Source of the DNA: an uncultured Lachnospiraceae bacterium | GTDB taxonomy: Bacteria; Bacillota; Clostridia; Lachnospirales; Lachnospiraceae | Assembly (NCBI GenBank): GCA_903789615.1 | Contig: CAIFEV010000003.1 | Span: 124,001 to 188,000, forward strand | DNA: 64,000 bases | Direction: 5' to 3' | Shown: one piece after another, positions 1-64,000 of the stretch | How positions within the stretch are numbered: the first letter of the stretch is position 1 | How the letters are laid out: each line of letters begins with the position of its first letter | Translations under genes and position numbers: made by a program | Notes under the pieces: model-generated | Databases searched by the model: none | What the model saw: the letters and a program-made list of their open reading frames with translations, nothing else | Told to the model about the DNA's origin: nothing

Positions 1-602
1 GGTGCGGCACTTCCGTCAGACCCGTAAACGAGATACCGGTCCTGTCCGGCATCATACAGTACTGTGTTGTACGCAGTGGGCACGGTTTCCGGCGCTTCTG
101 AAACGCCGGCCGTCCCGGATTCAGCAGCTGCCTTCTCTGAATCTGCGGCGGCAGTCTCCGGAGCGGAAACAGATGCCTGCGTCCTGTTGCCGGCGGTCTC
201 CTGAGAGACCGCTGCGGGGGCGGCAGGGACATCTGAGATGACGGCAGCGGCAGTACCTGCCTCTGGCGTGATATCGGATGAATCCCGGGAGGTGCTTTCA
301 TCTGCCGCTGAATCTGCGGCAGCGGCGATGCTTTCCTCCGGATTTTCTGACGCATCGCCGGCTTCCGTTATGGCAGTTTCTCCCGTGGTTTCAGCAGATG
401 CAGCTTTGGATGTGGTCTCTGAAGCAGCACCCGCTGCGGCAGAACGCGAACCTGAGGATGGCGTTCCGGTTGTGGACGCGGCAGAAGCTGTCGTGCCTGC
501 TGCAGCAGCTGTCTGATTTGCGGTGCCGCAGGACGTGAGGGCCAGACTGAGACTGACGGAACAGATACAAAGCAGTGTGAGGGTATAAAATTTTTTCTTC
601 AT
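1..602 (-). CDS. Ala/Ser/Thr-rich putative lipoprotein, N-terminal part; runs off the left edge
   Basis: Reverse-strand ATG at 602 gives MKKKFYTLTLLCICSVSLSLALTSCGTANQTAAAAG..., a signal peptide with an LTSC lipobox; frame stays open to the window edge. Confidence 0.8.
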   Translation of the reverse strand, partial: MKKKFYTLTLLCICSVSLSLALTSCGTANQTAAAAGTTASAASTTGTPSSGSRSAAAGAASETTSKAASAETTGETAITEAGDASENPEESIAAAADSAADESTSRDSSDITPEAGTAAAVISDVPAAPAAVSQETAGNRTQASVSAPETAAADSEKAAAESGTAGVSEAPETVPTAYNTVLYDAGQDRYLVYGSDGSAA

Positions 603-706
603 GATATTCTAACGGCAGTGAAATAAAAGAAATGAAATATTAATGATGGTATGATTATAGGGCTGCGAGAGAGGAAATGCAAGAGCATAAAAATACCGGC
701 AGGCCC

Positions 707-2482
707 TCAGTCCTGCCAGCTGCCGGAAAACCGGCTGTAATCCAGATACGCCCCTTTCATCGGCGAAGCCGCCAGCAGGCGGTACAGCGCCAGGACACCG
801 TCTGGATACTTCGGTTTGCGCGGCTTCCATTTTTTCCTTCTCTCATCCAGAATGGCCCGGATTTCTTCAGGCGTCTTTTTTTCACCCCTGACCCCTGTGA
901 TTTCCAGTATGCGGGCAGGAATGTCGATGTGGATCAGATCGCCTTCTTCTATCAGAGCAATCGGACCGCCGTCGGCGGCCTCCGGGCTGCAGTGTCCGAT
1001 AACCGGACCGGTGGATGCACCGGAAAAACGGCCGTCGGTGATCAGTGCGATGCTCCGGCCAAGCTGCGGGTCGGAAGAGATGGCTTCTGATGTGTAGAAC
1101 ATTTCCGGCATACCGCTGCCCTTCGGGCCTTCATAGCGAATCAGCACCGCGTCGCCCGGATGGACCTTATGCCCTAAAACAGCCGCGAGACATTCTTCCT
1201 CGGAGTCAAAGGGCCTGGCTTTCAGCGTGACGGAAAACATCTCGCGCGGGCAGGCTGTGTGCTTGATCACAGCCCCTTCCGGCGCAAGATTTCCTTTCAG
1301 GATCGCGATGGAACCGTTCGTGTCAATCGGCCGGTCAAAGGGGCGGATGATGTCCTCTTTTGTGATTCGGGTGCCTCTCACCCGGTTGGCTTCCTGAAGG
1401 AGACTTTCACAGTGCTCATAAAAGCCGCTGCGCTTCAGATCTTCAAGGTTTTCACCCAGTGTCTTTCCTGTCACGGTCCGCGCACTCATGTGCAGCATCG
1501 GGCGGATTTCCTCCATGACAGCAGGAACACCGCCGGCGTAGTAAAAGAATTCCGCCGGATAGGTGCCGGATGGGCGGATGTTCAGGAGATAGCGTGCGTT
1601 CCGGTGAAGCCTGTCAAAGTCATCACCGGTGATTTCAATTCCCAGCTCATGCGCGATGGCAGGTAGGTGCAGCAGGGCATTGGTAGAACCGGAGATGGCC
1701 GCATGGACCAGAATGGCATTTTCAAAACTTTCTGCCGTCAGGATATCGGAGGGGCGTGCATCCGGATTTCCGGCGAGTTTTACCGCGAGCTTTCCCGCTT
1801 CTTTTGCACAGCGCACCAGATCCGGACTCTGCGCCGGCAGAAGTGCAGATCCGGGAAGAGCCAGCCCCAGCGCCTCTGCCATGATCTGCATGGTGCTGGC
1901 AGTTCCGATGAAGGAGCAGGCTCCGCAGGAGGGACATGCATTTTCCTTGGCCCACTCCAGCTTTTCCCTGCTGATTTCTTTTCGCTGATATTTTGCGCTG
2001 TAAACGCCCAGCTCATTGAGCGTGAGCATCTGCGGTCCGGCCGCCATGGTGCCTCCGGGAATGACAACCGAAGGAATGTTGACGCGGGCCAGGCCGATCA
2101 GATTCCCCGGCAGCCCCTTGTCGCAGGAGGCGATAAATAAGCCGGCGTCAAACGGAGTTGCCTTCGCCTGAATTTCGATCATGTTCGCGATCATCTCCCG
2201 TGAAGCGAGAGAGTAGTTGATCCCGTCCGTCCCCTGGCTTTCTCCGTCGCAGATGTCTGTCGTAAAGTACCGGGCGCCGTGTCCGCCGGCCTCTGTGATG
2301 CCCTCCCGGGACGCCGCGACCAGGCGGTCCAGATGTGCCGATCCCGGGTGCGAATCGCCGAATGTGCTTTCAATAAAAATCTGCGGCTTGCCGAGGTCCT
2401 CTTTTGTCCAGCCGCTCCCAAGCCGCAGAGGATCCATCTCCGGCGATAGTTCCCGCCATTTCTGACTGATTAATGAATCCAT
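707..2482 (-). CDS. IlvD/Edd family dehydratase (dihydroxy-acid or sugar-acid dehydratase)
   Basis: CDKGLPGNL, CPSCGACSFIGTASTM and GRFSGAS motifs typical of the IlvD/Edd superfamily. Confidence 0.9.
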   Translation of the reverse strand: MDSLISQKWRELSPEMDPLRLGSGWTKEDLGKPQIFIESTFGDSHPGSAHLDRLVAASREGITEAGGHGARYFTTDICDGESQGTDGINYSLASREMIANMIEIQAKATPFDAGLFIASCDKGLPGNLIGLARVNIPSVVIPGGTMAAGPQMLTLNELGVYSAKYQRKEISREKLEWAKENACPSCGACSFIGTASTMQIMAEALGLALPGSALLPAQSPDLVRCAKEAGKLAVKLAGNPDARPSDILTAESFENAILVHAAISGSTNALLHLPAIAHELGIEITGDDFDRLHRNARYLLNIRPSGTYPAEFFYYAGGVPAVMEEIRPMLHMSARTVTGKTLGENLEDLKRSGFYEHCESLLQEANRVRGTRITKEDIIRPFDRPIDTNGSIAILKGNLAPEGAVIKHTACPREMFSVTLKARPFDSEEECLAAVLGHKVHPGDAVLIRYEGPKGSGMPEMFYTSEAISSDPQLGRSIALITDGRFSGASTGPVIGHCSPEAADGGPIALIEEGDLIHIDIPARILEITGVRGEKKTPEEIRAILDERRKKWKPRKPKYPDGVLALYRLLAASPMKGAYLDYSRFSGSWQD

Positions 2483-3423
2483 CACTTTTTATACTTGTAG
2501 AATCCTTCTCCCGCATTTACGCCTGTTTTGCCCGCATCAATCATGCCCTTGAGCATGGCGGCAATACGCCCCGGCGTGGTGTCCGTATTCTTTGCCTGCG
2601 GATTCATGATGACGATGTTATATGCGGTTGTGAGGCCGACCACATCGAGAATGCGGAACGGCCCAAGCGGCGCGCCTGTCGCCAGCATCCAGGTCTTGTC
2701 GATGGTTTCCGGATCTGCGACGCCGTTTGCTGCGAGTGCCTCTGCGGCGGAGAGGAACGGAACCAGCATGGAATTCAGAATGTAGCCCGGCTGCTCCTTT
2801 TTCACAAGAAGTGGAATCATGTTGATCTGCTTTGCAAATTCAACAACCTCATCGATGTACTTCGGATCGGTGCCGGCGTGACCCATGATTTCGGCAGTGT
2901 TCATCCGGTAGATGTCATTGGCAAAGTGCAGCGCCAGGAACTTATCCGGGCGTCCTGTGAAATGCGCGAACGTGCTCGGAAGAAGCGTTGACGAGTTGGT
3001 GCAGATGACGGTTTTCTCCGGGAGATGCTTCTGCAGCTCCGTGTAGAAGGCTTCCTTCTGCTCAATGCTCTCGGCGATTGCCTCGATGACAAGATCCGCG
3101 TCTTTTCCGGCTTCCTCGTAGCTGGTCGTCAGCTTCAGTCCCTTGTAGGCATCATCCGCGCGCTTTTTGAGCTCATCGATCTGCTCGTCCGTCAGATGCT
3201 TTTCGCTCGTGAAGCCGCGGCAGTAAGCTGCCGGATTGGTTTTCATGGCTTCCAGCGTGTTCATGTAGATTCCGTGCAGCCGGTCAAGCTTTGGCTGGCA
3301 GCGGCCGATCGATGCGTCCGTGCGAAGCCAGATCGTTACGTTAAAACCGCAGAAAGCTGCCTGATACGCGATCTGTGAGCCGAGTACGCCGCCGCCGGCA
3401 ACTGTGACGTTTCTGAAAGACAT
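2482..3423 (-). CDS. 3-hydroxyacyl-CoA dehydrogenase family protein
   Basis: N-terminal MSFRNVTVAGGGVLGSQIAYQAAFCGFNVTIW Rossmann motif; ICTNSSTLLPS and LHFANDIYRMNTAEI motifs; stop overlaps the start of the downstream dehydratase (TGATG). Confidence 0.85.
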   Translation of the reverse strand: MSFRNVTVAGGGVLGSQIAYQAAFCGFNVTIWLRTDASIGRCQPKLDRLHGIYMNTLEAMKTNPAAYCRGFTSEKHLTDEQIDELKKRADDAYKGLKLTTSYEEAGKDADLVIEAIAESIEQKEAFYTELQKHLPEKTVICTNSSTLLPSTFAHFTGRPDKFLALHFANDIYRMNTAEIMGHAGTDPKYIDEVVEFAKQINMIPLLVKKEQPGYILNSMLVPFLSAAEALAANGVADPETIDKTWMLATGAPLGPFRILDVVGLTTAYNIVIMNPQAKNTDTTPGRIAAMLKGMIDAGKTGVNAGEGFYKYKK

Positions 3424-3545
3424 AGTACAGAACCTCCTTTGATATATGTTAAAATAATCACGTATAATACATGTACATGGTACCATATCACAGAATATAT
3501 GACAAATATTTTTCAGGGAATGTAAGGAGCACGCGGAAGGACAAT

Positions 3546-3986
3546 ATGGCAGAAAGCGGCAATAACGGCCGGAAGAACGACTGGAATCCGGATCCCGGAC
3601 TCAGAGGAAATGAGAAGATCGAGGAATATATCGGATATCTCCAGCAGGAGCCGACACAGGAGATGCTGGCAGTGACACTCTCTGCTGTCCGCAGACGCAT
3701 GAAGGCAGGCGGACAATTGGTCATTGCGGTGAGTCCGAAGGCAGACAGAGGGCTGGAGGCACAGATTCTGCAGCTTCCGGACGGAAGCCGCTGGGCCGTC
3801 GCCTATACCGGGTTTGAGGAGCAGGAGAAGGGAAAGACAGAACTGGTGTCAGCGTTTCTGGCGGACATGCGGGAAGTTCTGACGAAGGTCCTCACAATGG
3901 ACGGCATCTCAGGGCTGATACTTAATCCCTGGAACCGGACAATGCGCCTTGACAAGCCGCTGATCCGTCTGATTCTGGGAGCCTGA
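3546..3986 (+). CDS. SseB-like protein
   Basis: Short protein with SseB-N-like features (AVAYTGFEEQEKG...GLILNPWNRTMRLDKPLI). Confidence 0.55.
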   Translation: MAESGNNGRKNDWNPDPGLRGNEKIEEYIGYLQQEPTQEMLAVTLSAVRRRMKAGGQLVIAVSPKADRGLEAQILQLPDGSRWAVAYTGFEEQEKGKTELVSAFLADMREVLTKVLTMDGISGLILNPWNRTMRLDKPLIRLILGA

Positions 3987-4136
3987 CCCCCGGCCTGAAA
4001 CCGGCGGTATGAGCCGGAAATGCGGGAAAGAGAAGGCCTGACCGGTGTTGCAACAACTATCCGGCCATGCTAAAATGAATTGGTTTGGAAAGCATGCGGG
4101 ATATGGGTTCCCGGTTAAAATGCAAGGAGGTTAAAC

Positions 4137-4829
4137 ATGATTTATTCAGCAGAGGTCAAGGAAATGTGCCCTGTAACCCAGGCAGTACATCACGGCGCCG
4201 CTCCGATCCCGGAAGAGGCAAAGTGGGTGAAGGCCCGGGAAATCAAGGACATCTCCGGCTATACTCATGGTGTAGGCTGGTGCGCTCCGCAGCAGGGTGC
4301 CTGCAAACTGTCTCTGAACGTGAAGAACGGCGTGATTCAGGAAGCCCTCGTTGAGACGGTCGGCTGCTCCGGCATGACGCATTCCGCGGCGATGGCAGCG
4401 GAAATTCTTCCGGGGCTCACCATTCTGGAAGCCCTGAACACAGACCTCGTTTGTGATGCGATCAACACCGCTATGCGCGAGCTCTTCCTTCAGATCGTTT
4501 ACGGACGTTCCCAGAGTGCATTCTCTGAAGACGGCCTCGCGATCGGCGCCGGCCTCGAGGACCTTGGAAAGGGCCACCGCTCCATGGTCGGGACGACATA
4601 CGGCACACTTGAGAAGGGACCGCGGTATCTTGAACTGACAGACGGTTACATCACCGATCTGGCTCTTGATGAGAACGATGAGATCATCGGCTACAAGTAC
4701 GTCAACTTCGGCAAGATGATGGACTTCATCAAGGCCGGTGACGATGCGAACACGGCACTGAAGAAGGCATCCGGTCAGTACGGCCGCTGCGCTGACGCAG
4801 TCAAGTTCATCGATCCCCGCAAGCAGTGA
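4137..4829 (+). CDS. IscU/NifU-like iron-sulfur cluster assembly scaffold protein
   Basis: GWCAPQQGACKLSLNVKNGVIQEALVETVGCSGMTHSAAMAAEIL scaffold-like region; RBS aaggagg. Confidence 0.75.
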   Translation: MIYSAEVKEMCPVTQAVHHGAAPIPEEAKWVKAREIKDISGYTHGVGWCAPQQGACKLSLNVKNGVIQEALVETVGCSGMTHSAAMAAEILPGLTILEALNTDLVCDAINTAMRELFLQIVYGRSQSAFSEDGLAIGAGLEDLGKGHRSMVGTTYGTLEKGPRYLELTDGYITDLALDENDEIIGYKYVNFGKMMDFIKAGDDANTALKKASGQYGRCADAVKFIDPRKQ

Positions 4830-4856
4830 GAAGCACAACCGACGGAGGCAAAAATA

Positions 4857-5879
4857 ATGGAAGAATTATTTGAATCATATGACAGAAGAGAGAAGCAGAT
4901 TCTTGACAAACTCGCCGAGTACGGAATCGGATCCATCCAGGAAGCTGCAGACATCACAAAGGCAGCCGGCCTTGATGTTTATCACATGGTAGAAGGCATT
5001 CAGCCGATCTGCTTCGAGAACGCGAAGTGGGCATACACTGTCGGCGCCGCGATCGCCATCAAGAAGGGATGCCGCAAGGCGACCGATGCAGCTGCTGCAA
5101 TCGGCGAGGGACTTCAGTCCTTCTGTATCCCGGGCTCTGTAGCAGACCGCCGCAAGGTTGGTATCGGCCACGGCAATCTGGGCAAGAGACTTCTTGAGGA
5201 AGAAACGGAGTGCTTCTGCTTCCTGGCAGGTCACGAGTCTTTCGCGGCTGCAGAAGGCGCGATCGGTATCGCAACCATGGCGAACAAGGTTCGCCAGAAG
5301 CCGCTGCGCGTAATCCTGAACGGCCTCGGCAAGGACGCCGCGCAGATTATCTCCCGTGTCAACGGATTTACATTTGTCGAGACAGATTATGATTACCACA
5401 CCGGCGAGCTGAAGATCGTCTCCGAGCACTGCTACAGCAAGGACCCGAACGGCCCGAGAGCAAAGGTTAAGTGCTATGGCGCCAATGATGTTCAGGAAGG
5501 CGTTGCGATCATGTGGCATGAGAATGTCGATGTATCCATCACCGGCAACTCCACCAACCCGACCCGCTTCCAGCATCCGGTAGCCGGCACGTACAAGAAG
5601 GAGCGCCTCGAGGCAGGCAAGAAGTACTTCTCCGTGGCATCCGGCGGCGGTACAGGCCGTACCCTTCACCCGGACAACATGGCTGCCGGCCCGGCTTCTT
5701 ACGGCATGACCGACACGATGGGCCGCATGCACTCCGACGCGCAGTTCGCGGGTTCTTCGTCCGTCCCGGCTCACGTTGAGATGATGGGTCTCATCGGCAT
5801 GGGCAATAACCCGATGGTCGGCGCAACGGTAGCCGTTGCGGTTTCCGTTGAGGAAGCAGCGAAGGCTGGAAAGTTCTGA
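4857..5879 (+). CDS. GGGtGRT family protein of unknown function
   Basis: Contains the diagnostic string GGGTGRTLHPDNMAAGPASYG; directly downstream of the scaffold gene. Confidence 0.85.
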   Translation: MEELFESYDRREKQILDKLAEYGIGSIQEAADITKAAGLDVYHMVEGIQPICFENAKWAYTVGAAIAIKKGCRKATDAAAAIGEGLQSFCIPGSVADRRKVGIGHGNLGKRLLEEETECFCFLAGHESFAAAEGAIGIATMANKVRQKPLRVILNGLGKDAAQIISRVNGFTFVETDYDYHTGELKIVSEHCYSKDPNGPRAKVKCYGANDVQEGVAIMWHENVDVSITGNSTNPTRFQHPVAGTYKKERLEAGKKYFSVASGGGTGRTLHPDNMAAGPASYGMTDTMGRMHSDAQFAGSSSVPAHVEMMGLIGMGNNPMVGATVAVAVSVEEAAKAGKF

Positions 5880-5929
5880 TAACAGCGCAGAAAACCCGCC
5901 AGGGCTGACTGTACGGAAAATAAAATTAT

Positions 5930-5968
5930 GGGCTGGTTCTCTTCGGAGGACCGGCTTTTTTTGTGTCT
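5930..5968 (+). terminator. Intrinsic terminator after the GGGtGRT gene
   Basis: GGCTGGTTCTCTTCGGAGGACCGGC hairpin followed by TTTTTTT. Confidence 0.75.
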
Positions 5969-6077
5969 TCCCGGATCTTACAGCCAGAATATTCCGGGAT
6001 AAAAGCGGGAAAGTTGAAAATGTACGCTTTATGTACTAGTATCAGTAAAACAAAAACCGTGTTTGAACTACAAGTGG

Positions 6078-6142
6078 TGTCCGTGGGTAACAGCCAGAGC
6101 CATCTGCGTACGTAGGCTGTTTCCGGTTTATATCCGCGGACA
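6078..6142 (+). promoter_or_regulatory. Candidate structured leader or stem-loop element
   Basis: TGTCCGTGG pairs CCGCGGACA (9 bp); inner AACAGCC pairs GGCTGTT (7 bp); lies just 5' of the GGDEF/EAL-remnant gene. Confidence 0.5.
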
Positions 6143-6190
6143 GATTGATTTTCCCGGTACAATACAGAAGAAACACAGGCGGATATTTAC

Positions 6191-7429
6191 ATGTATCAAT
6201 TCAGCAGAGAAGTTCGGGAAGCATATGAGAGATTGAACATTTCCATGGCCATTTACCAGGTTATTGACGGTAAGGTCATGACAGTACTGGTATCCGACGG
6301 ATTCTGCAGAGCCCGCAAAGATATGCGGGAGCATCTGGCCAGAGCACTTGATGACAGTATGTTCGAGCGGATTTATCCGGAGGATGCGGGAAAACTGGCG
6401 ATGCTCGGTGAGGAATTCGCCAGACATCAGAAGCCGTATAACAACATCTTCCGGGCCTGCGATGAGGATGGAAACATCCACTGGATTCATGCGATCGGGT
6501 ACTGGCAGAACATGCCGGATGGAACGGAACTGGCTTTCTGCTATTATCTGAATCTTTCCAAAAGTGAGGAACAGATTGAATCGTACTCAAAACGATATCT
6601 TGAACGCCAGAAAGATTTTTTCTTCATCGACTCATTGACAGAACTTCCGAATCTGAATTACTTTCACAAATTTGGAGATGAAAAGATCAATGCGATCCGG
6701 ATGCACGGGGGACGGCCGGTGCTCTTGTATTTTGATATCATTGACCTGCAGAGTTACAACAATCAGTACGGATATGTGGCGGGAAATGCACTTCTGAAGA
6801 TGACGGCCGGAATCCTGCGTGAGAGTTATCCGGATGCGTTGGTTATACGAGGGGCCGATGACCGTTTCCTGGTGCTCACAGAGAAAGGCGGAGGAGAAGA
6901 TGCGATTCGGCTGGTTCGTGACCGAGTTATTCAGAATTCGCGCGGCAATACGGCCGGTGTGAAGGTGAGTGTCTGTCTGCTTGATCCGTCTGACACGGCG
7001 TTTACGGCGATGGATCATGCGCTTCATGCATTCAAGACATTCGGGACGGACATGAATTCCTACATCGCGTACTTTACTCCGGAACTGGACAGAACGTATT
7101 TCAGGCAGAAACGCCTGATTGATACGTTTGAAAATGATGCAAAGAAGGAGTTTATTCAGGTTTACTATCAGCGAATTGATCTGATCAAACTGGATCAGGA
7201 ACTGATCAGAAACCTGGGAGAAAATGACGGTAAGAACAAGATGGTTATCCGTGCGATCATAGAAACGTCTCATAAGTTGGGAATCCGCATACTTTGTGAA
7301 GAAATTGAAACAAAAGATCAGTACACATTTGTCAAAGAAGCCGGATGCGATTTCATCCAGGGATTTTATCTGTATAAACCGGATTCACTCGAGGCGATTA
7401 TTCGTGAGTACGGGAAACAGGGACGCTGA
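6191..7429 (+). CDS. PAS-like/GGDEF protein with degenerate GGDEF and an internally deleted EAL domain
   Basis: SLTELPNLNYF and FDIIDLQSYNNQYGYVAGNALL match GGDEF layout but the signature is GADDRF; EAL start EFIQVYYQ is joined directly to DLIKLDQELI and ends CEEIETKDQYTFVKEAGCDFIQGFYLYKP. Confidence 0.8.
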   Translation: MYQFSREVREAYERLNISMAIYQVIDGKVMTVLVSDGFCRARKDMREHLARALDDSMFERIYPEDAGKLAMLGEEFARHQKPYNNIFRACDEDGNIHWIHAIGYWQNMPDGTELAFCYYLNLSKSEEQIESYSKRYLERQKDFFFIDSLTELPNLNYFHKFGDEKINAIRMHGGRPVLLYFDIIDLQSYNNQYGYVAGNALLKMTAGILRESYPDALVIRGADDRFLVLTEKGGGEDAIRLVRDRVIQNSRGNTAGVKVSVCLLDPSDTAFTAMDHALHAFKTFGTDMNSYIAYFTPELDRTYFRQKRLIDTFENDAKKEFIQVYYQRIDLIKLDQELIRNLGENDGKNKMVIRAIIETSHKLGIRILCEEIETKDQYTFVKEAGCDFIQGFYLYKPDSLEAIIREYGKQGR

Positions 7430-7477
7430 AGAGATGCAGAAAGTACAGTTTCGTAAACAGATGAAAGGGGGCATCGT

Positions 7478-8644
7478 TTGACACCGGAGATATTGGAAAT
7501 ATTTTATCCTCTTTACGTGGAAGTGGATATGTTCGGATCGGTGATTATTCTGGTCCTGATCTTCCGGCTGATCGTTGACAGCCGCATCAGGGGACAGAGA
7601 GAGTTCAGAAGACTCCTGATCTGGGAAGTTATCCTTTTTATGTCGGAGGCTATGTCCAGAATCACGCAGGATTACAGGGCGGATTTTACAGATTCACTGG
7701 TCATGATTGCCAAGAGTGTATACTTTATATCTTGTGTCGCATCGTCCTGCGCGTGTTTTTCTTATTTTGAGTGCTGCCGGGATTCCGCGTTGTCCCACAG
7801 ATGCCGCTTCAAAACTTTCAGCAGTATTCCGCTGTATTTCTACATCGCCCTGGTGATCCTCAATCTTTACGGAAAATTCCTGTTCGAGGTGAATGACGAG
7901 GGCTTGTATCAGCGTGGACCTGCATTTAATATCACCTATGTTCTCTGTTATTTCTATGCCGCCGTTATTTCCGTGCGGTCGTTTGCCGATGCGTTTCGGA
8001 AAGAAAATTACGCGGACAGAGGGTATTTCATACTCCTCGGTGTGTTTCCTGTTGTGCCCGGTATTGCCGGGGTGTTTCAGTATTCCTTCTCGAATATCCC
8101 GGTTCTTTGTCCGGCTATGACGATTTTTTCAATATTGATTTATATTGATGCCATGGAACAGCTCATTTATACAGACCCGCTGACGAGTCTTGACAACCGG
8201 AGAAGTTTTACACGAGAGCTTGTCACAATGATGAAAAATCAGCGCGCCGATGAAAAATTGTACTTCGCGATGATTGATCTCAATAATTTCAAATCGATCA
8301 ATGATACGTACGGACACAATGCAGGAGACAGTGCACTTGTGATCGTGGCGGACCCCATGAGGCAGAGCGCGGACAGTCACAGAAACCGTCTGAATCTCTG
8401 CCGCTATGGGGGAGATGAATTTGCGGTCATCTTGTCTTCAGATGACAGGATGGAGATCCGGCGCTACCTTAGAGACGTGCTGACGCAGATTGAAGTACTC
8501 GTGAAGGAAAGACATATGCCGTGTCCAGTCACATTCAGCGCCGGTGTATCGGAATGGAATGGCAAAGATGAGCCTGGCGAATTCATTGAGAACGCAGACA
8601 AAGAAATGTATGTTGTAAAATCAGAACGCCGCAGCAGCCAGTGA
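7478..8644 (+). CDS. Membrane-bound diguanylate cyclase (GGDEF)
   Basis: N-terminal multi-TM region, then DPLTSLDNRRSF...DLNNFKSINDTYGHNAGD...RYGGDEFAVIL; TTG start. Confidence 0.85.
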   Translation: MTPEILEIFYPLYVEVDMFGSVIILVLIFRLIVDSRIRGQREFRRLLIWEVILFMSEAMSRITQDYRADFTDSLVMIAKSVYFISCVASSCACFSYFECCRDSALSHRCRFKTFSSIPLYFYIALVILNLYGKFLFEVNDEGLYQRGPAFNITYVLCYFYAAVISVRSFADAFRKENYADRGYFILLGVFPVVPGIAGVFQYSFSNIPVLCPAMTIFSILIYIDAMEQLIYTDPLTSLDNRRSFTRELVTMMKNQRADEKLYFAMIDLNNFKSINDTYGHNAGDSALVIVADPMRQSADSHRNRLNLCRYGGDEFAVILSSDDRMEIRRYLRDVLTQIEVLVKERHMPCPVTFSAGVSEWNGKDEPGEFIENADKEMYVVKSERRSSQ

Positions 8645-8657
8645 ACAGGGGGAGCCA

Positions 8658-10787
8658 ATGAAAAATGCGGTAAAAACAATCACATTCCAGAACCGGAACC
8701 TTTCCGTCTGTTTCGCGGTATCTTCGGATGGTATCGTGGAACTGAGCCGCTTTGTTCCGGCCGGAATGCAGAAGGCCGGGAACCGGAGCGAAAATGCAGA
8801 CACGGAAAATGAAATTTTCCCCATTCTGGAAGTCAATATAACCGGAAAGTCAACGCGGGGAATGCACGGTTACAAACACAACTCCGGGAGTGCATCCCTG
8901 GATTTCCGCTATCAGAGCCATGAGATTCTGGAAAAGTCTGACGGAAAAGAGCTGATCATAACGCTTGCGACGGATTACGGTGTTTGGGCGTATTACCACA
9001 TGCGTTTTTACGATGCGGTTCCGGTTGCCCGTGTCCGGACAGAGCTGGTGAACAGAGGGGCGGAAGAGATTCCGGTCGAATTTGTCTCATCCTTTATATA
9101 TCAGAATGTATGCGGTGAAGGAACGCTTCCGTATTACCGGAAGACAGATGTATATATCCCGTACAACAGCTGGTGCTGCGAAGCGCACTGGGACAAAAAG
9201 GATCTGGCAGATATCAATCTGTCCGGTATGATGGTGGACGGTTTTTCAACTCCGGGATTCGGGAACAACCGTTTTGCCTACACGGGACACAGTTCCTGGT
9301 CGTCTGTGGAGTATCTGCCGATGGGTATCTGCCATGACCGGGAAATGAATGAGACATACATCTTTCAGGTGGAAAGCTCCGGCCAGTGGAATATCGAATA
9401 CGATTCGGAGATCGGAAGACGTCTGGCTGTCTGCCTTTCCGGTCCGACGGAGCAGGAGCACGGCTGGTGGGTGAATCTCAAACCTGGGACAGCCTTCACG
9501 ACAGTTCCTGCGGCATTCGGTGTCGTAAAGGGAGATGTCAGCGACGCAGTGGGGGCCATGACTCTCTACCGGCGCGCGATGCGGCGTCCCAGCGCGGATG
9601 ACGAAAAGCTGAACGTCGTTTTTAATGACTATATGAACTGCCTGTCCGGCGATCCGACGGAAGAAAAGGAAAAAGCGATCATCGACATGGCGGCGGATCT
9701 TGGCTGCGAGTACTACTGCATGGACTGCGGCTGGTATGACAAGGGCTTCTGGTGGGACCGCGTCGGCGAGTGGATGGAATCTTCCGAACGGTTTCCGCAC
9801 GGTATGAAGGCCGTGTGTGACTACGCGAAAAGCAAAGGGATGGTCATGGGGCTCTGGCTTGAAATTGAGGTCATGGGCACGGCATGCCGCCTTGCGGACA
9901 AACTTCCGGATGACTGGTTCATCTGCCGCCACGGACACCGTCACATTGACAACGGCCGCTATCTTCTTGATTTCCGGAATCCGGAAGTTTACCGGTACTG
10001 CATGGACGTTGTTGAGCGGCTGATCCGGGATTACGGCGTCGGATACTTCAAGGTGGATTACAATGTCACACAGGGAATCGGCTCGGATCTTCACACGGAC
10101 AGCTGTGCCGGTGCGATGCTGGGACACTACGAGGCTCTTTACCGCTGGTATGAAGAAATCTTCCGGCGCCATCCGGATCTTGTGATTGAGAACTGCGGTT
10201 CCGGAGGCCAGCGCATGGATTACGGAATGCTCCGGCTCCTGAGCCTGCAGTCAACATCGGATCAGACCGATTATCTCTACAACTCCTTTATTGCGGCGGA
10301 TGTGGCCAGCGCGGTTACGCCCGAACAGGCCGGCATGTGGGTTTACCCGTATGAGGATGACGCTGAGCATGTCATCTACAACATGGTAAATGGTCTCCTT
10401 CTCCGCCCTTACATAAGCGGTATGGTGTGGAAGCTCGGGGAGAATTCCATGCGGCTTCTGCGGGAGGGAATTGCGCTCTACAAACAGATCCGGAAAGATG
10501 TCCGGAATGCCGTTCCGTTCTGGCCGCTCGGCTTTGGAACCATTCATGACAGTGTGCTGGCATACGGCCTGAAAACGAAGGACACGGTGTATCTGTCAGT
10601 CTTCACGCCCGGCACCGATACAGCTGAGATCCCGATGAACTTTGACGGCGGAAAGATAAAATCTGTTGAAGTTCTGTACCCTTCAGAAGGAAACTGCCGT
10701 TTTTCTCTTCAGGACGGCCGCCTTACGGTGAAGATGCCGCAAAAGGCCGCCGCCAGACTGTTCCGGTTCTCCCTGCGGGAAGAATGA
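8658..10787 (+). CDS. Alpha-galactosidase, GH36
   Basis: YYCMDCGWYDKGFWWDRVGEW, FKVDYNVTQGIGSD, ENCGSGGQRMDYGML, STSDQTDY motifs. Confidence 0.93.
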   Translation: MKNAVKTITFQNRNLSVCFAVSSDGIVELSRFVPAGMQKAGNRSENADTENEIFPILEVNITGKSTRGMHGYKHNSGSASLDFRYQSHEILEKSDGKELIITLATDYGVWAYYHMRFYDAVPVARVRTELVNRGAEEIPVEFVSSFIYQNVCGEGTLPYYRKTDVYIPYNSWCCEAHWDKKDLADINLSGMMVDGFSTPGFGNNRFAYTGHSSWSSVEYLPMGICHDREMNETYIFQVESSGQWNIEYDSEIGRRLAVCLSGPTEQEHGWWVNLKPGTAFTTVPAAFGVVKGDVSDAVGAMTLYRRAMRRPSADDEKLNVVFNDYMNCLSGDPTEEKEKAIIDMAADLGCEYYCMDCGWYDKGFWWDRVGEWMESSERFPHGMKAVCDYAKSKGMVMGLWLEIEVMGTACRLADKLPDDWFICRHGHRHIDNGRYLLDFRNPEVYRYCMDVVERLIRDYGVGYFKVDYNVTQGIGSDLHTDSCAGAMLGHYEALYRWYEEIFRRHPDLVIENCGSGGQRMDYGMLRLLSLQSTSDQTDYLYNSFIAADVASAVTPEQAGMWVYPYEDDAEHVIYNMVNGLLLRPYISGMVWKLGENSMRLLREGIALYKQIRKDVRNAVPFWPLGFGTIHDSVLAYGLKTKDTVYLSVFTPGTDTAEIPMNFDGGKIKSVEVLYPSEGNCRFSLQDGRLTVKMPQKAAARLFRFSLREE

Positions 10788-11212
10788 GCGGTCTTTTTCT
10801 ATAATATCTGCACAACGGACTTTAAAATACGCGTCCGTTTTCTTCCGCTTTCGGATACGCTTGAGGCAGATGCGTATCCAAAGCGGAAGGATGACAGAAG
10901 ATATGAAAGAGAGGAGATTGTTTCCGGGGCTGTGCCGCAGGACGGTGTGCCGAGAGGCGTGAAACTTATCATTCTTCCGGCTGATGACGCCTGCGCGCTT
11001 GACCCGGACCGGAGACTGGAAGAAGCGCTCGTGAGCTTTGTAAGGCGCGGAGGGGTTCTTGTCCACGGGCCGCTTTCCGGTACGCCGCCCCGGATATTGA
11101 GACAGGAGAATTTGAGAACGGGACCGTCGTAGTCAGCCACTCCTCCTATCCGCATTTTCTGGAAGGATATGGAAATCTTCCTCCGCGGACGGCGGTGTTT
11201 GTAAAAAAGTGA
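10788..11212 (+). pseudogene. Frameshifted C-terminal remnant of an unidentified protein
   Basis: Open frame ...DFKIRVRFLPLSDTLEADAYPKRKDDRRYEREEIVSGAVPQDGVPRGVKLIILPADD...GGVLVHGPLSGTPP continues only after a frame change as DIETGEFENGTVVVSHSSYPHFLEGYGNLPPRTAVFVKK*; no start codon in a sensible place. Confidence 0.65.
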
Positions 11213-11251
11213 TTGCAAGTTTTGGCGATGCCCTGTACAATAGACGGACAA

Positions 11252-11324
11252 GGGGCATTAGCGCAGTTGGGAGCGCGTCTCCATGGCATGGAGGAGGTCA
11301 CGGGTTCAAGTCCCGTATGCTCCA
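11252..11324 (+). tRNA. tRNA-Ala (GGC)
   Basis: Cloverleaf: GGGGCAT/ATGCTCC acceptor, GCGC D-stem, TCTCC-ATGGCAT-GGAGG anticodon arm, ACGGG TTCAAGT CCCGT T-arm. Confidence 0.97.
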
Positions 11325-11375
11325 TGAACAAGACCCGGAGGACCGTAAATGTGCGGTTTTTCGGGCCTTTTTGCT

Positions 11376-11505
11376 TTATCCCGGCGTTTCCATAAGTGCT
11401 TTCTGAAGCAGCACCTGTGAAAAGTTGATATGGCGCTCCTGAGCCGCTGCATTCAGCCAGGCCGGAAGGGTTACCGTACGGCTGACGGATTTATTTACAT
11501 TATGT
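11376..11505 (-). pseudogene. HicB-like antitoxin C-terminal remnant
   Basis: Minus-strand frame reads ...NVNKSVSRTVTLPAWLNAAAQERHINFSQVLLQKALMETPG*, matching the Firmicute HicB C-terminal DNA-binding tail; upstream HicB core is absent. Confidence 0.65.
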
Positions 11506-11511
11506 GCTGAA

Positions 11512-11880
11512 ATGGCAGGAAAACCAGGGATAAGAGAGAAATACAGAGCCGTGAGTGCATATGAAATCTATGAGAAGCTGTTGTCTGAGCAAAAACGGAC
11601 TTCCTGTAAAGTCAGCAAGGCAACCGGTATTGCTACATCGGCATTGACAAAATGGAAACAGGGGGAATACATACCGAAGCGGGATAAATTGCAAAAAATA
11701 GCAGATTATTTCGGTGTCAGACTGGAGTTTCTGACAGGTGAATCTCCCTATAGAACAAATGAGGACTTTATCAATTCGTTTAAAACAGTGACAAGCCGGA
11801 ATATTATACAAACGCGGATATTCGTTCTCTGCCGGTACATATCATCGGCAAGGTCGTGGAAAACAGGCAAAAATACTGAT
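11512..11880 (+). pseudogene. XRE-family HTH regulator remnant, in frame with downstream GH3
   Basis: AYEIYEKLLSEQKRTSCKVSKATGIATSALTKWKQGEYIPKRDKLQKIADYFGVRLEFLTGE is a Cro/CI-type HTH; the rest loses similarity and runs without a stop into GH3. Confidence 0.65.
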
Positions 11881-14394
11881 ATGGGTGAAACACAATCAAC
11901 ATATGAAAAGGAGCACAGTCTGCTTGTCCGGCGTCTGGCACCCGGCGGCATGCTTCTGCTGAGACGGGACAGCCGGTTTCCGCTTGAAGCGCCGGGAGAG
12001 ATCGCGCTTTTTGGCAGCGGAGCGCGGTACACCGTCTTCGGAGGAAGCGGGTCGGGCGAAGTGAATGCCAGAAGGTGCATTTCCATAGAAGAAGGCTTGA
12101 AAGAAGCCGGGTTTACCGTTACGACGGATGGGTGGCTTCAGGCATATGACGAGGTGCGGGCGCGCGCAATAAAGGACTTTCGAAGAAAGATCATCCGCGA
12201 GGCGCTTGCAGCAGGTCAGATCCCGGTGGTGTACGGCATGGGAGCTGTCATGCCGGAGCCGGAATACGATATCCCGCTGACCGGGCCGGGTATGTCCGGA
12301 AAATGTGACACGGCGCTTTACGTGCTCGCGCGGATGTCCGGAGAAGGAGCGGACCGCAGGGACATCCCCGGGGATTTCAGACTCACCGGAACGGAGATGC
12401 GGGACATCCGGAAACTGAACCGCCTGTACCCGAAATTTATGCTGGTGCTGAACACGGGCGGCCCGGTGGATCTCTCGGAAGTCACGGACGTGAAAAACAT
12501 CCTTCTGCTCTCACAGCCCGGCGCGCAGGCGGGAGAGGTCTTTGCCGACCTGCTGCTTGGAAAAGCGTATCCGTCCGGAAAGCTCACGGCGAGCTGGTGC
12601 GCCGCGAAAGACCTTCCGGAACCCGGAACATTTGGCGATCCGGATGACACGTATTACCGCGAGGGAATTTATGTCGGTTACCGGTACTTTGACACAGCCG
12701 GCGTGAGACCGCTTTTTCCCTTTGGATTTGGACTTGGCTGGACGGATTTTGAGACGGAGGTTGAAGATGTCTGGCTTTCCGAAACGGCAGAGCTCTCAGG
12801 CGGCAAAGACAGAAAAGCTTTGCAGAATGTTTCGGTCCGGGTGCGCGTCAGGAATACCGGTGCGTTTCCTGGCCGGGAGGTGGTGCAGGCCTACCTGTCG
12901 TTTCCGCAAGGGCAGCTGGACCAGCCGTTTCAGGTGCTGGCGGCATTTGCCAAGACGGGGGAACTGGCGCCCGGGGAAGAGCAGGAGCTCACGCTGACGG
13001 CTGCCCCGGCGCTTCTGGCCTCGTTTGACAAGAGACGTCTCGCGTATGTTCTGGAGCGGGGGCGGTACATTCTGCGGATCGGCACGGACAGCCGGAACAC
13101 GCAGCAGGCGGCGGCGCTGAATCTGCAGGAGACGGTGATCGTGCGAAAAACGGCGGTAAAAACGGGAGAGCCGGGCTTTTCCGACTGGCATCCTGAGCAA
13201 AAGGAAACAGCCGGGACTTGGGAGACGGGGCACAGGGCGCCGTGTTTCCGGGAGCTGACGCTGAATCCGGAAGAGCTTGTCTTTCCGGCAGAAACGGAAG
13301 AAAGCAAAGAGGATCCGCGCACGCAGAAACAGCTGAAAGAGCTTGACGACGCGGATCTTGCCAGACTGAATATGGGCAGGTTTGATGACAAGGGCGGGAT
13401 TTTGTCGGTGATTGGAAATGCATCCCGGAAGGTGGCGGGCGCTGCCGGAGAGACGGCGGATTTCCTTGAATCCCGCGGCGTACCGGGACTTGTCATGGCG
13501 GACGGTCCGGCGGGCCTGCGTCTTTCCAGGGACTGGTACCGGGACAGGAGAGGCGCGGCACGGGCCGTGTCAGACGGACTGCCGGAGTCGGCCACCTGGC
13601 TTCTGCCCGGGGTGCTGCGCCGGATTTTAAAGCGCCTGACGGGCGGAAAGGCGCCTGAAGGGGCGGAAATCCGCCACCAGTACTGCACGCCGATCCCGGC
13701 AGGGACGTGCGTCGCACAGAGCTTTGACATAAAGCTTTCCGAAACGCTCGGGCGCATGGTGGCAGACGAGATGAAACGCTTCGGCGTGGATCTGTGGCTC
13801 GCGCCGGCGCTGAATATTCAGCGCAGTGTCTTCTGCGGACGAAATTACGAGTATTTTTCCGAGGACCCGCTTTTGTCCGGCCGGATGGCGGCTGCCCTGG
13901 TGCGCGGCGTGCAGCAGGGCGGAGGCTGCGGCGCCGTGATCAAACATTTCACGGCGAACAATCAGGAGACCGGCCGTTACACGGCAAACAGCCATGTAAG
14001 TGAACGCGGCCTGCGGGAGATTTATCTGCGCAGTTTTGCAGTCTGCATCCGGGAGTCACACCCCGCGGCTCTGATGACGTCGTACAATCTGGTGAACGGC
14101 GTGCACACATCGGAAAACAGAGAACTGCTCGAAGGAATTCTCAGGGGTGAGTTCGGATTTAACGGGGTAGTGATGACGGACTGGCTCGTCCCCGGCATGA
14201 AGAGGCGCGGGGCAAAGTACCCCGTTCCGGACCCTGCCAGAGTGGCGGCGTCCGGAAATGACCTGTATATGCCGGGATCCGCCGGTGATTATAAAAGACT
14301 TCTCAGAGGACTTTCCAGAGGAAGTGTCAGCCGGGGAGAACTTGAGCGGAATGCCGCGAGAGTCCTGAAAATGGTCCGCAGGCTGAAAGACTGA
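11881..14394 (+). CDS. GH3 beta-glycosidase (permuted domain order), native start proposed at 11881
   Basis: YEKEHSLLVRRLAPGGMLLLRRDSRFPL..GEIALFGSGARYTVFGGSGSGEVN is a usual start for clostridial GH3; catalytic region GVPGLVMADGPAGLR...VIKHFTANNQET...NGVVMTDW near the C-terminus. Confidence 0.88.
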   Translation: MGETQSTYEKEHSLLVRRLAPGGMLLLRRDSRFPLEAPGEIALFGSGARYTVFGGSGSGEVNARRCISIEEGLKEAGFTVTTDGWLQAYDEVRARAIKDFRRKIIREALAAGQIPVVYGMGAVMPEPEYDIPLTGPGMSGKCDTALYVLARMSGEGADRRDIPGDFRLTGTEMRDIRKLNRLYPKFMLVLNTGGPVDLSEVTDVKNILLLSQPGAQAGEVFADLLLGKAYPSGKLTASWCAAKDLPEPGTFGDPDDTYYREGIYVGYRYFDTAGVRPLFPFGFGLGWTDFETEVEDVWLSETAELSGGKDRKALQNVSVRVRVRNTGAFPGREVVQAYLSFPQGQLDQPFQVLAAFAKTGELAPGEEQELTLTAAPALLASFDKRRLAYVLERGRYILRIGTDSRNTQQAAALNLQETVIVRKTAVKTGEPGFSDWHPEQKETAGTWETGHRAPCFRELTLNPEELVFPAETEESKEDPRTQKQLKELDDADLARLNMGRFDDKGGILSVIGNASRKVAGAAGETADFLESRGVPGLVMADGPAGLRLSRDWYRDRRGAARAVSDGLPESATWLLPGVLRRILKRLTGGKAPEGAEIRHQYCTPIPAGTCVAQSFDIKLSETLGRMVADEMKRFGVDLWLAPALNIQRSVFCGRNYEYFSEDPLLSGRMAAALVRGVQQGGGCGAVIKHFTANNQETGRYTANSHVSERGLREIYLRSFAVCIRESHPAALMTSYNLVNGVHTSENRELLEGILRGEFGFNGVVMTDWLVPGMKRRGAKYPVPDPARVAASGNDLYMPGSAGDYKRLLRGLSRGSVSRGELERNAARVLKMVRRLKD

Positions 14395-14521
14395 TGGAAG
14401 ATGTGTCAAAGGAGATGACTGATGGAAAATGGTCCGGATGCCAGGAAGTTCTTGAAATTCCGGCGGAGATAGTCTATTGTTTAGCTCGTAGCAGCCACAG
14501 GCGGCTGCGCAGTTTGAGATA

Positions 14522-14645
14522 AGCAGAGTAGGTTTCGACGGGTCAAGTGTCTGACGGACGGAGAGTTGCCGGCAGAACGAAGGATCTCCAGGCGTGGCAA
14601 AAGCCGCGAAAAAGATTCGCCGTGTCGGATCCGCATCCCGCTGCT
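14522..14645 (+). promoter_or_regulatory. THF (tetrahydrofolate) riboswitch, class I-like
   Basis: AGCAGAGTAGG...GGTCAAGTGT...GTTGCCGGCAGAACGAAGG...CGCATCCCGCTGCT matches the conserved THF-I strings GAGUAG, GUyAAGUG, ACGAAG and GCAUCC-GCU; closing stem AGCAG/CTGCT; upstream of a folate-type ECF S gene. Confidence 0.8.
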
Positions 14646-14659
14646 GCATACAGGGCATT

Positions 14660-14703
14660 ACACCTCTTTATGTGGTACGAGATACTGCAGAGGAGGTGTT
14701 TTT
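14660..14703 (+). terminator. Terminator-like hairpin that also sequesters the Shine-Dalgarno
   Basis: ACACCTC pairs GAGGTGT, followed by TTTTT; the 3' arm is the AGGAGG RBS of the ATG at 14704. Confidence 0.65.
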
Positions 14704-15309
14704 ATGTGGTTTAAACGCATCATCGGCAGTTTCAGAGACTCGGCAGAGGAATTCAGGAAGCTTCCTGTCATTGTCTTCTGCGGTATGATGGGCGCGCTGT
14801 CCATTGTCCTCGGAACATTTGCCAGCATTTCGGTGGGGCCGACGATCAAGATCGGCTTCAGCGCCATCCCGAACATCATCGTGGACGCATTCTTCGGGCC
14901 GGCCGTGGGCAGCGTCTTCGGTGCGCTGATGAACACGCTGAAGTACATGATCCGTCCGGACGGAGCGTTTTTTCCGGGATTTACAGTGAGCGCTGCGGTG
15001 GCGGCTGTCATTTACGGTCTGATTCTGTACAAAAAGAAGCTGACCCTTGTCCGGTTTTTCTTCTCCCAGTTTCTGGTAAAACTTGTCGTAAACGTGGGGC
15101 TGAACACGCTCTGGCTGAATATGCTCTACGGCAAGGCGTTTTCAGTGATCCTTCCGGCCCGGATTGTCTCAAACCTGATTCAGCTTCCGGTTGACACCAT
15201 CGTATACTTTATCCTGTTAAAGGCTGTGTATCAGGTGCTTCTGCCGCGTGTGCGCACCATGGGGCAGGGCGGACACGTGAAAAAAACGTCCAAAAACAGA
15301 CAGCTCTGA
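14704..15309 (+). CDS. ECF transporter S component, folate family
   Basis: ALSIVLGTFASISVGPTIKIGFSAIPNIIVDAFFGPAVGSVFGALMNTLKYMIRPDGAFFPGF; THF riboswitch upstream. Confidence 0.85.
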   Translation: MWFKRIIGSFRDSAEEFRKLPVIVFCGMMGALSIVLGTFASISVGPTIKIGFSAIPNIIVDAFFGPAVGSVFGALMNTLKYMIRPDGAFFPGFTVSAAVAAVIYGLILYKKKLTLVRFFFSQFLVKLVVNVGLNTLWLNMLYGKAFSVILPARIVSNLIQLPVDTIVYFILLKAVYQVLLPRVRTMGQGGHVKKTSKNRQL

Positions 15310-15377
15310 GAAACGGCCGGGTATCTGCTTTTCCCGGAAACCGGCGCGTGACAGAGGAAACTTTGAAACAGAAGATA

Positions 15378-15412
15378 ACGGAGACTCCTGGAAACAGGGA
15401 TCTCCGTTTTTT
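15378..15412 (+). terminator. Intrinsic terminator after the ECF S gene
   Basis: ACGGAGA...TCTCCGT hairpin followed by TTTTTT. Confidence 0.7.
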
Positions 15413-15515
15413 GATTGAAACTGCGCAGTCCGGATAAAAATCTGAAAAGAAGAAAACCGTTTGAAAGGTATAATATATCAAAAGTACCGAAGCTGTCATA
15501 CTTTGAAAATGCATC

Positions 15516-16511
15516 TTATGAACGCTTCTGCTGCGGCTGACTCGGGGCGTCGGGAACGCCGCGAGGAGATTCCGGCTCCATCCAGCCGGCCAGGGTCTTC
15601 ACCTGCTTTTTCACTGCTGCGGGGCCGGGCGTTTTTCTGCATTCGCTCGGTTTTTTCTGCATGACGGCGTAGAAGTTGCGGTTAAAGCTGGAGATCGAGT
15701 GAAAGCCGACGGCTTCCGATATATCCAGTATGGACATGTCTGTTGTGCCAAGAAGGCTGACGGCATTGTGGATCCGAAGCTGAATCAGGTAGCTGAGCGG
15801 GCTTGTTCCCATCACGGAAGAGAAGGTCCGGCGGAAACTTGCGGGGCTCATGTGGCACAGGGCAGAAAGAGAGTCGACGGAAAAATCTTCCGCACTGTGC
15901 CGGCGCATATAGTCAAGGGCCGGCATAAGAGGTGCCGTGTCCTGGTGGGTATGAACAAGAGGGCTCCCGATGAAGAACTGGCGGCGGTAGAAATTCATGA
16001 CATGAACGGTGAAGGCAAGGAAGTATCCGCACACAGCGTACTCGAAATTGTCGCAGTTCCACACAAATTCGTGCAGAATTGTATTAATAAGGTCCCGGAT
16101 CCCCGGGTGTTCACCGCCCGGGAAAACGGCACTGTACAGATGCTGCATGTTGTAGAAGATATCCTGCCCCTGCAGTTCGGGGAGGCCGCCCACGCGCTGC
16201 AGAAGCTGTCCGAGGTCCACGAAAATGTAACTCCACAGGCTTCTGCTACCGGGCTCTGACCAGGTGGTGTGGACCACTTCACTGCCCACGCAGGTGATGT
16301 CGCCTTCCTGTATGGTCACTTCTTCATCGCCCAGGATCATGCGGGCATTTCCTTCCCGGCAGAATCCGATCTCCAGGCAATTGTGAAAGTGCAGCCTCGG
16401 AGAGCGCACATCCGACAGCCGCCAGGAATCGCCCTGAAGCGCGAGCACGGGAAAATCACTGTTCAGCTCATACGGGCGGTATTCAACAGATTTGATATGC
16501 GAGGTATTCAT
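15516..16511 (-). CDS. AraC family transcriptional regulator
   Basis: N-terminal cupin-like region; C-terminal FRRTFSSVMGTSPLSYLIQLRIHNAVSLLGTTDMSILDISEAVGFHSISSFNRNF double-HTH. Confidence 0.92.
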   Translation of the reverse strand: MNTSHIKSVEYRPYELNSDFPVLALQGDSWRLSDVRSPRLHFHNCLEIGFCREGNARMILGDEEVTIQEGDITCVGSEVVHTTWSEPGSRSLWSYIFVDLGQLLQRVGGLPELQGQDIFYNMQHLYSAVFPGGEHPGIRDLINTILHEFVWNCDNFEYAVCGYFLAFTVHVMNFYRRQFFIGSPLVHTHQDTAPLMPALDYMRRHSAEDFSVDSLSALCHMSPASFRRTFSSVMGTSPLSYLIQLRIHNAVSLLGTTDMSILDISEAVGFHSISSFNRNFYAVMQKKPSECRKTPGPAAVKKQVKTLAGWMEPESPRGVPDAPSQPQQKRS

Positions 16512-16594
16512 ATAAAACTCCGGTACATACGGTTCTGATTGTTATCGTTTATTGTAGCATCATTTAAACAGATGGAAAATGAGGAGAAAAACGC

Positions 16595-18796
16595 ATGAAA
16601 CGCGGTAATTTCACACTTCCGGGAGAATCCGGATACGAAGATCTGACACTGAAGCTGGCAGAAGAATGGGGCGCGGATGTAATCCGCGACAGCGACGGGA
16701 CGAGTCTGTCCGGGAAACTTCTGGATGCAGGATATGAGATTTATTCCACGATCTGCTGCATCCGCGGACACAATGCCTGGGCGGTGAAGCATCCGGAAGA
16801 TCTTCAGCAGACATTTCTGATGTCTGATCCCGTCATCGCGCAGGATGCGTCTGTCAGCATTCATCTGACGGACGGTTATCTCACGGAACAGTTTAAGGTC
16901 AACGACAGCCCGGAAAGTGTAAAACTCTGGCAGGTCTTTGACCGGACCGCACAGGTACAGGTTCCGGACCCGCAGTGGCAGTACGAGGCGGAGGCGGGGA
17001 ATGTCGTGATCACGGGCACCGTACCGTATCACCAGTATACCGTCAATTTTCTCGCATACCGCATCTGGGAAGAGATTTCCATGTACAATCACATCACCAA
17101 CGGCTGGACGCAAGAGCATCTGATGCCGATTGACCCGAGGAGCCGCGCGGCGCAGGAATATCTCCTCTCCTGGATGGAAGAGTGGTGTAATGAGCATCCG
17201 GACACCGACACGGTCCGCTTTACGTCGCTTTTTTACAATTTTGTCTGGATCTGGGGCAGTGACAGAAAACGGCAGAACCGGTTTACGGACTGGGGATCCT
17301 ATGATTTCACCGTGAGTCCGCTGGCGCTTGCCGGTTTTGAAAAGCAGTATGGATATGCCCTTACTTCGGAAGACTTTATCCATCAGGGCAAACGGCACGC
17401 AACACATATGCCGCCGGATAAGAAGCTGCTTGATTACATGGAATTCACCACCCGCTTCGTCACTCAGTTCGGGCGAAAGCTTGTTGATATCGTTCACGCG
17501 CACGGAAAGAAGGCTCTGCTGTTCTACGATGACAGCTGGGTGGGGACGGAGCCGTACAGCCGGTATTTTCCGGACATGAACTTTGACGGCATCATCAAAT
17601 GCGTATTCTCCGGGTATGAAGTCCGGCTCTGCGCAAATGTCCCGGCGAAGATTCACGAGATCCGGCTTCACCCGTACCTGTTCCCGACGGGACTGGGCGG
17701 CGCGCCGACGTTTTCTGCGGGCGGGCATCCGGAGCGTGACGCGATGCTCTACTGGGCACATATCCGCCGGGCGCTTCTGCGGCAGTGCGTCGATCGGATC
17801 GGGCTCGGCGGATATCTTCACCTGGTGCAGGGGTATCCGGAATTTGTCGACTGTATCGGGAAGATTGCAGACGAGTTCCGGCGCATTCAGCAGCTGCAGA
17901 AAGAGGGGGAGGTCTACACCCTGCCGATCCGTGTGGCGGTGCTGCATGCCTGGGGAAAGCTGCGCTCCTGGACACTCTCCGGGCATTTCCATGAGACCTA
18001 CATGCAGGATCTGATCCATATAAACGAGGCACTTTCCGGCCTCCCGCTGCAGGTCTCCTTTGTAAATTTTGATGACGTGAAGCGCGGGGCGCTTTCCGGT
18101 GTGGATGTCGTGATCAACGCGGGACGCGCGGGAAGCGCCTGGAGCGGCGGTGATGCCTGGAACGATCCGGAAGTGGTGTCGGCTCTCACGAAGTGGACGC
18201 AGGAGGGCGGTGTGTTTTTGGGAGTCAATGAGCCGTCTGCTGCCGGCGGGGCGATGTCGTACTTCCGCATGGCCCATGTGCTCGGAGTCGATGAGGACAC
18301 CGGGGCACGGGTATGCGAGGGACGGTATGCATTTGCCGCGAAGACGGTTCCGGGGCTTATCCCGGCGGACGCGTTCATCCGGGCGCGCAAGGGTCGGATC
18401 CTCACGGACGGCGCCCACACGGACGTTTTGATGGCACAGACCCTTACCACCGCCGGATACCCTGATCCGGAGCCCGCTCTTACGATGCACCCGTTTGGCG
18501 AGGGCATGGGTGTGTATCTTTCGTCCTTTGAATTCACGTATCCGAATGCCAGGATGCTTTTGAACATCATCCTGAAAGCTGCAGGACACGGGCTGGACCG
18601 CAGTTTCCTGCCGGACAATCCGTGGTGTGAGTGCGCGTACTATCCGGCTTCAGAGGTGCTTGCCGTCGTCAACAATTCGCAGGAAGAACAGCGCACGCAG
18701 ATCCGCGTGTCCCGCAGTGGAAATGAAAGCAGTATATCCCTGACGCTCGCTCCGCTTGAGATGAGGTTTCTGGATCTGTCGGAGAGGTTGGCATGA
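16595..18796 (+). CDS. GH112 beta-galactosyl phosphorylase (galacto-N-biose/lacto-N-biose or galactosyl-rhamnose phosphorylase)
   Basis: NFTLPGESGYEDLTLKLAEEWGADVIRDSDGT and KALLFYDDSWVGTEPY...GYEVRLCANVP motifs. Confidence 0.9.
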   Translation: MKRGNFTLPGESGYEDLTLKLAEEWGADVIRDSDGTSLSGKLLDAGYEIYSTICCIRGHNAWAVKHPEDLQQTFLMSDPVIAQDASVSIHLTDGYLTEQFKVNDSPESVKLWQVFDRTAQVQVPDPQWQYEAEAGNVVITGTVPYHQYTVNFLAYRIWEEISMYNHITNGWTQEHLMPIDPRSRAAQEYLLSWMEEWCNEHPDTDTVRFTSLFYNFVWIWGSDRKRQNRFTDWGSYDFTVSPLALAGFEKQYGYALTSEDFIHQGKRHATHMPPDKKLLDYMEFTTRFVTQFGRKLVDIVHAHGKKALLFYDDSWVGTEPYSRYFPDMNFDGIIKCVFSGYEVRLCANVPAKIHEIRLHPYLFPTGLGGAPTFSAGGHPERDAMLYWAHIRRALLRQCVDRIGLGGYLHLVQGYPEFVDCIGKIADEFRRIQQLQKEGEVYTLPIRVAVLHAWGKLRSWTLSGHFHETYMQDLIHINEALSGLPLQVSFVNFDDVKRGALSGVDVVINAGRAGSAWSGGDAWNDPEVVSALTKWTQEGGVFLGVNEPSAAGGAMSYFRMAHVLGVDEDTGARVCEGRYAFAAKTVPGLIPADAFIRARKGRILTDGAHTDVLMAQTLTTAGYPDPEPALTMHPFGEGMGVYLSSFEFTYPNARMLLNIILKAAGHGLDRSFLPDNPWCECAYYPASEVLAVVNNSQEEQRTQIRVSRSGNESSISLTLAPLEMRFLDLSERLA

Positions 18797-19728
18797 CCGG
18801 TTATTTATTTGTTCATTTCAGAGAAAAGAAGACGCCGGACGGCGAGCAGGTGTACTTTGCGGTGAGCCGTGATGCATTCCATTGGGAGGCGCTTGGCGGC
18901 GGAAAGCCCGTCCTGATGTCGGATGTCGGGGAAAAAGGAGTCCGTGACCACACGATTGCGCGCCTGTCTGACGGGAGTTTCATAATCCTTTCAACGGATC
19001 TGTCTCTGGCAAATGGCTTTGAGAGCCGGTATGGCGGAAGCTGGAAAAATGTCAGTGAAAAGGGAAGCCCGTATCTGGTGCTCTGGCGCTCGAAGGATCT
19101 TATCAGCTGGAGCCCGGCCCGTCTCATAAATCCGGATCCGGACAGTTGCCACACCGGATGCCGCTGGGCTCCGGACATTATACGCGACGAACAGAATGAC
19201 AGATATATTCTGCACTGGTCGGCGCCGGATCCTGCGTCCGGATACGGACAGATGCGGATTTTGTGCGCGGAAACGAAGGATTTTGAATCGTTTGGCAAAG
19301 CGGAAGTCCTGTTTGAGGAGAAAGGGCATTCCTACATCGATTCCGCCATCTACCGGGAAGACGGGAGATATTATCTGTTTGTGAAATGCGAAAGAAATCC
19401 GGGACGGATTGTCCTTCTTTCTTCCGAAAAGGTGACGGGGCCCTGGGAGACTGTACCCGGGTTCCACGACACGGCGTATTCGCTGGAAGAAGGAAAGTAT
19501 GAGGCGCCGACTGCCTGCCGCACGCCGGACGGGCGGTGGATTCTGTTTCTGGACTGCTACGCGAGTCCCGCGAGGCAGGGCTATGTTCCGTTCATCGCAG
19601 ACAGCCTGAAGAGCGGTGCTTTCCGACCGGCTGGAAAGGAGTGCACGTTCCCGTACGGCTTCAAGCACGGAACGATTCTTCCCATCACGCAGGAAGAGTA
19701 CAGCCGGCTGAAAGCGTTCTATAGCTGA
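18793..19728 (+). CDS. GH43-like glycoside hydrolase (five-bladed propeller)
   Basis: YLFVHFREKKTPDGEQVYFAVSRDAFHWE..., CRWAPDIIRDEQNDRYILHWSA; ATGA overlap with GH112. Confidence 0.8.
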   Translation: MTGYLFVHFREKKTPDGEQVYFAVSRDAFHWEALGGGKPVLMSDVGEKGVRDHTIARLSDGSFIILSTDLSLANGFESRYGGSWKNVSEKGSPYLVLWRSKDLISWSPARLINPDPDSCHTGCRWAPDIIRDEQNDRYILHWSAPDPASGYGQMRILCAETKDFESFGKAEVLFEEKGHSYIDSAIYREDGRYYLFVKCERNPGRIVLLSSEKVTGPWETVPGFHDTAYSLEEGKYEAPTACRTPDGRWILFLDCYASPARQGYVPFIADSLKSGAFRPAGKECTFPYGFKHGTILPITQEEYSRLKAFYS

Positions 19729-19847
19729 AGAAGCCAGAACTGACGGGCGTTATAGCTTCAGACTTTCAGCAGCGGTAACATTTGCCAATGCAGGCGGGGC
19801 GGCAATCCGTGGTATAGTGTAGCGAAGCAGAAGAAAGGGAGGATACC

Positions 19848-20843
19848 ATGGAAGACAGGCTGTATTCGTCGATCGGAGAGCTGGTGGGGCACACGCCGCT
19901 CGTGGAACTTACGGGATTTGAAAAGGAGCACGGGCTGACAGCCCGGATCCTTGCCAAGCTGGAGTATTTTGAACCGTCGGGGTCGGTGAAGGACCGCGCG
20001 GCGTTCTGGATGATCCGCGCCGCGGAAAGAGAGGGGAAGATCCGGAAGGGAGACGTGATCCTTGATTTCACGAGCGGAAACACGGGGATCGCGCTGGCGG
20101 CGTACTGCAATGCGCTCGGATACCGGTTCGCGGCGGTGCTGCAGCCAGGCGTTTCAAAGGAGCGTACGCAGATCCTGAAGGCATACGGGAGTATATTCCT
20201 GGAATTTAAGGACATTCCGGGTGTTTCGGAGATGATCCGCTCGGAGGGGCTGAACTTCGGAAAGTTCTATGTACTTCTTCAGAAATACGCCGATGAGCAT
20301 GGATACTTTTTCATCAACCAGGGCACGAACCAGGCGAATGTGCAGGCGCACTACTTCGGAACGGGGCCGGAGATCTGGGCGGCCACGGAGGGACATGTGG
20401 ATTTCTTCACGGCGCTGGCCGGGACGGGCGGAACAATTGCCGGCTGCGGGAAGTTCCTGAAGGAGAAAAATCCGGACCTGAAGGTGATCGGTGCCCAGCC
20501 TTCTCCCACTTCTCGCAAGGACAGCGCGTATCCGGAGCGGGATACCATCGACGGCGTCACGGCGTTTGAGGGTGTCGATGAAGACGCGGTTCCGCACTTT
20601 TTCGAGGAGTTTCAAATACACTGTGACGAGGTGCTGGATCTTGACGCTGACGAGGCATACGAGACCGGGCGGGATCTGGTCAGAAGCGACGGTTTGTTTC
20701 TGGGGCAGTCGGCGGCGGCAGCGGTTCTTGCGGCAAGAAAAATTGCCGAACGCCCTGAGGCGTCCGGCAAAACCATCGTATGTGTGTGTGCTGACAATGC
20801 GTTCAAGTACCTGTCGACCGGGATATACCGGGAGGACGTGTGA
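19848..20843 (+). CDS. cysK: Cysteine synthase (O-acetylserine sulfhydrylase family)
   Basis: IGELVGHTPLVEL, EYFEPSGSVKDRAA, TSGNTGIALA and TGGTIAGCGKFLKE motifs. Confidence 0.93.
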   Translation: MEDRLYSSIGELVGHTPLVELTGFEKEHGLTARILAKLEYFEPSGSVKDRAAFWMIRAAEREGKIRKGDVILDFTSGNTGIALAAYCNALGYRFAAVLQPGVSKERTQILKAYGSIFLEFKDIPGVSEMIRSEGLNFGKFYVLLQKYADEHGYFFINQGTNQANVQAHYFGTGPEIWAATEGHVDFFTALAGTGGTIAGCGKFLKEKNPDLKVIGAQPSPTSRKDSAYPERDTIDGVTAFEGVDEDAVPHFFEEFQIHCDEVLDLDADEAYETGRDLVRSDGLFLGQSAAAAVLAARKIAERPEASGKTIVCVCADNAFKYLSTGIYREDV

Positions 20844-20849
20844 TCCGGG

Positions 20850-22019
20850 TCAGATCCTTGCGGCACCGGACTCGTGTGCGGCTTTGTTCACGGCTGCGGA
20901 CACGGCCCCGGCAACTCTCGGGTCAAATGCTTCCGGGATGATGTAATCGGCGGACAGTTTGTCGCCCACAAGAGAGGCAAGTGCGTCCGCGGCTGCGATC
21001 AGCATGGTGTCGTTGATGTCCGAGGCGCGCGCGTCAAGCGCCCCGCGGAAGATCCCCGGAAACGCCAGAACGTTGTTGATCTGGTTCGGGAAATCACTGC
21101 GCCCGGTCGCGATTACGGCAGCTCCGCCGGCTTTCGCGTCATCCGGGAAGATCTCCGGCGTCGGGTTGGCGCAGGCGAAGATGATGGCATCTTTGTTCAT
21201 GGTCCGGACCATGTCTGTGCTCAGGACGCCGGGAGCCGACACACCGATGAACACGTCCGCGCCTTTGATCACGTCGGCAAGAGATCCGGAACGCTTCCTG
21301 CGGTTGGTGATGCGGGCCATTTCGGTCTTGACCGGATTCAGGTTGTCGCGGCCTTCAAAGATGGCGCCGCGGCGGTCAACGAGCGTGATATCTTTTGCAC
21401 CGGCTGAAATCAGGAGACGGCTGATGGAGATGGCAGCGGCGCCGGCGCCGTTCACAATGATGCGTGCGTCTGTAAGTTTCTTTCCGGTCAGCTTCAGGGC
21501 ATTCATAAGGCCGGCCAGCGTGATGACGGCCGTGCCGTGCTGGTCATCGTGGAACACCGGGATGTCGCAGCGCTCCTTCAGGCGCTGTTCGATTTCAAAG
21601 CAGCGCGGCGCGGATATGTCCTCCAGGTTGACGCCGCCAAAGGACCCGGCGAGCAGCGCTACGGTGTTGACGATGTCATCGACATTCTTGCTGCGGATGC
21701 AAAGCGGGATGGCGTCCACGCCTCCGAAGGCTTTGAAGAGTACACATTTGCCTTCCATGACGGGCATGCCGGCCTCCGGGCCGATGTCGCCAAGCCCCAG
21801 AACCGCGGTGCCGTCGGTCACGACAGCCACGGTGTTCCAGCGGCGGGTGAGTTCAAAGCTCTTGTTTTTATCTTTCTGAATTTCAAGACAGGGAGCCGCG
21901 ACGCCGGGCGTGTAGGCCAGCGACAGATCGTCTCTGCTGCTCACCGGGACGCGCGGTGTAACTTCCAGTTTTCCTTTCCATTCGGCGTGAAGCCGGAGAG
22001 ATTCTTTTGCGTAGTCCAT
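20850..22019 (-). CDS. NAD(P)-dependent malic enzyme
   Basis: LSLAYTPGVAAPC, FHDDQHGTAVI, NGAGAAAISI, FACANPTPEI motifs. Confidence 0.94.
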   Translation of the reverse strand: MDYAKESLRLHAEWKGKLEVTPRVPVSSRDDLSLAYTPGVAAPCLEIQKDKNKSFELTRRWNTVAVVTDGTAVLGLGDIGPEAGMPVMEGKCVLFKAFGGVDAIPLCIRSKNVDDIVNTVALLAGSFGGVNLEDISAPRCFEIEQRLKERCDIPVFHDDQHGTAVITLAGLMNALKLTGKKLTDARIIVNGAGAAAISISRLLISAGAKDITLVDRRGAIFEGRDNLNPVKTEMARITNRRKRSGSLADVIKGADVFIGVSAPGVLSTDMVRTMNKDAIIFACANPTPEIFPDDAKAGGAAVIATGRSDFPNQINNVLAFPGIFRGALDARASDINDTMLIAAADALASLVGDKLSADYIIPEAFDPRVAGAVSAAVNKAAHESGAARI

Positions 22020-22101
22020 CAGATTTCTCTTCTCCTTTTGAGCGATTTACGATTGATTTCCGATACGGTTTATTCATATCATATTACTGGGAAATAGGCA
22101 A

Positions 22102-22136
22102 GAAAAACCCCGGCGGCCCAAAAGGTCCGCCGGGGA
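22102..22136 (-). terminator. Intrinsic terminator of purC
   Basis: Minus strand CCCCGGCGGACCTTTTGGGCCGCCGGGG followed by TTTTTC. Confidence 0.8.
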
Positions 22137-22175
22137 TAAATCCTGGGAAATGTATACCTGCCCGCACCGGAAAAA

Positions 22176-23048
22176 TCAGTCCAGATCTTTGCCGGTCAGA
22201 AGCTTATAGGCTTCTTTGTACTTGGCGATGGTCTTGTCGATGATATCCTGCGGAAGGTTGTAGTCGCTGTCCGGATGCGCCTTGAGCCAGTCGCGTACGA
22301 ACTGCTTGTCAAAGGACGGCTGGCTGTGGCCGGCTTCGTACCCCTCCAGCGGCCAGAAACGGCTGCTGTCCGGTGTGAGCATCTCGTCGCCCAGCACGAC
22401 TTCTCCGTTTTCGTCAAGGCCGAACTCGAACTTCGTATCGGCGATGATGATGCCGCGGGAGAGTGCGTAGTCGGCGCACTTCTTGTACAGCGCAATGGTA
22501 CAGTCGCGGATTTTTGTTGCATATTCTTTTCCGTGGCCCGGGAACTTCTTCTCGAGAACGTCGATGCTCTTCTCATAGCTGATGTTTTCATCGTGATCGC
22601 CGATCTCGGCCTTTGTAGACGGCGTATAGATCGGCTCCGGCAGCTTCTGGCACTCTTTCAGACCTTCCGGAAGCGGAATGCCGCAGACGGTGCCGTTCTT
22701 CTGATAGCTGGCCCAGCCGCTGCCTGTGATGTAGCCGCGAACGATGCACTCGATCGGGATCATCGTCAGCTTCCGGCAGAGCATGCTGTTGCCGGTGAAC
22801 TCCGGTTTGCGGAAAAACTCCGGCATGTCGTTCACATCTGTGCTGATCATGTGGTTCGGCATGATGTCCTTCGTGTAATCAAACCAGAACCTTGACATCT
22901 GGGTCAGAACGGTGCCTTTTTTTGTGACCTTGTTCTTCAGGATGACGTCAAACGCGGAAATGCGGTCCGTTGCAACCATGACCAGCGCATCGCCGATGTC
23001 ATAGATCTCACGCACCTTGCCTTCTTTGATGGGGCTGTACTCTTTCAT
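22176..23048 (-). CDS. purC: Phosphoribosylaminoimidazole-succinocarboxamide synthase
   Basis: KEGKVREIYDIGDALVMVATDRISAFDV and CIVRGYITGSGWASYQ motifs. Confidence 0.95.
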   Translation of the reverse strand: MKEYSPIKEGKVREIYDIGDALVMVATDRISAFDVILKNKVTKKGTVLTQMSRFWFDYTKDIMPNHMISTDVNDMPEFFRKPEFTGNSMLCRKLTMIPIECIVRGYITGSGWASYQKNGTVCGIPLPEGLKECQKLPEPIYTPSTKAEIGDHDENISYEKSIDVLEKKFPGHGKEYATKIRDCTIALYKKCADYALSRGIIIADTKFEFGLDENGEVVLGDEMLTPDSSRFWPLEGYEAGHSQPSFDKQFVRDWLKAHPDSDYNLPQDIIDKTIAKYKEAYKLLTGKDLD

Positions 23049-23150
23049 AGCTTCCTTCCTGGCCGGATATAAGCCGGCTGCCGCCTGAATAAATTCTCTG
23101 CCGGTTCAGTATAAAACAAAATCCGGGAAACTTAAAGTACTGTATAAGTC

Positions 23151-23209
23151 GGTCGCAACGCAGGGCCGGATGCGCGCTTGCGCGCATATCCGGCCTGGCG
23201 TTAGCGACC
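23151..23209. repeat. Near-perfect 59-nt inverted repeat between divergent promoters
   Basis: GGTCGCAACGCAGGGCCGGATGCGCGCTTGCGCGCATATCCGGCCTGGCGTTAGCGACC; arms pair over most of their length. Confidence 0.85.
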
Positions 23210-23288
23210 ACAACAGGTATGAGCATGAAGCGACGCGTCAGCGGCGCGGAATATGACTTCTGGCGCACGTTTCCCGCCCGGAAATGGT

Positions 23289-23426
23289 TTGTATAAATGC
23301 GGAAAGGCGGTATAATACTGGAAAGCCCACCGGTTCGGGATGAGGGTGCCTGAGGGTGCCTGGCCTGCATCCAGTGCAAACATATAAGACGACGGATGGA
23401 ATGCGAGGCCGCCGGGGGCTTTTTTA
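23289..23426 (+). promoter_or_regulatory. Promoter plus attenuator-like structured leader of the DAHP synthase gene
   Basis: TTGTAT-N16-TATAAT; predicted 5' end AAAGCCC-A-CCGG pairs CCGG-GGGCTTT followed by TTTTTATTTT; internal GGCCT/AGGCC and GCAT/ATGC stems. Confidence 0.55.
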
Positions 23427-23450
23427 TTTTCAGAGGGGATTTTGAATACA

Positions 23451-24481
23451 TGAACATCACATACGAGAGGCTGATGCCGGATCCGGAAGTCATCCGGGAG
23501 ATGTATCCCGTGACGCCGGAAATTCAGGCAAACAAGGCGCAGCGCGACAGAGAACTGAAAGACATTCTCTCCGGAAAAGAGGACAAGTTTATCCTTGTTG
23601 TCGGTCCCTGCTCGGCTGACAATGAAGAGGCGGTTCTTGACTACTGCACGCGGCTGTGGAAGGTCGCCGAAGAGGTGAAGGACCGGATCTTCATCGTGCC
23701 GCGGGTTTACACCAACAAGCCGCGCACGAAGGGAACCGGGTACAAGGGCATGCTGCACCAGCCGGACCCGGAAGGCAAGTCCGACATGCTGGCGGGACTC
23801 ATCGCAATCCGGAAGATGCACCTTGACGTGTGTCTTCAGACGGGCTTTACGACGGCTGATGAGATGCTGTATCCGGAAAATCACAGCTTCCTGGATGATG
23901 TTCTTTCCTATGTGGCGGTCGGTGCGAGATCGGTCGAGAACCAGCAGCACCGGATGGTTGCGAGTGCGGTGGACATTCCGTGCGGTATGAAGAATCCGAC
24001 ATCCGGCGACTTTTCCGTAATGCTCAACGCGATCGTGGCAGCGCAGGCGCCGCAGACCTTTATTTACAGGAATTACGAAGTGCATTCCAAGGGCAACCCG
24101 TATGCCCACGCGATTCTGCGCGGCGCGATCAGCAAGCACGGGTCTGCGGTTCCGAATTATCACTATGAGGATCTGATCCGCCTGTATGATATGTATCAGA
24201 AAACGGACGTGAAGAACCGGGCCGTGATCGTGGACTGCAATCACAGCAATTCCGGAAAGCAGTATATGCAGCAGATCCGGATCGCGAAGGAAGTTCTGCA
24301 CAGCATGAAGCAGAGCCGGGAGCTCAGGGAAATGGTTAAGGGGCTGATGATCGAGAGCTACATCGAGCCGGACTGCCAGAAGATCGGCGAAGGTATCTAC
24401 GGAAAGTCCATCACGGACCCGTGCCTCGGCTGGGACGACACAGAAAAGCTGATCCGGGAGATCGCGGATACCTTGGCGTGA
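23451..24481 (+). CDS. 3-deoxy-7-phosphoheptulonate synthase, class I
   Basis: FILVVGPCSADNEEAVLDY, PRVYTNKPRTKGTGYKGMLHQPD, VDCNHSNSGKQYMQQ motifs. Confidence 0.95.
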
Positions 24482-24509
24482 AAAGAGATCCTGCAGGAGA
24501 GGAATAAAG

Positions 24510-25511
24510 ATGGGTAAAAAAAAGAAAAGGGCGCTGGCAGCCGGTGCGCTGCTGGGAGCGGCTGTCTACGGCGGTGCCTGTGAGGTGCTGTTCCGCATGG
24601 CACTGACACGGGAGAGCCTGACGCTTCACGGTCCTCTGGCCCGTTTCACAGGCAAGGGATCAGGAGAGCGAGAGACCGACTACTCCCGCGGCAAGAAGAT
24701 GGGCGTGGCCTGGTGCGAGGCACAGCCGATGAAGGATGTGTGGATCACAGCAGATGACGGTGTGAAACTTCACGCGAAGTTCTTCCCGGCGGGATCCGGG
24801 GACGGGGCAGGAGGAGACGGCCCGAAGCGCGCCGTGCTCTGCGCGCACGGATACCGCGTGAGCGGTTTCTGGGACTTCGGCGGCCAGGTCCGCTGGCTCC
24901 ACCGGATCGGCTGCGATGTTCTGCTGATCGATGAGAGAGGAACAAACATGAGCGGCGGTGAATACATCACGTACGGCGCTCTGGAGAAGAGAGACATCGC
25001 CCGTTGGGCCGTATGGCTTGATAATCACGAGGGCGGCAGTCTTCCGATCTATCTCTTTGGCGTATCGCTTGGCGGCGCGAGTGTCGAGATGGCCTCCGCG
25101 CTTCCGATGCCATCAAGCGTCAAAGGCGTCATCGCGGACTGCGGCTACAGCTCCGTGCGCGATATCTTCGCGGATCAGGCGAGACGTGTGCTGCACCTTC
25201 CGCCTTACCCGCTTCTTTGGATCGAGGAGCTCAAGTGCCGCCTGAGAGCCGGCTTTTCCTTTGCCGACGCCGACGCGGCGGGTGCCCTGCGGGAGAACCG
25301 GAAGCTGCCGGTGCTGTTTATTCACGGGACGGCGGATACATTTGTCCTGCCGGAGAACGGGGAACGGAATTACATTGCCTGCAGCGCGCCCAAGCGCATT
25401 GTCTGGGTGCAGGGGGCCGCGCACGCCGCTTCCTACCTGACCGACAAGGAGCTCTATGAGCGCGAAGGTGAGAAGTTCTTTGAAGAAGTAGAAAACGGAA
25501 CATTCTGCTAG
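24510..25511 (+). CDS. Alpha/beta hydrolase
   Basis: AVLCAHGYRVSG, LFGVSLGGASVEMAS, VLFIHGTADTFV motifs; N-terminal TM segment. Confidence 0.9.
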   Translation: MGKKKKRALAAGALLGAAVYGGACEVLFRMALTRESLTLHGPLARFTGKGSGERETDYSRGKKMGVAWCEAQPMKDVWITADDGVKLHAKFFPAGSGDGAGGDGPKRAVLCAHGYRVSGFWDFGGQVRWLHRIGCDVLLIDERGTNMSGGEYITYGALEKRDIARWAVWLDNHEGGSLPIYLFGVSLGGASVEMASALPMPSSVKGVIADCGYSSVRDIFADQARRVLHLPPYPLLWIEELKCRLRAGFSFADADAAGALRENRKLPVLFIHGTADTFVLPENGERNYIACSAPKRIVWVQGAAHAASYLTDKELYEREGEKFFEEVENGTFC

Positions 25512-25523
25512 ATTTGTCAGAGA

Positions 25524-25566
25524 GGACGGGCAGAAGCCTTTAAAGGGCTTCCTGTCCGTCCTTTTC
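25524..25566 (+). terminator. Intrinsic terminator
   Basis: GGACGGGCAGAAGCCTTTAAAGGGCTTCCTGTCCGTCC followed by TTTT. Confidence 0.75.
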
Positions 25567-25590
25567 AGATGAAAAGAGAGGAGAAGTGAC

Positions 25591-26682
25591 ATGGCATTTA
25601 AACTCAGAGAGTATACGCCGCCGGATTTCCGGGAAAAACGGTTTGAAGAGGCGCCGGACGCGGTGCTTGAGGAAGCGCCGAAAGACGCGGTGGCGCCTGA
25701 AAGGTATCACGCCATGAGCATCTACCCGGAGTACTTCAAAATCGGCGGCAGATGGCTCCTGGCGGAAGACAGCCGGATGGACTGCGTCCCGGTTTACGAG
25801 AATGGCAGGATCATCGTCCGGGAGTTCCGGCTGCTTAAAGAGGGCGATCTGGTTGTGACCGGCCGCACGGAAGACGCAAGCGAGGGGATTTTCGTATATC
25901 CGGACGGGTTCCGGGAGGAAGAGGGCATACGGCAGACTTTTGCGTTCCGGCAGGGCAGATCAAGAGAAACGGCTTTTTCACGGGACTATGACGAGCTCTA
26001 TGAACTTCTGAAATACGAGCGGGAACACGGGTATGTCGTGTGGGTCATGGGACCGGCATTTGCCTTCGATCACGATGCCCGCAAGGCATTTTCACGGATT
26101 ATTGAGGCGGGATATGCCGATGCCATTATGGCCGGCAACGCGCTTGCCACGCACGACCTGGAGGGCGCCTATCTGCACACGGCGCTGGGCCAGAATATTT
26201 ATACGCAGGAAAATGTGCCGAACGGTCATTACAATCATCTTGACACGATCAACCGCGTGAAGTATTACGGCTCGATTCCGGAGTTCATCCGCCGGGAGCA
26301 CATCGACAACGGCATCATCTATACCTGTGAGAAATGTCACGTGCCGTATGTGCTTGCCGGTTCGATCCGGGATGACGGCCCGCTTCCGCCGGTTTACGGG
26401 AACGTCTACGAGGCGCAGGACGCCATGCGCGCGCAGGTTCGCAAAGCGACCACGGTCATCTGCATGGCGACGATGCTTCACACCATCGCGACGGGCAACA
26501 TGACGCCGTCTTACCGCGTTCTGGCGGACGGAAGCGTCCGGCAGGTGTACTTCTACTGCGTCGACATCTCGGAATTCACCGTCAACAAGCTGACGGACCG
26601 CGGGTCGCTCTCCGCGCATGGCATTGTGACCAACGCGCAGGATTTCGTCGTAAATGTGGCGAAGGGCCTGGGGCTGGAGTGA
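25591..26682 (+). CDS. TIGR00300/LOR-SDH-like protein (ornithine cyclodeaminase-type candidate)
   Basis: VMGPAFAFDHDARKAFSRIIEAGYADAIMAGNALATHDLEGAYLHTALGQNIYTQ...GHYNHLDTINRVKYYGSI resembles the LOR/SDH conserved region. Confidence 0.65.
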   Translation: MAFKLREYTPPDFREKRFEEAPDAVLEEAPKDAVAPERYHAMSIYPEYFKIGGRWLLAEDSRMDCVPVYENGRIIVREFRLLKEGDLVVTGRTEDASEGIFVYPDGFREEEGIRQTFAFRQGRSRETAFSRDYDELYELLKYEREHGYVVWVMGPAFAFDHDARKAFSRIIEAGYADAIMAGNALATHDLEGAYLHTALGQNIYTQENVPNGHYNHLDTINRVKYYGSIPEFIRREHIDNGIIYTCEKCHVPYVLAGSIRDDGPLPPVYGNVYEAQDAMRAQVRKATTVICMATMLHTIATGNMTPSYRVLADGSVRQVYFYCVDISEFTVNKLTDRGSLSAHGIVTNAQDFVVNVAKGLGLE

Positions 26683-26730
26683 TTCCGGGAGACAGACAAA
26701 AAAGAAAAAGCGTCCGGATGTGGGGAGTAC

Positions 26731-26776
26731 AAAAACCCCGGGATGAGGGAAAATTTTTTCCTCACCCCGGGGTTTA
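26731..26776. terminator. Bidirectional terminator
   Basis: AAACCCCGGGATGAGGGAAAATTTTTTCCTCACCCCGGGGTTT between convergent genes. Confidence 0.85.
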
Positions 26777-27856
26777 TCATTTGTCACCGAACGAGATGCC
26801 GATGTCTCTGGCGGTCTGGATCACGTCATTGCCAAGCGGAACAGTTTTAAGCTTTCCGGCCACTTCTTTGAGCGGGACCGGCACGATGACGCCGTCGCGC
26901 ATGCCGACCATGTTGCCCCAGTTCTTGTCGCGGATGAGCCGCGCAGCTGCGGTGCCAAAGCGCGTTGCCAGAACCCGGTCGTACGGGCACGGGCTGCCGC
27001 CGCGCTGGATGTGGCCCGGGACGGCGACGCGGACTTCGTGTCCGGTGAGGCTGCCGAGGTCGTCCGCCAGCTGGTACGCGACAGACGGATACGCCTGCTG
27101 CTCGCGCCGGCTGCGGAATTCCCGCTTGTTCAGCTTCGCCTCGTCTTTGGTCATGGCGCCCTCGGCGATGGCGATGATGGAGAAGCGCTTCCCGTTTTTG
27201 CTGCGCCGGTCGATCATGCGCGCCAGAACTTTCGGATCATACGGGATCTCCGGCAGCAGGATCGCGTTGGCGGATCCGGCGATGCCGGCGAAAAGCGTCA
27301 GCCAGCCGACCTTGTGCCCCATAATTTCGACGATGAACACGCGGCCGTGACTGGTGGCCGTGGTGTGAATCGAGTCGAGGACATTGGCCGCGACGGCCAC
27401 GGCGGACTGGAATCCGAATGTGACATCCGTTCCCCATAGATCGTTGTCGATCGTCTTCGGGAGTGTGACCACGTGCATGCCCAGCTCCGAGAGAAGATTG
27501 GCGGTCTTGTGTGTGCCGTTGCCGCCCAGGATCACCAGGCAGTCCAGCTTCAGCTTTTTGTAGGTGGACTTCATGCCCTCGATTTTTTCTTTGGCTTCCG
27601 ACGTTCCGGAGATCAGCAGCTTGTACGGCTCACGGCTTGTGCCCAGAATCGTGCCGCCCAGGTTGATAATGCCGGAAAAATCGTTCGGCGTCATCTTCCA
27701 GCAGTCACCCGTGATCAGTCCTTTGTATCCGTCACGCAGGCCGTAAATCTCGACATCCTTGCCGAATTCCAGATACAGCGCCTTTCCGACGGCACGGATC
27801 GCGGCGTTCAGTCCCTGACAGTCGCCGCCGCTGGTAAGAATCCCAACTCGAAGCAT
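26777..27856 (-). CDS. 6-phosphofructokinase
   Basis: GILTSGGDCQGLNAAIR, ILGTSREPYKLL, LGGNGTHKTA, LPKTIDNDLWGTDVTFGFQSA motifs. Confidence 0.92.
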   Translation of the reverse strand: MLRVGILTSGGDCQGLNAAIRAVGKALYLEFGKDVEIYGLRDGYKGLITGDCWKMTPNDFSGIINLGGTILGTSREPYKLLISGTSEAKEKIEGMKSTYKKLKLDCLVILGGNGTHKTANLLSELGMHVVTLPKTIDNDLWGTDVTFGFQSAVAVAANVLDSIHTTATSHGRVFIVEIMGHKVGWLTLFAGIAGSANAILLPEIPYDPKVLARMIDRRSKNGKRFSIIAIAEGAMTKDEAKLNKREFRSRREQQAYPSVAYQLADDLGSLTGHEVRVAVPGHIQRGGSPCPYDRVLATRFGTAAARLIRDKNWGNMVGMRDGVIVPVPLKEVAGKLKTVPLGNDVIQTARDIGISFGDK

Positions 27857-27878
27857 GTAATTCCTCCTTCTGTAATCA

Positions 27879-30209
27879 TCAGATTTCGTCTTCGTCCGCG
27901 GACCGCGGTGTCTCCTTCGGGTGAGCCGGGCTCGCGCTCTCCGCGGCTTTCTGTCTCTCGAATTTCTCCCGCGCGATGCGGATGAACTCCTGCTGAGAGT
28001 TTACCGCAGGTCTGCCCCTGTGTTCAATATGAACATACTCCTTATTCGACATCATCTGCCGCGCGTTCACGTTGTCCGACCACATCGTCTCCAGAATGGC
28101 AAATGCCCGTTCCTTCAGATCCTCGTCCAGAATCGGGAATACCAGTTCCACGCGGCGGTCAAGGTTCCTGGGCATCCAGTCGGCGGAACCCATGAAGATC
28201 CGCGGATTCCCACCATTTTCAAAGCGGAAGATCCGGCTGTGCTCGAGCAGCTGTCCGACGATAGAGATGACGGTAATATTTTCCGACACACCGGCAAGAC
28301 CCGGGATGAGGCAGCAGATGCCGCGCACGATCAGACGGATTTTCACGCCGGCCCGGCTTGCGTCATACAGCAGATTGATAATCTCCGGGTCGACAAGCGA
28401 ATTCACCTTCGCGGTGATGCCGGACGGAAGGCCTTTTTTCGCATTGTCCGTCTCACGGCGGATGAGCGCCTCAAAGGCATCGCGCATGCCGTGCGGTGCC
28501 ACGATCATCTTGCCGAAGATCGGCGGGCGCGAGTAACCGGACAGGAAGTTGAAAAGTCCCGACGCATCCACGCCAAACGGCTCGCGGCAGGTGAACATGC
28601 CGATATCCGTGTACAGTTTTGCGGTGGAGTCGTTGTAGTTTCCGGTGCCCATGTGCAGATAGCGGCGGATTCCGTCTTCCTCGCGGCGCACAACCAGTGT
28701 GATCTTGCAGTGCGTCTTCAGGCCTACCAGGCCGTAGATTACGTGGCAGCCTGCCTGCTCGAGCTTCAGGGCCCAGTTGATGTTGTTCTCCTCGTCGAAG
28801 CGCGCCTTCAGCTCGACCAGCACGGTCACCTGCTTGCCGTTCTCGGCGGCGCGGATGAGCGCGGCGATGATGGGAGAGTGGCCGGATACGCGGTACAGAG
28901 TCTCTTTGATGGCCAGTACATCCGGATCGTCGGCGGCCTGCCGCACGAAATTGACAACGGCATCAAAACTCTCATACGGATGATGCACCATGCGGTCCTT
29001 GTCCCGGATAGCCTGGAAGATGTCGCTGTATCCCCAAAAGTCAGCTGGCGGATTGACCGGTGTGAGTTTCGGATAGCGAAGGGCATCTTCACCCTCGATA
29101 TTTGCGAACTTCGAGAAAAGCGTCAGGTCGAGGGGGCCATTTTCCACGTAGATGGCTTCCTTGCGCACATCGAGCTGTCCGGCGAGGAATTTCGCCGTGG
29201 CCGGATCGCAGCCGCTCATCAGTTCGAGCCGCACCGGCTTGCCCCGCTTGCGCTTCTTGATTGACTCGCGGATTTCGATCAGCAGATCCTCCGCGTCCTC
29301 GTCGATTTCCAGGTCTGAATTTCTCGTCAGGCGGAACGGACTGCAGGAGAGGATCTCACTTCCCTCAAACAGTCTGTCCATGAAGCAGATGATGATATCT
29401 TCCAGCAGGCAGTAGGTGTGCTCGGCCTGCCCCGGAATTTCCAGGAAACGCTGCAGGATGCCGGGAACCTGAACCACGGCAAATGCTTCCTGCGGCTTCT
29501 TCTCTTTTTTCTTTTTGTCTTTTGCCTTGCGCTCGTAGTCCGCCGGATCGCCCACAGCAAGCCGCACGCAGATATTCAGGCTCTTGTTGGCAAGAAACGG
29601 GAACGGGCGGGAGTTGTCTATGGCAAGCGGTGTGAGAACCGGGAACAGCACTCTGTCAAAATAGGAGCGGATGAAGGAGAGCTGCTCTTCGTTCATCTTT
29701 CCGGGACGGATGAATTCAATCCCCTCATGTTTCAGGGTCGGCAGAATCGAGCGCCGCAGGCAGGAGTACTGCTTCTCGGAGAAATCGTGAATTTTTTCGG
29801 AAAGAAGTCCGTATAGCTGTTCCGGCGTGAGGCCGGACACATCCCGTTTGCTGTATTTGTGGTCGACCTGAACCTGTACACCGGCCACGCGGACCATGAA
29901 GAACTCGTCCAGGTTGCTCCCCGTTATCCCTAAGAATCTGCAGCGCTCCAGCACCGGATTCTCTGCCTCATACGCCTCGTCCAGCACCCGGGCGTCAAAG
30001 TCCACCCACGAGAGCTCGCGGTTGTAGTAGGGGTACGGATTCTCCGGCTGCGCAAGCGGTTTTACACCGGCTGCGATGACATCTTTCTTGGCGGTCGGGA
30101 AAGCGGCACCGGGGATGGATTCGTTGAGATTCTCCATCGAAGGACTCTGCACATCGCCGGTTCTGCCGGTGCCTTTTTTCTTTTCAAATTTTTCTTTATC
30201 GTCAGGCAT
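27879..30209 (-). CDS. ppk1: Polyphosphate kinase 1
   Basis: YYNRELSWVDFDARVLDEA, RFLGITGSNLDEFFMVRVAG, RRYLHMGTGNYND, SADWMPRNLDRRVE motifs. Confidence 0.95.
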   Translation of the reverse strand: MPDDKEKFEKKKGTGRTGDVQSPSMENLNESIPGAAFPTAKKDVIAAGVKPLAQPENPYPYYNRELSWVDFDARVLDEAYEAENPVLERCRFLGITGSNLDEFFMVRVAGVQVQVDHKYSKRDVSGLTPEQLYGLLSEKIHDFSEKQYSCLRRSILPTLKHEGIEFIRPGKMNEEQLSFIRSYFDRVLFPVLTPLAIDNSRPFPFLANKSLNICVRLAVGDPADYERKAKDKKKKEKKPQEAFAVVQVPGILQRFLEIPGQAEHTYCLLEDIIICFMDRLFEGSEILSCSPFRLTRNSDLEIDEDAEDLLIEIRESIKKRKRGKPVRLELMSGCDPATAKFLAGQLDVRKEAIYVENGPLDLTLFSKFANIEGEDALRYPKLTPVNPPADFWGYSDIFQAIRDKDRMVHHPYESFDAVVNFVRQAADDPDVLAIKETLYRVSGHSPIIAALIRAAENGKQVTVLVELKARFDEENNINWALKLEQAGCHVIYGLVGLKTHCKITLVVRREEDGIRRYLHMGTGNYNDSTAKLYTDIGMFTCREPFGVDASGLFNFLSGYSRPPIFGKMIVAPHGMRDAFEALIRRETDNAKKGLPSGITAKVNSLVDPEIINLLYDASRAGVKIRLIVRGICCLIPGLAGVSENITVISIVGQLLEHSRIFRFENGGNPRIFMGSADWMPRNLDRRVELVFPILDEDLKERAFAILETMWSDNVNARQMMSNKEYVHIEHRGRPAVNSQQEFIRIAREKFERQKAAESASPAHPKETPRSADEDEI

Positions 30210-30239
30210 AGTTTCTACTCTCCTCGTGATTCTCTGTGG

Positions 30240-31793
30240 TTATTTTATTGCACTTTTTACCCGGAGCCGGATGCCGGTTCCGAACACGTCCAGAAAATAC
30301 GCGGCACACTGCTCAAAGGCGTAGCTCTCCAGGTACATGTTGGCATTCGTCCTCCCGGATATCTCCATGGTATCCTCCCGCATCCGCACTGTGATGTCCG
30401 AGAGCTTCTCCGTGTGGGTATTGTCCAGGGCGTTGGCAGCGCGGAAGATGGCCGTGAGCTTCGCGGCTTTTGTCCGGATATCTTCCGGCAGAGAGGTAAA
30501 CTCCCGGTCGGACATGTCCGGCTCCTCCAGCTCGTTGTAGCGTGCGATCGTGGCGGCAAGCAGCATGTCGCTTTTTGTCGCGCCAATGAGATCTGTGTGA
30601 CGGATGACCTCATACCCGGACTGCAGGTGATGTCTTGCCGAAACCGCGTGTCCGCACTCGTGCAGAACGCAGGCCAGCTCCAGAACCGCGCGGTCGCGAT
30701 GTGAAAAACTGTGCTGGGATGCGAGACGGTCAAACATCTTCAGGCTGATATTCCGGATGTATTCCGAATGACCCTTGTTGCAGTGGTAGAAGTCGGCCGT
30801 GGTGGCGGCGCAGGACAGGATAATGTCGTGCAGGTAGTCCTTGTATGACTCCAGTTCCGCTGGGAAAAGAACGCTGCGGATCAGGCAGTCGCTCATGTCC
30901 GAGCGGGGAGATAAAACCAGGTCAGCCTGCGTGAAGGAGACGAGGGACAGATACAGCGCCAGCGACAGGTACAGCATTTCCGCCGTGCGGGTGCCAAGCT
31001 TGTAGCGGATCGCGATGGACTCCGGCCTCTGTGCCCGGATTTCGTCGTACAGCGCGCGCATCTTTTCCACCGGAATCCGGTACATTCCTCCCGTGAAGGG
31101 GCAGTCTGTCATGGCTGCAATGACGCTGATCATGCTTCCCGTGAACACGACATTCCGGATATTGCGGCAGTCGACCTCGAGATTGTCATAGGTGAGCATA
31201 GAATGGATGTAGTCCGCGATGACATGTCCGAAATCATCGGTTGTCTGCTGGATACTGCGGAACATTTCGCCCAGCTGCAGGGCTCCGGTCGGAACTGTCA
31301 TGGAATCATACATGGTCTGGCCGTTGTAAAAGGCGATTCCGACACTTCCGGCTCCGACAAAGGAGAAGAGCGTCGTGTCCTTCGGAAGTGCCGAGGACTC
31401 GCGCAGAGTCCGGATCATTTCATAATAAATAAGGGATTTTTCCTCGTTGTCCTCCAGCACCACGACGTCAAGCCCGGTGCGGATCTTAATCTGATCCAGC
31501 ACGAAGGCGCGGTTCTTTGCGCGCCGCAGCGCGTTTGTCGTCACGGCAGTCACGTCTTTCACCGCATATTCCCGGATGACATTTAAGAATCCTTCCAGTG
31601 CCTTTATCAATTCACGGACCGTCGCCTGGCTGACACAGCCGGTTGAATACACGTCACGGCCGAGCGCAACCGGGTAGGAGAGCGCCTCGATCCGGTCCAT
31701 CTTTCCCTTACGTACCTGGGCGATCTGCATTCGGGTCTCGCTGCTGCCTATGTCGATCAGCGCGGCGACCTTCGGGTACCTGTTTGCTTTCAA
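30240..31793 (-). CDS. Ppx/GppA phosphatase family protein with HD-like C-terminal domain
   Basis: AALIDIGSSETRMQI N-terminal ASKHA motif; C-terminal LELACVLHECGHAVSARHH...RAANALDNTHTEKLSD. Confidence 0.85.
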   Translation of the reverse strand: MKANRYPKVAALIDIGSSETRMQIAQVRKGKMDRIEALSYPVALGRDVYSTGCVSQATVRELIKALEGFLNVIREYAVKDVTAVTTNALRRAKNRAFVLDQIKIRTGLDVVVLEDNEEKSLIYYEMIRTLRESSALPKDTTLFSFVGAGSVGIAFYNGQTMYDSMTVPTGALQLGEMFRSIQQTTDDFGHVIADYIHSMLTYDNLEVDCRNIRNVVFTGSMISVIAAMTDCPFTGGMYRIPVEKMRALYDEIRAQRPESIAIRYKLGTRTAEMLYLSLALYLSLVSFTQADLVLSPRSDMSDCLIRSVLFPAELESYKDYLHDIILSCAATTADFYHCNKGHSEYIRNISLKMFDRLASQHSFSHRDRAVLELACVLHECGHAVSARHHLQSGYEVIRHTDLIGATKSDMLLAATIARYNELEEPDMSDREFTSLPEDIRTKAAKLTAIFRAANALDNTHTEKLSDITVRMREDTMEISGRTNANMYLESYAFEQCAAYFLDVFGTGIRLRVKSAIK

Positions 31794-32024
31794 GTAAAGC
31801 CTCCTTTGAACATTTCCTGATGACAGGTCGTACTACAGTCATTATACCATCAGGATATGTAAATTTGCTGTAAAGTATAGTGTCCGGGGACGGTAAAATC
31901 TGGCAGAATGACTTCCTTTCACAGATCCGCTGCCGTATAATAATGGCAAATGAAAAACCCACACCGGGGCTGTGGGTTTCCACACTTTGAAGGAAACGTG
32001 AAAAAAGAGAAGAGAGAGGCAGGT

Positions 32025-33521
32025 ATGCGGGAAATCAGTGGCAGAAAGCCGTCCACGAAGCTGGGAGCCCAGCTGATGTATGGCATGGCGGAGTTTTCGG
32101 GCGGCGGTGCATTTGTCATCATCAACACATTCTTCACTGTCTTCATGACCAAGGCGCTGGGAATGCCGGCAGCGCTGGCGGCATTCATCCCGCTGATCGG
32201 TCATGTGTGGGATGCCATCACAGACCCGATCATGGGCAACATCGTGGACCGGTCAAAATCGCGGTTCGGTCCGAAACGGTTTTACATTCTGGTGGGCGGA
32301 CTGCTCACATCTCTGGCATTCGTGCTGCTGTGGCTGACGATTCCGACAAGCAGCGTCGCGGTGCAGTTCGTGTTCTATGTGCTGATGTATGTGCTGTTCT
32401 CGACGGCCTTCACCATCATCATGGTTCCGTACAACGGCCTGCTGCCGGATATGATCGACGACTATGCTATGCGCTCGAAGTTCTCGAATGTGCGCATGCT
32501 CTGGTCGACGTTCGGTTCCATGGTGTCGGGGCTGGTGCCGTCCCTCATGATCAGGGACAACACCGATGCCTCCTCGTATCTGCGCGTGGCGATTCTGTTC
32601 GCGGTTCTGTACGGCATCACCTCGGTCGGTACCTTTGCCGGCACCTGGGAGAAGCAGAAAGAGCCGGTGAAGACCAGCATGAGCGAGAGCTTCGTTCAGG
32701 CGGCCAGCGTTTTCAAGAGCCGTTCCTTCCGCATCTTCGTCGGCATCTATCTGACCGGCCAGTGCGGCATGGATTTTGTTTCCGGCATGGCCGTCTACTA
32801 TGTGGATGACGTTCTGAACGGGTATTCGAAAAATTATCTGGTGTATCTGATGGCCATTATTCTCGTCGCGCAGCTGATCGGCATGCTGATCTTCGGACCG
32901 GTCATGGCCAGGACTTCAAAGCGCACGACAATCCTCATCGGCGCACCTATCCGGATCGTGGCGATGCTGGGGCTTTTGTTCTTCTCCTATGAAGGGGCGG
33001 ATATCGTTCCGGTGCTCATCCTGACGTTCTTCGTGGGACTGGGCAACGCGGCGACACTCACGAGTATTTTCGCGATCATGGCGGATATGGCGGATGTCGA
33101 CGAGCTCGTCACTTCGGTCCGCCGGCCGGGAACCGTGTCGGGCATGGCGACATTTGCCAGAAAGATTTCCTCGGGATTGTCCGCGGCCTGCATCGGCTGG
33201 CTCATCGCAGCAGTCGGGTATGATTCCGGACTTGCCGCGCAGGGGCTGCGTCAGTCGGTCTTCACGCAGCGCGGCATCGCTCTGATCTACATCTTCGTCC
33301 CGGTCATCCTGGTTGCCGGACTTTTCGCCCTCGGCCTGCGCTTCCCGATCCAGCGCCGCGAGTTTGAAGTTGTCCAGAAGGACATCGCCCGCCGCAGAGG
33401 CGAGGATTCCTCCGAAGTGACGGAAGAAGAAAGAAAAATCTGCGAGCGCGTCACCGGGATTGCCTATGAGAATCTCTGGAATAAAGACAATATGAAATTC
33501 ACGAAGAAATCCAAGGCGTGA
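32025..33521 (+). CDS. GPH-family (glycoside-pentoside-hexuronide) MFS sugar transporter
   Basis: GHVWDAITDPIMGNIVDRSKSRFGPKRFYILVGG is the GPH signature; 12-TM pattern. Confidence 0.9.
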   Translation: MREISGRKPSTKLGAQLMYGMAEFSGGGAFVIINTFFTVFMTKALGMPAALAAFIPLIGHVWDAITDPIMGNIVDRSKSRFGPKRFYILVGGLLTSLAFVLLWLTIPTSSVAVQFVFYVLMYVLFSTAFTIIMVPYNGLLPDMIDDYAMRSKFSNVRMLWSTFGSMVSGLVPSLMIRDNTDASSYLRVAILFAVLYGITSVGTFAGTWEKQKEPVKTSMSESFVQAASVFKSRSFRIFVGIYLTGQCGMDFVSGMAVYYVDDVLNGYSKNYLVYLMAIILVAQLIGMLIFGPVMARTSKRTTILIGAPIRIVAMLGLLFFSYEGADIVPVLILTFFVGLGNAATLTSIFAIMADMADVDELVTSVRRPGTVSGMATFARKISSGLSAACIGWLIAAVGYDSGLAAQGLRQSVFTQRGIALIYIFVPVILVAGLFALGLRFPIQRREFEVVQKDIARRRGEDSSEVTEEERKICERVTGIAYENLWNKDNMKFTKKSKA

Positions 33522-33549
33522 GATAAGAAAAACAAGGACCCTTAAGTGC

Positions 33550-33607
33550 AAAAAAACGGGCAATGGAAATCTGCAGAAACTGCACGCTCCACTGCCTGTT
33601 TTTTTGT
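33550..33607. terminator. Bidirectional terminator
   Basis: AAAAAACGGGCAATGG...CCACTGCCTGTTTTTTT between convergent genes. Confidence 0.75.
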
Positions 33608-33618
33608 TTCCGGCGCGT

Positions 33619-36069
33619 TTAAATCCGCGCCGTCACGTGAAATACTTTTCCCGCGTCATCTTTTGTGACGGGGATATCGTTTCCGCTGATTTCCTTTCCG
33701 TTAACGAGTAAACTCCTGACGCCGCTGCAGTGCCCGTCCGGATTCTCCACCCGGATCACAAATGTGGCGCCGCGGAAACGTCTTGTCACGGTAAATCCGC
33801 GCCAGCTCTCCGGAATGCACGGGTCGATTTTCAGGCCTGAAAGCGTCGGCTTCACGCCCAGAATATACTGGGACACATCGACAAATGTCCAGGCGGCCGT
33901 GCCGGTCAGCCAGCTGTTCTTGGCTTCGCCGAAATGAGGAGCGTCCGGGCCGGCAACCATCTGTGAGTACACATACGGCTCGGTGCGGTGAATTTCCGAC
34001 ACGTCCTGCAGGTAGGCCGGACAGATGCGGCGGTAGACTTCAAAAGCCCTGTCCCCGTGCCCCATCACCGCCTCGGCGATGGAGATCCACGGGTTGTTGT
34101 GACAGAAGATGGCGCCGTTCTCCTTGTACCCCGGCGGATAGGAGGAGATCTCGCCGAGATTCAGATGATACTGTGTGTAGGACGGCGCCAGGATTCTTGT
34201 GCCGTATTTCGTGTCAAGCCGTTCTTTTACGGATTCCAGCGCGGCCTCTGCTTCGCCGGTCTTACTTCCGACGCCGGCCAGGACGCAGAAGCCCTGCGGC
34301 TCGATGTAGATTTGGCCTTCTTTGCATTCGTGCGAGCCGACTGCTTTGCCGTTTGCGTCATACGCGCGCAAAAACCACTTTCCGTCCCATCCGGACGTGA
34401 GAAGCGCGGTATTCATCGCGTCAAGCTCTTTCTGTACACCGGCGGCTTCCTCTTCAAGCCCTGTTTCACGGCACAGGTCGCCATACTCTGCGCCGTATTT
34501 CATGAACATGCCGCCGATGAAGACGGACTCCGCGACCGGTCCTTCGCTGGGACCGGTCGTCTGGAAGGATTCACCCGGCTCGCTGGAGAAGCAGTTCAGA
34601 TTCAGACAGTCGTTCCAGTCGGCGCGGCCGATGAGCGGCAGACCGTGCGGACCGAGATTGTTCACCACGTGGTTTTTTGAGCGGCGCAGGTGTTCCATCA
34701 GAGGGACGGCTGTGCTGCTGTCGTTGTCAAAGGGCACCGGCTCATCCAGAATGCTGTAGTCTCCGGTTTCGCGGATATAGGCGCTGACCGCGGCGATGAG
34801 CCAGAGCGGATCGTCGTTGAATCCGGACCCGATGGCTGCGTTGCCCTTTTTGGTCAGCGGCTGATACTGATGATAGGCGCCACCGTCCGGAAACTGCGTC
34901 GCGGCGATGTCCAGAATCCGCTGCCTCGCGCGCTCCGGGATTATGTGAACAAAGCCCAGCAGGTCCTGGCAGGAATCCCGAAATCCCATGCCCCGGCCCG
35001 TCCCGGTCTCAAAGTAAGAGGCGGAGCGGGACATATTAAAGGTTACCATGCACTGGTACTGATTCCAGATGTTGACCATGCGGCTTAAGGCCGGATCATC
35101 GCACTCCAGGTGATATTTCCCGAGCAGTTCGTCCCAGTATGCTGCTAAAGTTTTTTCCGCTTCGTCAAACTGGCTGACGCCGCAGAAGCGCTGCGCCATG
35201 GCGTCTGCCTTCGTTTTGTTGATGACGCCTTTGGATTCCCATTTGTCGTCTGAATCGTTTTCGATGAACCCCAGCATGAACACAAGGTCTTTTTTCTGTC
35301 CGGGTGCGAGGCTCAGATCAAAGCGGAACGAGGCGATGGGCGACCAGCCGCTTGCGGTCTCGTTTCCGGATGTTCCTTTGCGGACCATGGCCGGAGAGGC
35401 GGGCGATCCGTACAAACCCATGAAGGTGGCGAGGTCCGTATCAAATCCGTCTGCCTGCTCACTTGTGTAGACAGCGGCAAAGTGCCGTCTTCTCTCGCGG
35501 TATTCCGTTTTGTGGAAGATGGCGGAGCGGCCGTTTCGAATCCCTGTCTCGACCTCTCCGGTTGACAGATTGCGCTGGAAGTTGTTGCAGTCATCGACGG
35601 CGTCCCAGAGGCAGAACTCCACATAGGAGTAGAGGGTGAAATCTTTTTTGGCATCAGTCGTGTTGGTCAGGGTTACTTTGGAAAGCTCACAGTTTCCGCC
35701 GATCGGGACCAGCGTGGTGATGACGGCCTCAAGGCCGTTCTTTTTTCCGGTTATCCTGGTTTTTCCCAGACCGTGACGGCACTCGTAACGATCAAGCGGC
35801 GTCTGTGTGGGCTGCCAGCCGGGGTTCCAGATTGTATCGCCTTCCCGGATATAGAAATAATGGCCGTTGTTGTCCAGCGGTGTGTTGTTGTAGCGGTAGC
35901 GCGTCAGCCGCAGAAGGCGCGCGTCTTTGTAGAAGCAGTATCCGCCGCCGGTGTTGCTGATGAGCCGGAAGAAATCCTGACATCCCAGATAGTTGATCCA
36001 TGGGAGCGGTGTTTCCGGTGTTGTGATCACGTACTCTTTTGAATCGTCATCGAAATAGCCGAACTTCAT
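33619..36069 (-). CDS. GH94 cellobiose phosphorylase-type enzyme
   Basis: [62 protein letters not shown] motifs. Confidence 0.92.
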
Positions 36070-36112
36070 GAGAACCCCCTTTTTCTGAAAGTAATATATA
36101 AGAACAGATTTT

Positions 36113-36127
36113 ACTTAAACGATTTCG
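36113..36127. promoter_or_regulatory. LacI-type operator, site A
   Basis: ACTTAAACGATTTCG, 13/15 identical to the reverse complement of site B; just downstream of a minus promoter TTGAAT-N17-TATACT for GH94. Confidence 0.6.
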
Positions 36128-36291
36128 CATTTACAGGATTCAGTATATTTCGAAATGACAAATTATTCAATGGCAGGTGGAAATAAAAACTTTAAATGTA
36201 CAAAATGCACAATTTGTGACTGGCTAAATTGTGAAAAACAGGTATCAAATCATGGTTGAAATGCCATATGACGGGTGCTATATTGTAATCA

Positions 36292-36306
36292 CGAAAACGA
36301 TTAAGT
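36292..36306. promoter_or_regulatory. LacI-type operator, site B
   Basis: CGAAAACGATTAAGT immediately downstream of TTGAAA-N17-TATATT, the likely lacI-like gene promoter. Confidence 0.6.
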
Positions 36307-36351
36307 AATCGTGAGACATGCCGGAAAGAGACCGGTACAGAGGTGAGACGG

Positions 36352-37365
36352 ATGAGTGGGGTGTCGCTTAAAGACATTGCGAAGGAGTGCGGAATGTCAG
36401 TCGCTACCGTCAGCAAGGCGCTGAACGGCAGAGAGGACATCAGCCCGGCAACCAGAGAGCTGGTGCGCCGGACTGCGGAAAAAATGGACTACCTTCCGAA
36501 CTCGGCGGCACGGATGCTCAAGACCAGACGCTCCTACACCATCGGCGTACTTCTCGAAGATGCGGCCGGCAGCGGACTGACGCATGAGTATTTCTCACGG
36601 GTACTGCAGGGCTTCAAAAACGAGGCCGAGACGCTCGGATATGACATCACGTTTCTGCGCAATGTCAACCGGCAGATGGGATTCCTCGAGAACTGCCGGT
36701 ACAGGGGGCTGGACGGAGCCGTCATCGTAAACAAGGATTTCGATGATCCGGAGGTGCGCAAGCTCCTGAACGCAACATCGTTCCCGTGCGTGACGATCGA
36801 TTATGTCTGCAACACGAGGACGTCCGTCGAATCGGACAATGTCAGGGGAATGCACACACTGACTTCCTATGTGTGCTCGGAGGGACATTCCCGGATCGCC
36901 TATATTCACGGCGAGGGAGAAACCGAGGTCACGAAGCGCAGAGTCGCCGCATTCTACACGGCGCTGGAGGAAAACGACATAACCATCCCGGATGAGTACC
37001 TGGTGGAGAGCAAATATCTGCACTCGAAGGACGCTGCGGTCTGCACGAAGCGGCTGATGGAGCTTCCGCATCCGCCGACCTGTATCATGTACCCGGACGA
37101 TATGACCGCCTTCGGGGGGATTGAATATCTGCGGAGTGTCGGGATCCGGGTTCCGGAGGATGTCTCTGTCACCGGGTATGACGGCTCGGAATTTTCACAG
37201 ATGCTCCTGCCGCCGCTTACGACCTACTGGCAGAACGCCGAAAGAATGGGACAGGAGGCGGCAAAAGAACTGATCGCCTCGATTGAGCATCCAAAGACTA
37301 CGTATCTGAAACGGATAACCATTGAAGGTGCACTCTGGAAAGGGAGCACCGTCAGAAAAATATAA
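36352..37365 (+). CDS. LacI family transcriptional regulator
   Basis: VSLKDIAKECGMSVATVSKALNGREDISPATRELV HTH; periplasmic-binding-like domain. Confidence 0.95.
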   Translation: MSGVSLKDIAKECGMSVATVSKALNGREDISPATRELVRRTAEKMDYLPNSAARMLKTRRSYTIGVLLEDAAGSGLTHEYFSRVLQGFKNEAETLGYDITFLRNVNRQMGFLENCRYRGLDGAVIVNKDFDDPEVRKLLNATSFPCVTIDYVCNTRTSVESDNVRGMHTLTSYVCSEGHSRIAYIHGEGETEVTKRRVAAFYTALEENDITIPDEYLVESKYLHSKDAAVCTKRLMELPHPPTCIMYPDDMTAFGGIEYLRSVGIRVPEDVSVTGYDGSEFSQMLLPPLTTYWQNAERMGQEAAKELIASIEHPKTTYLKRITIEGALWKGSTVRKI

Positions 37366-37406
37366 ACCAGCTGAAAAAAGCAATATCTATGAAGGGAGAA
37401 ATTGCG

Positions 37407-38885
37407 ATGAGTAAAAAGAGACTGGTAAGTGCAGCGATGGCTGCGGCGTTTGCGGCATCTCTGATCACGGGATGCGGCTCCTCCGGAGGCGGAACGACAA
37501 CTACGACGGCAGCCGCCGGACAGACGACAACGAAGGCAGCGCAGACCACGACCAAGGCGGCCGAAAAGACCACGACCAAGGCGGCGGCGTCCGGCAGCGA
37601 GGGCAAGGTTCTCAACATCCAGGCCTGGAACGAAGAGTTCAAGTCCAGAATGGAAGACCACTACCCGGGGTATGAGAAGGTCGACGCGACGACCGGCAAG
37701 ATCGGGGATGTTACCGTCAAGTGGACGATCACGCCGAGCAAGGACAATGCGTACCAGAATCAGCTCGACAAGGTTCTCCCGGACAATGAGAAGGCATCCG
37801 CAGACGACAAGGTCGATATCTTCCTGATGGAAGCCGACTACGCGCTGAAGTATGTCAACGCGGATGTGACGATGTCTCTGAAGGATCTTGGAATCTCCGA
37901 CAGTGACATAAGCGATCAGTACAAGTACACGCAGGACATCGTAAAGGACAAGAGCGGAAACCTTAAAGGCCTGGCATGGCAGGCATGCTCTGCCGGTCTG
38001 ATCTACAACCGCGCGGCGGCGAAGGAGGTTCTCGGGTCTGACGATCCGGCCACGGTGCAGGAAGCCGTTAAGGACTGGAGTGCATTTTCCGATACAGCCG
38101 GCAAGCTCAAAGAGGCCGGATATAACATCACCGCCACGACCAATGATACCTACCGCGTATATTCCAACAACGTGAAAACTCCGTGGGTGAAGGACGGAAA
38201 ACTTACGGTGGATGACAACATTAAGAAGTGGGTCGATGACTCCAAGGCGCTGGTAGATGCCGGCGAGACCGGAACGCAGGATCTGTGGAGTGACGACTGG
38301 AGCAAGGGATTCTACCCGGATGGCAAGGTGTTCTGCTACTTCGGACCGGCATGGCTTATCAATTTCTCCATGAAGGGTGATGACACCTCTTCGATCGCCG
38401 GACAGGGCGGCTGGGGCTTCTGCGCAGGACCGCAGTCCTTCTACTGGGGCGGCACCTGGATCGCAGCGGCAGCCGGAACCGACAACCCGACGCTTGTCAA
38501 GGACATCATGCTGAAGATGACCACAGACAAGAGTATTCTGAAGGATATCTCCGTGAAGGATGCCGACTGTGTCAACAGCAAGAGCGTCAATGCCGAGCTG
38601 GCGAAAGAGACCATTGATCCGGTTGCTCCGGCGGAAGGTGATGACGGCAAGATGAAGCCGGGCAACATCACCTACATTCTCGGCGGACAGAATCCGTACA
38701 AGGAACTCTCCGAAGGCGCCGAGAAGGTTGACATGAGCAACATCTCCGACTACGACCAGGGCTGCAACGAGGAATTCCAGAAGGCAATGAAGAACTACTT
38801 TGACGGCAACGCTTCCTACGACGATGCCCTGACGCAGTTCAAAAAGGCCGTAAACGAGAAATATCCGGATGTTCAGGCAGACTGA
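37407..38885 (+). CDS. Carbohydrate ABC transporter substrate-binding lipoprotein
   Basis: Signal peptide ending LITGCGSSGGG; repetitive TTTKAA linker; SBP family 1-like body. Confidence 0.9.
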   Translation: MSKKRLVSAAMAAAFAASLITGCGSSGGGTTTTTAAAGQTTTKAAQTTTKAAEKTTTKAAASGSEGKVLNIQAWNEEFKSRMEDHYPGYEKVDATTGKIGDVTVKWTITPSKDNAYQNQLDKVLPDNEKASADDKVDIFLMEADYALKYVNADVTMSLKDLGISDSDISDQYKYTQDIVKDKSGNLKGLAWQACSAGLIYNRAAAKEVLGSDDPATVQEAVKDWSAFSDTAGKLKEAGYNITATTNDTYRVYSNNVKTPWVKDGKLTVDDNIKKWVDDSKALVDAGETGTQDLWSDDWSKGFYPDGKVFCYFGPAWLINFSMKGDDTSSIAGQGGWGFCAGPQSFYWGGTWIAAAAGTDNPTLVKDIMLKMTTDKSILKDISVKDADCVNSKSVNAELAKETIDPVAPAEGDDGKMKPGNITYILGGQNPYKELSEGAEKVDMSNISDYDQGCNEEFQKAMKNYFDGNASYDDALTQFKKAVNEKYPDVQAD

Positions 38886-38939
38886 TTCCTGATATCCGTA
38901 CAGGTAAGCCGGAAACAAGACGGCATCTGAGTACAGAAA

Positions 38940-38975
38940 GGCCTGTCCGGCGAAAAACCGGGCAGGCTTTTTCCT
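38940..38975 (+). terminator. Internal terminator between binding protein and permease genes
   Basis: GCCTGTCCGGCGAAAAACCGGGCAGGC followed by TTTTTCCTTTT. Confidence 0.7.
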
Positions 38976-39011
38976 TTTCATTTTCGAGAATCGTGCAGCA
39001 GGAGGCCTTGC

Positions 39012-39974
39012 ATGAACAAAAAGAAAAAAAGGGCAGGAACCGCGAGGTATAACAAATGGGGCTATATCTTCCTGCTGCCTTTTGTGATCGTGTATGTGAT
39101 CTTTCAGCTGATTCCGCTGATTGATACCATCTACAACAGTTTCTTTGAAAATTACCGGTCGGGTCTCAAACAGATCGGACCGAATTTTGTGGGGTTCGCC
39201 AATTATTTGAAGTTGTTCCAGACAGGCGATCTTCCGACGTATTTCGCGAATACCATGATCATGTGGGTGATGGGATTCGTCCCGCAGATCGTGATTTCCC
39301 TTATTCTGGCGTACTGGTTTTCCGATCCGTCGCTGCGCCTCAAGGGTCAGAGGTTTTTTAAGACGGTTATCTATCTCCCGAATCTGATCATGGCAGCGGC
39401 ATTTGCCATGTTGTTCTTTACACTGTTTTCGGATTCCGGACCGATCAATTCGATTCTTGTCGGCGCGGGAATCCTGAAGGAACCGTATTCGTTCTTCTCC
39501 CATGTCGGGAGTACCCGCGGGCTGGTCGCTTTCATGAACTTCATTATGTGGTTCGGCAACACGACAATCCTGCTGATGGCCGGTATGATGGGGATCGACA
39601 CGTCGCTGTACGAGGCCGCGCAGGTAGACGGCGCCACATCATCGCAGGTGTTCTGGAAGATCACACTGCCGCTTCTCAAGCCGATCCTCCTTTATGTAGT
39701 GATCACGTCGCTCATCGGCGGCCTGCAGATGTTCGATGTTCCGCAGATACTGACCGGTGGCACGGGCGATCCGAACCGCGCGTCCATGACGATGATCATG
39801 TACCTGAACAATCATCTGTACAGCAAGAACTATGGTCTGGCGGGCGCGCTTTCCGTTATTCTGTTCATTATCACCGGGCTTCTGAGCCTTCTCGTTTACC
39901 GCATGATCGGCGGCACGGGGGATGACAGTTATGGAAAGCCGGCTAAATCCGTCAGAAAAGCAAAAAGGAGATGA
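39012..39974 (+). CDS. ABC transporter permease (MalF-like)
   Basis: EAAQVDGATSSQVFWKITLPLLKPI EAA motif; 6-TM pattern. Confidence 0.92.
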   Translation: MNKKKKRAGTARYNKWGYIFLLPFVIVYVIFQLIPLIDTIYNSFFENYRSGLKQIGPNFVGFANYLKLFQTGDLPTYFANTMIMWVMGFVPQIVISLILAYWFSDPSLRLKGQRFFKTVIYLPNLIMAAAFAMLFFTLFSDSGPINSILVGAGILKEPYSFFSHVGSTRGLVAFMNFIMWFGNTTILLMAGMMGIDTSLYEAAQVDGATSSQVFWKITLPLLKPILLYVVITSLIGGLQMFDVPQILTGGTGDPNRASMTMIMYLNNHLYSKNYGLAGALSVILFIITGLLSLLVYRMIGGTGDDSYGKPAKSVRKAKRR

Positions 39975-40840
39975 TGGTCATGGAACAGAAGAAAATGAAA
40001 AGTAACAGGCATCCTGTGCACGCGCGCCAGGTGGTTGCGTACATCGTGCTTGTCATCATGTCGATCCTTTGCCTGGTGTGGTTCTACATCCTGTTCATCA
40101 ACGCGACCCGTTCCAACGGTGAGCTGGGACGCGGCTTCTCGCCGATCCCCAGCACGCATTTTGTTGAAAACTGGAATAATCTGATCCACGGGACCCTGCC
40201 GGTCTTCAACGGTTTGTTCAACAGTTTCTTCATCGCGATCACCTCGTCGGTCCTGACGGTGTATTTCTCCTCGATGACCGCCTATGCGATTCACGTGTAT
40301 GATTTTAAACTGAAGAGGTTCATGTTCACCTTTATCCTGAGTGTCATGATGATCCCGACACAGGTTACGGCGCTTGGATTTGTACGGCTCGTCGACAGGA
40401 TGGGGCTGGAGGACAACTTTATCCCGCTGATCATCCCGGCCATCGCGGCGCCTGCCGTGTTCTACTACATGAAACAGTACATGGAAAGCACCCTGCCGAT
40501 GTCTCTGGTCGAGGCTTCCCGGATTGACGGCGCGTCGGAATTCCGCACGTTCAACAGCATTGTGCTGCCGATCATGAAGCCGGCCATCGCGGTCCAGATG
40601 ATCTTCGCCTTTGTCGGGAGCTGGAACAACTACTTCACTCCGGCCCTGATTCTTCACGATGACAAGATGAAGACGCTGCCGATTCTGATCGCCCAGCTGC
40701 GCGCGGCCGACTGGCTGAAGTTCGACATGGGACAGGTTTACATGATGATTGCCTTTTCGATCTTCCCGGTAATTATCGTGTACATCATTCTTTCCCGTTA
40801 CATCGTTGGCGGTGTTGCTCTCGGTGCCGTTAAGGGATGA
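39971..40840 (+). CDS. ABC transporter permease (MalG-like)
   Basis: EASRIDGASEFRTFNSIVLPIMKPAIAV EAA motif; ATGA overlap with the upstream permease. Confidence 0.92.
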   Translation: MMVMEQKKMKSNRHPVHARQVVAYIVLVIMSILCLVWFYILFINATRSNGELGRGFSPIPSTHFVENWNNLIHGTLPVFNGLFNSFFIAITSSVLTVYFSSMTAYAIHVYDFKLKRFMFTFILSVMMIPTQVTALGFVRLVDRMGLEDNFIPLIIPAIAAPAVFYYMKQYMESTLPMSLVEASRIDGASEFRTFNSIVLPIMKPAIAVQMIFAFVGSWNNYFTPALILHDDKMKTLPILIAQLRAADWLKFDMGQVYMMIAFSIFPVIIVYIILSRYIVGGVALGAVKG

Positions 40841-40912
40841 CAAATGAGGGCTGTGTCCGGAAAAAAGCAAATTGGTCATATAAAATAACCAGAAACTGGC
40901 AATTGCTATAGT

Positions 40913-40935
40913 ACCAAATCCGGCTATACTTTGGT
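40913..40935. promoter_or_regulatory. Operator-like inverted repeat in the promoter of the ECF S gene
   Basis: ACCAAA-N11-TTTGGT overlapping TTGCTA-N16-TATACT. Confidence 0.45.
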
Positions 40936-40983
40936 TCAAGGATCTGCGGAAGCAGAAATCTTGAGAAAAGAGAGGATTTGAGT

Positions 40984-41598
40984 ATGGCAACTGTAACAGC
41001 AAATGCGGAAAAGGCACAGACAAGACCGGACCACATCAAAAAACTTGCGTTCGCGGCTGTCTTCGCGGCAATCACGTATGTGGTATTTACCTTCCTTTCC
41101 ATCCGGATTCCGACACCGGGCGGCGGCCAGGTTTCCGTGCATCTCGGGAATGCGTTCGTCGTTCTTGGCGCTCTGTTCCTGGGAAGCGTGTACGGCGGGC
41201 TCGGCGGCGCCATCGGCCTTACGATCGCCGATCTGATCGACCCGGTCTACATTGTCGAGGCACCGGTCACGTTCCTCGTGAAATTCCTGATGGGCGTCAT
41301 CGTCGGCCTGATCGCGCACAAGGCAGGCCACATAACGAAGCGCACCGACACGAAGGGAATTCTGAAGTGGGTCATTCTCTCCACTGTCGTGGGACTTCTC
41401 TTCAACGTCTTCGTCGATCCGTCCCTGCGCTATGTGTACAAGATCGCAATTCTTGGGAAGCCGGCGGCCGACGTGTCCTTTGCCATTAATTTCGGCGTGA
41501 CGGTCATCAACTCCGTTGTGTCTGCTGTCATCGTCGTGGTTCTGTACATGGCATTGCGCAAGCCGTTCAGAAAAATGGGACTGTTCTTTACATTGTGA
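40984..41598 (+). CDS. ECF transporter S component, unknown substrate
   Basis: AAITYVVFTFLSIRIPTPGGGQVSVHLGNAFVVLGALFLGSVYGGLGGAIGLTIADLIDP; 5-6 TM. Confidence 0.85.
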   Translation: MATVTANAEKAQTRPDHIKKLAFAAVFAAITYVVFTFLSIRIPTPGGGQVSVHLGNAFVVLGALFLGSVYGGLGGAIGLTIADLIDPVYIVEAPVTFLVKFLMGVIVGLIAHKAGHITKRTDTKGILKWVILSTVVGLLFNVFVDPSLRYVYKIAILGKPAADVSFAINFGVTVINSVVSAVIVVVLYMALRKPFRKMGLFFTL

Positions 41599-41622
41599 TT
41601 TGCTTGATATACAAGGGGGGAT

Positions 41623-41658
41623 GCCGCCCGGGTGCTTAAGAAGTGCCCGGGCGGTTTG
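41623..41658 (+). terminator. Intrinsic terminator
   Basis: CCGCCCGGGTGCTTAAGAAGTGCCCGGGCGG followed by TTTGCTGTT. Confidence 0.6.
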
Positions 41659-41804
41659 CTGTTCCCTCTTACAGTTGCTATAGCGTGTAACTTGAACAAA
41701 CGGAATATCTGTAGTATAGTCGCGATAATGTTTGCAGAAGTGGCCGGAGCATGTGCCGCAGACTGTGCGGACAGAGCAGAAAAGCTTGGAAGAGAGACGT
41801 TTGG

Positions 41805-43085
41805 ATGGAACTGACGGAAATTTCGGATAACCGCTTTACGAGAACCTGGGAACAGCTTGACCGGGTGCCGGAGACTTCCTATATATTGCTGGATATCCGC
41901 GAGGACGATCAACTGCACTACGGCGTCGTGCCGGAGGCGTACCATGAGCCCCAGAGTCATTTCCCGATTGCGGCGGGCGGATATGAGGATAATGAAGAGC
42001 AGGAAGCGCGGATCCTCGACAAGGTGATCCACGCAGCGTCCGGGCGCCCGGTCTGCGTGTTCTGCAAGTCCGGTGTGAGATCGGGAGCTGCCGCCGGGTG
42101 GCTGCGCGAAAAAGGCGGTCTGACCGTTTACGACATGGAAGGCGGATATGACGCGTGGGTGATCCATGCGCTGGCGACGGAAGAGCAGCACAGTGAGGAG
42201 GCCAGAGAGCGGCGCACGAAGGAGATCGAGCAGAGCATCCGCAAGGAGTTTCACAAGCCCATTCTCTCAAAATTCACGAAGGCGGTGCGCCAGTATGAGC
42301 TGGTGAAACCGGGCGATACCATAGCGGTGTGCATCTCGGGCGGCAAGGACTCGATGCTGATGGCGAAGTGTTTTCAGGAGCTGAAGCGCCAGAACAAATT
42401 CGACTTTAATGTGCTGTATCTGTGCATGGACCCCGGATATAACGCGGCGAACCGGCACATCATCGAACAGAACGCGAAAATTCTCGGGATCCCGATCACA
42501 TTTTTCAAGTCGGACATTTTTGATACCGTGGATGTGGTGTCTAAATCGCCGTGTTATCTGTGCGCGCGGATGCGCCGGGGATATCTGTACAGCAAGGCGC
42601 GGGAGCTCGGCTGTAACAAGATCGCACTCGGCCACCACTACGACGACGTGATCGAGACGACGCTGATGGGGATGCTCTACGGGGCGCAGATCCAGACGAT
42701 GATGCCCAAGCTTCACAGCACGAATTTCCCGGGCATGGAGCTCATCCGGCCGCTGTATCTGGTGCGCGAGGACGCTATCAAGCGGTGGCGTGACGAAAAC
42801 AACCTGCATTTCCTGCAGTGCGCCTGCCATTTCACCGAAACCTGCACGACCTGCGCCTCCGACGGGACGACCAACTCCGCGCGGCTTGCGACCAAGAAAC
42901 TCATCCGCCAGATGAAGAAGGGCAACCCGTTTGTCGAGAGCAACATCTTCAATTCCATGACCAATGTAAACCTCTCCACCGTTCTGGCGTACAAAAAGGA
43001 CGGCGTGACGCACTCCTTCCTGGATGATTATGACAATGCTTTGGGCCGGGGAGCGGCGCCAGCCGGAAAAGGAGAAAATACATGA
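41805..43085 (+). CDS. Rhodanese domain fused to a TtcA-family tRNA thiolation ATPase
   Basis: N-terminal SYILLDIREDDQ...VCVFCKSGVRSGAAAGWL rhodanese; C-terminal ISGGKDSMLMAKC PP-loop, PCYLC and ALGHHYDDVIETTLMGM. Confidence 0.9.
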   Translation: MELTEISDNRFTRTWEQLDRVPETSYILLDIREDDQLHYGVVPEAYHEPQSHFPIAAGGYEDNEEQEARILDKVIHAASGRPVCVFCKSGVRSGAAAGWLREKGGLTVYDMEGGYDAWVIHALATEEQHSEEARERRTKEIEQSIRKEFHKPILSKFTKAVRQYELVKPGDTIAVCISGGKDSMLMAKCFQELKRQNKFDFNVLYLCMDPGYNAANRHIIEQNAKILGIPITFFKSDIFDTVDVVSKSPCYLCARMRRGYLYSKARELGCNKIALGHHYDDVIETTLMGMLYGAQIQTMMPKLHSTNFPGMELIRPLYLVREDAIKRWRDENNLHFLQCACHFTETCTTCASDGTTNSARLATKKLIRQMKKGNPFVESNIFNSMTNVNLSTVLAYKKDGVTHSFLDDYDNALGRGAAPAGKGENT

Positions 43086-43993
43086 CACTGCAGCAGCTTC
43101 GATATGCGATCATGGTGGCGGACCAGCACTCCATGAACAAAGCGGCAGAGAAACTGTTCATCACGCAGCCGAGCCTGTCCAACTCGATCCGGGAACTTGA
43201 AAACGAGCTTGGAATTGAGATTTTCATCCGCTCCAACCGTGGTGTTACCCTGACGCCGGAAGGGGAGGAATTCTTAGGTTACGCCAGGCAGATGATGGAG
43301 CACTACCGGCTCATCACGGACCGGTTTGTGAGCAAGTCGGATTCAAAGGAAAAGTTCTCCGTCTCGGCACAGCACTATTCTTTTGCCGTGGAGGCGTTCA
43401 TCAAGCTGGTGCGCGAGTACGGGTTCGGCAAGTATGAATTTGCCATGCATGAGACGAAGACGGGCGAAGTGATCGACAACGTAAAGACGCTGAAGAGTGA
43501 GGTGGGAGTGCTCTATGAGAACGACTTCAACCGCGCGGTGCTGGAGAAAATTTTCCGGAGGGACGAGCTGGAATTTGTTCCGCTGTTTGACTGCCACATC
43601 TGCGTATTTCTGACGAAAAATCATCCGCTGGCGGGACAGAAGAAGATCCGGATGGAGCAGCTGGAGGATTACCCGTGCTGCTCCTTTGAGCAGGGGGACA
43701 ACAATTCCTTCTATTTTTCGGAGGAAGTCATGTCCACGTACGACTACAAGAAGATGCTCAAAGCCGACGACCGGGCGACATTCCTGAATTTCATGGTCGG
43801 GCTGAACGCCTACACGCTGTGTTCCGGACTCATCTGCGAGGAGCTCAACGGTGAGGAGTACACGGCGATCCCGCTTGATACGGACGAGACCATGACGATC
43901 GGGTATATAAAGATCGCCCGCATGCCGCTCTCGCCCATCGCCCAGAAATATGTGGGACTGCTGGAAAAATATCGGGACAACGTGGTATCATAA
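43082..43993 (+). CDS. LysR family transcriptional regulator
   Basis: MTLQQLRYAIMVADQHSMNKAAEKLFITQPSLSNSIRELENELGIEIFIRSNRGVTLTPEGEEFL; ATGA overlap with the TtcA-like gene. Confidence 0.95.
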   Translation: MTLQQLRYAIMVADQHSMNKAAEKLFITQPSLSNSIRELENELGIEIFIRSNRGVTLTPEGEEFLGYARQMMEHYRLITDRFVSKSDSKEKFSVSAQHYSFAVEAFIKLVREYGFGKYEFAMHETKTGEVIDNVKTLKSEVGVLYENDFNRAVLEKIFRRDELEFVPLFDCHICVFLTKNHPLAGQKKIRMEQLEDYPCCSFEQGDNNSFYFSEEVMSTYDYKKMLKADDRATFLNFMVGLNAYTLCSGLICEELNGEEYTAIPLDTDETMTIGYIKIARMPLSPIAQKYVGLLEKYRDNVVS

Positions 43994-44032
43994 CCTGTAC
44001 AGGCTGAACAGAGGAAGAAAGGAGGAAGGCTT

Positions 44033-44152
44033 TTGAGCACCGCAGAGCTTGTTGAAAAACTGAATACGCGTACAAAATCGGTACTCGCCTTCCGCGGCAT
44101 TCTTCTGGCCGGGTACGGCCTTGCAAGGGATGACTGCCTTTTTGGAGTGTGA
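44033..44152 (+). CDS. Candidate 39-aa small ORF
   Basis: RBS AAAGGAGG then TTG AGC ACC..: MSTAELVEKLNTRTKSVLAFRGILLAGYGLARDDCLFGV*. Confidence 0.35.
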   Translation: MSTAELVEKLNTRTKSVLAFRGILLAGYGLARDDCLFGV

Positions 44153-44212
44153 GAAAAGTGTCTGCGCGGATGCGCATTGTTTGAAATCCTCATATTCAGA
44201 AAGGCATTGCAT

Positions 44213-45490
44213 ATGAAACCTGCAGCTTTGATTGTGTTTGTTGCCATGTATGTGCTCATGATCATCTTCATGAAGCACATGAAAGTCCGCACCGGGATTG
44301 TACTGGCTGCTGCGGCGCTTTTCCTCGTGACCGGAATCCTTCCGGTGAAGGATGTCGCCGGCGCCATCAACTGGAATGTCCTTCTCATGATGGCCGGCAC
44401 CATGGTCCTGGTCGACTTCTTCATCGACTCGAAGATGCCCAACCGCATGGCCGACATCATCCTGGACAGATGCAAAAACGTCGCTTCGGTCATCATCGCC
44501 ATGTCCCTCTTCGCGGGTATTATCTCGGCGTTCATCGACAACGTGGCCACCGTCGTGATGGTCGCCCCGGTCGGACTTGCGATCTGTAAAAAGCTCAAGA
44601 TTAATCCGGTGGGCATGATCCTGTGCATCGCGGTCTCCAGCAACCTGCAGGGCGCGGCGACGCTGGTCGGCGACACCACGTCCATCATGCTCGGCGCCTA
44701 CGCGAACATGGACTTCACGAACTTCTTCTGGATGAACGGACGCCTTGGTATTTTCTTTGCCGTAGAACTCGGTTGTCTTGCGACGATTCCGATCATGAAG
44801 TGGCTGTTCCGCAAAGAAAAACAGCCGGTAGAGGCTAATGAAAAAACGGTTGTGAGTGACTATGTTCCGACCGTGGCACTTGTCGGTCTCGTGGCGGCGC
44901 TGATCGCTGTTTCCTTTGTGCCGGAAAAGCCGGACATCACAAATGGTCTGATCTGCTGTGTATTCGCCGCGGTTGTCGGTGTGTACGAATTCCTGCGTTC
45001 CCGCCGTGCGGACAAGCTGCTGCATGCGCTCGCAAGTATCGATTTTGAAACTCTTCTGATGCTCTTCGGGCTGTTCCTTGTCATCGGCGGTGTGAGCGCC
45101 GTCGGGCTGATTGATGACGCGGCGGAACTTATCGCGCGGCTTGGCGGAAGCAACATGTTCCTGCTCTACACGATTATCGTCTGGGGTTCGGTCCTGATTT
45201 CCGCATTTGTCGACAATATCCCCTATGTGGCGACAATGCTTCCGGTTATCGCCGGAATCACGGGGAATCTCGGCATTGAGCCGTATCTGCTGTATTTCGG
45301 CCTGCTCTCCGGTGCGACACTCGGCGGCAACCTGACGCCATTTGGCGCATCGGCCAACATCGCTGCAGGCGGTATCCTCCGGAAAGAGGGATATTCCGTC
45401 TCCTTTAAAGATTTTGCCAGAATCGGCATTCCCTTCACGCTGACAGCCGTGATGGTGGGATATATCTTCATCTGGGCCGTCTGGCACTGA
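44213..45490 (+). CDS. ArsB/NhaD-type SLC13-like permease
   Basis: DNVATVVMVAPVGLAI and DNIPYVATMLPVI repeats typical of the ion transporter superfamily; multi-TM. Confidence 0.85.
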   Translation: MKPAALIVFVAMYVLMIIFMKHMKVRTGIVLAAAALFLVTGILPVKDVAGAINWNVLLMMAGTMVLVDFFIDSKMPNRMADIILDRCKNVASVIIAMSLFAGIISAFIDNVATVVMVAPVGLAICKKLKINPVGMILCIAVSSNLQGAATLVGDTTSIMLGAYANMDFTNFFWMNGRLGIFFAVELGCLATIPIMKWLFRKEKQPVEANEKTVVSDYVPTVALVGLVAALIAVSFVPEKPDITNGLICCVFAAVVGVYEFLRSRRADKLLHALASIDFETLLMLFGLFLVIGGVSAVGLIDDAAELIARLGGSNMFLLYTIIVWGSVLISAFVDNIPYVATMLPVIAGITGNLGIEPYLLYFGLLSGATLGGNLTPFGASANIAAGGILRKEGYSVSFKDFARIGIPFTLTAVMVGYIFIWAVWH

Positions 45491-45532
45491 CACACACCGG
45501 TTTTGAGGACCGGGGGAAAGAAAAAGAAACAC

Positions 45533-46501
45533 ATGAATACAGATGACAGAAAATACGCGGTTCTGGTGGATTCGGACAATATTTCGTCCCGCTATCTGCC
45601 CTGCATCATCGATGAGATGACAAAGTACGGGACCGTGACCTACAAGCGGGTCTACGGCGACTGGACCAGCCCGCAGAACGCGAAGTGGCGGGAGGAGCTC
45701 CTCGAGAACTCCTTCACGCCCATCCAGCAGTTCCGGAACACGGTCGGCAAGAACGCGACCGATTCGACGCTTATCATCGATGCAATGGACATCCTCTACT
45801 CGGACCGGGTGGATGGGTTCTGCATCGTGTCCAGTGACGGCGACTTCACCCGTCTTGCCGGGAGGCTCAGGGAGTCCGGCATGGACGTGATCGGCATGGG
45901 CGAGAGCAAGACGCCCCGGTCCTTCCGCGCCGCCTGCTCGGTTTTCACCGATCTTGAGATCCTGTACGACTCGGGAAGTGACAATGCAGGCGTGAACCTG
46001 TCCACCGGAAACGCGCGCAAGCGAAACGTGGTGAAGCAGAGCCGGATCGAGAACGCTATCATTGAAATCATCACGGAAAATGACAACCGCGGGCGCTCCA
46101 CGGCGCTCGGCGAGATCGGGAGCCGCCTGCAGAAAAAGTACTCGGACTTCGACGTCCGCAATTACGGCTACAGTTCCCTGTCTACGTTCATCGGCGATAT
46201 GAACAGTTTCCAGCTCCAGAAGCGCAATTCGACGTTTATCGTCGAGATGAAGGAAGATGATTCCACGCGCCGGGAACTGATAAATTACATCGTGAAGACG
46301 GCAAGGAGCGGCGGGGAGAACGGTGTGGACCTGAGCTCGCTCGGGCAGAAGCTGCACAAGCAGTTCCCGAAGTTCAAGGTCAAGGAATTCGGTTATGCGA
46401 CGCTGGGGAAGTTTATGTCCGCACTCCCTCAGGTTGACATCGTGGACGTAGATGAGAACCACAAGAACGTGGTGGCAAGAAACGGAGCACAGGAGGCGTG
46501 A
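45533..46501 (+). CDS. NYN domain protein with two OST-HTH/LOTUS domains
   Basis: YAVLVDSDNISSRY...DGFCIVSSDGDFTRLAGRLRESGMDVIGMGE NYN core; two C-terminal repeats (RSTALGEIGSRLQKKYSDFDVRNYGYSSLSTFI; VDLSSLGQKLHKQFPKFKVKEFGYATLGKFM). Confidence 0.9.
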   Translation: MNTDDRKYAVLVDSDNISSRYLPCIIDEMTKYGTVTYKRVYGDWTSPQNAKWREELLENSFTPIQQFRNTVGKNATDSTLIIDAMDILYSDRVDGFCIVSSDGDFTRLAGRLRESGMDVIGMGESKTPRSFRAACSVFTDLEILYDSGSDNAGVNLSTGNARKRNVVKQSRIENAIIEIITENDNRGRSTALGEIGSRLQKKYSDFDVRNYGYSSLSTFIGDMNSFQLQKRNSTFIVEMKEDDSTRRELINYIVKTARSGGENGVDLSSLGQKLHKQFPKFKVKEFGYATLGKFMSALPQVDIVDVDENHKNVVARNGAQEA

Positions 46502-46683
46502 GTACATACGGATGCGAGTACTGCAGCAATTTCGTGTACGATGAAGATCTGGACGCGTACAGCTGCAGCGTGGATATGGATGAGGATGACTTTGCCCGTC
46601 TTGCCGAGGGCCGGCAGACAAAAGGGTGCCCGTTCTTTTGTGCCGGAGACGAGTACCAGGTGGTGAAGCACCAGGCGGTCTGA
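46498..46683 (+). CDS. Small Cys-rich protein (DUF6472-like)
   Basis: CEYCSNFVYDEDLDAYSCSVDMDEDDFARLAEGRQTKGCPFFCAGDEYQVVKHQA; GTG start overlaps the NYN stop. Confidence 0.8.
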   Translation: MSTYGCEYCSNFVYDEDLDAYSCSVDMDEDDFARLAEGRQTKGCPFFCAGDEYQVVKHQAV

Positions 46684-46727
46684 TAAGCAGCACTTTCCTG
46701 TGAAAAGGGATTTCTGAGGTGAAGAGG

Positions 46728-47207
46728 ATGGACAAGATTGCTAGTTTTACTGTAAATCATGAGAAACTGCTCCCGGGCGTGTATGTTTCGCGCCGGGACG
46801 TTTTCGGAAACACCGTGCTGACGACATTCGATCTGCGTTTCACGCGCCCCAATGTCGAGGCGCCGCTTGACACGGCAGGTGTCCACACAATCGAGCACAT
46901 GTGGGCGACGTTTTTCCGCAACCATCCGATGTGGGGAAGACGAACCGTGTACTTCGGGCCAATGGGCTGCCGGACCGGGTTTTATCTGATCCTCGAGGGA
47001 CAGCTGGAGCCGCGCGACATCCTGCCGCTTCTCCTTGCCGCCTCGGAGTGGACGCTTTCCTACGAGGGCGAAATCCCGGGATATTCGCCCCGCGACTGCG
47101 GAAATTATCTGGACAACAATCTGACACTCGCCAAACTCTATGTGAAGGAGTACAAGGACCGGGTTCTCACCGACCCGAAGCCTCAGCAGCTGGTTTATCC
47201 GGAATGA
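46728..47207 (+). CDS. luxS: S-ribosylhomocysteine lyase
   Basis: NVEAPLDTAGVHTIEHMWATFFRN and GPMGCRTGFYLILEG motifs. Confidence 0.95.
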   Translation: MDKIASFTVNHEKLLPGVYVSRRDVFGNTVLTTFDLRFTRPNVEAPLDTAGVHTIEHMWATFFRNHPMWGRRTVYFGPMGCRTGFYLILEGQLEPRDILPLLLAASEWTLSYEGEIPGYSPRDCGNYLDNNLTLAKLYVKEYKDRVLTDPKPQQLVYPE

Positions 47208-47256
47208 GATTCCGGCGTGCCGGTAATCTTTCTGCCGGACGGCGGCTTGAGACAAT

Positions 47257-47310
47257 AAAAAAGCACGTGAGAAATCCGATGATTTCGGGTTCCCCACGTG
47301 CTTTTTATTG
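47257..47310. terminator. Bidirectional terminator luxS/glnN
   Basis: AAAAAAGCACGTG...CACGTGCTTTTTATT. Confidence 0.8.
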
Positions 47311-47339
47311 TTCCGTTTTTTCAGTTTTCGGTCAGTTTC

Positions 47340-49451
47340 TCAGACTTCAAACAGCAGGTCGCCGTAGGACGGGAACGGCCAGTACTCCTTGTCGACAACC
47401 ATCTCGAGCCTGTCGGCCGGTGCGCGGAGCGCTGCCATGTCGACGGTAATGGTGTCGTGATAGTACTTTGCCTTCACGCTGTCGTCGGTGATCTCCTCCG
47501 CCTTCTTTAGATCCTGTATCAGAGCGGTGCGGGCCGCCTGCATAGCCTTCAGGTCTGAATTGGTCTCCTTCAGGATTTCGGTCTGAACGGACGGCTCCTC
47601 GCCGAGTTCCTTGACGGCGGCCGCACTGGCGGCAACATCGCCTTCGTAGGACATGACGGCCGGAATGATCTGCTTGCCGGACATGTTGATCATCGTCTTC
47701 GCCTCGATCGCGGTCTGCTTCGAGTACGCTTCGTACTTGATGTCCGCGCGGGAGAGAAGCTCTGTCTTTGAGAACACGCCGAACCTGCCGAAAAGGTCGA
47801 TGGCCTTGTCGCTGCGGAGCATGTCAACCGCATATGCCATGCAGTTGATGTTCGGAAGTCCGCGGCGCTTTGCCTCTTCCTCCCATTCCTTCGTGTAGCC
47901 GTTGCCGTTGAAGATGATTCTCTGGTGCTCGGTGAGAAGCTTCTTGATCAGGTCGTGGCAGGCCAGGTCAAAATCGGAAGCCTTCTCCAGCTCGTCTGCG
48001 ATCTCGCAGAAGCTCTCGGCGACGATGGTATTGAGAACGACGTTCGGCGGCGCAATGGAATCGGAAGAGCCGACCATGCGGAACTCGAACTTGTTGCCCG
48101 TGAAGGCGAAGGGCGACGTGCGGTTGCGGTCCGTAGCATCCTTGCGGATATTCGGAAGAGCCGATGTGCTTGTTCTAAGCGTGCCGCTCGGAAGAGAGCT
48201 CGTCGCGCTGCCGGTGTCGATCAGCTGGCGCACGACGTCCTCGAGCTGGTCGCCCAGGAATACGGAGATGATGGCCGGCGGCGCTTCGTTTGCGCCCAGG
48301 CGCTGGTCGTTTCCGACGCAGGAGGCGGACTCGCGCAGCAGATCTGCGTGAACATCCACAGCCTTGAGGATGCCGGCCAGGATCAGCAGGAACTGAATGT
48401 TCTCGTGCGGTGTCTTGCCCGGATCCAGAAGATTGATGCCGTCATCCGTGGTGAGAGACCAGTTGTTGTGCTTGCCGGAACCGTTTACACCCGCAAACGG
48501 CTTCTCGTGGAGCAGGCACGCCAGACCATGACGGTACGCCACTTTCTTCATGACTTCCATGGTCAGCTGGTTGTTGTCGGTTGCGATGTTGACCTCCGCG
48601 TAAATCGGAGCCAGCTCGTGCTGCGCCGGTGCAACCTCGTTGTGCTGCGTCTTGGCGGAAACACCGAGTTTCCAGAGCTCCTCGTTGAGATCCTTCATGA
48701 ATGAACCGATGCGCTCGCGGATAACGCCGAAATAGTGGTCGTCAAGTTCCTGGCCCTTCGGCGGCATGGCGCCGAACAGCGTCCTTCCGGTGTAGACCAG
48801 ATCCTTTCTCTGCAGATATTTCTCTCTGTCAACCAGGAAATATTCCTGCTCGGCGCCGACAGACGGCGTGACCTTTCTGGAGTGATCGTTGCCGAACAGT
48901 CTCAGGATACGGAGTGCCTGCTTGTCCAGCGCTTCCATGGAGCGCAGCAGCGGTGTCTTCTGGTCAAGCGCCTCGCCTGTGTAGGAGCAGAAAGCCGTCG
49001 GGATGCAGAGGATCGGGCCCGTCGCGCTGTCCCTGACAAATGCCGGGCTCGTCAGATCCCATGCTGTGTAGCCGCGGGCCTCAAAGGTGGCGCGCAGGCC
49101 GCCGGACGGGAACGAAGAGGCATCCGGCTCGCTCTCGATCAGCTCCTTGCCGGAGAACTGCTGCAGTACCTTGCCGCTCGGCAGCGGCGCGGAAATGAAT
49201 GCATCGTGCTTCTCGGCGGTGGATCCGGTCAGCGGCTGGAACCAGTGCGTGTAATGGGTGGCGCCTTTTTCAATCGCCCACTCCTTCATCTCGTGTGCGA
49301 TCACGTCGGCGTCTTCCATCGTCAGCTCGCGGATTCCGTCGATGGCGGCGTGGAAATTTTTGTAGGTGTTCTTCGGAAGACGGGCTCTCATGACAGAGTC
49401 ATTGAAGACGTTTTCGCCGAAGATTGCAGATACATCAGTCTTTTCGCTCAT
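47340..49451 (-). CDS. glnN: Type III glutamine synthetase
   Basis: About 700 aa; FCSYTGEALDQKTPLLRSM, VGAEQEYFLVD, NEVAPAQHELAPIYAE, NGSGKHNNWSL, GNDQRLGANEAPPAI motifs. Confidence 0.95.
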   Translation of the reverse strand: MSEKTDVSAIFGENVFNDSVMRARLPKNTYKNFHAAIDGIRELTMEDADVIAHEMKEWAIEKGATHYTHWFQPLTGSTAEKHDAFISAPLPSGKVLQQFSGKELIESEPDASSFPSGGLRATFEARGYTAWDLTSPAFVRDSATGPILCIPTAFCSYTGEALDQKTPLLRSMEALDKQALRILRLFGNDHSRKVTPSVGAEQEYFLVDREKYLQRKDLVYTGRTLFGAMPPKGQELDDHYFGVIRERIGSFMKDLNEELWKLGVSAKTQHNEVAPAQHELAPIYAEVNIATDNNQLTMEVMKKVAYRHGLACLLHEKPFAGVNGSGKHNNWSLTTDDGINLLDPGKTPHENIQFLLILAGILKAVDVHADLLRESASCVGNDQRLGANEAPPAIISVFLGDQLEDVVRQLIDTGSATSSLPSGTLRTSTSALPNIRKDATDRNRTSPFAFTGNKFEFRMVGSSDSIAPPNVVLNTIVAESFCEIADELEKASDFDLACHDLIKKLLTEHQRIIFNGNGYTKEWEEEAKRRGLPNINCMAYAVDMLRSDKAIDLFGRFGVFSKTELLSRADIKYEAYSKQTAIEAKTMINMSGKQIIPAVMSYEGDVAASAAAVKELGEEPSVQTEILKETNSDLKAMQAARTALIQDLKKAEEITDDSVKAKYYHDTITVDMAALRAPADRLEMVVDKEYWPFPSYGDLLFEV

Positions 49452-49506
49452 CTTTTACATGCTCCCTTCTTGTGATGACAGGTTCATTATCAGGCCGAAG
49501 CTGCTG

Positions 49507-49559
49507 AAAAAGAAAAAGCGCCCCCGAACGTTGGCATCAAGCCAAGGTTCCGGAACGCC
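49507..49559 (-). terminator. Attenuator hairpin in the glnN leader
   Basis: Minus strand GCGTTCCGGAACCTTGGC-TTGAT-GCCAACGTTCGGGGGCGC (16 of 18 paired incl. G-U) followed by TTTTTCTTTTT, about 55 nt 5' of glnN. Confidence 0.75.
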
Positions 49560-49703
49560 ATTGTTCTTCGCTTCAGTATTTGCTTCTGACTTTAAAAAGT
49601 CTATCGCATACACCGGACAAATGCAAGTTCTTTTTCATTTCTCATCAAAAATGCAGCCTTTAAAAAGATTCTTGACACGCCGGTCCCTGCTATGATACAA
49701 AAT

Positions 49704-49918
49704 ACCGGAGCGCCTTTCCGGGCGCAGTGAATTTCAGGATCACTCCGGTTCTGCCTTCAGACAGGCGGGCGGAGGCAGGCCATACGGACAGCCGGGTCCA
49801 CTGCCGAACGGCAGCTTAACGCTGCTTATTGACTGGGTTAAAAGCCCAGATTTTATAAGTTGGTTACTTACAAACCTATGTGCGTCGGAAGACGCAGACT
49901 TGTGAAACCGTCAATAAG
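49704..49918 (+). ncRNA. Candidate multibranched structured RNA, class not assigned
   Basis: Three-way junction ACCGGA[GCGCC/GGCGC][AGTGA/TCACT]CCGGT; CTGCC/GGCAG; GGAC/GTCC; CTGCCG-AA-CGGCAG; 9-bp CTTATTGAC/GTCAATAAG enclosing CTGGG/CCCAG, GGTT/AACC and TGCGTC-GGAA-GACGCA. Confidence 0.65.
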
Positions 49919-50079
49919 ATTCCAGGACGTTTAAGCGGCAGCCGCAGGCAGTTTCTGCAATTTGTCCGTCTTTTCGTACAGTCGGGGCTTTTCTGCCCTG
50001 CATTTTCCGATAATCTTTTGGCGTATTTATCTGTCTGCCGCATGCATCTTCCGGCTTCGGAAAGGAAACACGGAAGACC

Positions 50080-51537
50080 ATGAACAGCAGATATCATCTC
50101 GATCAGACAAAAGCGCCGATCTATGAGGCGCTTGAAGAGTTCCGCAAGATGCGGATCGTTCCGTTTGACGTGCCGGGGCACAAGAGGGGGCGCGGCAATC
50201 CGGAGCTCACGGCGTGTCTCGGCGAAAAGTGCGTCGGTGTGGATGTGAACAGCATGAAGCCGCTGGACAATCTGTGCCATCCGGTCTCCGTCATAAAGGA
50301 GGCGGAGGACCTGGCGGCCGATGCGTTCGGGGCGGCGCACGCCTTTCTCATGGTGGGCGGAACCACAAGCGCTGTGCAGAGCATGATCCTTACGGTCTGC
50401 AAGCGGGGCGACGAGATCATCCTTCCCCGGAATGTGCACCGCAGCGTGATCAATGCGCTGGTTCTGTGCGGCGCGGTTCCGGTGTATGTGAACCCGGAGG
50501 TGAACGCGTCTCTTGGCATTTCACTCGGCATGAAGCGGGAGGCCGTGGCGAAGGCGATCCGGGAGCATCCGAACGCGGTGGCAGTTCTGGTGAACAACCC
50601 GACATACTACGGGATCTGTTCGGACCTGCGCGCGATCGTGAAGATGGCGCACGACGCGGGCATGTACTGTCTGGCGGACGAGGCACACGGCACGCACTTT
50701 TATTTCGGGGGCGGCCTGCCGGTGTCGGCGATGGAGGCCGGCGCGGACATGGCGGCCGTTTCAATGCACAAGAGCGGCGGGAGTCTGACGCAGAGCAGTC
50801 TGCTGCTGTGCGGTCCCGGGATTCAGGCAGGATACGCCAGACAGATCATCAACCTGACGCAGACAACTTCCGGAAGCTATCTGCTGATGGTGAGTCTGGA
50901 CATCAGCCGCCGCAATCTCGCGCTGCGGGGCCGGGACGTGTTCCACCGGGTTTCGGACATGGGGGAGTACGCGAGACAGGAGATCAACGCGGTGGGAGGA
51001 TACTACGCATTCGGCCGCGAACTGCGCGACGGCAACGCCGTGTTTGACTTCGACACGACCAAGCTCAGCGTCCACACGCTGGACATCGGGCTTGCCGGCA
51101 TTGAGGTGTACGATATTCTCCGGGACGAATACGATATTCAGATTGAGTTCGGCGACATCGGCAACATTCTCGCATATCTTTCCATGGGCGACAGACCGCA
51201 GGAGATGGAACGGCTGGTGAGCGCCCTGGCGGAAATCCGCCGGCGGTATCAGAAGGACCCGGCGGGACTTCTGACGCAGGAGTACGTGGAGCCGCAGGTG
51301 GTGATAAGCCCCCAGGAGGCGTTTTACGCACAGAAAGTCAGTCTTCCGCTGTCGGAGAGCACAGGGCGGGTTGCGAGTGAATTTGTCATGTGTTATCCGC
51401 CGGGAATTCCGCTTCTGGCGCCGGGTGAGCGGATCACGGAAGAGGTTCTGGAGCACATTCAGTATGCAAAGGAAAAGGGCGCAAGCATGACGGGGCCGGA
51501 GGATCCGGACATTGAGCGGATCAACGTGGTGCAGTAA
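50080..51537 (+). CDS. Orn/Lys/Arg decarboxylase (PLP-dependent, short type)
   Basis: VPGHKRGRGNPEL, LMVGGTTSAVQSMILTVCKRGDEIILPRNVHRS, DEAHGTHFYF, VSMHKSGGSLTQSS motifs. Confidence 0.93.
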   Translation: MNSRYHLDQTKAPIYEALEEFRKMRIVPFDVPGHKRGRGNPELTACLGEKCVGVDVNSMKPLDNLCHPVSVIKEAEDLAADAFGAAHAFLMVGGTTSAVQSMILTVCKRGDEIILPRNVHRSVINALVLCGAVPVYVNPEVNASLGISLGMKREAVAKAIREHPNAVAVLVNNPTYYGICSDLRAIVKMAHDAGMYCLADEAHGTHFYFGGGLPVSAMEAGADMAAVSMHKSGGSLTQSSLLLCGPGIQAGYARQIINLTQTTSGSYLLMVSLDISRRNLALRGRDVFHRVSDMGEYARQEINAVGGYYAFGRELRDGNAVFDFDTTKLSVHTLDIGLAGIEVYDILRDEYDIQIEFGDIGNILAYLSMGDRPQEMERLVSALAEIRRRYQKDPAGLLTQEYVEPQVVISPQEAFYAQKVSLPLSESTGRVASEFVMCYPPGIPLLAPGERITEEVLEHIQYAKEKGASMTGPEDPDIERINVVQ

Positions 51538-51556
51538 CGGAAAGGAGAAGCGGGAT

Positions 51557-52411
51557 ATGGAGATGTGGTTCAGCGAGTATCACACGCCGGACGTCAAGCT
51601 GGCGATGCGGGTGAAGAAGCATCTGTACCAGAAACAGAGTGATTTTCAGCAGATCGATATTTTTGACACGCCGGAATTCGGGCGTGTCCTCACGCTTGAC
51701 GGCAACATCATGCTGACGGAGCGGGACGAGTTCATCTACGACGAGATGATCACACACGTCCCGATGGCCGTGCATCAGGGGATCCGGAACATTCTGGTCA
51801 TCGGTGCCGGAGACGGCGGCGTGGTGCGGGAGCTGACGCGCTATGACCGGGTGAAGAACATCGACCTGGTTGAGATGGACCCGCAGGTGCTGGAGGCATG
51901 CCGGATGTATCTGCCGGGCAATGCGTGCCGGCTGGATGACAGGCGCGTGCACATCTATTTTGAAAATGCGCTGAAGTTCATCCGGCGCAGTGAGGAGAAG
52001 TACGATCTTATCATCGTGGATTCAACCGATCCGTTCGGGCCGTCCGAAGGGCTGTTCACGAAGGAGTTTTACGGGAGCTGCTACAATGCCCTGAAGGAAG
52101 ACGGAATCATGGTCAACCAGCAGGGGAGTCCGTTCTACGAGGAGGATGCCCGGGCCATGCAGCGCTCGCACAAGAGGATCGCCAGCACCTTCCCCATCAG
52201 CAAGGTGTATCAGGCTCATATTCCGACATACGCGGCCGGGTACTGGCTCTTTGGCTTCGCGAGCAAGAAGTATCACCCGGTGGACGATTTTGACCCGGAG
52301 AGCTGGAAGGCGCTGAACCTGCACACCCGCTACTACACGACAAGGCTTCACGTGGGAGCGTTCTGGCTCCCGGCGTTCCTGGAGGAGATGCTGCAGGAGG
52401 TGGAGGAGTGA
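51557..52411 (+). CDS. speE: Spermidine synthase family aminopropyltransferase
   Basis: GRVLTLDGNIMLTERDEFIYDEMITHVPM, VIGAGDGGVVREL, LIIVDSTDPFGPSEGLF motifs. Confidence 0.93.
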   Translation: MEMWFSEYHTPDVKLAMRVKKHLYQKQSDFQQIDIFDTPEFGRVLTLDGNIMLTERDEFIYDEMITHVPMAVHQGIRNILVIGAGDGGVVRELTRYDRVKNIDLVEMDPQVLEACRMYLPGNACRLDDRRVHIYFENALKFIRRSEEKYDLIIVDSTDPFGPSEGLFTKEFYGSCYNALKEDGIMVNQQGSPFYEEDARAMQRSHKRIASTFPISKVYQAHIPTYAAGYWLFGFASKKYHPVDDFDPESWKALNLHTRYYTTRLHVGAFWLPAFLEEMLQEVEE

Positions 52412-53295
52412 TGTTACATCCCAATGTGGAGACATTCATCGGCTGTGACAGCCGCTTTGAGGACGCAGACATCGTTCTCTTCGGGGCGCCGTTTGACTCG
52501 ACGACAAGCTACCGGCCGGGGGCCAGATTCGGTCCGCCCTCAATCCGGCACGAGAGCTTTGGACTGGAGACGTACAGCCCGTATCAGGACCGCGACCTCA
52601 CGGACATCCGTGTCTTTGACGCCGGAGACCTTGAGCTGTGCTTCGGAAACAGTCAGAAAGCGCTCGTATGCATCGAGGAGCGGGGGACGGAAATTCTGGC
52701 GGCGGGAAAGCTTCCGGTCATGACCGGCGGGGAGCATCTGGTGACGCTCGGGGCTTTCCGGGCTGCGTTCCGGAAATTTCCGGATATTCATGTTATCCAC
52801 TTCGACGCGCACTGCGATCTTAGAGACGAGTACCTCGGCGAGCCGTACAGTCACGCCTGCGTGCTGCGGCGCTGCCATGATCTGACCGGGGACGGGAGGA
52901 TCCACCAGTTCTGCATCCGCAGCGGGGACAGGAGCGAATTTGCCTTTGCCGCCGCCGGGCACACCGACCTGCACCCGTTCGGCTTTGAAGGTCTGGAAGA
53001 TACTGTGCATGAGCTTGCGGAAAGCCGCACACCGGTCTATCTCACGATCGACCTTGACTGCCTGGACCCGTCTGTATTCCCGGGGACCGGGACGCCGGAG
53101 GCCGGCGGTGTCACCTTTACGGCGCTTCTTCACGCGATCCGGCAGTGCGCCGCTCTTAATGTCGTGGCGGCAGACGTAAATGAACTGGCGCCGATGCTCG
53201 ACGCCTCCGGTGCTTCCACGGCCGTCGCGTGCAAAGTCGTGCGGGAGCTGCTGCTGGCACTGGCTCCGGAAGAGAAAAAGGCGGCCGGCATGTGA
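52408..53295 (+). CDS. speB: Agmatinase/ureohydrolase
   Basis: GAPFDSTTSYRPGARFGPPSIR, TGGEHLVTLG, HFDAHCDLRDEY, LTIDLDCLDPSVFPGTGTPEAGG motifs. Confidence 0.93.
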   Translation: MMLHPNVETFIGCDSRFEDADIVLFGAPFDSTTSYRPGARFGPPSIRHESFGLETYSPYQDRDLTDIRVFDAGDLELCFGNSQKALVCIEERGTEILAAGKLPVMTGGEHLVTLGAFRAAFRKFPDIHVIHFDAHCDLRDEYLGEPYSHACVLRRCHDLTGDGRIHQFCIRSGDRSEFAFAAAGHTDLHPFGFEGLEDTVHELAESRTPVYLTIDLDCLDPSVFPGTGTPEAGGVTFTALLHAIRQCAALNVVAADVNELAPMLDASGASTAVACKVVRELLLALAPEEKKAAGM

Positions 53296-53363
53296 CCGGA
53301 AGGGAATCCGGCGGGAACTGAAAATATACAATATAAATCAGAAATCAGAGAGGAGTACCCAAT

Positions 53364-54623
53364 ATGAGCAGAGTACTGGTTATCGGCTGCGGCGGTGTCG
53401 CGTCCGTGGCGATTCACAAGTGTGCGCAGGCAGATGATATCTTCACGGAACTGTGCATCGCGAGCCGCACAAAAGAGAAGTGTGACAGACTGGCAGGAGA
53501 GCTTTCCGGGAAGACGCGCACGAAGATCACGACGGCGCAGGTCGACGCGGATGATGTAAACCAGGTTATCGATCTGATCCGTTCCTACAAACCGGAGCTG
53601 GTTATGAACATCGCGCTTCCCTATCAGGATCTGACGATTATGGACGCGTGCCTGGCCTGCGGCGTGAATTACATGGATACGGCCAACTACGAGCCGGAGG
53701 ACACGGATGATCCGGCGTGGCGGGAGATTTACGAGAAGCGCTGCCGTGAGAAAGGCTTCTCTGCATATTTTGACTACAGCTGGCAGTGGGCATACAGAAA
53801 AAAGTTTGAGGATGCCGGCCTCACGGCGCTGCTGGGCTGCGGCTTTGACCCCGGGGTTACGCAGAGCTACTGCGCATATGCAAAGAAGCACGAATTTGAC
53901 ACGATTGACACCATCGATATCCTGGACTGCAACGGCGGTGACCACGGGTACGCATTTGCCACGAATTTCAATCCGGAGGTGAATCTGCGCGAGGTGTCGG
54001 CTCCCGGAAGCTACTGGGAGGACGGGCACTGGGTGGAAATCCCGGCCATGAGCATCAGGCGGGAGTACAATTTCGATGAGGTCGGACAGAAGGACATGTA
54101 CCTGCTGCACCACGAGGAGATCGAGTCGCTGGCGCAGAATATCCCGGAGGTAAAGCGCATCCGTTTCTTCATGACGTTCGGACAGAGTTATCTGGACCAC
54201 ATGCGCTGTCTGGAGGACGTCGGCATGCTTTCCACCACACCGGTGCTCTTTGAAGGGCATGAGATCGTGCCGATAAAGTTTCTGAAGGCGCTGCTGCCGG
54301 ATCCGTCCACGCTGGGGCCCCGTACGAAGGGCAAGACCAACATCGGCTGCATTTTCACCGGCAAAAAGGACGGGAAGGACAAAACCTACTATATTTATAA
54401 TGTCTGCGACCATCAGGCGTGCTGCCGCGAGGTGGGCAGCCAGGCGGTGTCCTACACAACCGGCGTTCCGGCCATGTGCGGCGCGCTGATGCTGCTCAGC
54501 GGCAAATGGAGCAAAACCGGCGTGCACACCGTTGAGGAATTCGATCCGGATCCGTTCCTTGCGGCGCTTGACCGGTACGGACTTCCGAAAAAAGAATCCC
54601 GCACGCCGGTGCTTGTGCCATGA
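53364..54623 (+). CDS. Saccharopine dehydrogenase-like carboxy(nor)spermidine synthase
   Basis: VLVIGCGGVASVAIHKCAQ; NYEPEDTDDPAW...FDYSWQWAY; LLGCGFDPGVTQSYCAYAKK; adjacent to nspC. Confidence 0.9.
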   Translation: MSRVLVIGCGGVASVAIHKCAQADDIFTELCIASRTKEKCDRLAGELSGKTRTKITTAQVDADDVNQVIDLIRSYKPELVMNIALPYQDLTIMDACLACGVNYMDTANYEPEDTDDPAWREIYEKRCREKGFSAYFDYSWQWAYRKKFEDAGLTALLGCGFDPGVTQSYCAYAKKHEFDTIDTIDILDCNGGDHGYAFATNFNPEVNLREVSAPGSYWEDGHWVEIPAMSIRREYNFDEVGQKDMYLLHHEEIESLAQNIPEVKRIRFFMTFGQSYLDHMRCLEDVGMLSTTPVLFEGHEIVPIKFLKALLPDPSTLGPRTKGKTNIGCIFTGKKDGKDKTYYIYNVCDHQACCREVGSQAVSYTTGVPAMCGALMLLSGKWSKTGVHTVEEFDPDPFLAALDRYGLPKKESRTPVLVP

Positions 54624-55837
54624 TGCGGCCTGTGCCAGGGGCCTGCGACACCCGTCCGCCGTTCTCATGCATCCCGAAAGGGGCGGCAGAGTTTCCGGAG
54701 GGCCTTGTGACGCCTGCCTTTATCATCGATGAGGCAGCTCTTGCGCGCAACGCGCACGTGCTGGGACAGCTCGCAAAAGAGACCGGATGCCGGGTGCTGC
54801 TCGCGCAGAAGGCATTTTCCAATTACGATTTTTATCCTGTCTTTGCAGACGCGCTTGCCGGCACGGAGGCGAGCGGCCTGTATGAGGCGAGACTCGGGCG
54901 CGAGACGCTCCCCGGGGCAGAGTGCCATGTGTTTAGTGCCGCGTACCGGGATGACGAGTTTGACGAGCTGCTCTCGTATGCAGACCACATCGTGTTCAAT
55001 TCCCCGGGACAGCTCGCCCGATTCGCAAAGAAAGCAAAAGCAGCGGGAAAGAGCATCGGGCTACGCATCAACCCGGAAAAGTCCACACAGGAAGAGCATG
55101 CGATTTATGATCCGTGTGCTCCGGGGAGCCGGCTGGGCACGACGAGAGCGCAGTGGGATGCACAGATGACACCGGAGCTCGTGAGCCTGCTTGACGGTCT
55201 GCATTTTCACACGCTCTGCGAGCAGGACGCCGGGCCGCTCGCCGTGACACTTGCGGCGGTGGAAGAGAAATTCGGGGATGTGCTTGCGCGGATGAAGTGG
55301 CTGAATTTCGGCGGCGGCCATCACATCACGAGGCCGGGGTATCACACCGGTATTCTGCGGGAATGCATCCGGAAAGCACAGGATGCCTGGGGCGTGAGTG
55401 TGTACCTGGAGCCGGGGGAGGCCTGGGCGCTTAACGCGGGGTACCTTGCGTGCCGGGTCCTTGACGTCACGGAAAACAGCGGCATACGGTCAGCCGTTCT
55501 TGACGCAAGTGCTGCCTGTCACATGCCGGACGTGCTGGAGATGCCGTACCGACCGCCTCTTTTTGGCGCCGGAGAACCGGGTGAAAAGGCATATACGTAC
55601 CGGCTCGCCGGACCGACATGCCTGGCAGGCGACGTGATCGGAGACTACAGTTTCGACAGAGAACTTGTTCCCGGCAGACTGCTTTTATTCGGGGACATGG
55701 CGATTTACACCACCTGTAAGACAAACACCTTCAACGGGATGCCGCTGCCGGCGATTTTCAGCCGGAAGACAGACGGTACTCTCGTGAAGGTGAAGACGTT
55801 CGGATATCAGGATTTTAAAGGCCGGCTCGGACGATGA
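54620..55837 (+). CDS. nspC: Carboxy(nor)spermidine decarboxylase
   Basis: TPAFIIDEAALARNAHVL, LLAQKAFSNYDFYP, LHFHTLCEQDA, LNFGGGHHITRPGY motifs. Confidence 0.93.
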   Translation: MMRPVPGACDTRPPFSCIPKGAAEFPEGLVTPAFIIDEAALARNAHVLGQLAKETGCRVLLAQKAFSNYDFYPVFADALAGTEASGLYEARLGRETLPGAECHVFSAAYRDDEFDELLSYADHIVFNSPGQLARFAKKAKAAGKSIGLRINPEKSTQEEHAIYDPCAPGSRLGTTRAQWDAQMTPELVSLLDGLHFHTLCEQDAGPLAVTLAAVEEKFGDVLARMKWLNFGGGHHITRPGYHTGILRECIRKAQDAWGVSVYLEPGEAWALNAGYLACRVLDVTENSGIRSAVLDASAACHMPDVLEMPYRPPLFGAGEPGEKAYTYRLAGPTCLAGDVIGDYSFDRELVPGRLLLFGDMAIYTTCKTNTFNGMPLPAIFSRKTDGTLVKVKTFGYQDFKGRLGR

Positions 55838-55841
55838 AATT

Positions 55842-56690
55842 TCAGTCTGCCGTCCCGCCCGGCGTAAAAACAGAACCGCTGACCGTTTCGTTCCCCACGT
55901 CCCCGACATAGGACGCGAAGTGAATCATGCGCCGGCTGATGTCGTCGTACTGGCAGCAGGTGATGGACATGACCTGCGTGAGGTCTGATATGTCCGTATC
56001 AAAGGAATACATGCTGCGGGACTTCATCTCCTGCGCGAAGGAGCGCAGGCTCTCCACCGATGAGAAATTGAAGGTGAAACAGTCGGAGACAGGTTCTGTT
56101 GTCAGCAGGGAAAAAATCCGGTACTTGGACACCCGGTCGCCGTGATACAGATAGAATACGGCATTGTCCGGATCTGTTGCGAAGGATTCGCTCTCATAGT
56201 ATCGGATCAGGTTGTCAAAGACGCCGTAGCAGTTGTGACCGAAGATCATCACGTGGGATCCGCGAAGGCCCTCCGTCACCACGGACTCGATGAACGGTGT
56301 TCCGGAGTCGCTCGGTGTACCGTCCAGCTCTTTGTGAAGATACTCGTCGTCGTCCTTTCCCTGCGCGACGGGCTGCCGGATGTCAACAGACGGAATGTAC
56401 AGATATCCCTTGAAGTCCGGGCTGAGAGCTGCCGCCGCTTCTGCGTTAAACGAAAAGGGAAGAGAACCGTCTGCCGGGGCGCTGCTTTCAGGTACAGTAA
56501 GAACCGCGTCTGCGATTTTCTGATTGTACTCCTCCGTCCGGCGCCGCTGCATCCAGATGCCGGCGAGCTTATAAAGGGAGACGACGAGGACGATTACGGC
56601 CACAATAAAAACAAACAGACGGACAACACCTCTGCCTTTTGCGGCGGAGGTGTTTTTCCGTCTGTTATCTGAAACTCTGTGGCTTTTCAA
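55842..56690 (-). CDS. Class B sortase
   Basis: N-terminal TM; YLYIPSVDIRQPVAQGKDDDEYLHKELDG; VMIFGHNCYGVFDNL; LTQVMSITCCQYDDISRRMIHF. Confidence 0.9.
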   Translation of the reverse strand: MKSHRVSDNRRKNTSAAKGRGVVRLFVFIVAVIVLVVSLYKLAGIWMQRRRTEEYNQKIADAVLTVPESSAPADGSLPFSFNAEAAAALSPDFKGYLYIPSVDIRQPVAQGKDDDEYLHKELDGTPSDSGTPFIESVVTEGLRGSHVMIFGHNCYGVFDNLIRYYESESFATDPDNAVFYLYHGDRVSKYRIFSLLTTEPVSDCFTFNFSSVESLRSFAQEMKSRSMYSFDTDISDLTQVMSITCCQYDDISRRMIHFASYVGDVGNETVSGSVFTPGGTAD

Positions 56691-56698
56691 ACGCCGCC

Positions 56699-57562
56699 TC
56701 AGGCCTTGCCGTCAGAACCAAAGCACCGGATTCTGTCCTTGCAGGTCTCGATCATGGCGTTGTATCCCGGAAGCAGGAGCTTTCTCGGATCATACCCCTT
56801 GCCGATCTTGTCCTTGCCGGCCTCGATGTACTCTCTGGTCGCCTTGGCGAAGGAAAGCTGCAGCTCGGTGTTTACGTTAACCTTGGCAACGCCCATGGAG
56901 ATCGCTTTGCGGACCTGATCATCCGGAATCCCGGAACCGCCGTGAAGAACGAGCGGAATGTTGCCGGTCTTCGCGCGGACAGCCTCCAGAACGTCGAAGC
57001 GCAGGCCCGGCCAGTTCTCCGGATATACGCCGTGAATATTGCCGATGCCGGCAGCCAGCATTGTCACGCCCAGAGAAGCGATCTTTGCGCACTGATCCGG
57101 ATCCGCGCACTCGCCCATGCCGACAACGCCGTCTTCTTCGCCGCCGATGGCGCCTACCTCCGCCTCAACGGAGATGCCTTTTTCCTTCGCGATGGAGACC
57201 AGCTCGGTCGTCTTTGCGATGTTCTCATCGATCGGAAGACTGGAGCCGTCGAACATGATGGAAGAGAAGCCGGCTTCGATGCAGGCCTTTGCGCCGTCAT
57301 ATGTGCCGTGGTCCAGATGCAGGCACACCGGAACGGTGATGCCGAGCGAATCAACCATAGCTTTGACCATCGCGGAGACGGTCTTGAAGCCGGTCATGTA
57401 TTTGCCCGCACCCATGGATACGCCCAGGATGACAGGCGACTTCATTTCTTCACATGCGTTTAAGATTGCCTTCGTCCACTCAAGATTGTTGATGTTGAAC
57501 TGCGGAACACCGTAGTGCCCGTCTCTGGCTTTGATCAGCATTTCTTCAGCTGAAACCAACAT
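56699..57562 (-). CDS. fba: Class II fructose-bisphosphate aldolase
   Basis: YGVPQFNINNLEWTKAIL, HLDHGTYDGAKACIEAGFSSIMFDGS, LVLHGGSGIPDDQVRKAI motifs. Confidence 0.95.
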   Translation of the reverse strand: MLVSAEEMLIKARDGHYGVPQFNINNLEWTKAILNACEEMKSPVILGVSMGAGKYMTGFKTVSAMVKAMVDSLGITVPVCLHLDHGTYDGAKACIEAGFSSIMFDGSSLPIDENIAKTTELVSIAKEKGISVEAEVGAIGGEEDGVVGMGECADPDQCAKIASLGVTMLAAGIGNIHGVYPENWPGLRFDVLEAVRAKTGNIPLVLHGGSGIPDDQVRKAISMGVAKVNVNTELQLSFAKATREYIEAGKDKIGKGYDPRKLLLPGYNAMIETCKDRIRCFGSDGKA

Positions 57563-57743
57563 GGAAAATCCCTCCTGTATTTACCTGTTAAAAGCTAAAC
57601 AAGTTACAATCTGATTATACACACCTGCCCTGCAAATTGGAAGGGACAAGACAGGGCGTCTTCGATATAATAAGGATGACAGTGCGTGATGACACCTGTC
57701 TGTTTGGCGCCGGTGCGCAGACAGACGGGACGGAGGAAACGAA

Positions 57744-58829
57744 ATGGAGAAAATTCTTCGCTGCCCGAACTGCGGGGCGGCTCTTGAATATTCGGCAGAC
57801 CGCCAGATGCTTGCCTGCAGACAGTGCGGGACGCAGATGACGGTCGATGCTTACCGGCACTATGAACAGACACAGACCGGGGAGACGCAGCCGGAAGCAT
57901 CCCGGACAGAATCGCAGAAAACGGAGCAGGCGGATACGGACAGCCGCCAGCGCGGCACGATGGATATGAAGATCTATCACTGCTCTTCCTGCGGCGCGGT
58001 GCTGGAGACAGATCCGGACACCGTGGCCACCCGCTGCGCTTACTGCGGAAATCCGACCCTTATTTCAGACCGGATCGAGGGGCGGTACCGGCCGGATCTG
58101 ATCATTCCCTTTGCCATTTCAAAGGAAAAGGCGATGGAAAGCTACGAGCAATGGACCGGGAAGGGACCGCTGACGCCGCGGGAACTGAAGGCCAGAACCG
58201 TCACGGAGCGCATGACGGGCATATATGTGCCGTTCTGGCTCTATGACTATCACGCCGAGGGGCGGGTGACGGCCAATACCACGCGTACGAGAGTGATCCC
58301 GCGGCCGGACGGAGAGGATATTTATACGGATTATTTTCTGGCCGTGCGCGAGCTGAGTGCGGATTTCCGGGGGATCCCGGCCGATGCTGCCCGGAACATG
58401 GATGATACCCGGATGGACAGACTGGAGCCCTTTAATATGCAGGGTGTGAAGGAATTCGCTCCGGAATATCTGAGCGGGTACCTGGCGCAGCGCTATGATC
58501 AGACCGGAGAGGAGGTGAGCAGCCGGGCTCAGGAAAGAGCAAAGAGCTATATTCTTTCCATGGCCATGGGCACGATCGCCGGCTACAGCTCCGTGGTGCC
58601 GCTTGACAGTCGTGTTAATCTTTCTCTGCTCTCCCGCCGCTACGCGCTTTTTCCGGTGTGGATGATGAACTGCACATACAGGGGGAAGCCGTTCAGCTTC
58701 GTGATGAACGGGCAGACGGGCCGGATCGTGGCGGACCGGCCGGTTAGCGCAGGACGTGCCGCCGGTACAGGCGCCGTGGTTTTTGCCGGTGCCTTTGCCG
58801 CTCTGATGCTGGGAGGGATGCTGCTGTGA
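57744..58829 (+). CDS. Zinc-ribbon membrane protein, unknown function
   Basis: Two CxxC pairs (CPNCGAALEYSADRQMLACRQCG; CSSCGAVLETDPDTVATRCAYCG); C-terminal TM helix. Confidence 0.8.
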   Translation: MEKILRCPNCGAALEYSADRQMLACRQCGTQMTVDAYRHYEQTQTGETQPEASRTESQKTEQADTDSRQRGTMDMKIYHCSSCGAVLETDPDTVATRCAYCGNPTLISDRIEGRYRPDLIIPFAISKEKAMESYEQWTGKGPLTPRELKARTVTERMTGIYVPFWLYDYHAEGRVTANTTRTRVIPRPDGEDIYTDYFLAVRELSADFRGIPADAARNMDDTRMDRLEPFNMQGVKEFAPEYLSGYLAQRYDQTGEEVSSRAQERAKSYILSMAMGTIAGYSSVVPLDSRVNLSLLSRRYALFPVWMMNCTYRGKPFSFVMNGQTGRIVADRPVSAGRAAGTGAVVFAGAFAALMLGGMLL

Positions 58830-59692
58830 GAAGGCTGCGGAAAATTCTTCGCGTCCCGGCATTATATGCCGTCTTCCTGGTAACGGTGATGGCTGCGGTG
58901 TTCTTTTCTGCACCGGCGGCAGCGGACACAGGCGGGACGTCCGACTTTCTGACAGATGCGGGAGGCGTGTCCGGGGCTGTTTATCTGTATGACGACGCGG
59001 ATCTGCTGACAGACGGGGAAAAGCAGGAGATTGAGACCCTGCTTAAAGGCGTGTCGCAGCGGTGCAGACTTCCCGTCATCTGCGTGACAACAGACCGCGG
59101 AATGGACGAATATGCGCTCCGCGAATATCTGGCAGATGACATTCTGAGTGCGAAATTTGCGGAGAATACGGAGAGCGGAAACTCGCCGGACGGCATTGTA
59201 TACGGCATCGACATCAGCGGGCGGTGCGACTCGGTGGTGAGCGGCGGGAGCGTATATGAGCAGCTTGGGTCAAGTGAGCTGGATTCTATACGGGAGAGGG
59301 CAGAGGACGAAATCGCCGGTGCCGCCCGGAGTGACCACGAGGCATTTGCGGATGCTTTCCGGGCGTTTGCAAAGCGCAGCGAGTACTATCTGAACCACTC
59401 TGTCTACTACCGGCTTACCAGACACTGGGCTGCAGATCTTGTAATCGCAGCCGTTATTACGGGGATTGTCATGGTGATTCTCTTTAGTATGCAGAAATCC
59501 CACATGGAAGCCGGAGCGGCCGACTACGCCGACCGCGGCTCCATGCATCTGAAACGCTCACAGGATATCTACCTTCGGACCGGTGTCGTCCACAGACAGG
59601 CACCAAAAAACACCGGCGGAGGATCGCGCGGTTCGGGATCCTTCACCGGTGGAGGCGGCGGGAATTTCGGCAGTTCGTCCGGAAGATTCTAA
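58826..59692 (+). CDS. TPM domain membrane protein
   Basis: LYDDADLLTDGEKQEIETLLKGVSQRCRLPVICVTTDRG TPM core; C-terminal GGGSRGSGSFTGGGGGNFGSSSGRF. Confidence 0.88.
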   Translation: MRRLRKILRVPALYAVFLVTVMAAVFFSAPAAADTGGTSDFLTDAGGVSGAVYLYDDADLLTDGEKQEIETLLKGVSQRCRLPVICVTTDRGMDEYALREYLADDILSAKFAENTESGNSPDGIVYGIDISGRCDSVVSGGSVYEQLGSSELDSIRERAEDEIAGAARSDHEAFADAFRAFAKRSEYYLNHSVYYRLTRHWAADLVIAAVITGIVMVILFSMQKSHMEAGAADYADRGSMHLKRSQDIYLRTGVVHRQAPKNTGGGSRGSGSFTGGGGGNFGSSSGRF

Positions 59693-59693
59693 G

Positions 59694-60218
59694 TCAGCAG
59701 GTCTGCGGCTCGTCAAAGTCTTTTCCGAATGTCTCGACGGTTACAGACTTCATGACCTGCGGAGTTTTCGGGCGGTCATTGTAGTCCGTTGAGGTCGTCG
59801 CGATGCGCTCCAGAACGTCAAATCCTTCCGTGAGCTTTCCGAACGCGGCATACTGCCCGTCCAGGAACGGCGAATCCTTGTGCATGATGAAGAACTGGGA
59901 ACCGGCGGAGTCCGGATCCATCGCACGTGCCATGGACAGCACGCCGGCGGTGTGCTTCAGATTGTTGGCAAATCCGTTGGACGAGAACTCACCCCGGATG
60001 CTGTAGCCCGGGCCGCCCATACCGCTGCCCTCCGGATCACCGCCCTGAATCATGAAATTTTCGATGACCCGATGGAAGATAAGACCGTCATAGAAGCCTT
60101 TTTTCACGAGACTGATAAAATTGTTCACCGTGTTGGGGGCGATGTCCGGATACAGCTCCGCCTTCATGATGCCGCCGTCTTCCATGGTGATTGTTACAAT
60201 CGGATTTTTTGTTTCCAT
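59694..60218 (-). CDS. Cyclophilin-type peptidyl-prolyl isomerase
   Basis: DIAPNTVNNFISLVKKGFYDGLIFHRVIENFMIQGGDPEGSGMGGPGY; GSQFFIMHKDSPFLDGQYAAFGKLTEG. Confidence 0.95.
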   Translation of the reverse strand: METKNPIVTITMEDGGIMKAELYPDIAPNTVNNFISLVKKGFYDGLIFHRVIENFMIQGGDPEGSGMGGPGYSIRGEFSSNGFANNLKHTAGVLSMARAMDPDSAGSQFFIMHKDSPFLDGQYAAFGKLTEGFDVLERIATTSTDYNDRPKTPQVMKSVTVETFGKDFDEPQTC

Positions 60219-60302
60219 AGCAGATAACCTCCTGAATATATGTAGTGATGATAACACGGGGAGGCTGCCAGAAACAGTTAACTTTTTGAAAAGAGCAGAC
60301 AC

Positions 60303-61001
60303 GTGAGACGTATTGTACACACACCTTCCGGCCCCGTTCTTATAACCGGCAAAACACTGCCGGACTCTCCCGGTATGGCCGTCATCGGCGTCGGGCTGGA
60401 TTTTTCCGGGCAGGCGGCATTGGTCGTTGAGTCGGAGGAACAGATAACACCGAAGCTGCTGGACACGGCTGCCAGGCGCTATGCGGGACTGCCGGTTACG
60501 ATTGCCGTGACGGAGCGTCTGTGCCTGCGGGAGATGCGGGAAGAGGAGACTGAGCTTCTGGACGGGCTGGACGCGGCTGTGGACAGTCCGTTTGCGGCGG
60601 TCAATGAGTATCACGGCCTTGACGTCAGAAAACGGCGCGAAAAATTCCGAAGCTACCGGCAATGGGCTTACGGGATGCTGGAAATGGGTCTGTATCTGGT
60701 CTTCCGGAAATCGGACGGGCAGCTCATCGGGCGCGCGGGATTTAACCAGGGAGATTTTGGCAGTGCGGACGTGATGGTTTCCTATGAAATTGTCCGGCGC
60801 GAACAGAGGAAAGGCTACGGCCGGGAGTGCCTGACGGCGCTCATACACTACGCGCGGCAGCTGGGGGTTGAAAAGCTGTGCGCGCTCATTGATCCGGACA
60901 ACGCGGCGAGCCTGGCACTCGCCTCCTCATGCGGCTTTCAGCCGGACGGCTACTTTCAGGGGAAATGCAGACTGCTGCTGGTGATGCGGCAGGAGAGTTA
61001 A
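60303..61001 (+). CDS. GNAT family N-acetyltransferase
   Basis: VSYEIVRREQRKGYGRECLTALIHYARQLGVEKLCALIDPDNAASLALASSCGFQPDG. Confidence 0.88.
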   Translation: MRRIVHTPSGPVLITGKTLPDSPGMAVIGVGLDFSGQAALVVESEEQITPKLLDTAARRYAGLPVTIAVTERLCLREMREEETELLDGLDAAVDSPFAAVNEYHGLDVRKRREKFRSYRQWAYGMLEMGLYLVFRKSDGQLIGRAGFNQGDFGSADVMVSYEIVRREQRKGYGRECLTALIHYARQLGVEKLCALIDPDNAASLALASSCGFQPDGYFQGKCRLLLVMRQES

Positions 61002-61129
61002 GGCATTTTTCATGTATGCTTAATTGAAATTTGACAGCTGCGTTTGTATACTTGTTCTAATACAAACGAAACTGCCCGCCGCTTTTAAGGAGACTGTTCC
61101 GGCGGGAGACGAAATGACAGGGGTATCGG

Positions 61130-62071
61130 ATGAACGGCTTTTTTGATATTAACGGCAAGTTTTACACCACATTTTCCAAGATCACGGACTTTATTATTCT
61201 CTCGATTCTGGTTGAGCTGCTGTGCCTGCCGGTTGTGACGGCGGGGCCGGCGATCTGCGGCGCGTATTACGTGGCGATGCGCGAGGTCAGAGATGAGGAG
61301 GGGTATGTCTGGAAAGGGTTCTGGAAATCCTTTAAGGAAAATTTCAAGCAGGGCCTGGTGCTGACGCTGATCATCGCAGCTGTCGATCTTTTCATGGGGC
61401 TGGATATCTACTGGGCGTATCAGATCTGGAAGGTGAACGGGACGATCGGCTATCAGATGATTATGTTCGTGATCATCGGCCTGGCGTTTGTGTTCTTCTC
61501 CATCAGCCTGTATGTGTTCCCACTTCTGTCCAAGTTTTATAACACCGTCCGCGAGACGCTTCGCAACGCGCTGATTGTGTCTTCACGGCACATCCCGACA
61601 ACGATCATCATGGCGCTTTCGCTGCTGGTAATTCTCTACTTTACCTTTACGTGGAATCCGCTGGTGCTGTTCATCGGACTCCCGATTTTCCTGTATTTTT
61701 CGGCTGCCCGTATGTCAAAGATCATTGAGCAGGTGATCGATGAGTATGAGGATGAGCACAATGTGGCGCTGGCCGACGGAGAGCAGGTTCTGGACGCGTC
61801 ACAGATGAAAGCGAAGGAGGATCTGCCGGACACGCTGCCGAGCGGACACCGCCGCCCGGAGGTTATTCTGGCAGGGCGCCCGTACACGAAGCTTTCCAAA
61901 GAAGAGAAGGCGGAGTATGACCTGGCGGTCGAGGAACAGCTGAATTATGAGGCCGAGAGCATGCCGGTGACGATCCAGGATGCGATCCGCAGAAAAGAGG
62001 AGAAAGCAGTACCTTCGGATGGTGACGATACGGCGGAGGATGAAACAAACCCGACTTCTGACGAAACGTAA
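61130..62071 (+). CDS. YesL-like (DUF624) membrane protein
   Basis: GKFYTTFSKITDFIILSILVELLCLPVVTAGPAICGAYYVAMREVRDEEGYVWKGFWKSFKENFKQG; 5 TM plus charged tail; TTGAAA-N17-TATACT promoter upstream. Confidence 0.85.
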   Translation: MNGFFDINGKFYTTFSKITDFIILSILVELLCLPVVTAGPAICGAYYVAMREVRDEEGYVWKGFWKSFKENFKQGLVLTLIIAAVDLFMGLDIYWAYQIWKVNGTIGYQMIMFVIIGLAFVFFSISLYVFPLLSKFYNTVRETLRNALIVSSRHIPTTIIMALSLLVILYFTFTWNPLVLFIGLPIFLYFSAARMSKIIEQVIDEYEDEHNVALADGEQVLDASQMKAKEDLPDTLPSGHRRPEVILAGRPYTKLSKEEKAEYDLAVEEQLNYEAESMPVTIQDAIRRKEEKAVPSDGDDTAEDETNPTSDET

Positions 62072-62258
62072 GGAGTAAACCCCCTGCCCGGGCGCATGAA
62101 AACAGGCACAGAAATACGGGCAGCGTCAGAAGGATGCTGCCCGGGGACGGATTTCCGGACGGATCGGATTTTTTAAAAAAGTGCTTGCTTTTTCTGTGAG
62201 GGCTGATTATAATATCTTCTGTCGTGATGAGCGGCGGCAATTCGAAAGGCTTGTTTAT

Positions 62259-62330
62259 TGGGCTTTCGCCAAATGGTAAGGCACTGGATTCTGATTCCAG
62301 CATCTGGGGGTTCGAGTCCCTCAAGCCCAG
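62259..62330 (+). tRNA. tRNA-Gln (CTG)
   Basis: TGGGCTT/AAGCCCA acceptor; CTGGA-TTCTGAT-TCCAG anticodon arm; GGGTTCGAGTCCC T-arm. Confidence 0.96.
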
Positions 62331-62333
62331 CTG

Positions 62334-62367
62334 ATCCTCCACCTTACACTGTGTGGAGGATTTTTTT
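62334..62367 (+). terminator. Terminator between the tRNA genes
   Basis: CCTCCACCTTACACTGTGTGGAGG followed by TTTTTTT. Confidence 0.7.
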
Positions 62368-62373
62368 AAAACT

Positions 62374-62461
62374 GGAGACGTATCGAAGCGGTCATAACGG
62401 GGCGCACTCGAAATGCGTTTGGCGGGTAACTGCCACAAGGGTTCGAATCCCTTCGTCTCCG
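62374..62461 (+). tRNA. tRNA-Ser (CGA)
   Basis: GGAGACG/CGTCTCC acceptor; GCGCA-CTCGAAA-TGCGT anticodon arm; long variable arm TTGGCGGGTAACTGCCA. Confidence 0.96.
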
Positions 62462-62465
62462 TACC

Positions 62466-62503
62466 GGAAGCTTCCGTAGGGGTTTCTCCTGCGGAAGCTT
62501 TTT
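62466..62503 (+). terminator. Terminator after tRNA-Ser
   Basis: AAGCTTCCGTAGGGGTTTCTCCTGCGGAAGCTTTTTT. Confidence 0.75.
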
Positions 62504-62537
62504 TGTGAAGGCTGTGGTTCAAAGGAGGCAGACTCGG

Positions 62538-63302
62538 ATGAAGTTTTCCTATCCGGCCATCGTCCGGTTTTCGGACTGCGGAAAAAGCGGGCTTGCACGG
62601 GAAGCTGCGATCGTGAATTTCATGCAGGACTGCAGCGCCATGCAGTCGGATTCTCTGGGGATCGGCACAGACAGACTCCTGGCGGCCGGCAGGGGATGGT
62701 TTGTCATCGCCTGGAATATTCAGATTTACCGGAAGATGCCGGCGAATCAGCACATCCGCGTCTGGACCTGGGCGGTCAGCTATACCGGGATATACGGGGA
62801 CCGCTGTATGCAGATAACCGATGAGACAACCGGAGAGGTATATGCGGAGTGCCGCGCGCTGTATGTGTTTATGAATCTCCTGACGATGCACCCGACGAAG
62901 GTGGAAGGGGAACTTGGCACCGGGTACGCGGTAAGCTCGGCTTTACAGACGGTTACACCCTGCAGCCGCAAGCTGCCGCCGGTGGCGGGTGGAGATAAAG
63001 CGGGAACATTTGCCGTGAGGAAACATGACACCGATGCGTACGGGCACATGAACAACGCGCGGTATGTGTCCTATGCGGACGACTATCTGCCGGATGGATT
63101 TGATACGTTCCGTCTGCAGGTGGAATACCGGCTGTCGGCAAGACTCGGGGACACGGTGCACGTGTTCACGAAAGAAACCGGAGCGCAGTTTGAAGTGGAA
63201 ATGCGGCGTGGCGACGGACAGGTCTTCGCCAGGGTGTTGTATACAAAAAAGGGAGAAGAAAATGATAAAACTGGGAGAGACGCAGGAACTTGCGATTTAT
63301 AA
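62538..63302 (+). CDS. Acyl-ACP thioesterase family protein
   Basis: FSYPAIVRFSDCGKSGLAREAAIVNFMQDCSAMQSD; RKHDTDAYGHMNNARYVSYADDYLP. Confidence 0.88.
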   Translation: MKFSYPAIVRFSDCGKSGLAREAAIVNFMQDCSAMQSDSLGIGTDRLLAAGRGWFVIAWNIQIYRKMPANQHIRVWTWAVSYTGIYGDRCMQITDETTGEVYAECRALYVFMNLLTMHPTKVEGELGTGYAVSSALQTVTPCSRKLPPVAGGDKAGTFAVRKHDTDAYGHMNNARYVSYADDYLPDGFDTFRLQVEYRLSARLGDTVHVFTKETGAQFEVEMRRGDGQVFARVLYTKKGEENDKTGRDAGTCDL

Positions 63303-64000
63303 AACCGTGTCCTTCGGCGTCTATCTGGGAGATGAGCGCGAGCATGTGCTCCTGCCGCGGAAGGAAGTGCTGGAAGGTGCGAAAACGGGTGAGTCCCTCA
63401 GCGTATTTGTCTACCGGGATTCGGACGACAGGCTCATTGCCACCGTGAAGACGCCGCTTGTGCGCCTCGGGGAGATGGCTGTCCTGAAAGTGAAGCAGAT
63501 AACCCGGATCGGTGCATTCCTGGACTGGGGGCTCGACAAGGATCTGCTTCTTCCTTATAAGGAACAGACGGAGAAGCTTCACGAAGGGCAGACGGTCCCG
63601 GTTGTCCTGTATATTGACAAGTCCGACCGTCTTGCAGCGACCATGCACGTCTACCGGTATCTCACCGAAGCGCCCGGGTACGAAAAGGACCGGACGGTCG
63701 AGGGGACTGTCATACAGATTAATCCGCAGATGGGGGTCTTTCTGGCGGTTGACGGCCGGTATTACGGCATGATCCCGATTCAGGAGGTGACACAGAAGTA
63801 CGCCCCCGGCGACACCGTGCACGGCCGTGTTGCCCGGGTGCGGGAGGACGGCAAGCTGGTTATCGCCGTCCGCGAGAAAGCCTGGCAGGCGATGAGCCGG
63901 GATTCCGAAAAGATCCTGCAGCTTCTTGGTGCAAACGGCGGCCGCCTTCCGTACGGCGACAAGTCCGACCCGGTGAAAATCCGCGAGGTATTCTCCATGA
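63263..64000 (+). CDS. CvfB-like S1 RNA-binding protein, truncated by the right edge
   Basis: MIKLGETQELAIYKTVSFGVYLGDEREHVLLPRKEV...QITRIGAFLDWGLDKDLLLPYKEQ; open to the window edge; overlaps the thioesterase 3' end by 40 nt. Confidence 0.88.

Follow-up and report, generated by a model that had tools for sequence, protein, structure and literature searches.

A conserved two-domain leader RNA of polyamine genes in Firmicutes, a candidate riboswitch

Analysis of a 64,000-nucleotide stretch of DNA (the window) revealed a large structured RNA in the leader of a polyamine operon. The predicted RNA is common to many Firmicutes. It is probably a cis-acting leader that switches expression off by polyamine feedback, and as such an orphan riboswitch candidate, which would directly sense a polyamine, most likely spermidine or one close to it. 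The RNA and the elements around it are listed below.

49672..49701, plus strand: promoter, -35 box TTGACA (49672-49677), 18-nt spacer, -10 box TACAAA (49696-49701)
about 49708, plus strand: predicted leader start site, downstream of TACAAA
49737..49807, plus strand: domain 1 (RF02440, SpF59 / ldcC RNA), from cmscan and covariation
49737-49741 with 49795-49799, plus strand: P1 of domain 1, GGATC with GGTCC
49743-49747 with 49770-49774, plus strand: P2 of domain 1, CTCCG with CGGAG
49778-49793, plus strand: P3 hairpin of domain 1, GGCCATACGGACAGCC
49802-49807, plus strand: conserved TGCCGA at the 3′ end of domain 1
49811..49825, plus strand: P4 hairpin between the domains, GCAGCTTAACGCTGC; its last base is shared with P5
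49825..49918, plus strand: domain 2 (core), described by our model R1; without an Rfam family
49825-49833 with 49910-49918, plus strand: P5, a 9-bp stem, CTTATTGAC with GTCAATAAG
49834-49848, plus strand: P6, inside P5
49853-49860 with 49898-49905, plus strand: P7, UUAUAAGU with ACUUGUGA, joining P8 and P9
49862-49876, plus strand: P8, inside P5
49881-49896, plus strand: P9, TGCGTC-GGAA-GACGCA
49888..49905, plus strand: switching strand, made up of the P9 loop and the 3′ arms of P9 and P7; the predicted antiterminator strand in relatives, and in the window possibly an anti-anti-Shine-Dalgarno strand
50031..50054, plus strand: CTGTCTGC at 50031-50038 with CTTCCGG at 50048-50054, a possible pairing partner for the switching strand that can also pair near the ribosome-binding site
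50061..50067, plus strand: probable Shine-Dalgarno sequence AAAGGAA, read from the sequence and compared with two congeners (L005 and L006)

Structure and extent of the RNA

The initial annotation had proposed a structured RNA here, and the sequence and most stems were found where it had placed them, including the 9-bp stem enclosing the three hairpins P6, P8 and P9. The proposal was right about a structured RNA, but the element exceeds that description in size and in conservation, and P7 was overlooked. The region folded better than chance (z -3.15, 2 of 200 shuffles). Most relatives of the decarboxylase gene conserve the whole stretch up to 49918, well beyond the part known to Rfam, and from these relatives we aligned 52 sequences covering the downstream portion of the RNA (alignment A1). 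In A1 the P5-P9 fold comprises 32 pairs, 95.6% of the cells pair, and two-sided changes occur at 9 pairs, a level reached in none of 500 shuffles; these counts rest on related sequences. RNAalifold, applied to the alignment independently, predicted nearly identical P5-P9 helices. The 52 relatives keep P5-P9 and show covariation within it, so this is not a chance fold. P7 is backed by conservation and not by covariation, because it is almost invariant. The core also carries the conserved sequence GUGAAACSGUCAAUAAG in the alignment of relatives. The model R1 built from A1 matched the window at 49824-49939 with 96.6 bits and a rough E-value of 8e-18, the window sequence (L001) being a member of the training set.

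In relatives the RNA has in addition a closing stem, P0, which covaries (own arms -20.96 against swapped arms -14.77 kcal/mol, 0 of 20000 permutations). The genus of the window lacks the conserved 3′ portion of this stem. The 3′ tail of the relatives (for instance near 1375-1390 of L072) contains GCUAUAUAGACUCUGA, which is kept even where the 5′ pairing partner differs, as in L101, and this suggests a further role for it.

The initial annotation had assigned the element to no known family, which was incorrect. A cmscan against the Rfam models placed RF02440 (SpF59_sRNA, "ldcC RNA") at 49737-49807 with 51.6 bits, over the gathering cut-off of 37.2, and this was the sole family above its gathering score in the leader. 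Matches below threshold (ctRNA, MIR2086, isrQ and others) were at chance level. The 54-nt model of RF02440 does not describe the full extent of the RNA. Among the 399 genomes of an even phylum sample R1 found the core in 20 and RF02440 occurred in 18, all of them within those 20. The core lay 15-20 nt 3′ of the RF02440 domain in each of the 18, and two genomes had the core without that domain. The loci L048, L080-L083, L085, L086 and L091 likewise have the core and lack RF02440. RF02440 is therefore an accessory 5′ domain; from these comparisons it covers just the 5′ portion of a larger predicted RNA made up of P1-P3, P4 and the P5-P9 core.

Covariation supported both domains of the RNA. Two-sided changes were seen in 14 of the 19 pairs of P1-P4 (51 sequences), which again none of 500 shuffles reached, and P4 had them at all six of its pairs. 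A three-way junction closed by ACCGGA (49704) and TCCGGT (49744), put forward earlier, was not conserved. Its 5′ arm sits at the predicted start site and is missing from the two congeneric species in which the RNA also occurs, and the junction is incompatible with P1 and P2 of the fold that covariation backs. The promoter fared better. Relatives have aligned TTGACA...TGnTAnnnT boxes 5′ of the RNA, matching those of the window, so the suggested TTGACA at 49672 with TACAAA at a spacing of 18 nt is real. A fold of the minus strand had similar energy, but the genes, promoter, terminators and Rfam match all agree with the plus strand.

Terminator and switching strand

An intrinsic terminator, consisting of a hairpin and a T-run, lies between the RNA and the gene at 111 of 117 loci. 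We searched the surrounding 250 nt for the best partner of its 5′ arm, and at 74 of the 111 loci this was the 3′ strand of P9/P7, compared with 5.9 for shuffled arms. As the relatives are not independent, arms and strands were swapped among 34 dereplicated loci; the own combinations paired at -10.01 and the swapped ones at -7.96 kcal/mol, which 0 of 20000 permutations equalled. Four control windows elsewhere in the RNA, examined with an initial form of the test, yielded a weak signal or none, the strongest (69 of 5000) being at the P7 5′ arm/P8. The pairing of own over swapped arms, together with the 74 best sites, indicates that the strand closing P9 and P7 can alternatively open the terminator. 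It is thus a conserved predicted antiterminator, with which the terminator 5′ arm covaries in relatives. In the group L080-L086, which lacks domain 1, the terminator arm reads CACAGG or CGCAGG in place of CGCAAG. Both forms are able to pair with CUUGUG, and in most members the best site of the arm is on the CUUGUG strand.

The leader hence combines a covarying aptamer-like domain with, in relatives, an expression platform that is mutually exclusive with the core fold, as in a riboswitch. The pairing geometry makes the folded core the OFF state. From about 49708 the leader RNA would fold into the accessory domain (P1-P3) and the core (P5-P9). With ample polyamine it would repress the downstream operon: the bound ligand would hold the core folded, the terminator would form and expression would stop. 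When ligand is scarce, the P9/P7 3′ strand would serve as the antiterminator and expression would proceed. Here we infer the switching by ligand, and the identity of the ligand is suggested by gene association.

The genus of the window differs in lacking the terminator U-tract. On the plus strand of the window, a simple terminator scan detected just the P6 hairpin, whose T-rich tail is weak, and nothing ahead of the gene; for this copy we therefore do not propose control by termination. Hairpins followed by T-rich tails were picked up automatically in the two congeners, but neither is the conserved terminator. In this genus the same switching strand may act by making the ribosome-binding site accessible. 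In the window the loop of P9 together with its 3′ arm can form a duplex of -20.2 kcal/mol with a sequence that overlaps a hairpin at the ribosome-binding site, a marginal result with 58 of 1000 shuffles as good. In L006 the same anti-Shine-Dalgarno pairing was a perfect match of about 15 bp (0 of 1000 shuffles), and in L005 it was good (6 of 1000). A translational switch is plausible for the window copy, and the weaker anti-Shine-Dalgarno version may replace the terminator in its genus.

Downstream genes and the putative signal

The RNA of the window lies between a glutamine synthetase gene and a polyamine operon.

47340-49451, minus strand: glnN (type III glutamine synthetase), on the upstream side of the leader
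50080..51537, plus strand: Orn/Lys/Arg decarboxylase, the predicted first regulated gene (PF01276, 219.8 bits)
51557..55837, plus strand: the four further genes of the polyamine operon, from Pfam/NCBIfam matches:
51557-52411, plus strand: speE (spermidine synthase)
52408-53295, plus strand: agmatinase
53364-54623, plus strand: carboxynorspermidine dehydrogenase-like
54620-55837, plus strand: carboxynorspermidine decarboxylase-like

The decarboxylase is probably an arginine decarboxylase because the agmatinase gene comes next. As the carboxynorspermidine genes (53364-55837) share the operon with spermidine synthase and agmatinase, two polyamine routes may be co-regulated. On the minus strand, a hairpin followed by a T-rich run, with a sub-threshold ctRNA-like Rfam match, was seen at 49506-49561 in the 5′ region of glnN and could be an attenuator of that gene. 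Elsewhere in the window, cmscan placed a THF riboswitch aptamer (RF01831, 14522-14645, plus strand, 77.2 bits) and a Clostridiales-1 RNA (RF01699, an sRNA family, 23141-23295, plus strand, 54.5 bits).

Besides the 20 phylum genomes, R1 found the core in 47 of 391 genomes of a class sample, and every matching genome had exactly one copy. The gene context was read at 47 loci found through the RNA model alone, with 17 weaker class matches left out. At all 47 the first downstream gene was polyamine-related, directly adjoining and in the same orientation: a decarboxylase gene at 17, speD at 13, the carboxynorspermidine dehydrogenase gene (CANSDH) at 9 and potA, for the ATPase of the spermidine/putrescine importer, at 8. 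In the 13 speD-first loci the decarboxylase gene follows speD, the SAM decarboxylase gene; at L113 the RNA lies upstream of speD. The SpeD assignment was confirmed in all four proteins checked (TIGR03331, scores close to 400 bits, cut-off 255.8). For PotA, TIGR01187 exceeded its cut-off in all five tested, the remaining three potA genes being read by eye. The best match of the CANSDH proteins was NF043000, at scores below its cut-off. In L145 the RNA and potA are separated, after the terminator, by an insert of about 300 bp whose ends are inverted (AAGCACACGGAAGTCGAACCC ... GGGTTCGACTTCCGTGTGCTT) and which resembles a small mobile element or repeat. The associated genes speA, speD, CANSDH and potA share one metabolite theme, and the common denominator of these and PotABCD is cellular polyamine supply. 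This placement before synthesis and import genes, together with the frequent terminator, lends strong support to the earlier suggestion that the leader controls polyamine synthesis.

The signal might be another molecule of the pathway, such as putrescine, agmatine, carboxyspermidine, norspermidine, cadaverine or decarboxylated SAM. The operons hold the carboxynorspermidine route, so the final products may differ between species, and a ligand of this kind is a possibility, if a rather unlikely one. A final polyamine, which is both made and imported, unites speA, speD, CANSDH and potA better than the intermediates do.

It is doubtful, though conceivable, that the leader is a cis-acting attenuator steered by a trans-acting factor, either the ribosome or an RNA-binding protein, instead of binding polyamines directly. 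The switch logic would be identical. The size of the RNA and its strict conservation over about 200 nt, which exceeds what a small cation obviously needs, speak for such a factor; a protein or other signal could take the place of a metabolite, and the invariant ACUUGUGAAA and UAUAAG could be protein contacts. However, no candidate protein is known, and the control of both importer and synthesis genes is what a metabolite signal predicts. Nor is a leader ORF apparent: a conserved short ORF for leader-peptide attenuation was not found by eye over the alignments, hairpin lengths vary, and 1-nt indels (AAUAAG versus AAUAAAG) break the sole recurring frame. A leader peptide from GUGAAACGGUCAAUAAG was rejected since indels break its frame.

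The initial annotation had also offered an independent ncRNA. The apparent pneumococcal homologue is indeed catalogued as an sRNA (F59 / srn235 / srf-13, 328 nt; PMC3395615, PMC6212727, PMC12323649), and the predicted terminated transcripts of the relatives have a median of 367 nt. An attenuated leader equally predicts a short terminated transcript, whereas a trans-acting sRNA merely sharing the locus would have to lie directly 5′ of four different polyamine genes in 47 of 47 cases, with a terminator that covaries with a strand inside the RNA. We consider this very unlikely. A functionless, chance-structured intergenic region, which the moderately unusual fold energy by itself might have suggested, is refuted by conservation and covariation across classes.

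Returning to a leader that senses polyamine directly, a bolder form would make it a second widespread class of polyamine riboswitch with an unrelated fold and a two-domain aptamer, in which domain 1, dispensable in some lineages, senses a second signal, giving a two-input switch of synthesis and uptake in gut Firmicutes. We put this forward as an improbable extension. Polyamines have long been suspected as riboswitch ligands. If polyamine sensing is true, gut Clostridia would have in this RNA a far commoner polyamine switch, and the pneumococcal srf-13 would be explained; what is filed as a 54-nt sRNA would prove to be one piece of a regulatory element of much greater size. The large, highly conserved core would make a good structural target.

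Relation to known RNAs

RF02440 shares domain 1 with the window RNA, and in pneumococcus it also lies upstream of a decarboxylase gene, SP0916. The Rfam family is a 54-nt Streptococcus sRNA, whereas the window RNA adds P4 and the P5-P9 core. Relatives add the closing stem and the expression platform, and some keep the core without domain 1. The pneumococcal RNA has been described as F59, an 82-nt sRNA between SP0915 and SP0916 (PMC3395615), as srn235 / Spd_sr49 of 327 nt (PMC12323649) and probably also as srf-13 at 826260-826587, 328 nt, an 'ncRNA of unknown function' (PMC6212727). By position and length, srf-13 is probably F59. In S. pneumoniae, srf-13 (SPV_2247; F59, srn235, SN20, Spd_sr49) would contain F59/SpF59, and its transcript lies just 5′ of SP0916. 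Its 328 nt resemble the predicted attenuated transcripts of the relatives, a comparison of position and length and not of core sequence. In the open-access literature we found no published riboswitch or function assignment for SpF59, F59 or srf-13.

Other known RNAs were set against the leader as well. In agreement with the initial annotation, the Rfam models for T-box, lysine, cobalamin and guanidine RNAs did not match the region at E-values as high as 10, nor did those for 6S or raiA. With cmscan, a SAM-family match was found neither at gathering score in the window nor at E up to 10 in 49450-50150. The odc1 motif, the potE motif and the speF leaders are likewise RNA elements near polyamine genes (PMC8632094, PMC6386406). 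They differ in genes and lineages, odc1 uses a uORF, and none had an Rfam match here.

We found a single confirmed class of spermidine riboswitch. It is a variant of SAM-I, rare (13 representatives in a few genera) and with the four-stem SAM-I fold, which turns off speE, speB, speD and ldcC by termination (PMC10853860). The window RNA resembles it in the similar polyamine genes and in the same apparent logic of OFF by termination. However, the window RNA is unrelated in fold, is far more widespread, and additionally occurs before potA and CANSDH.
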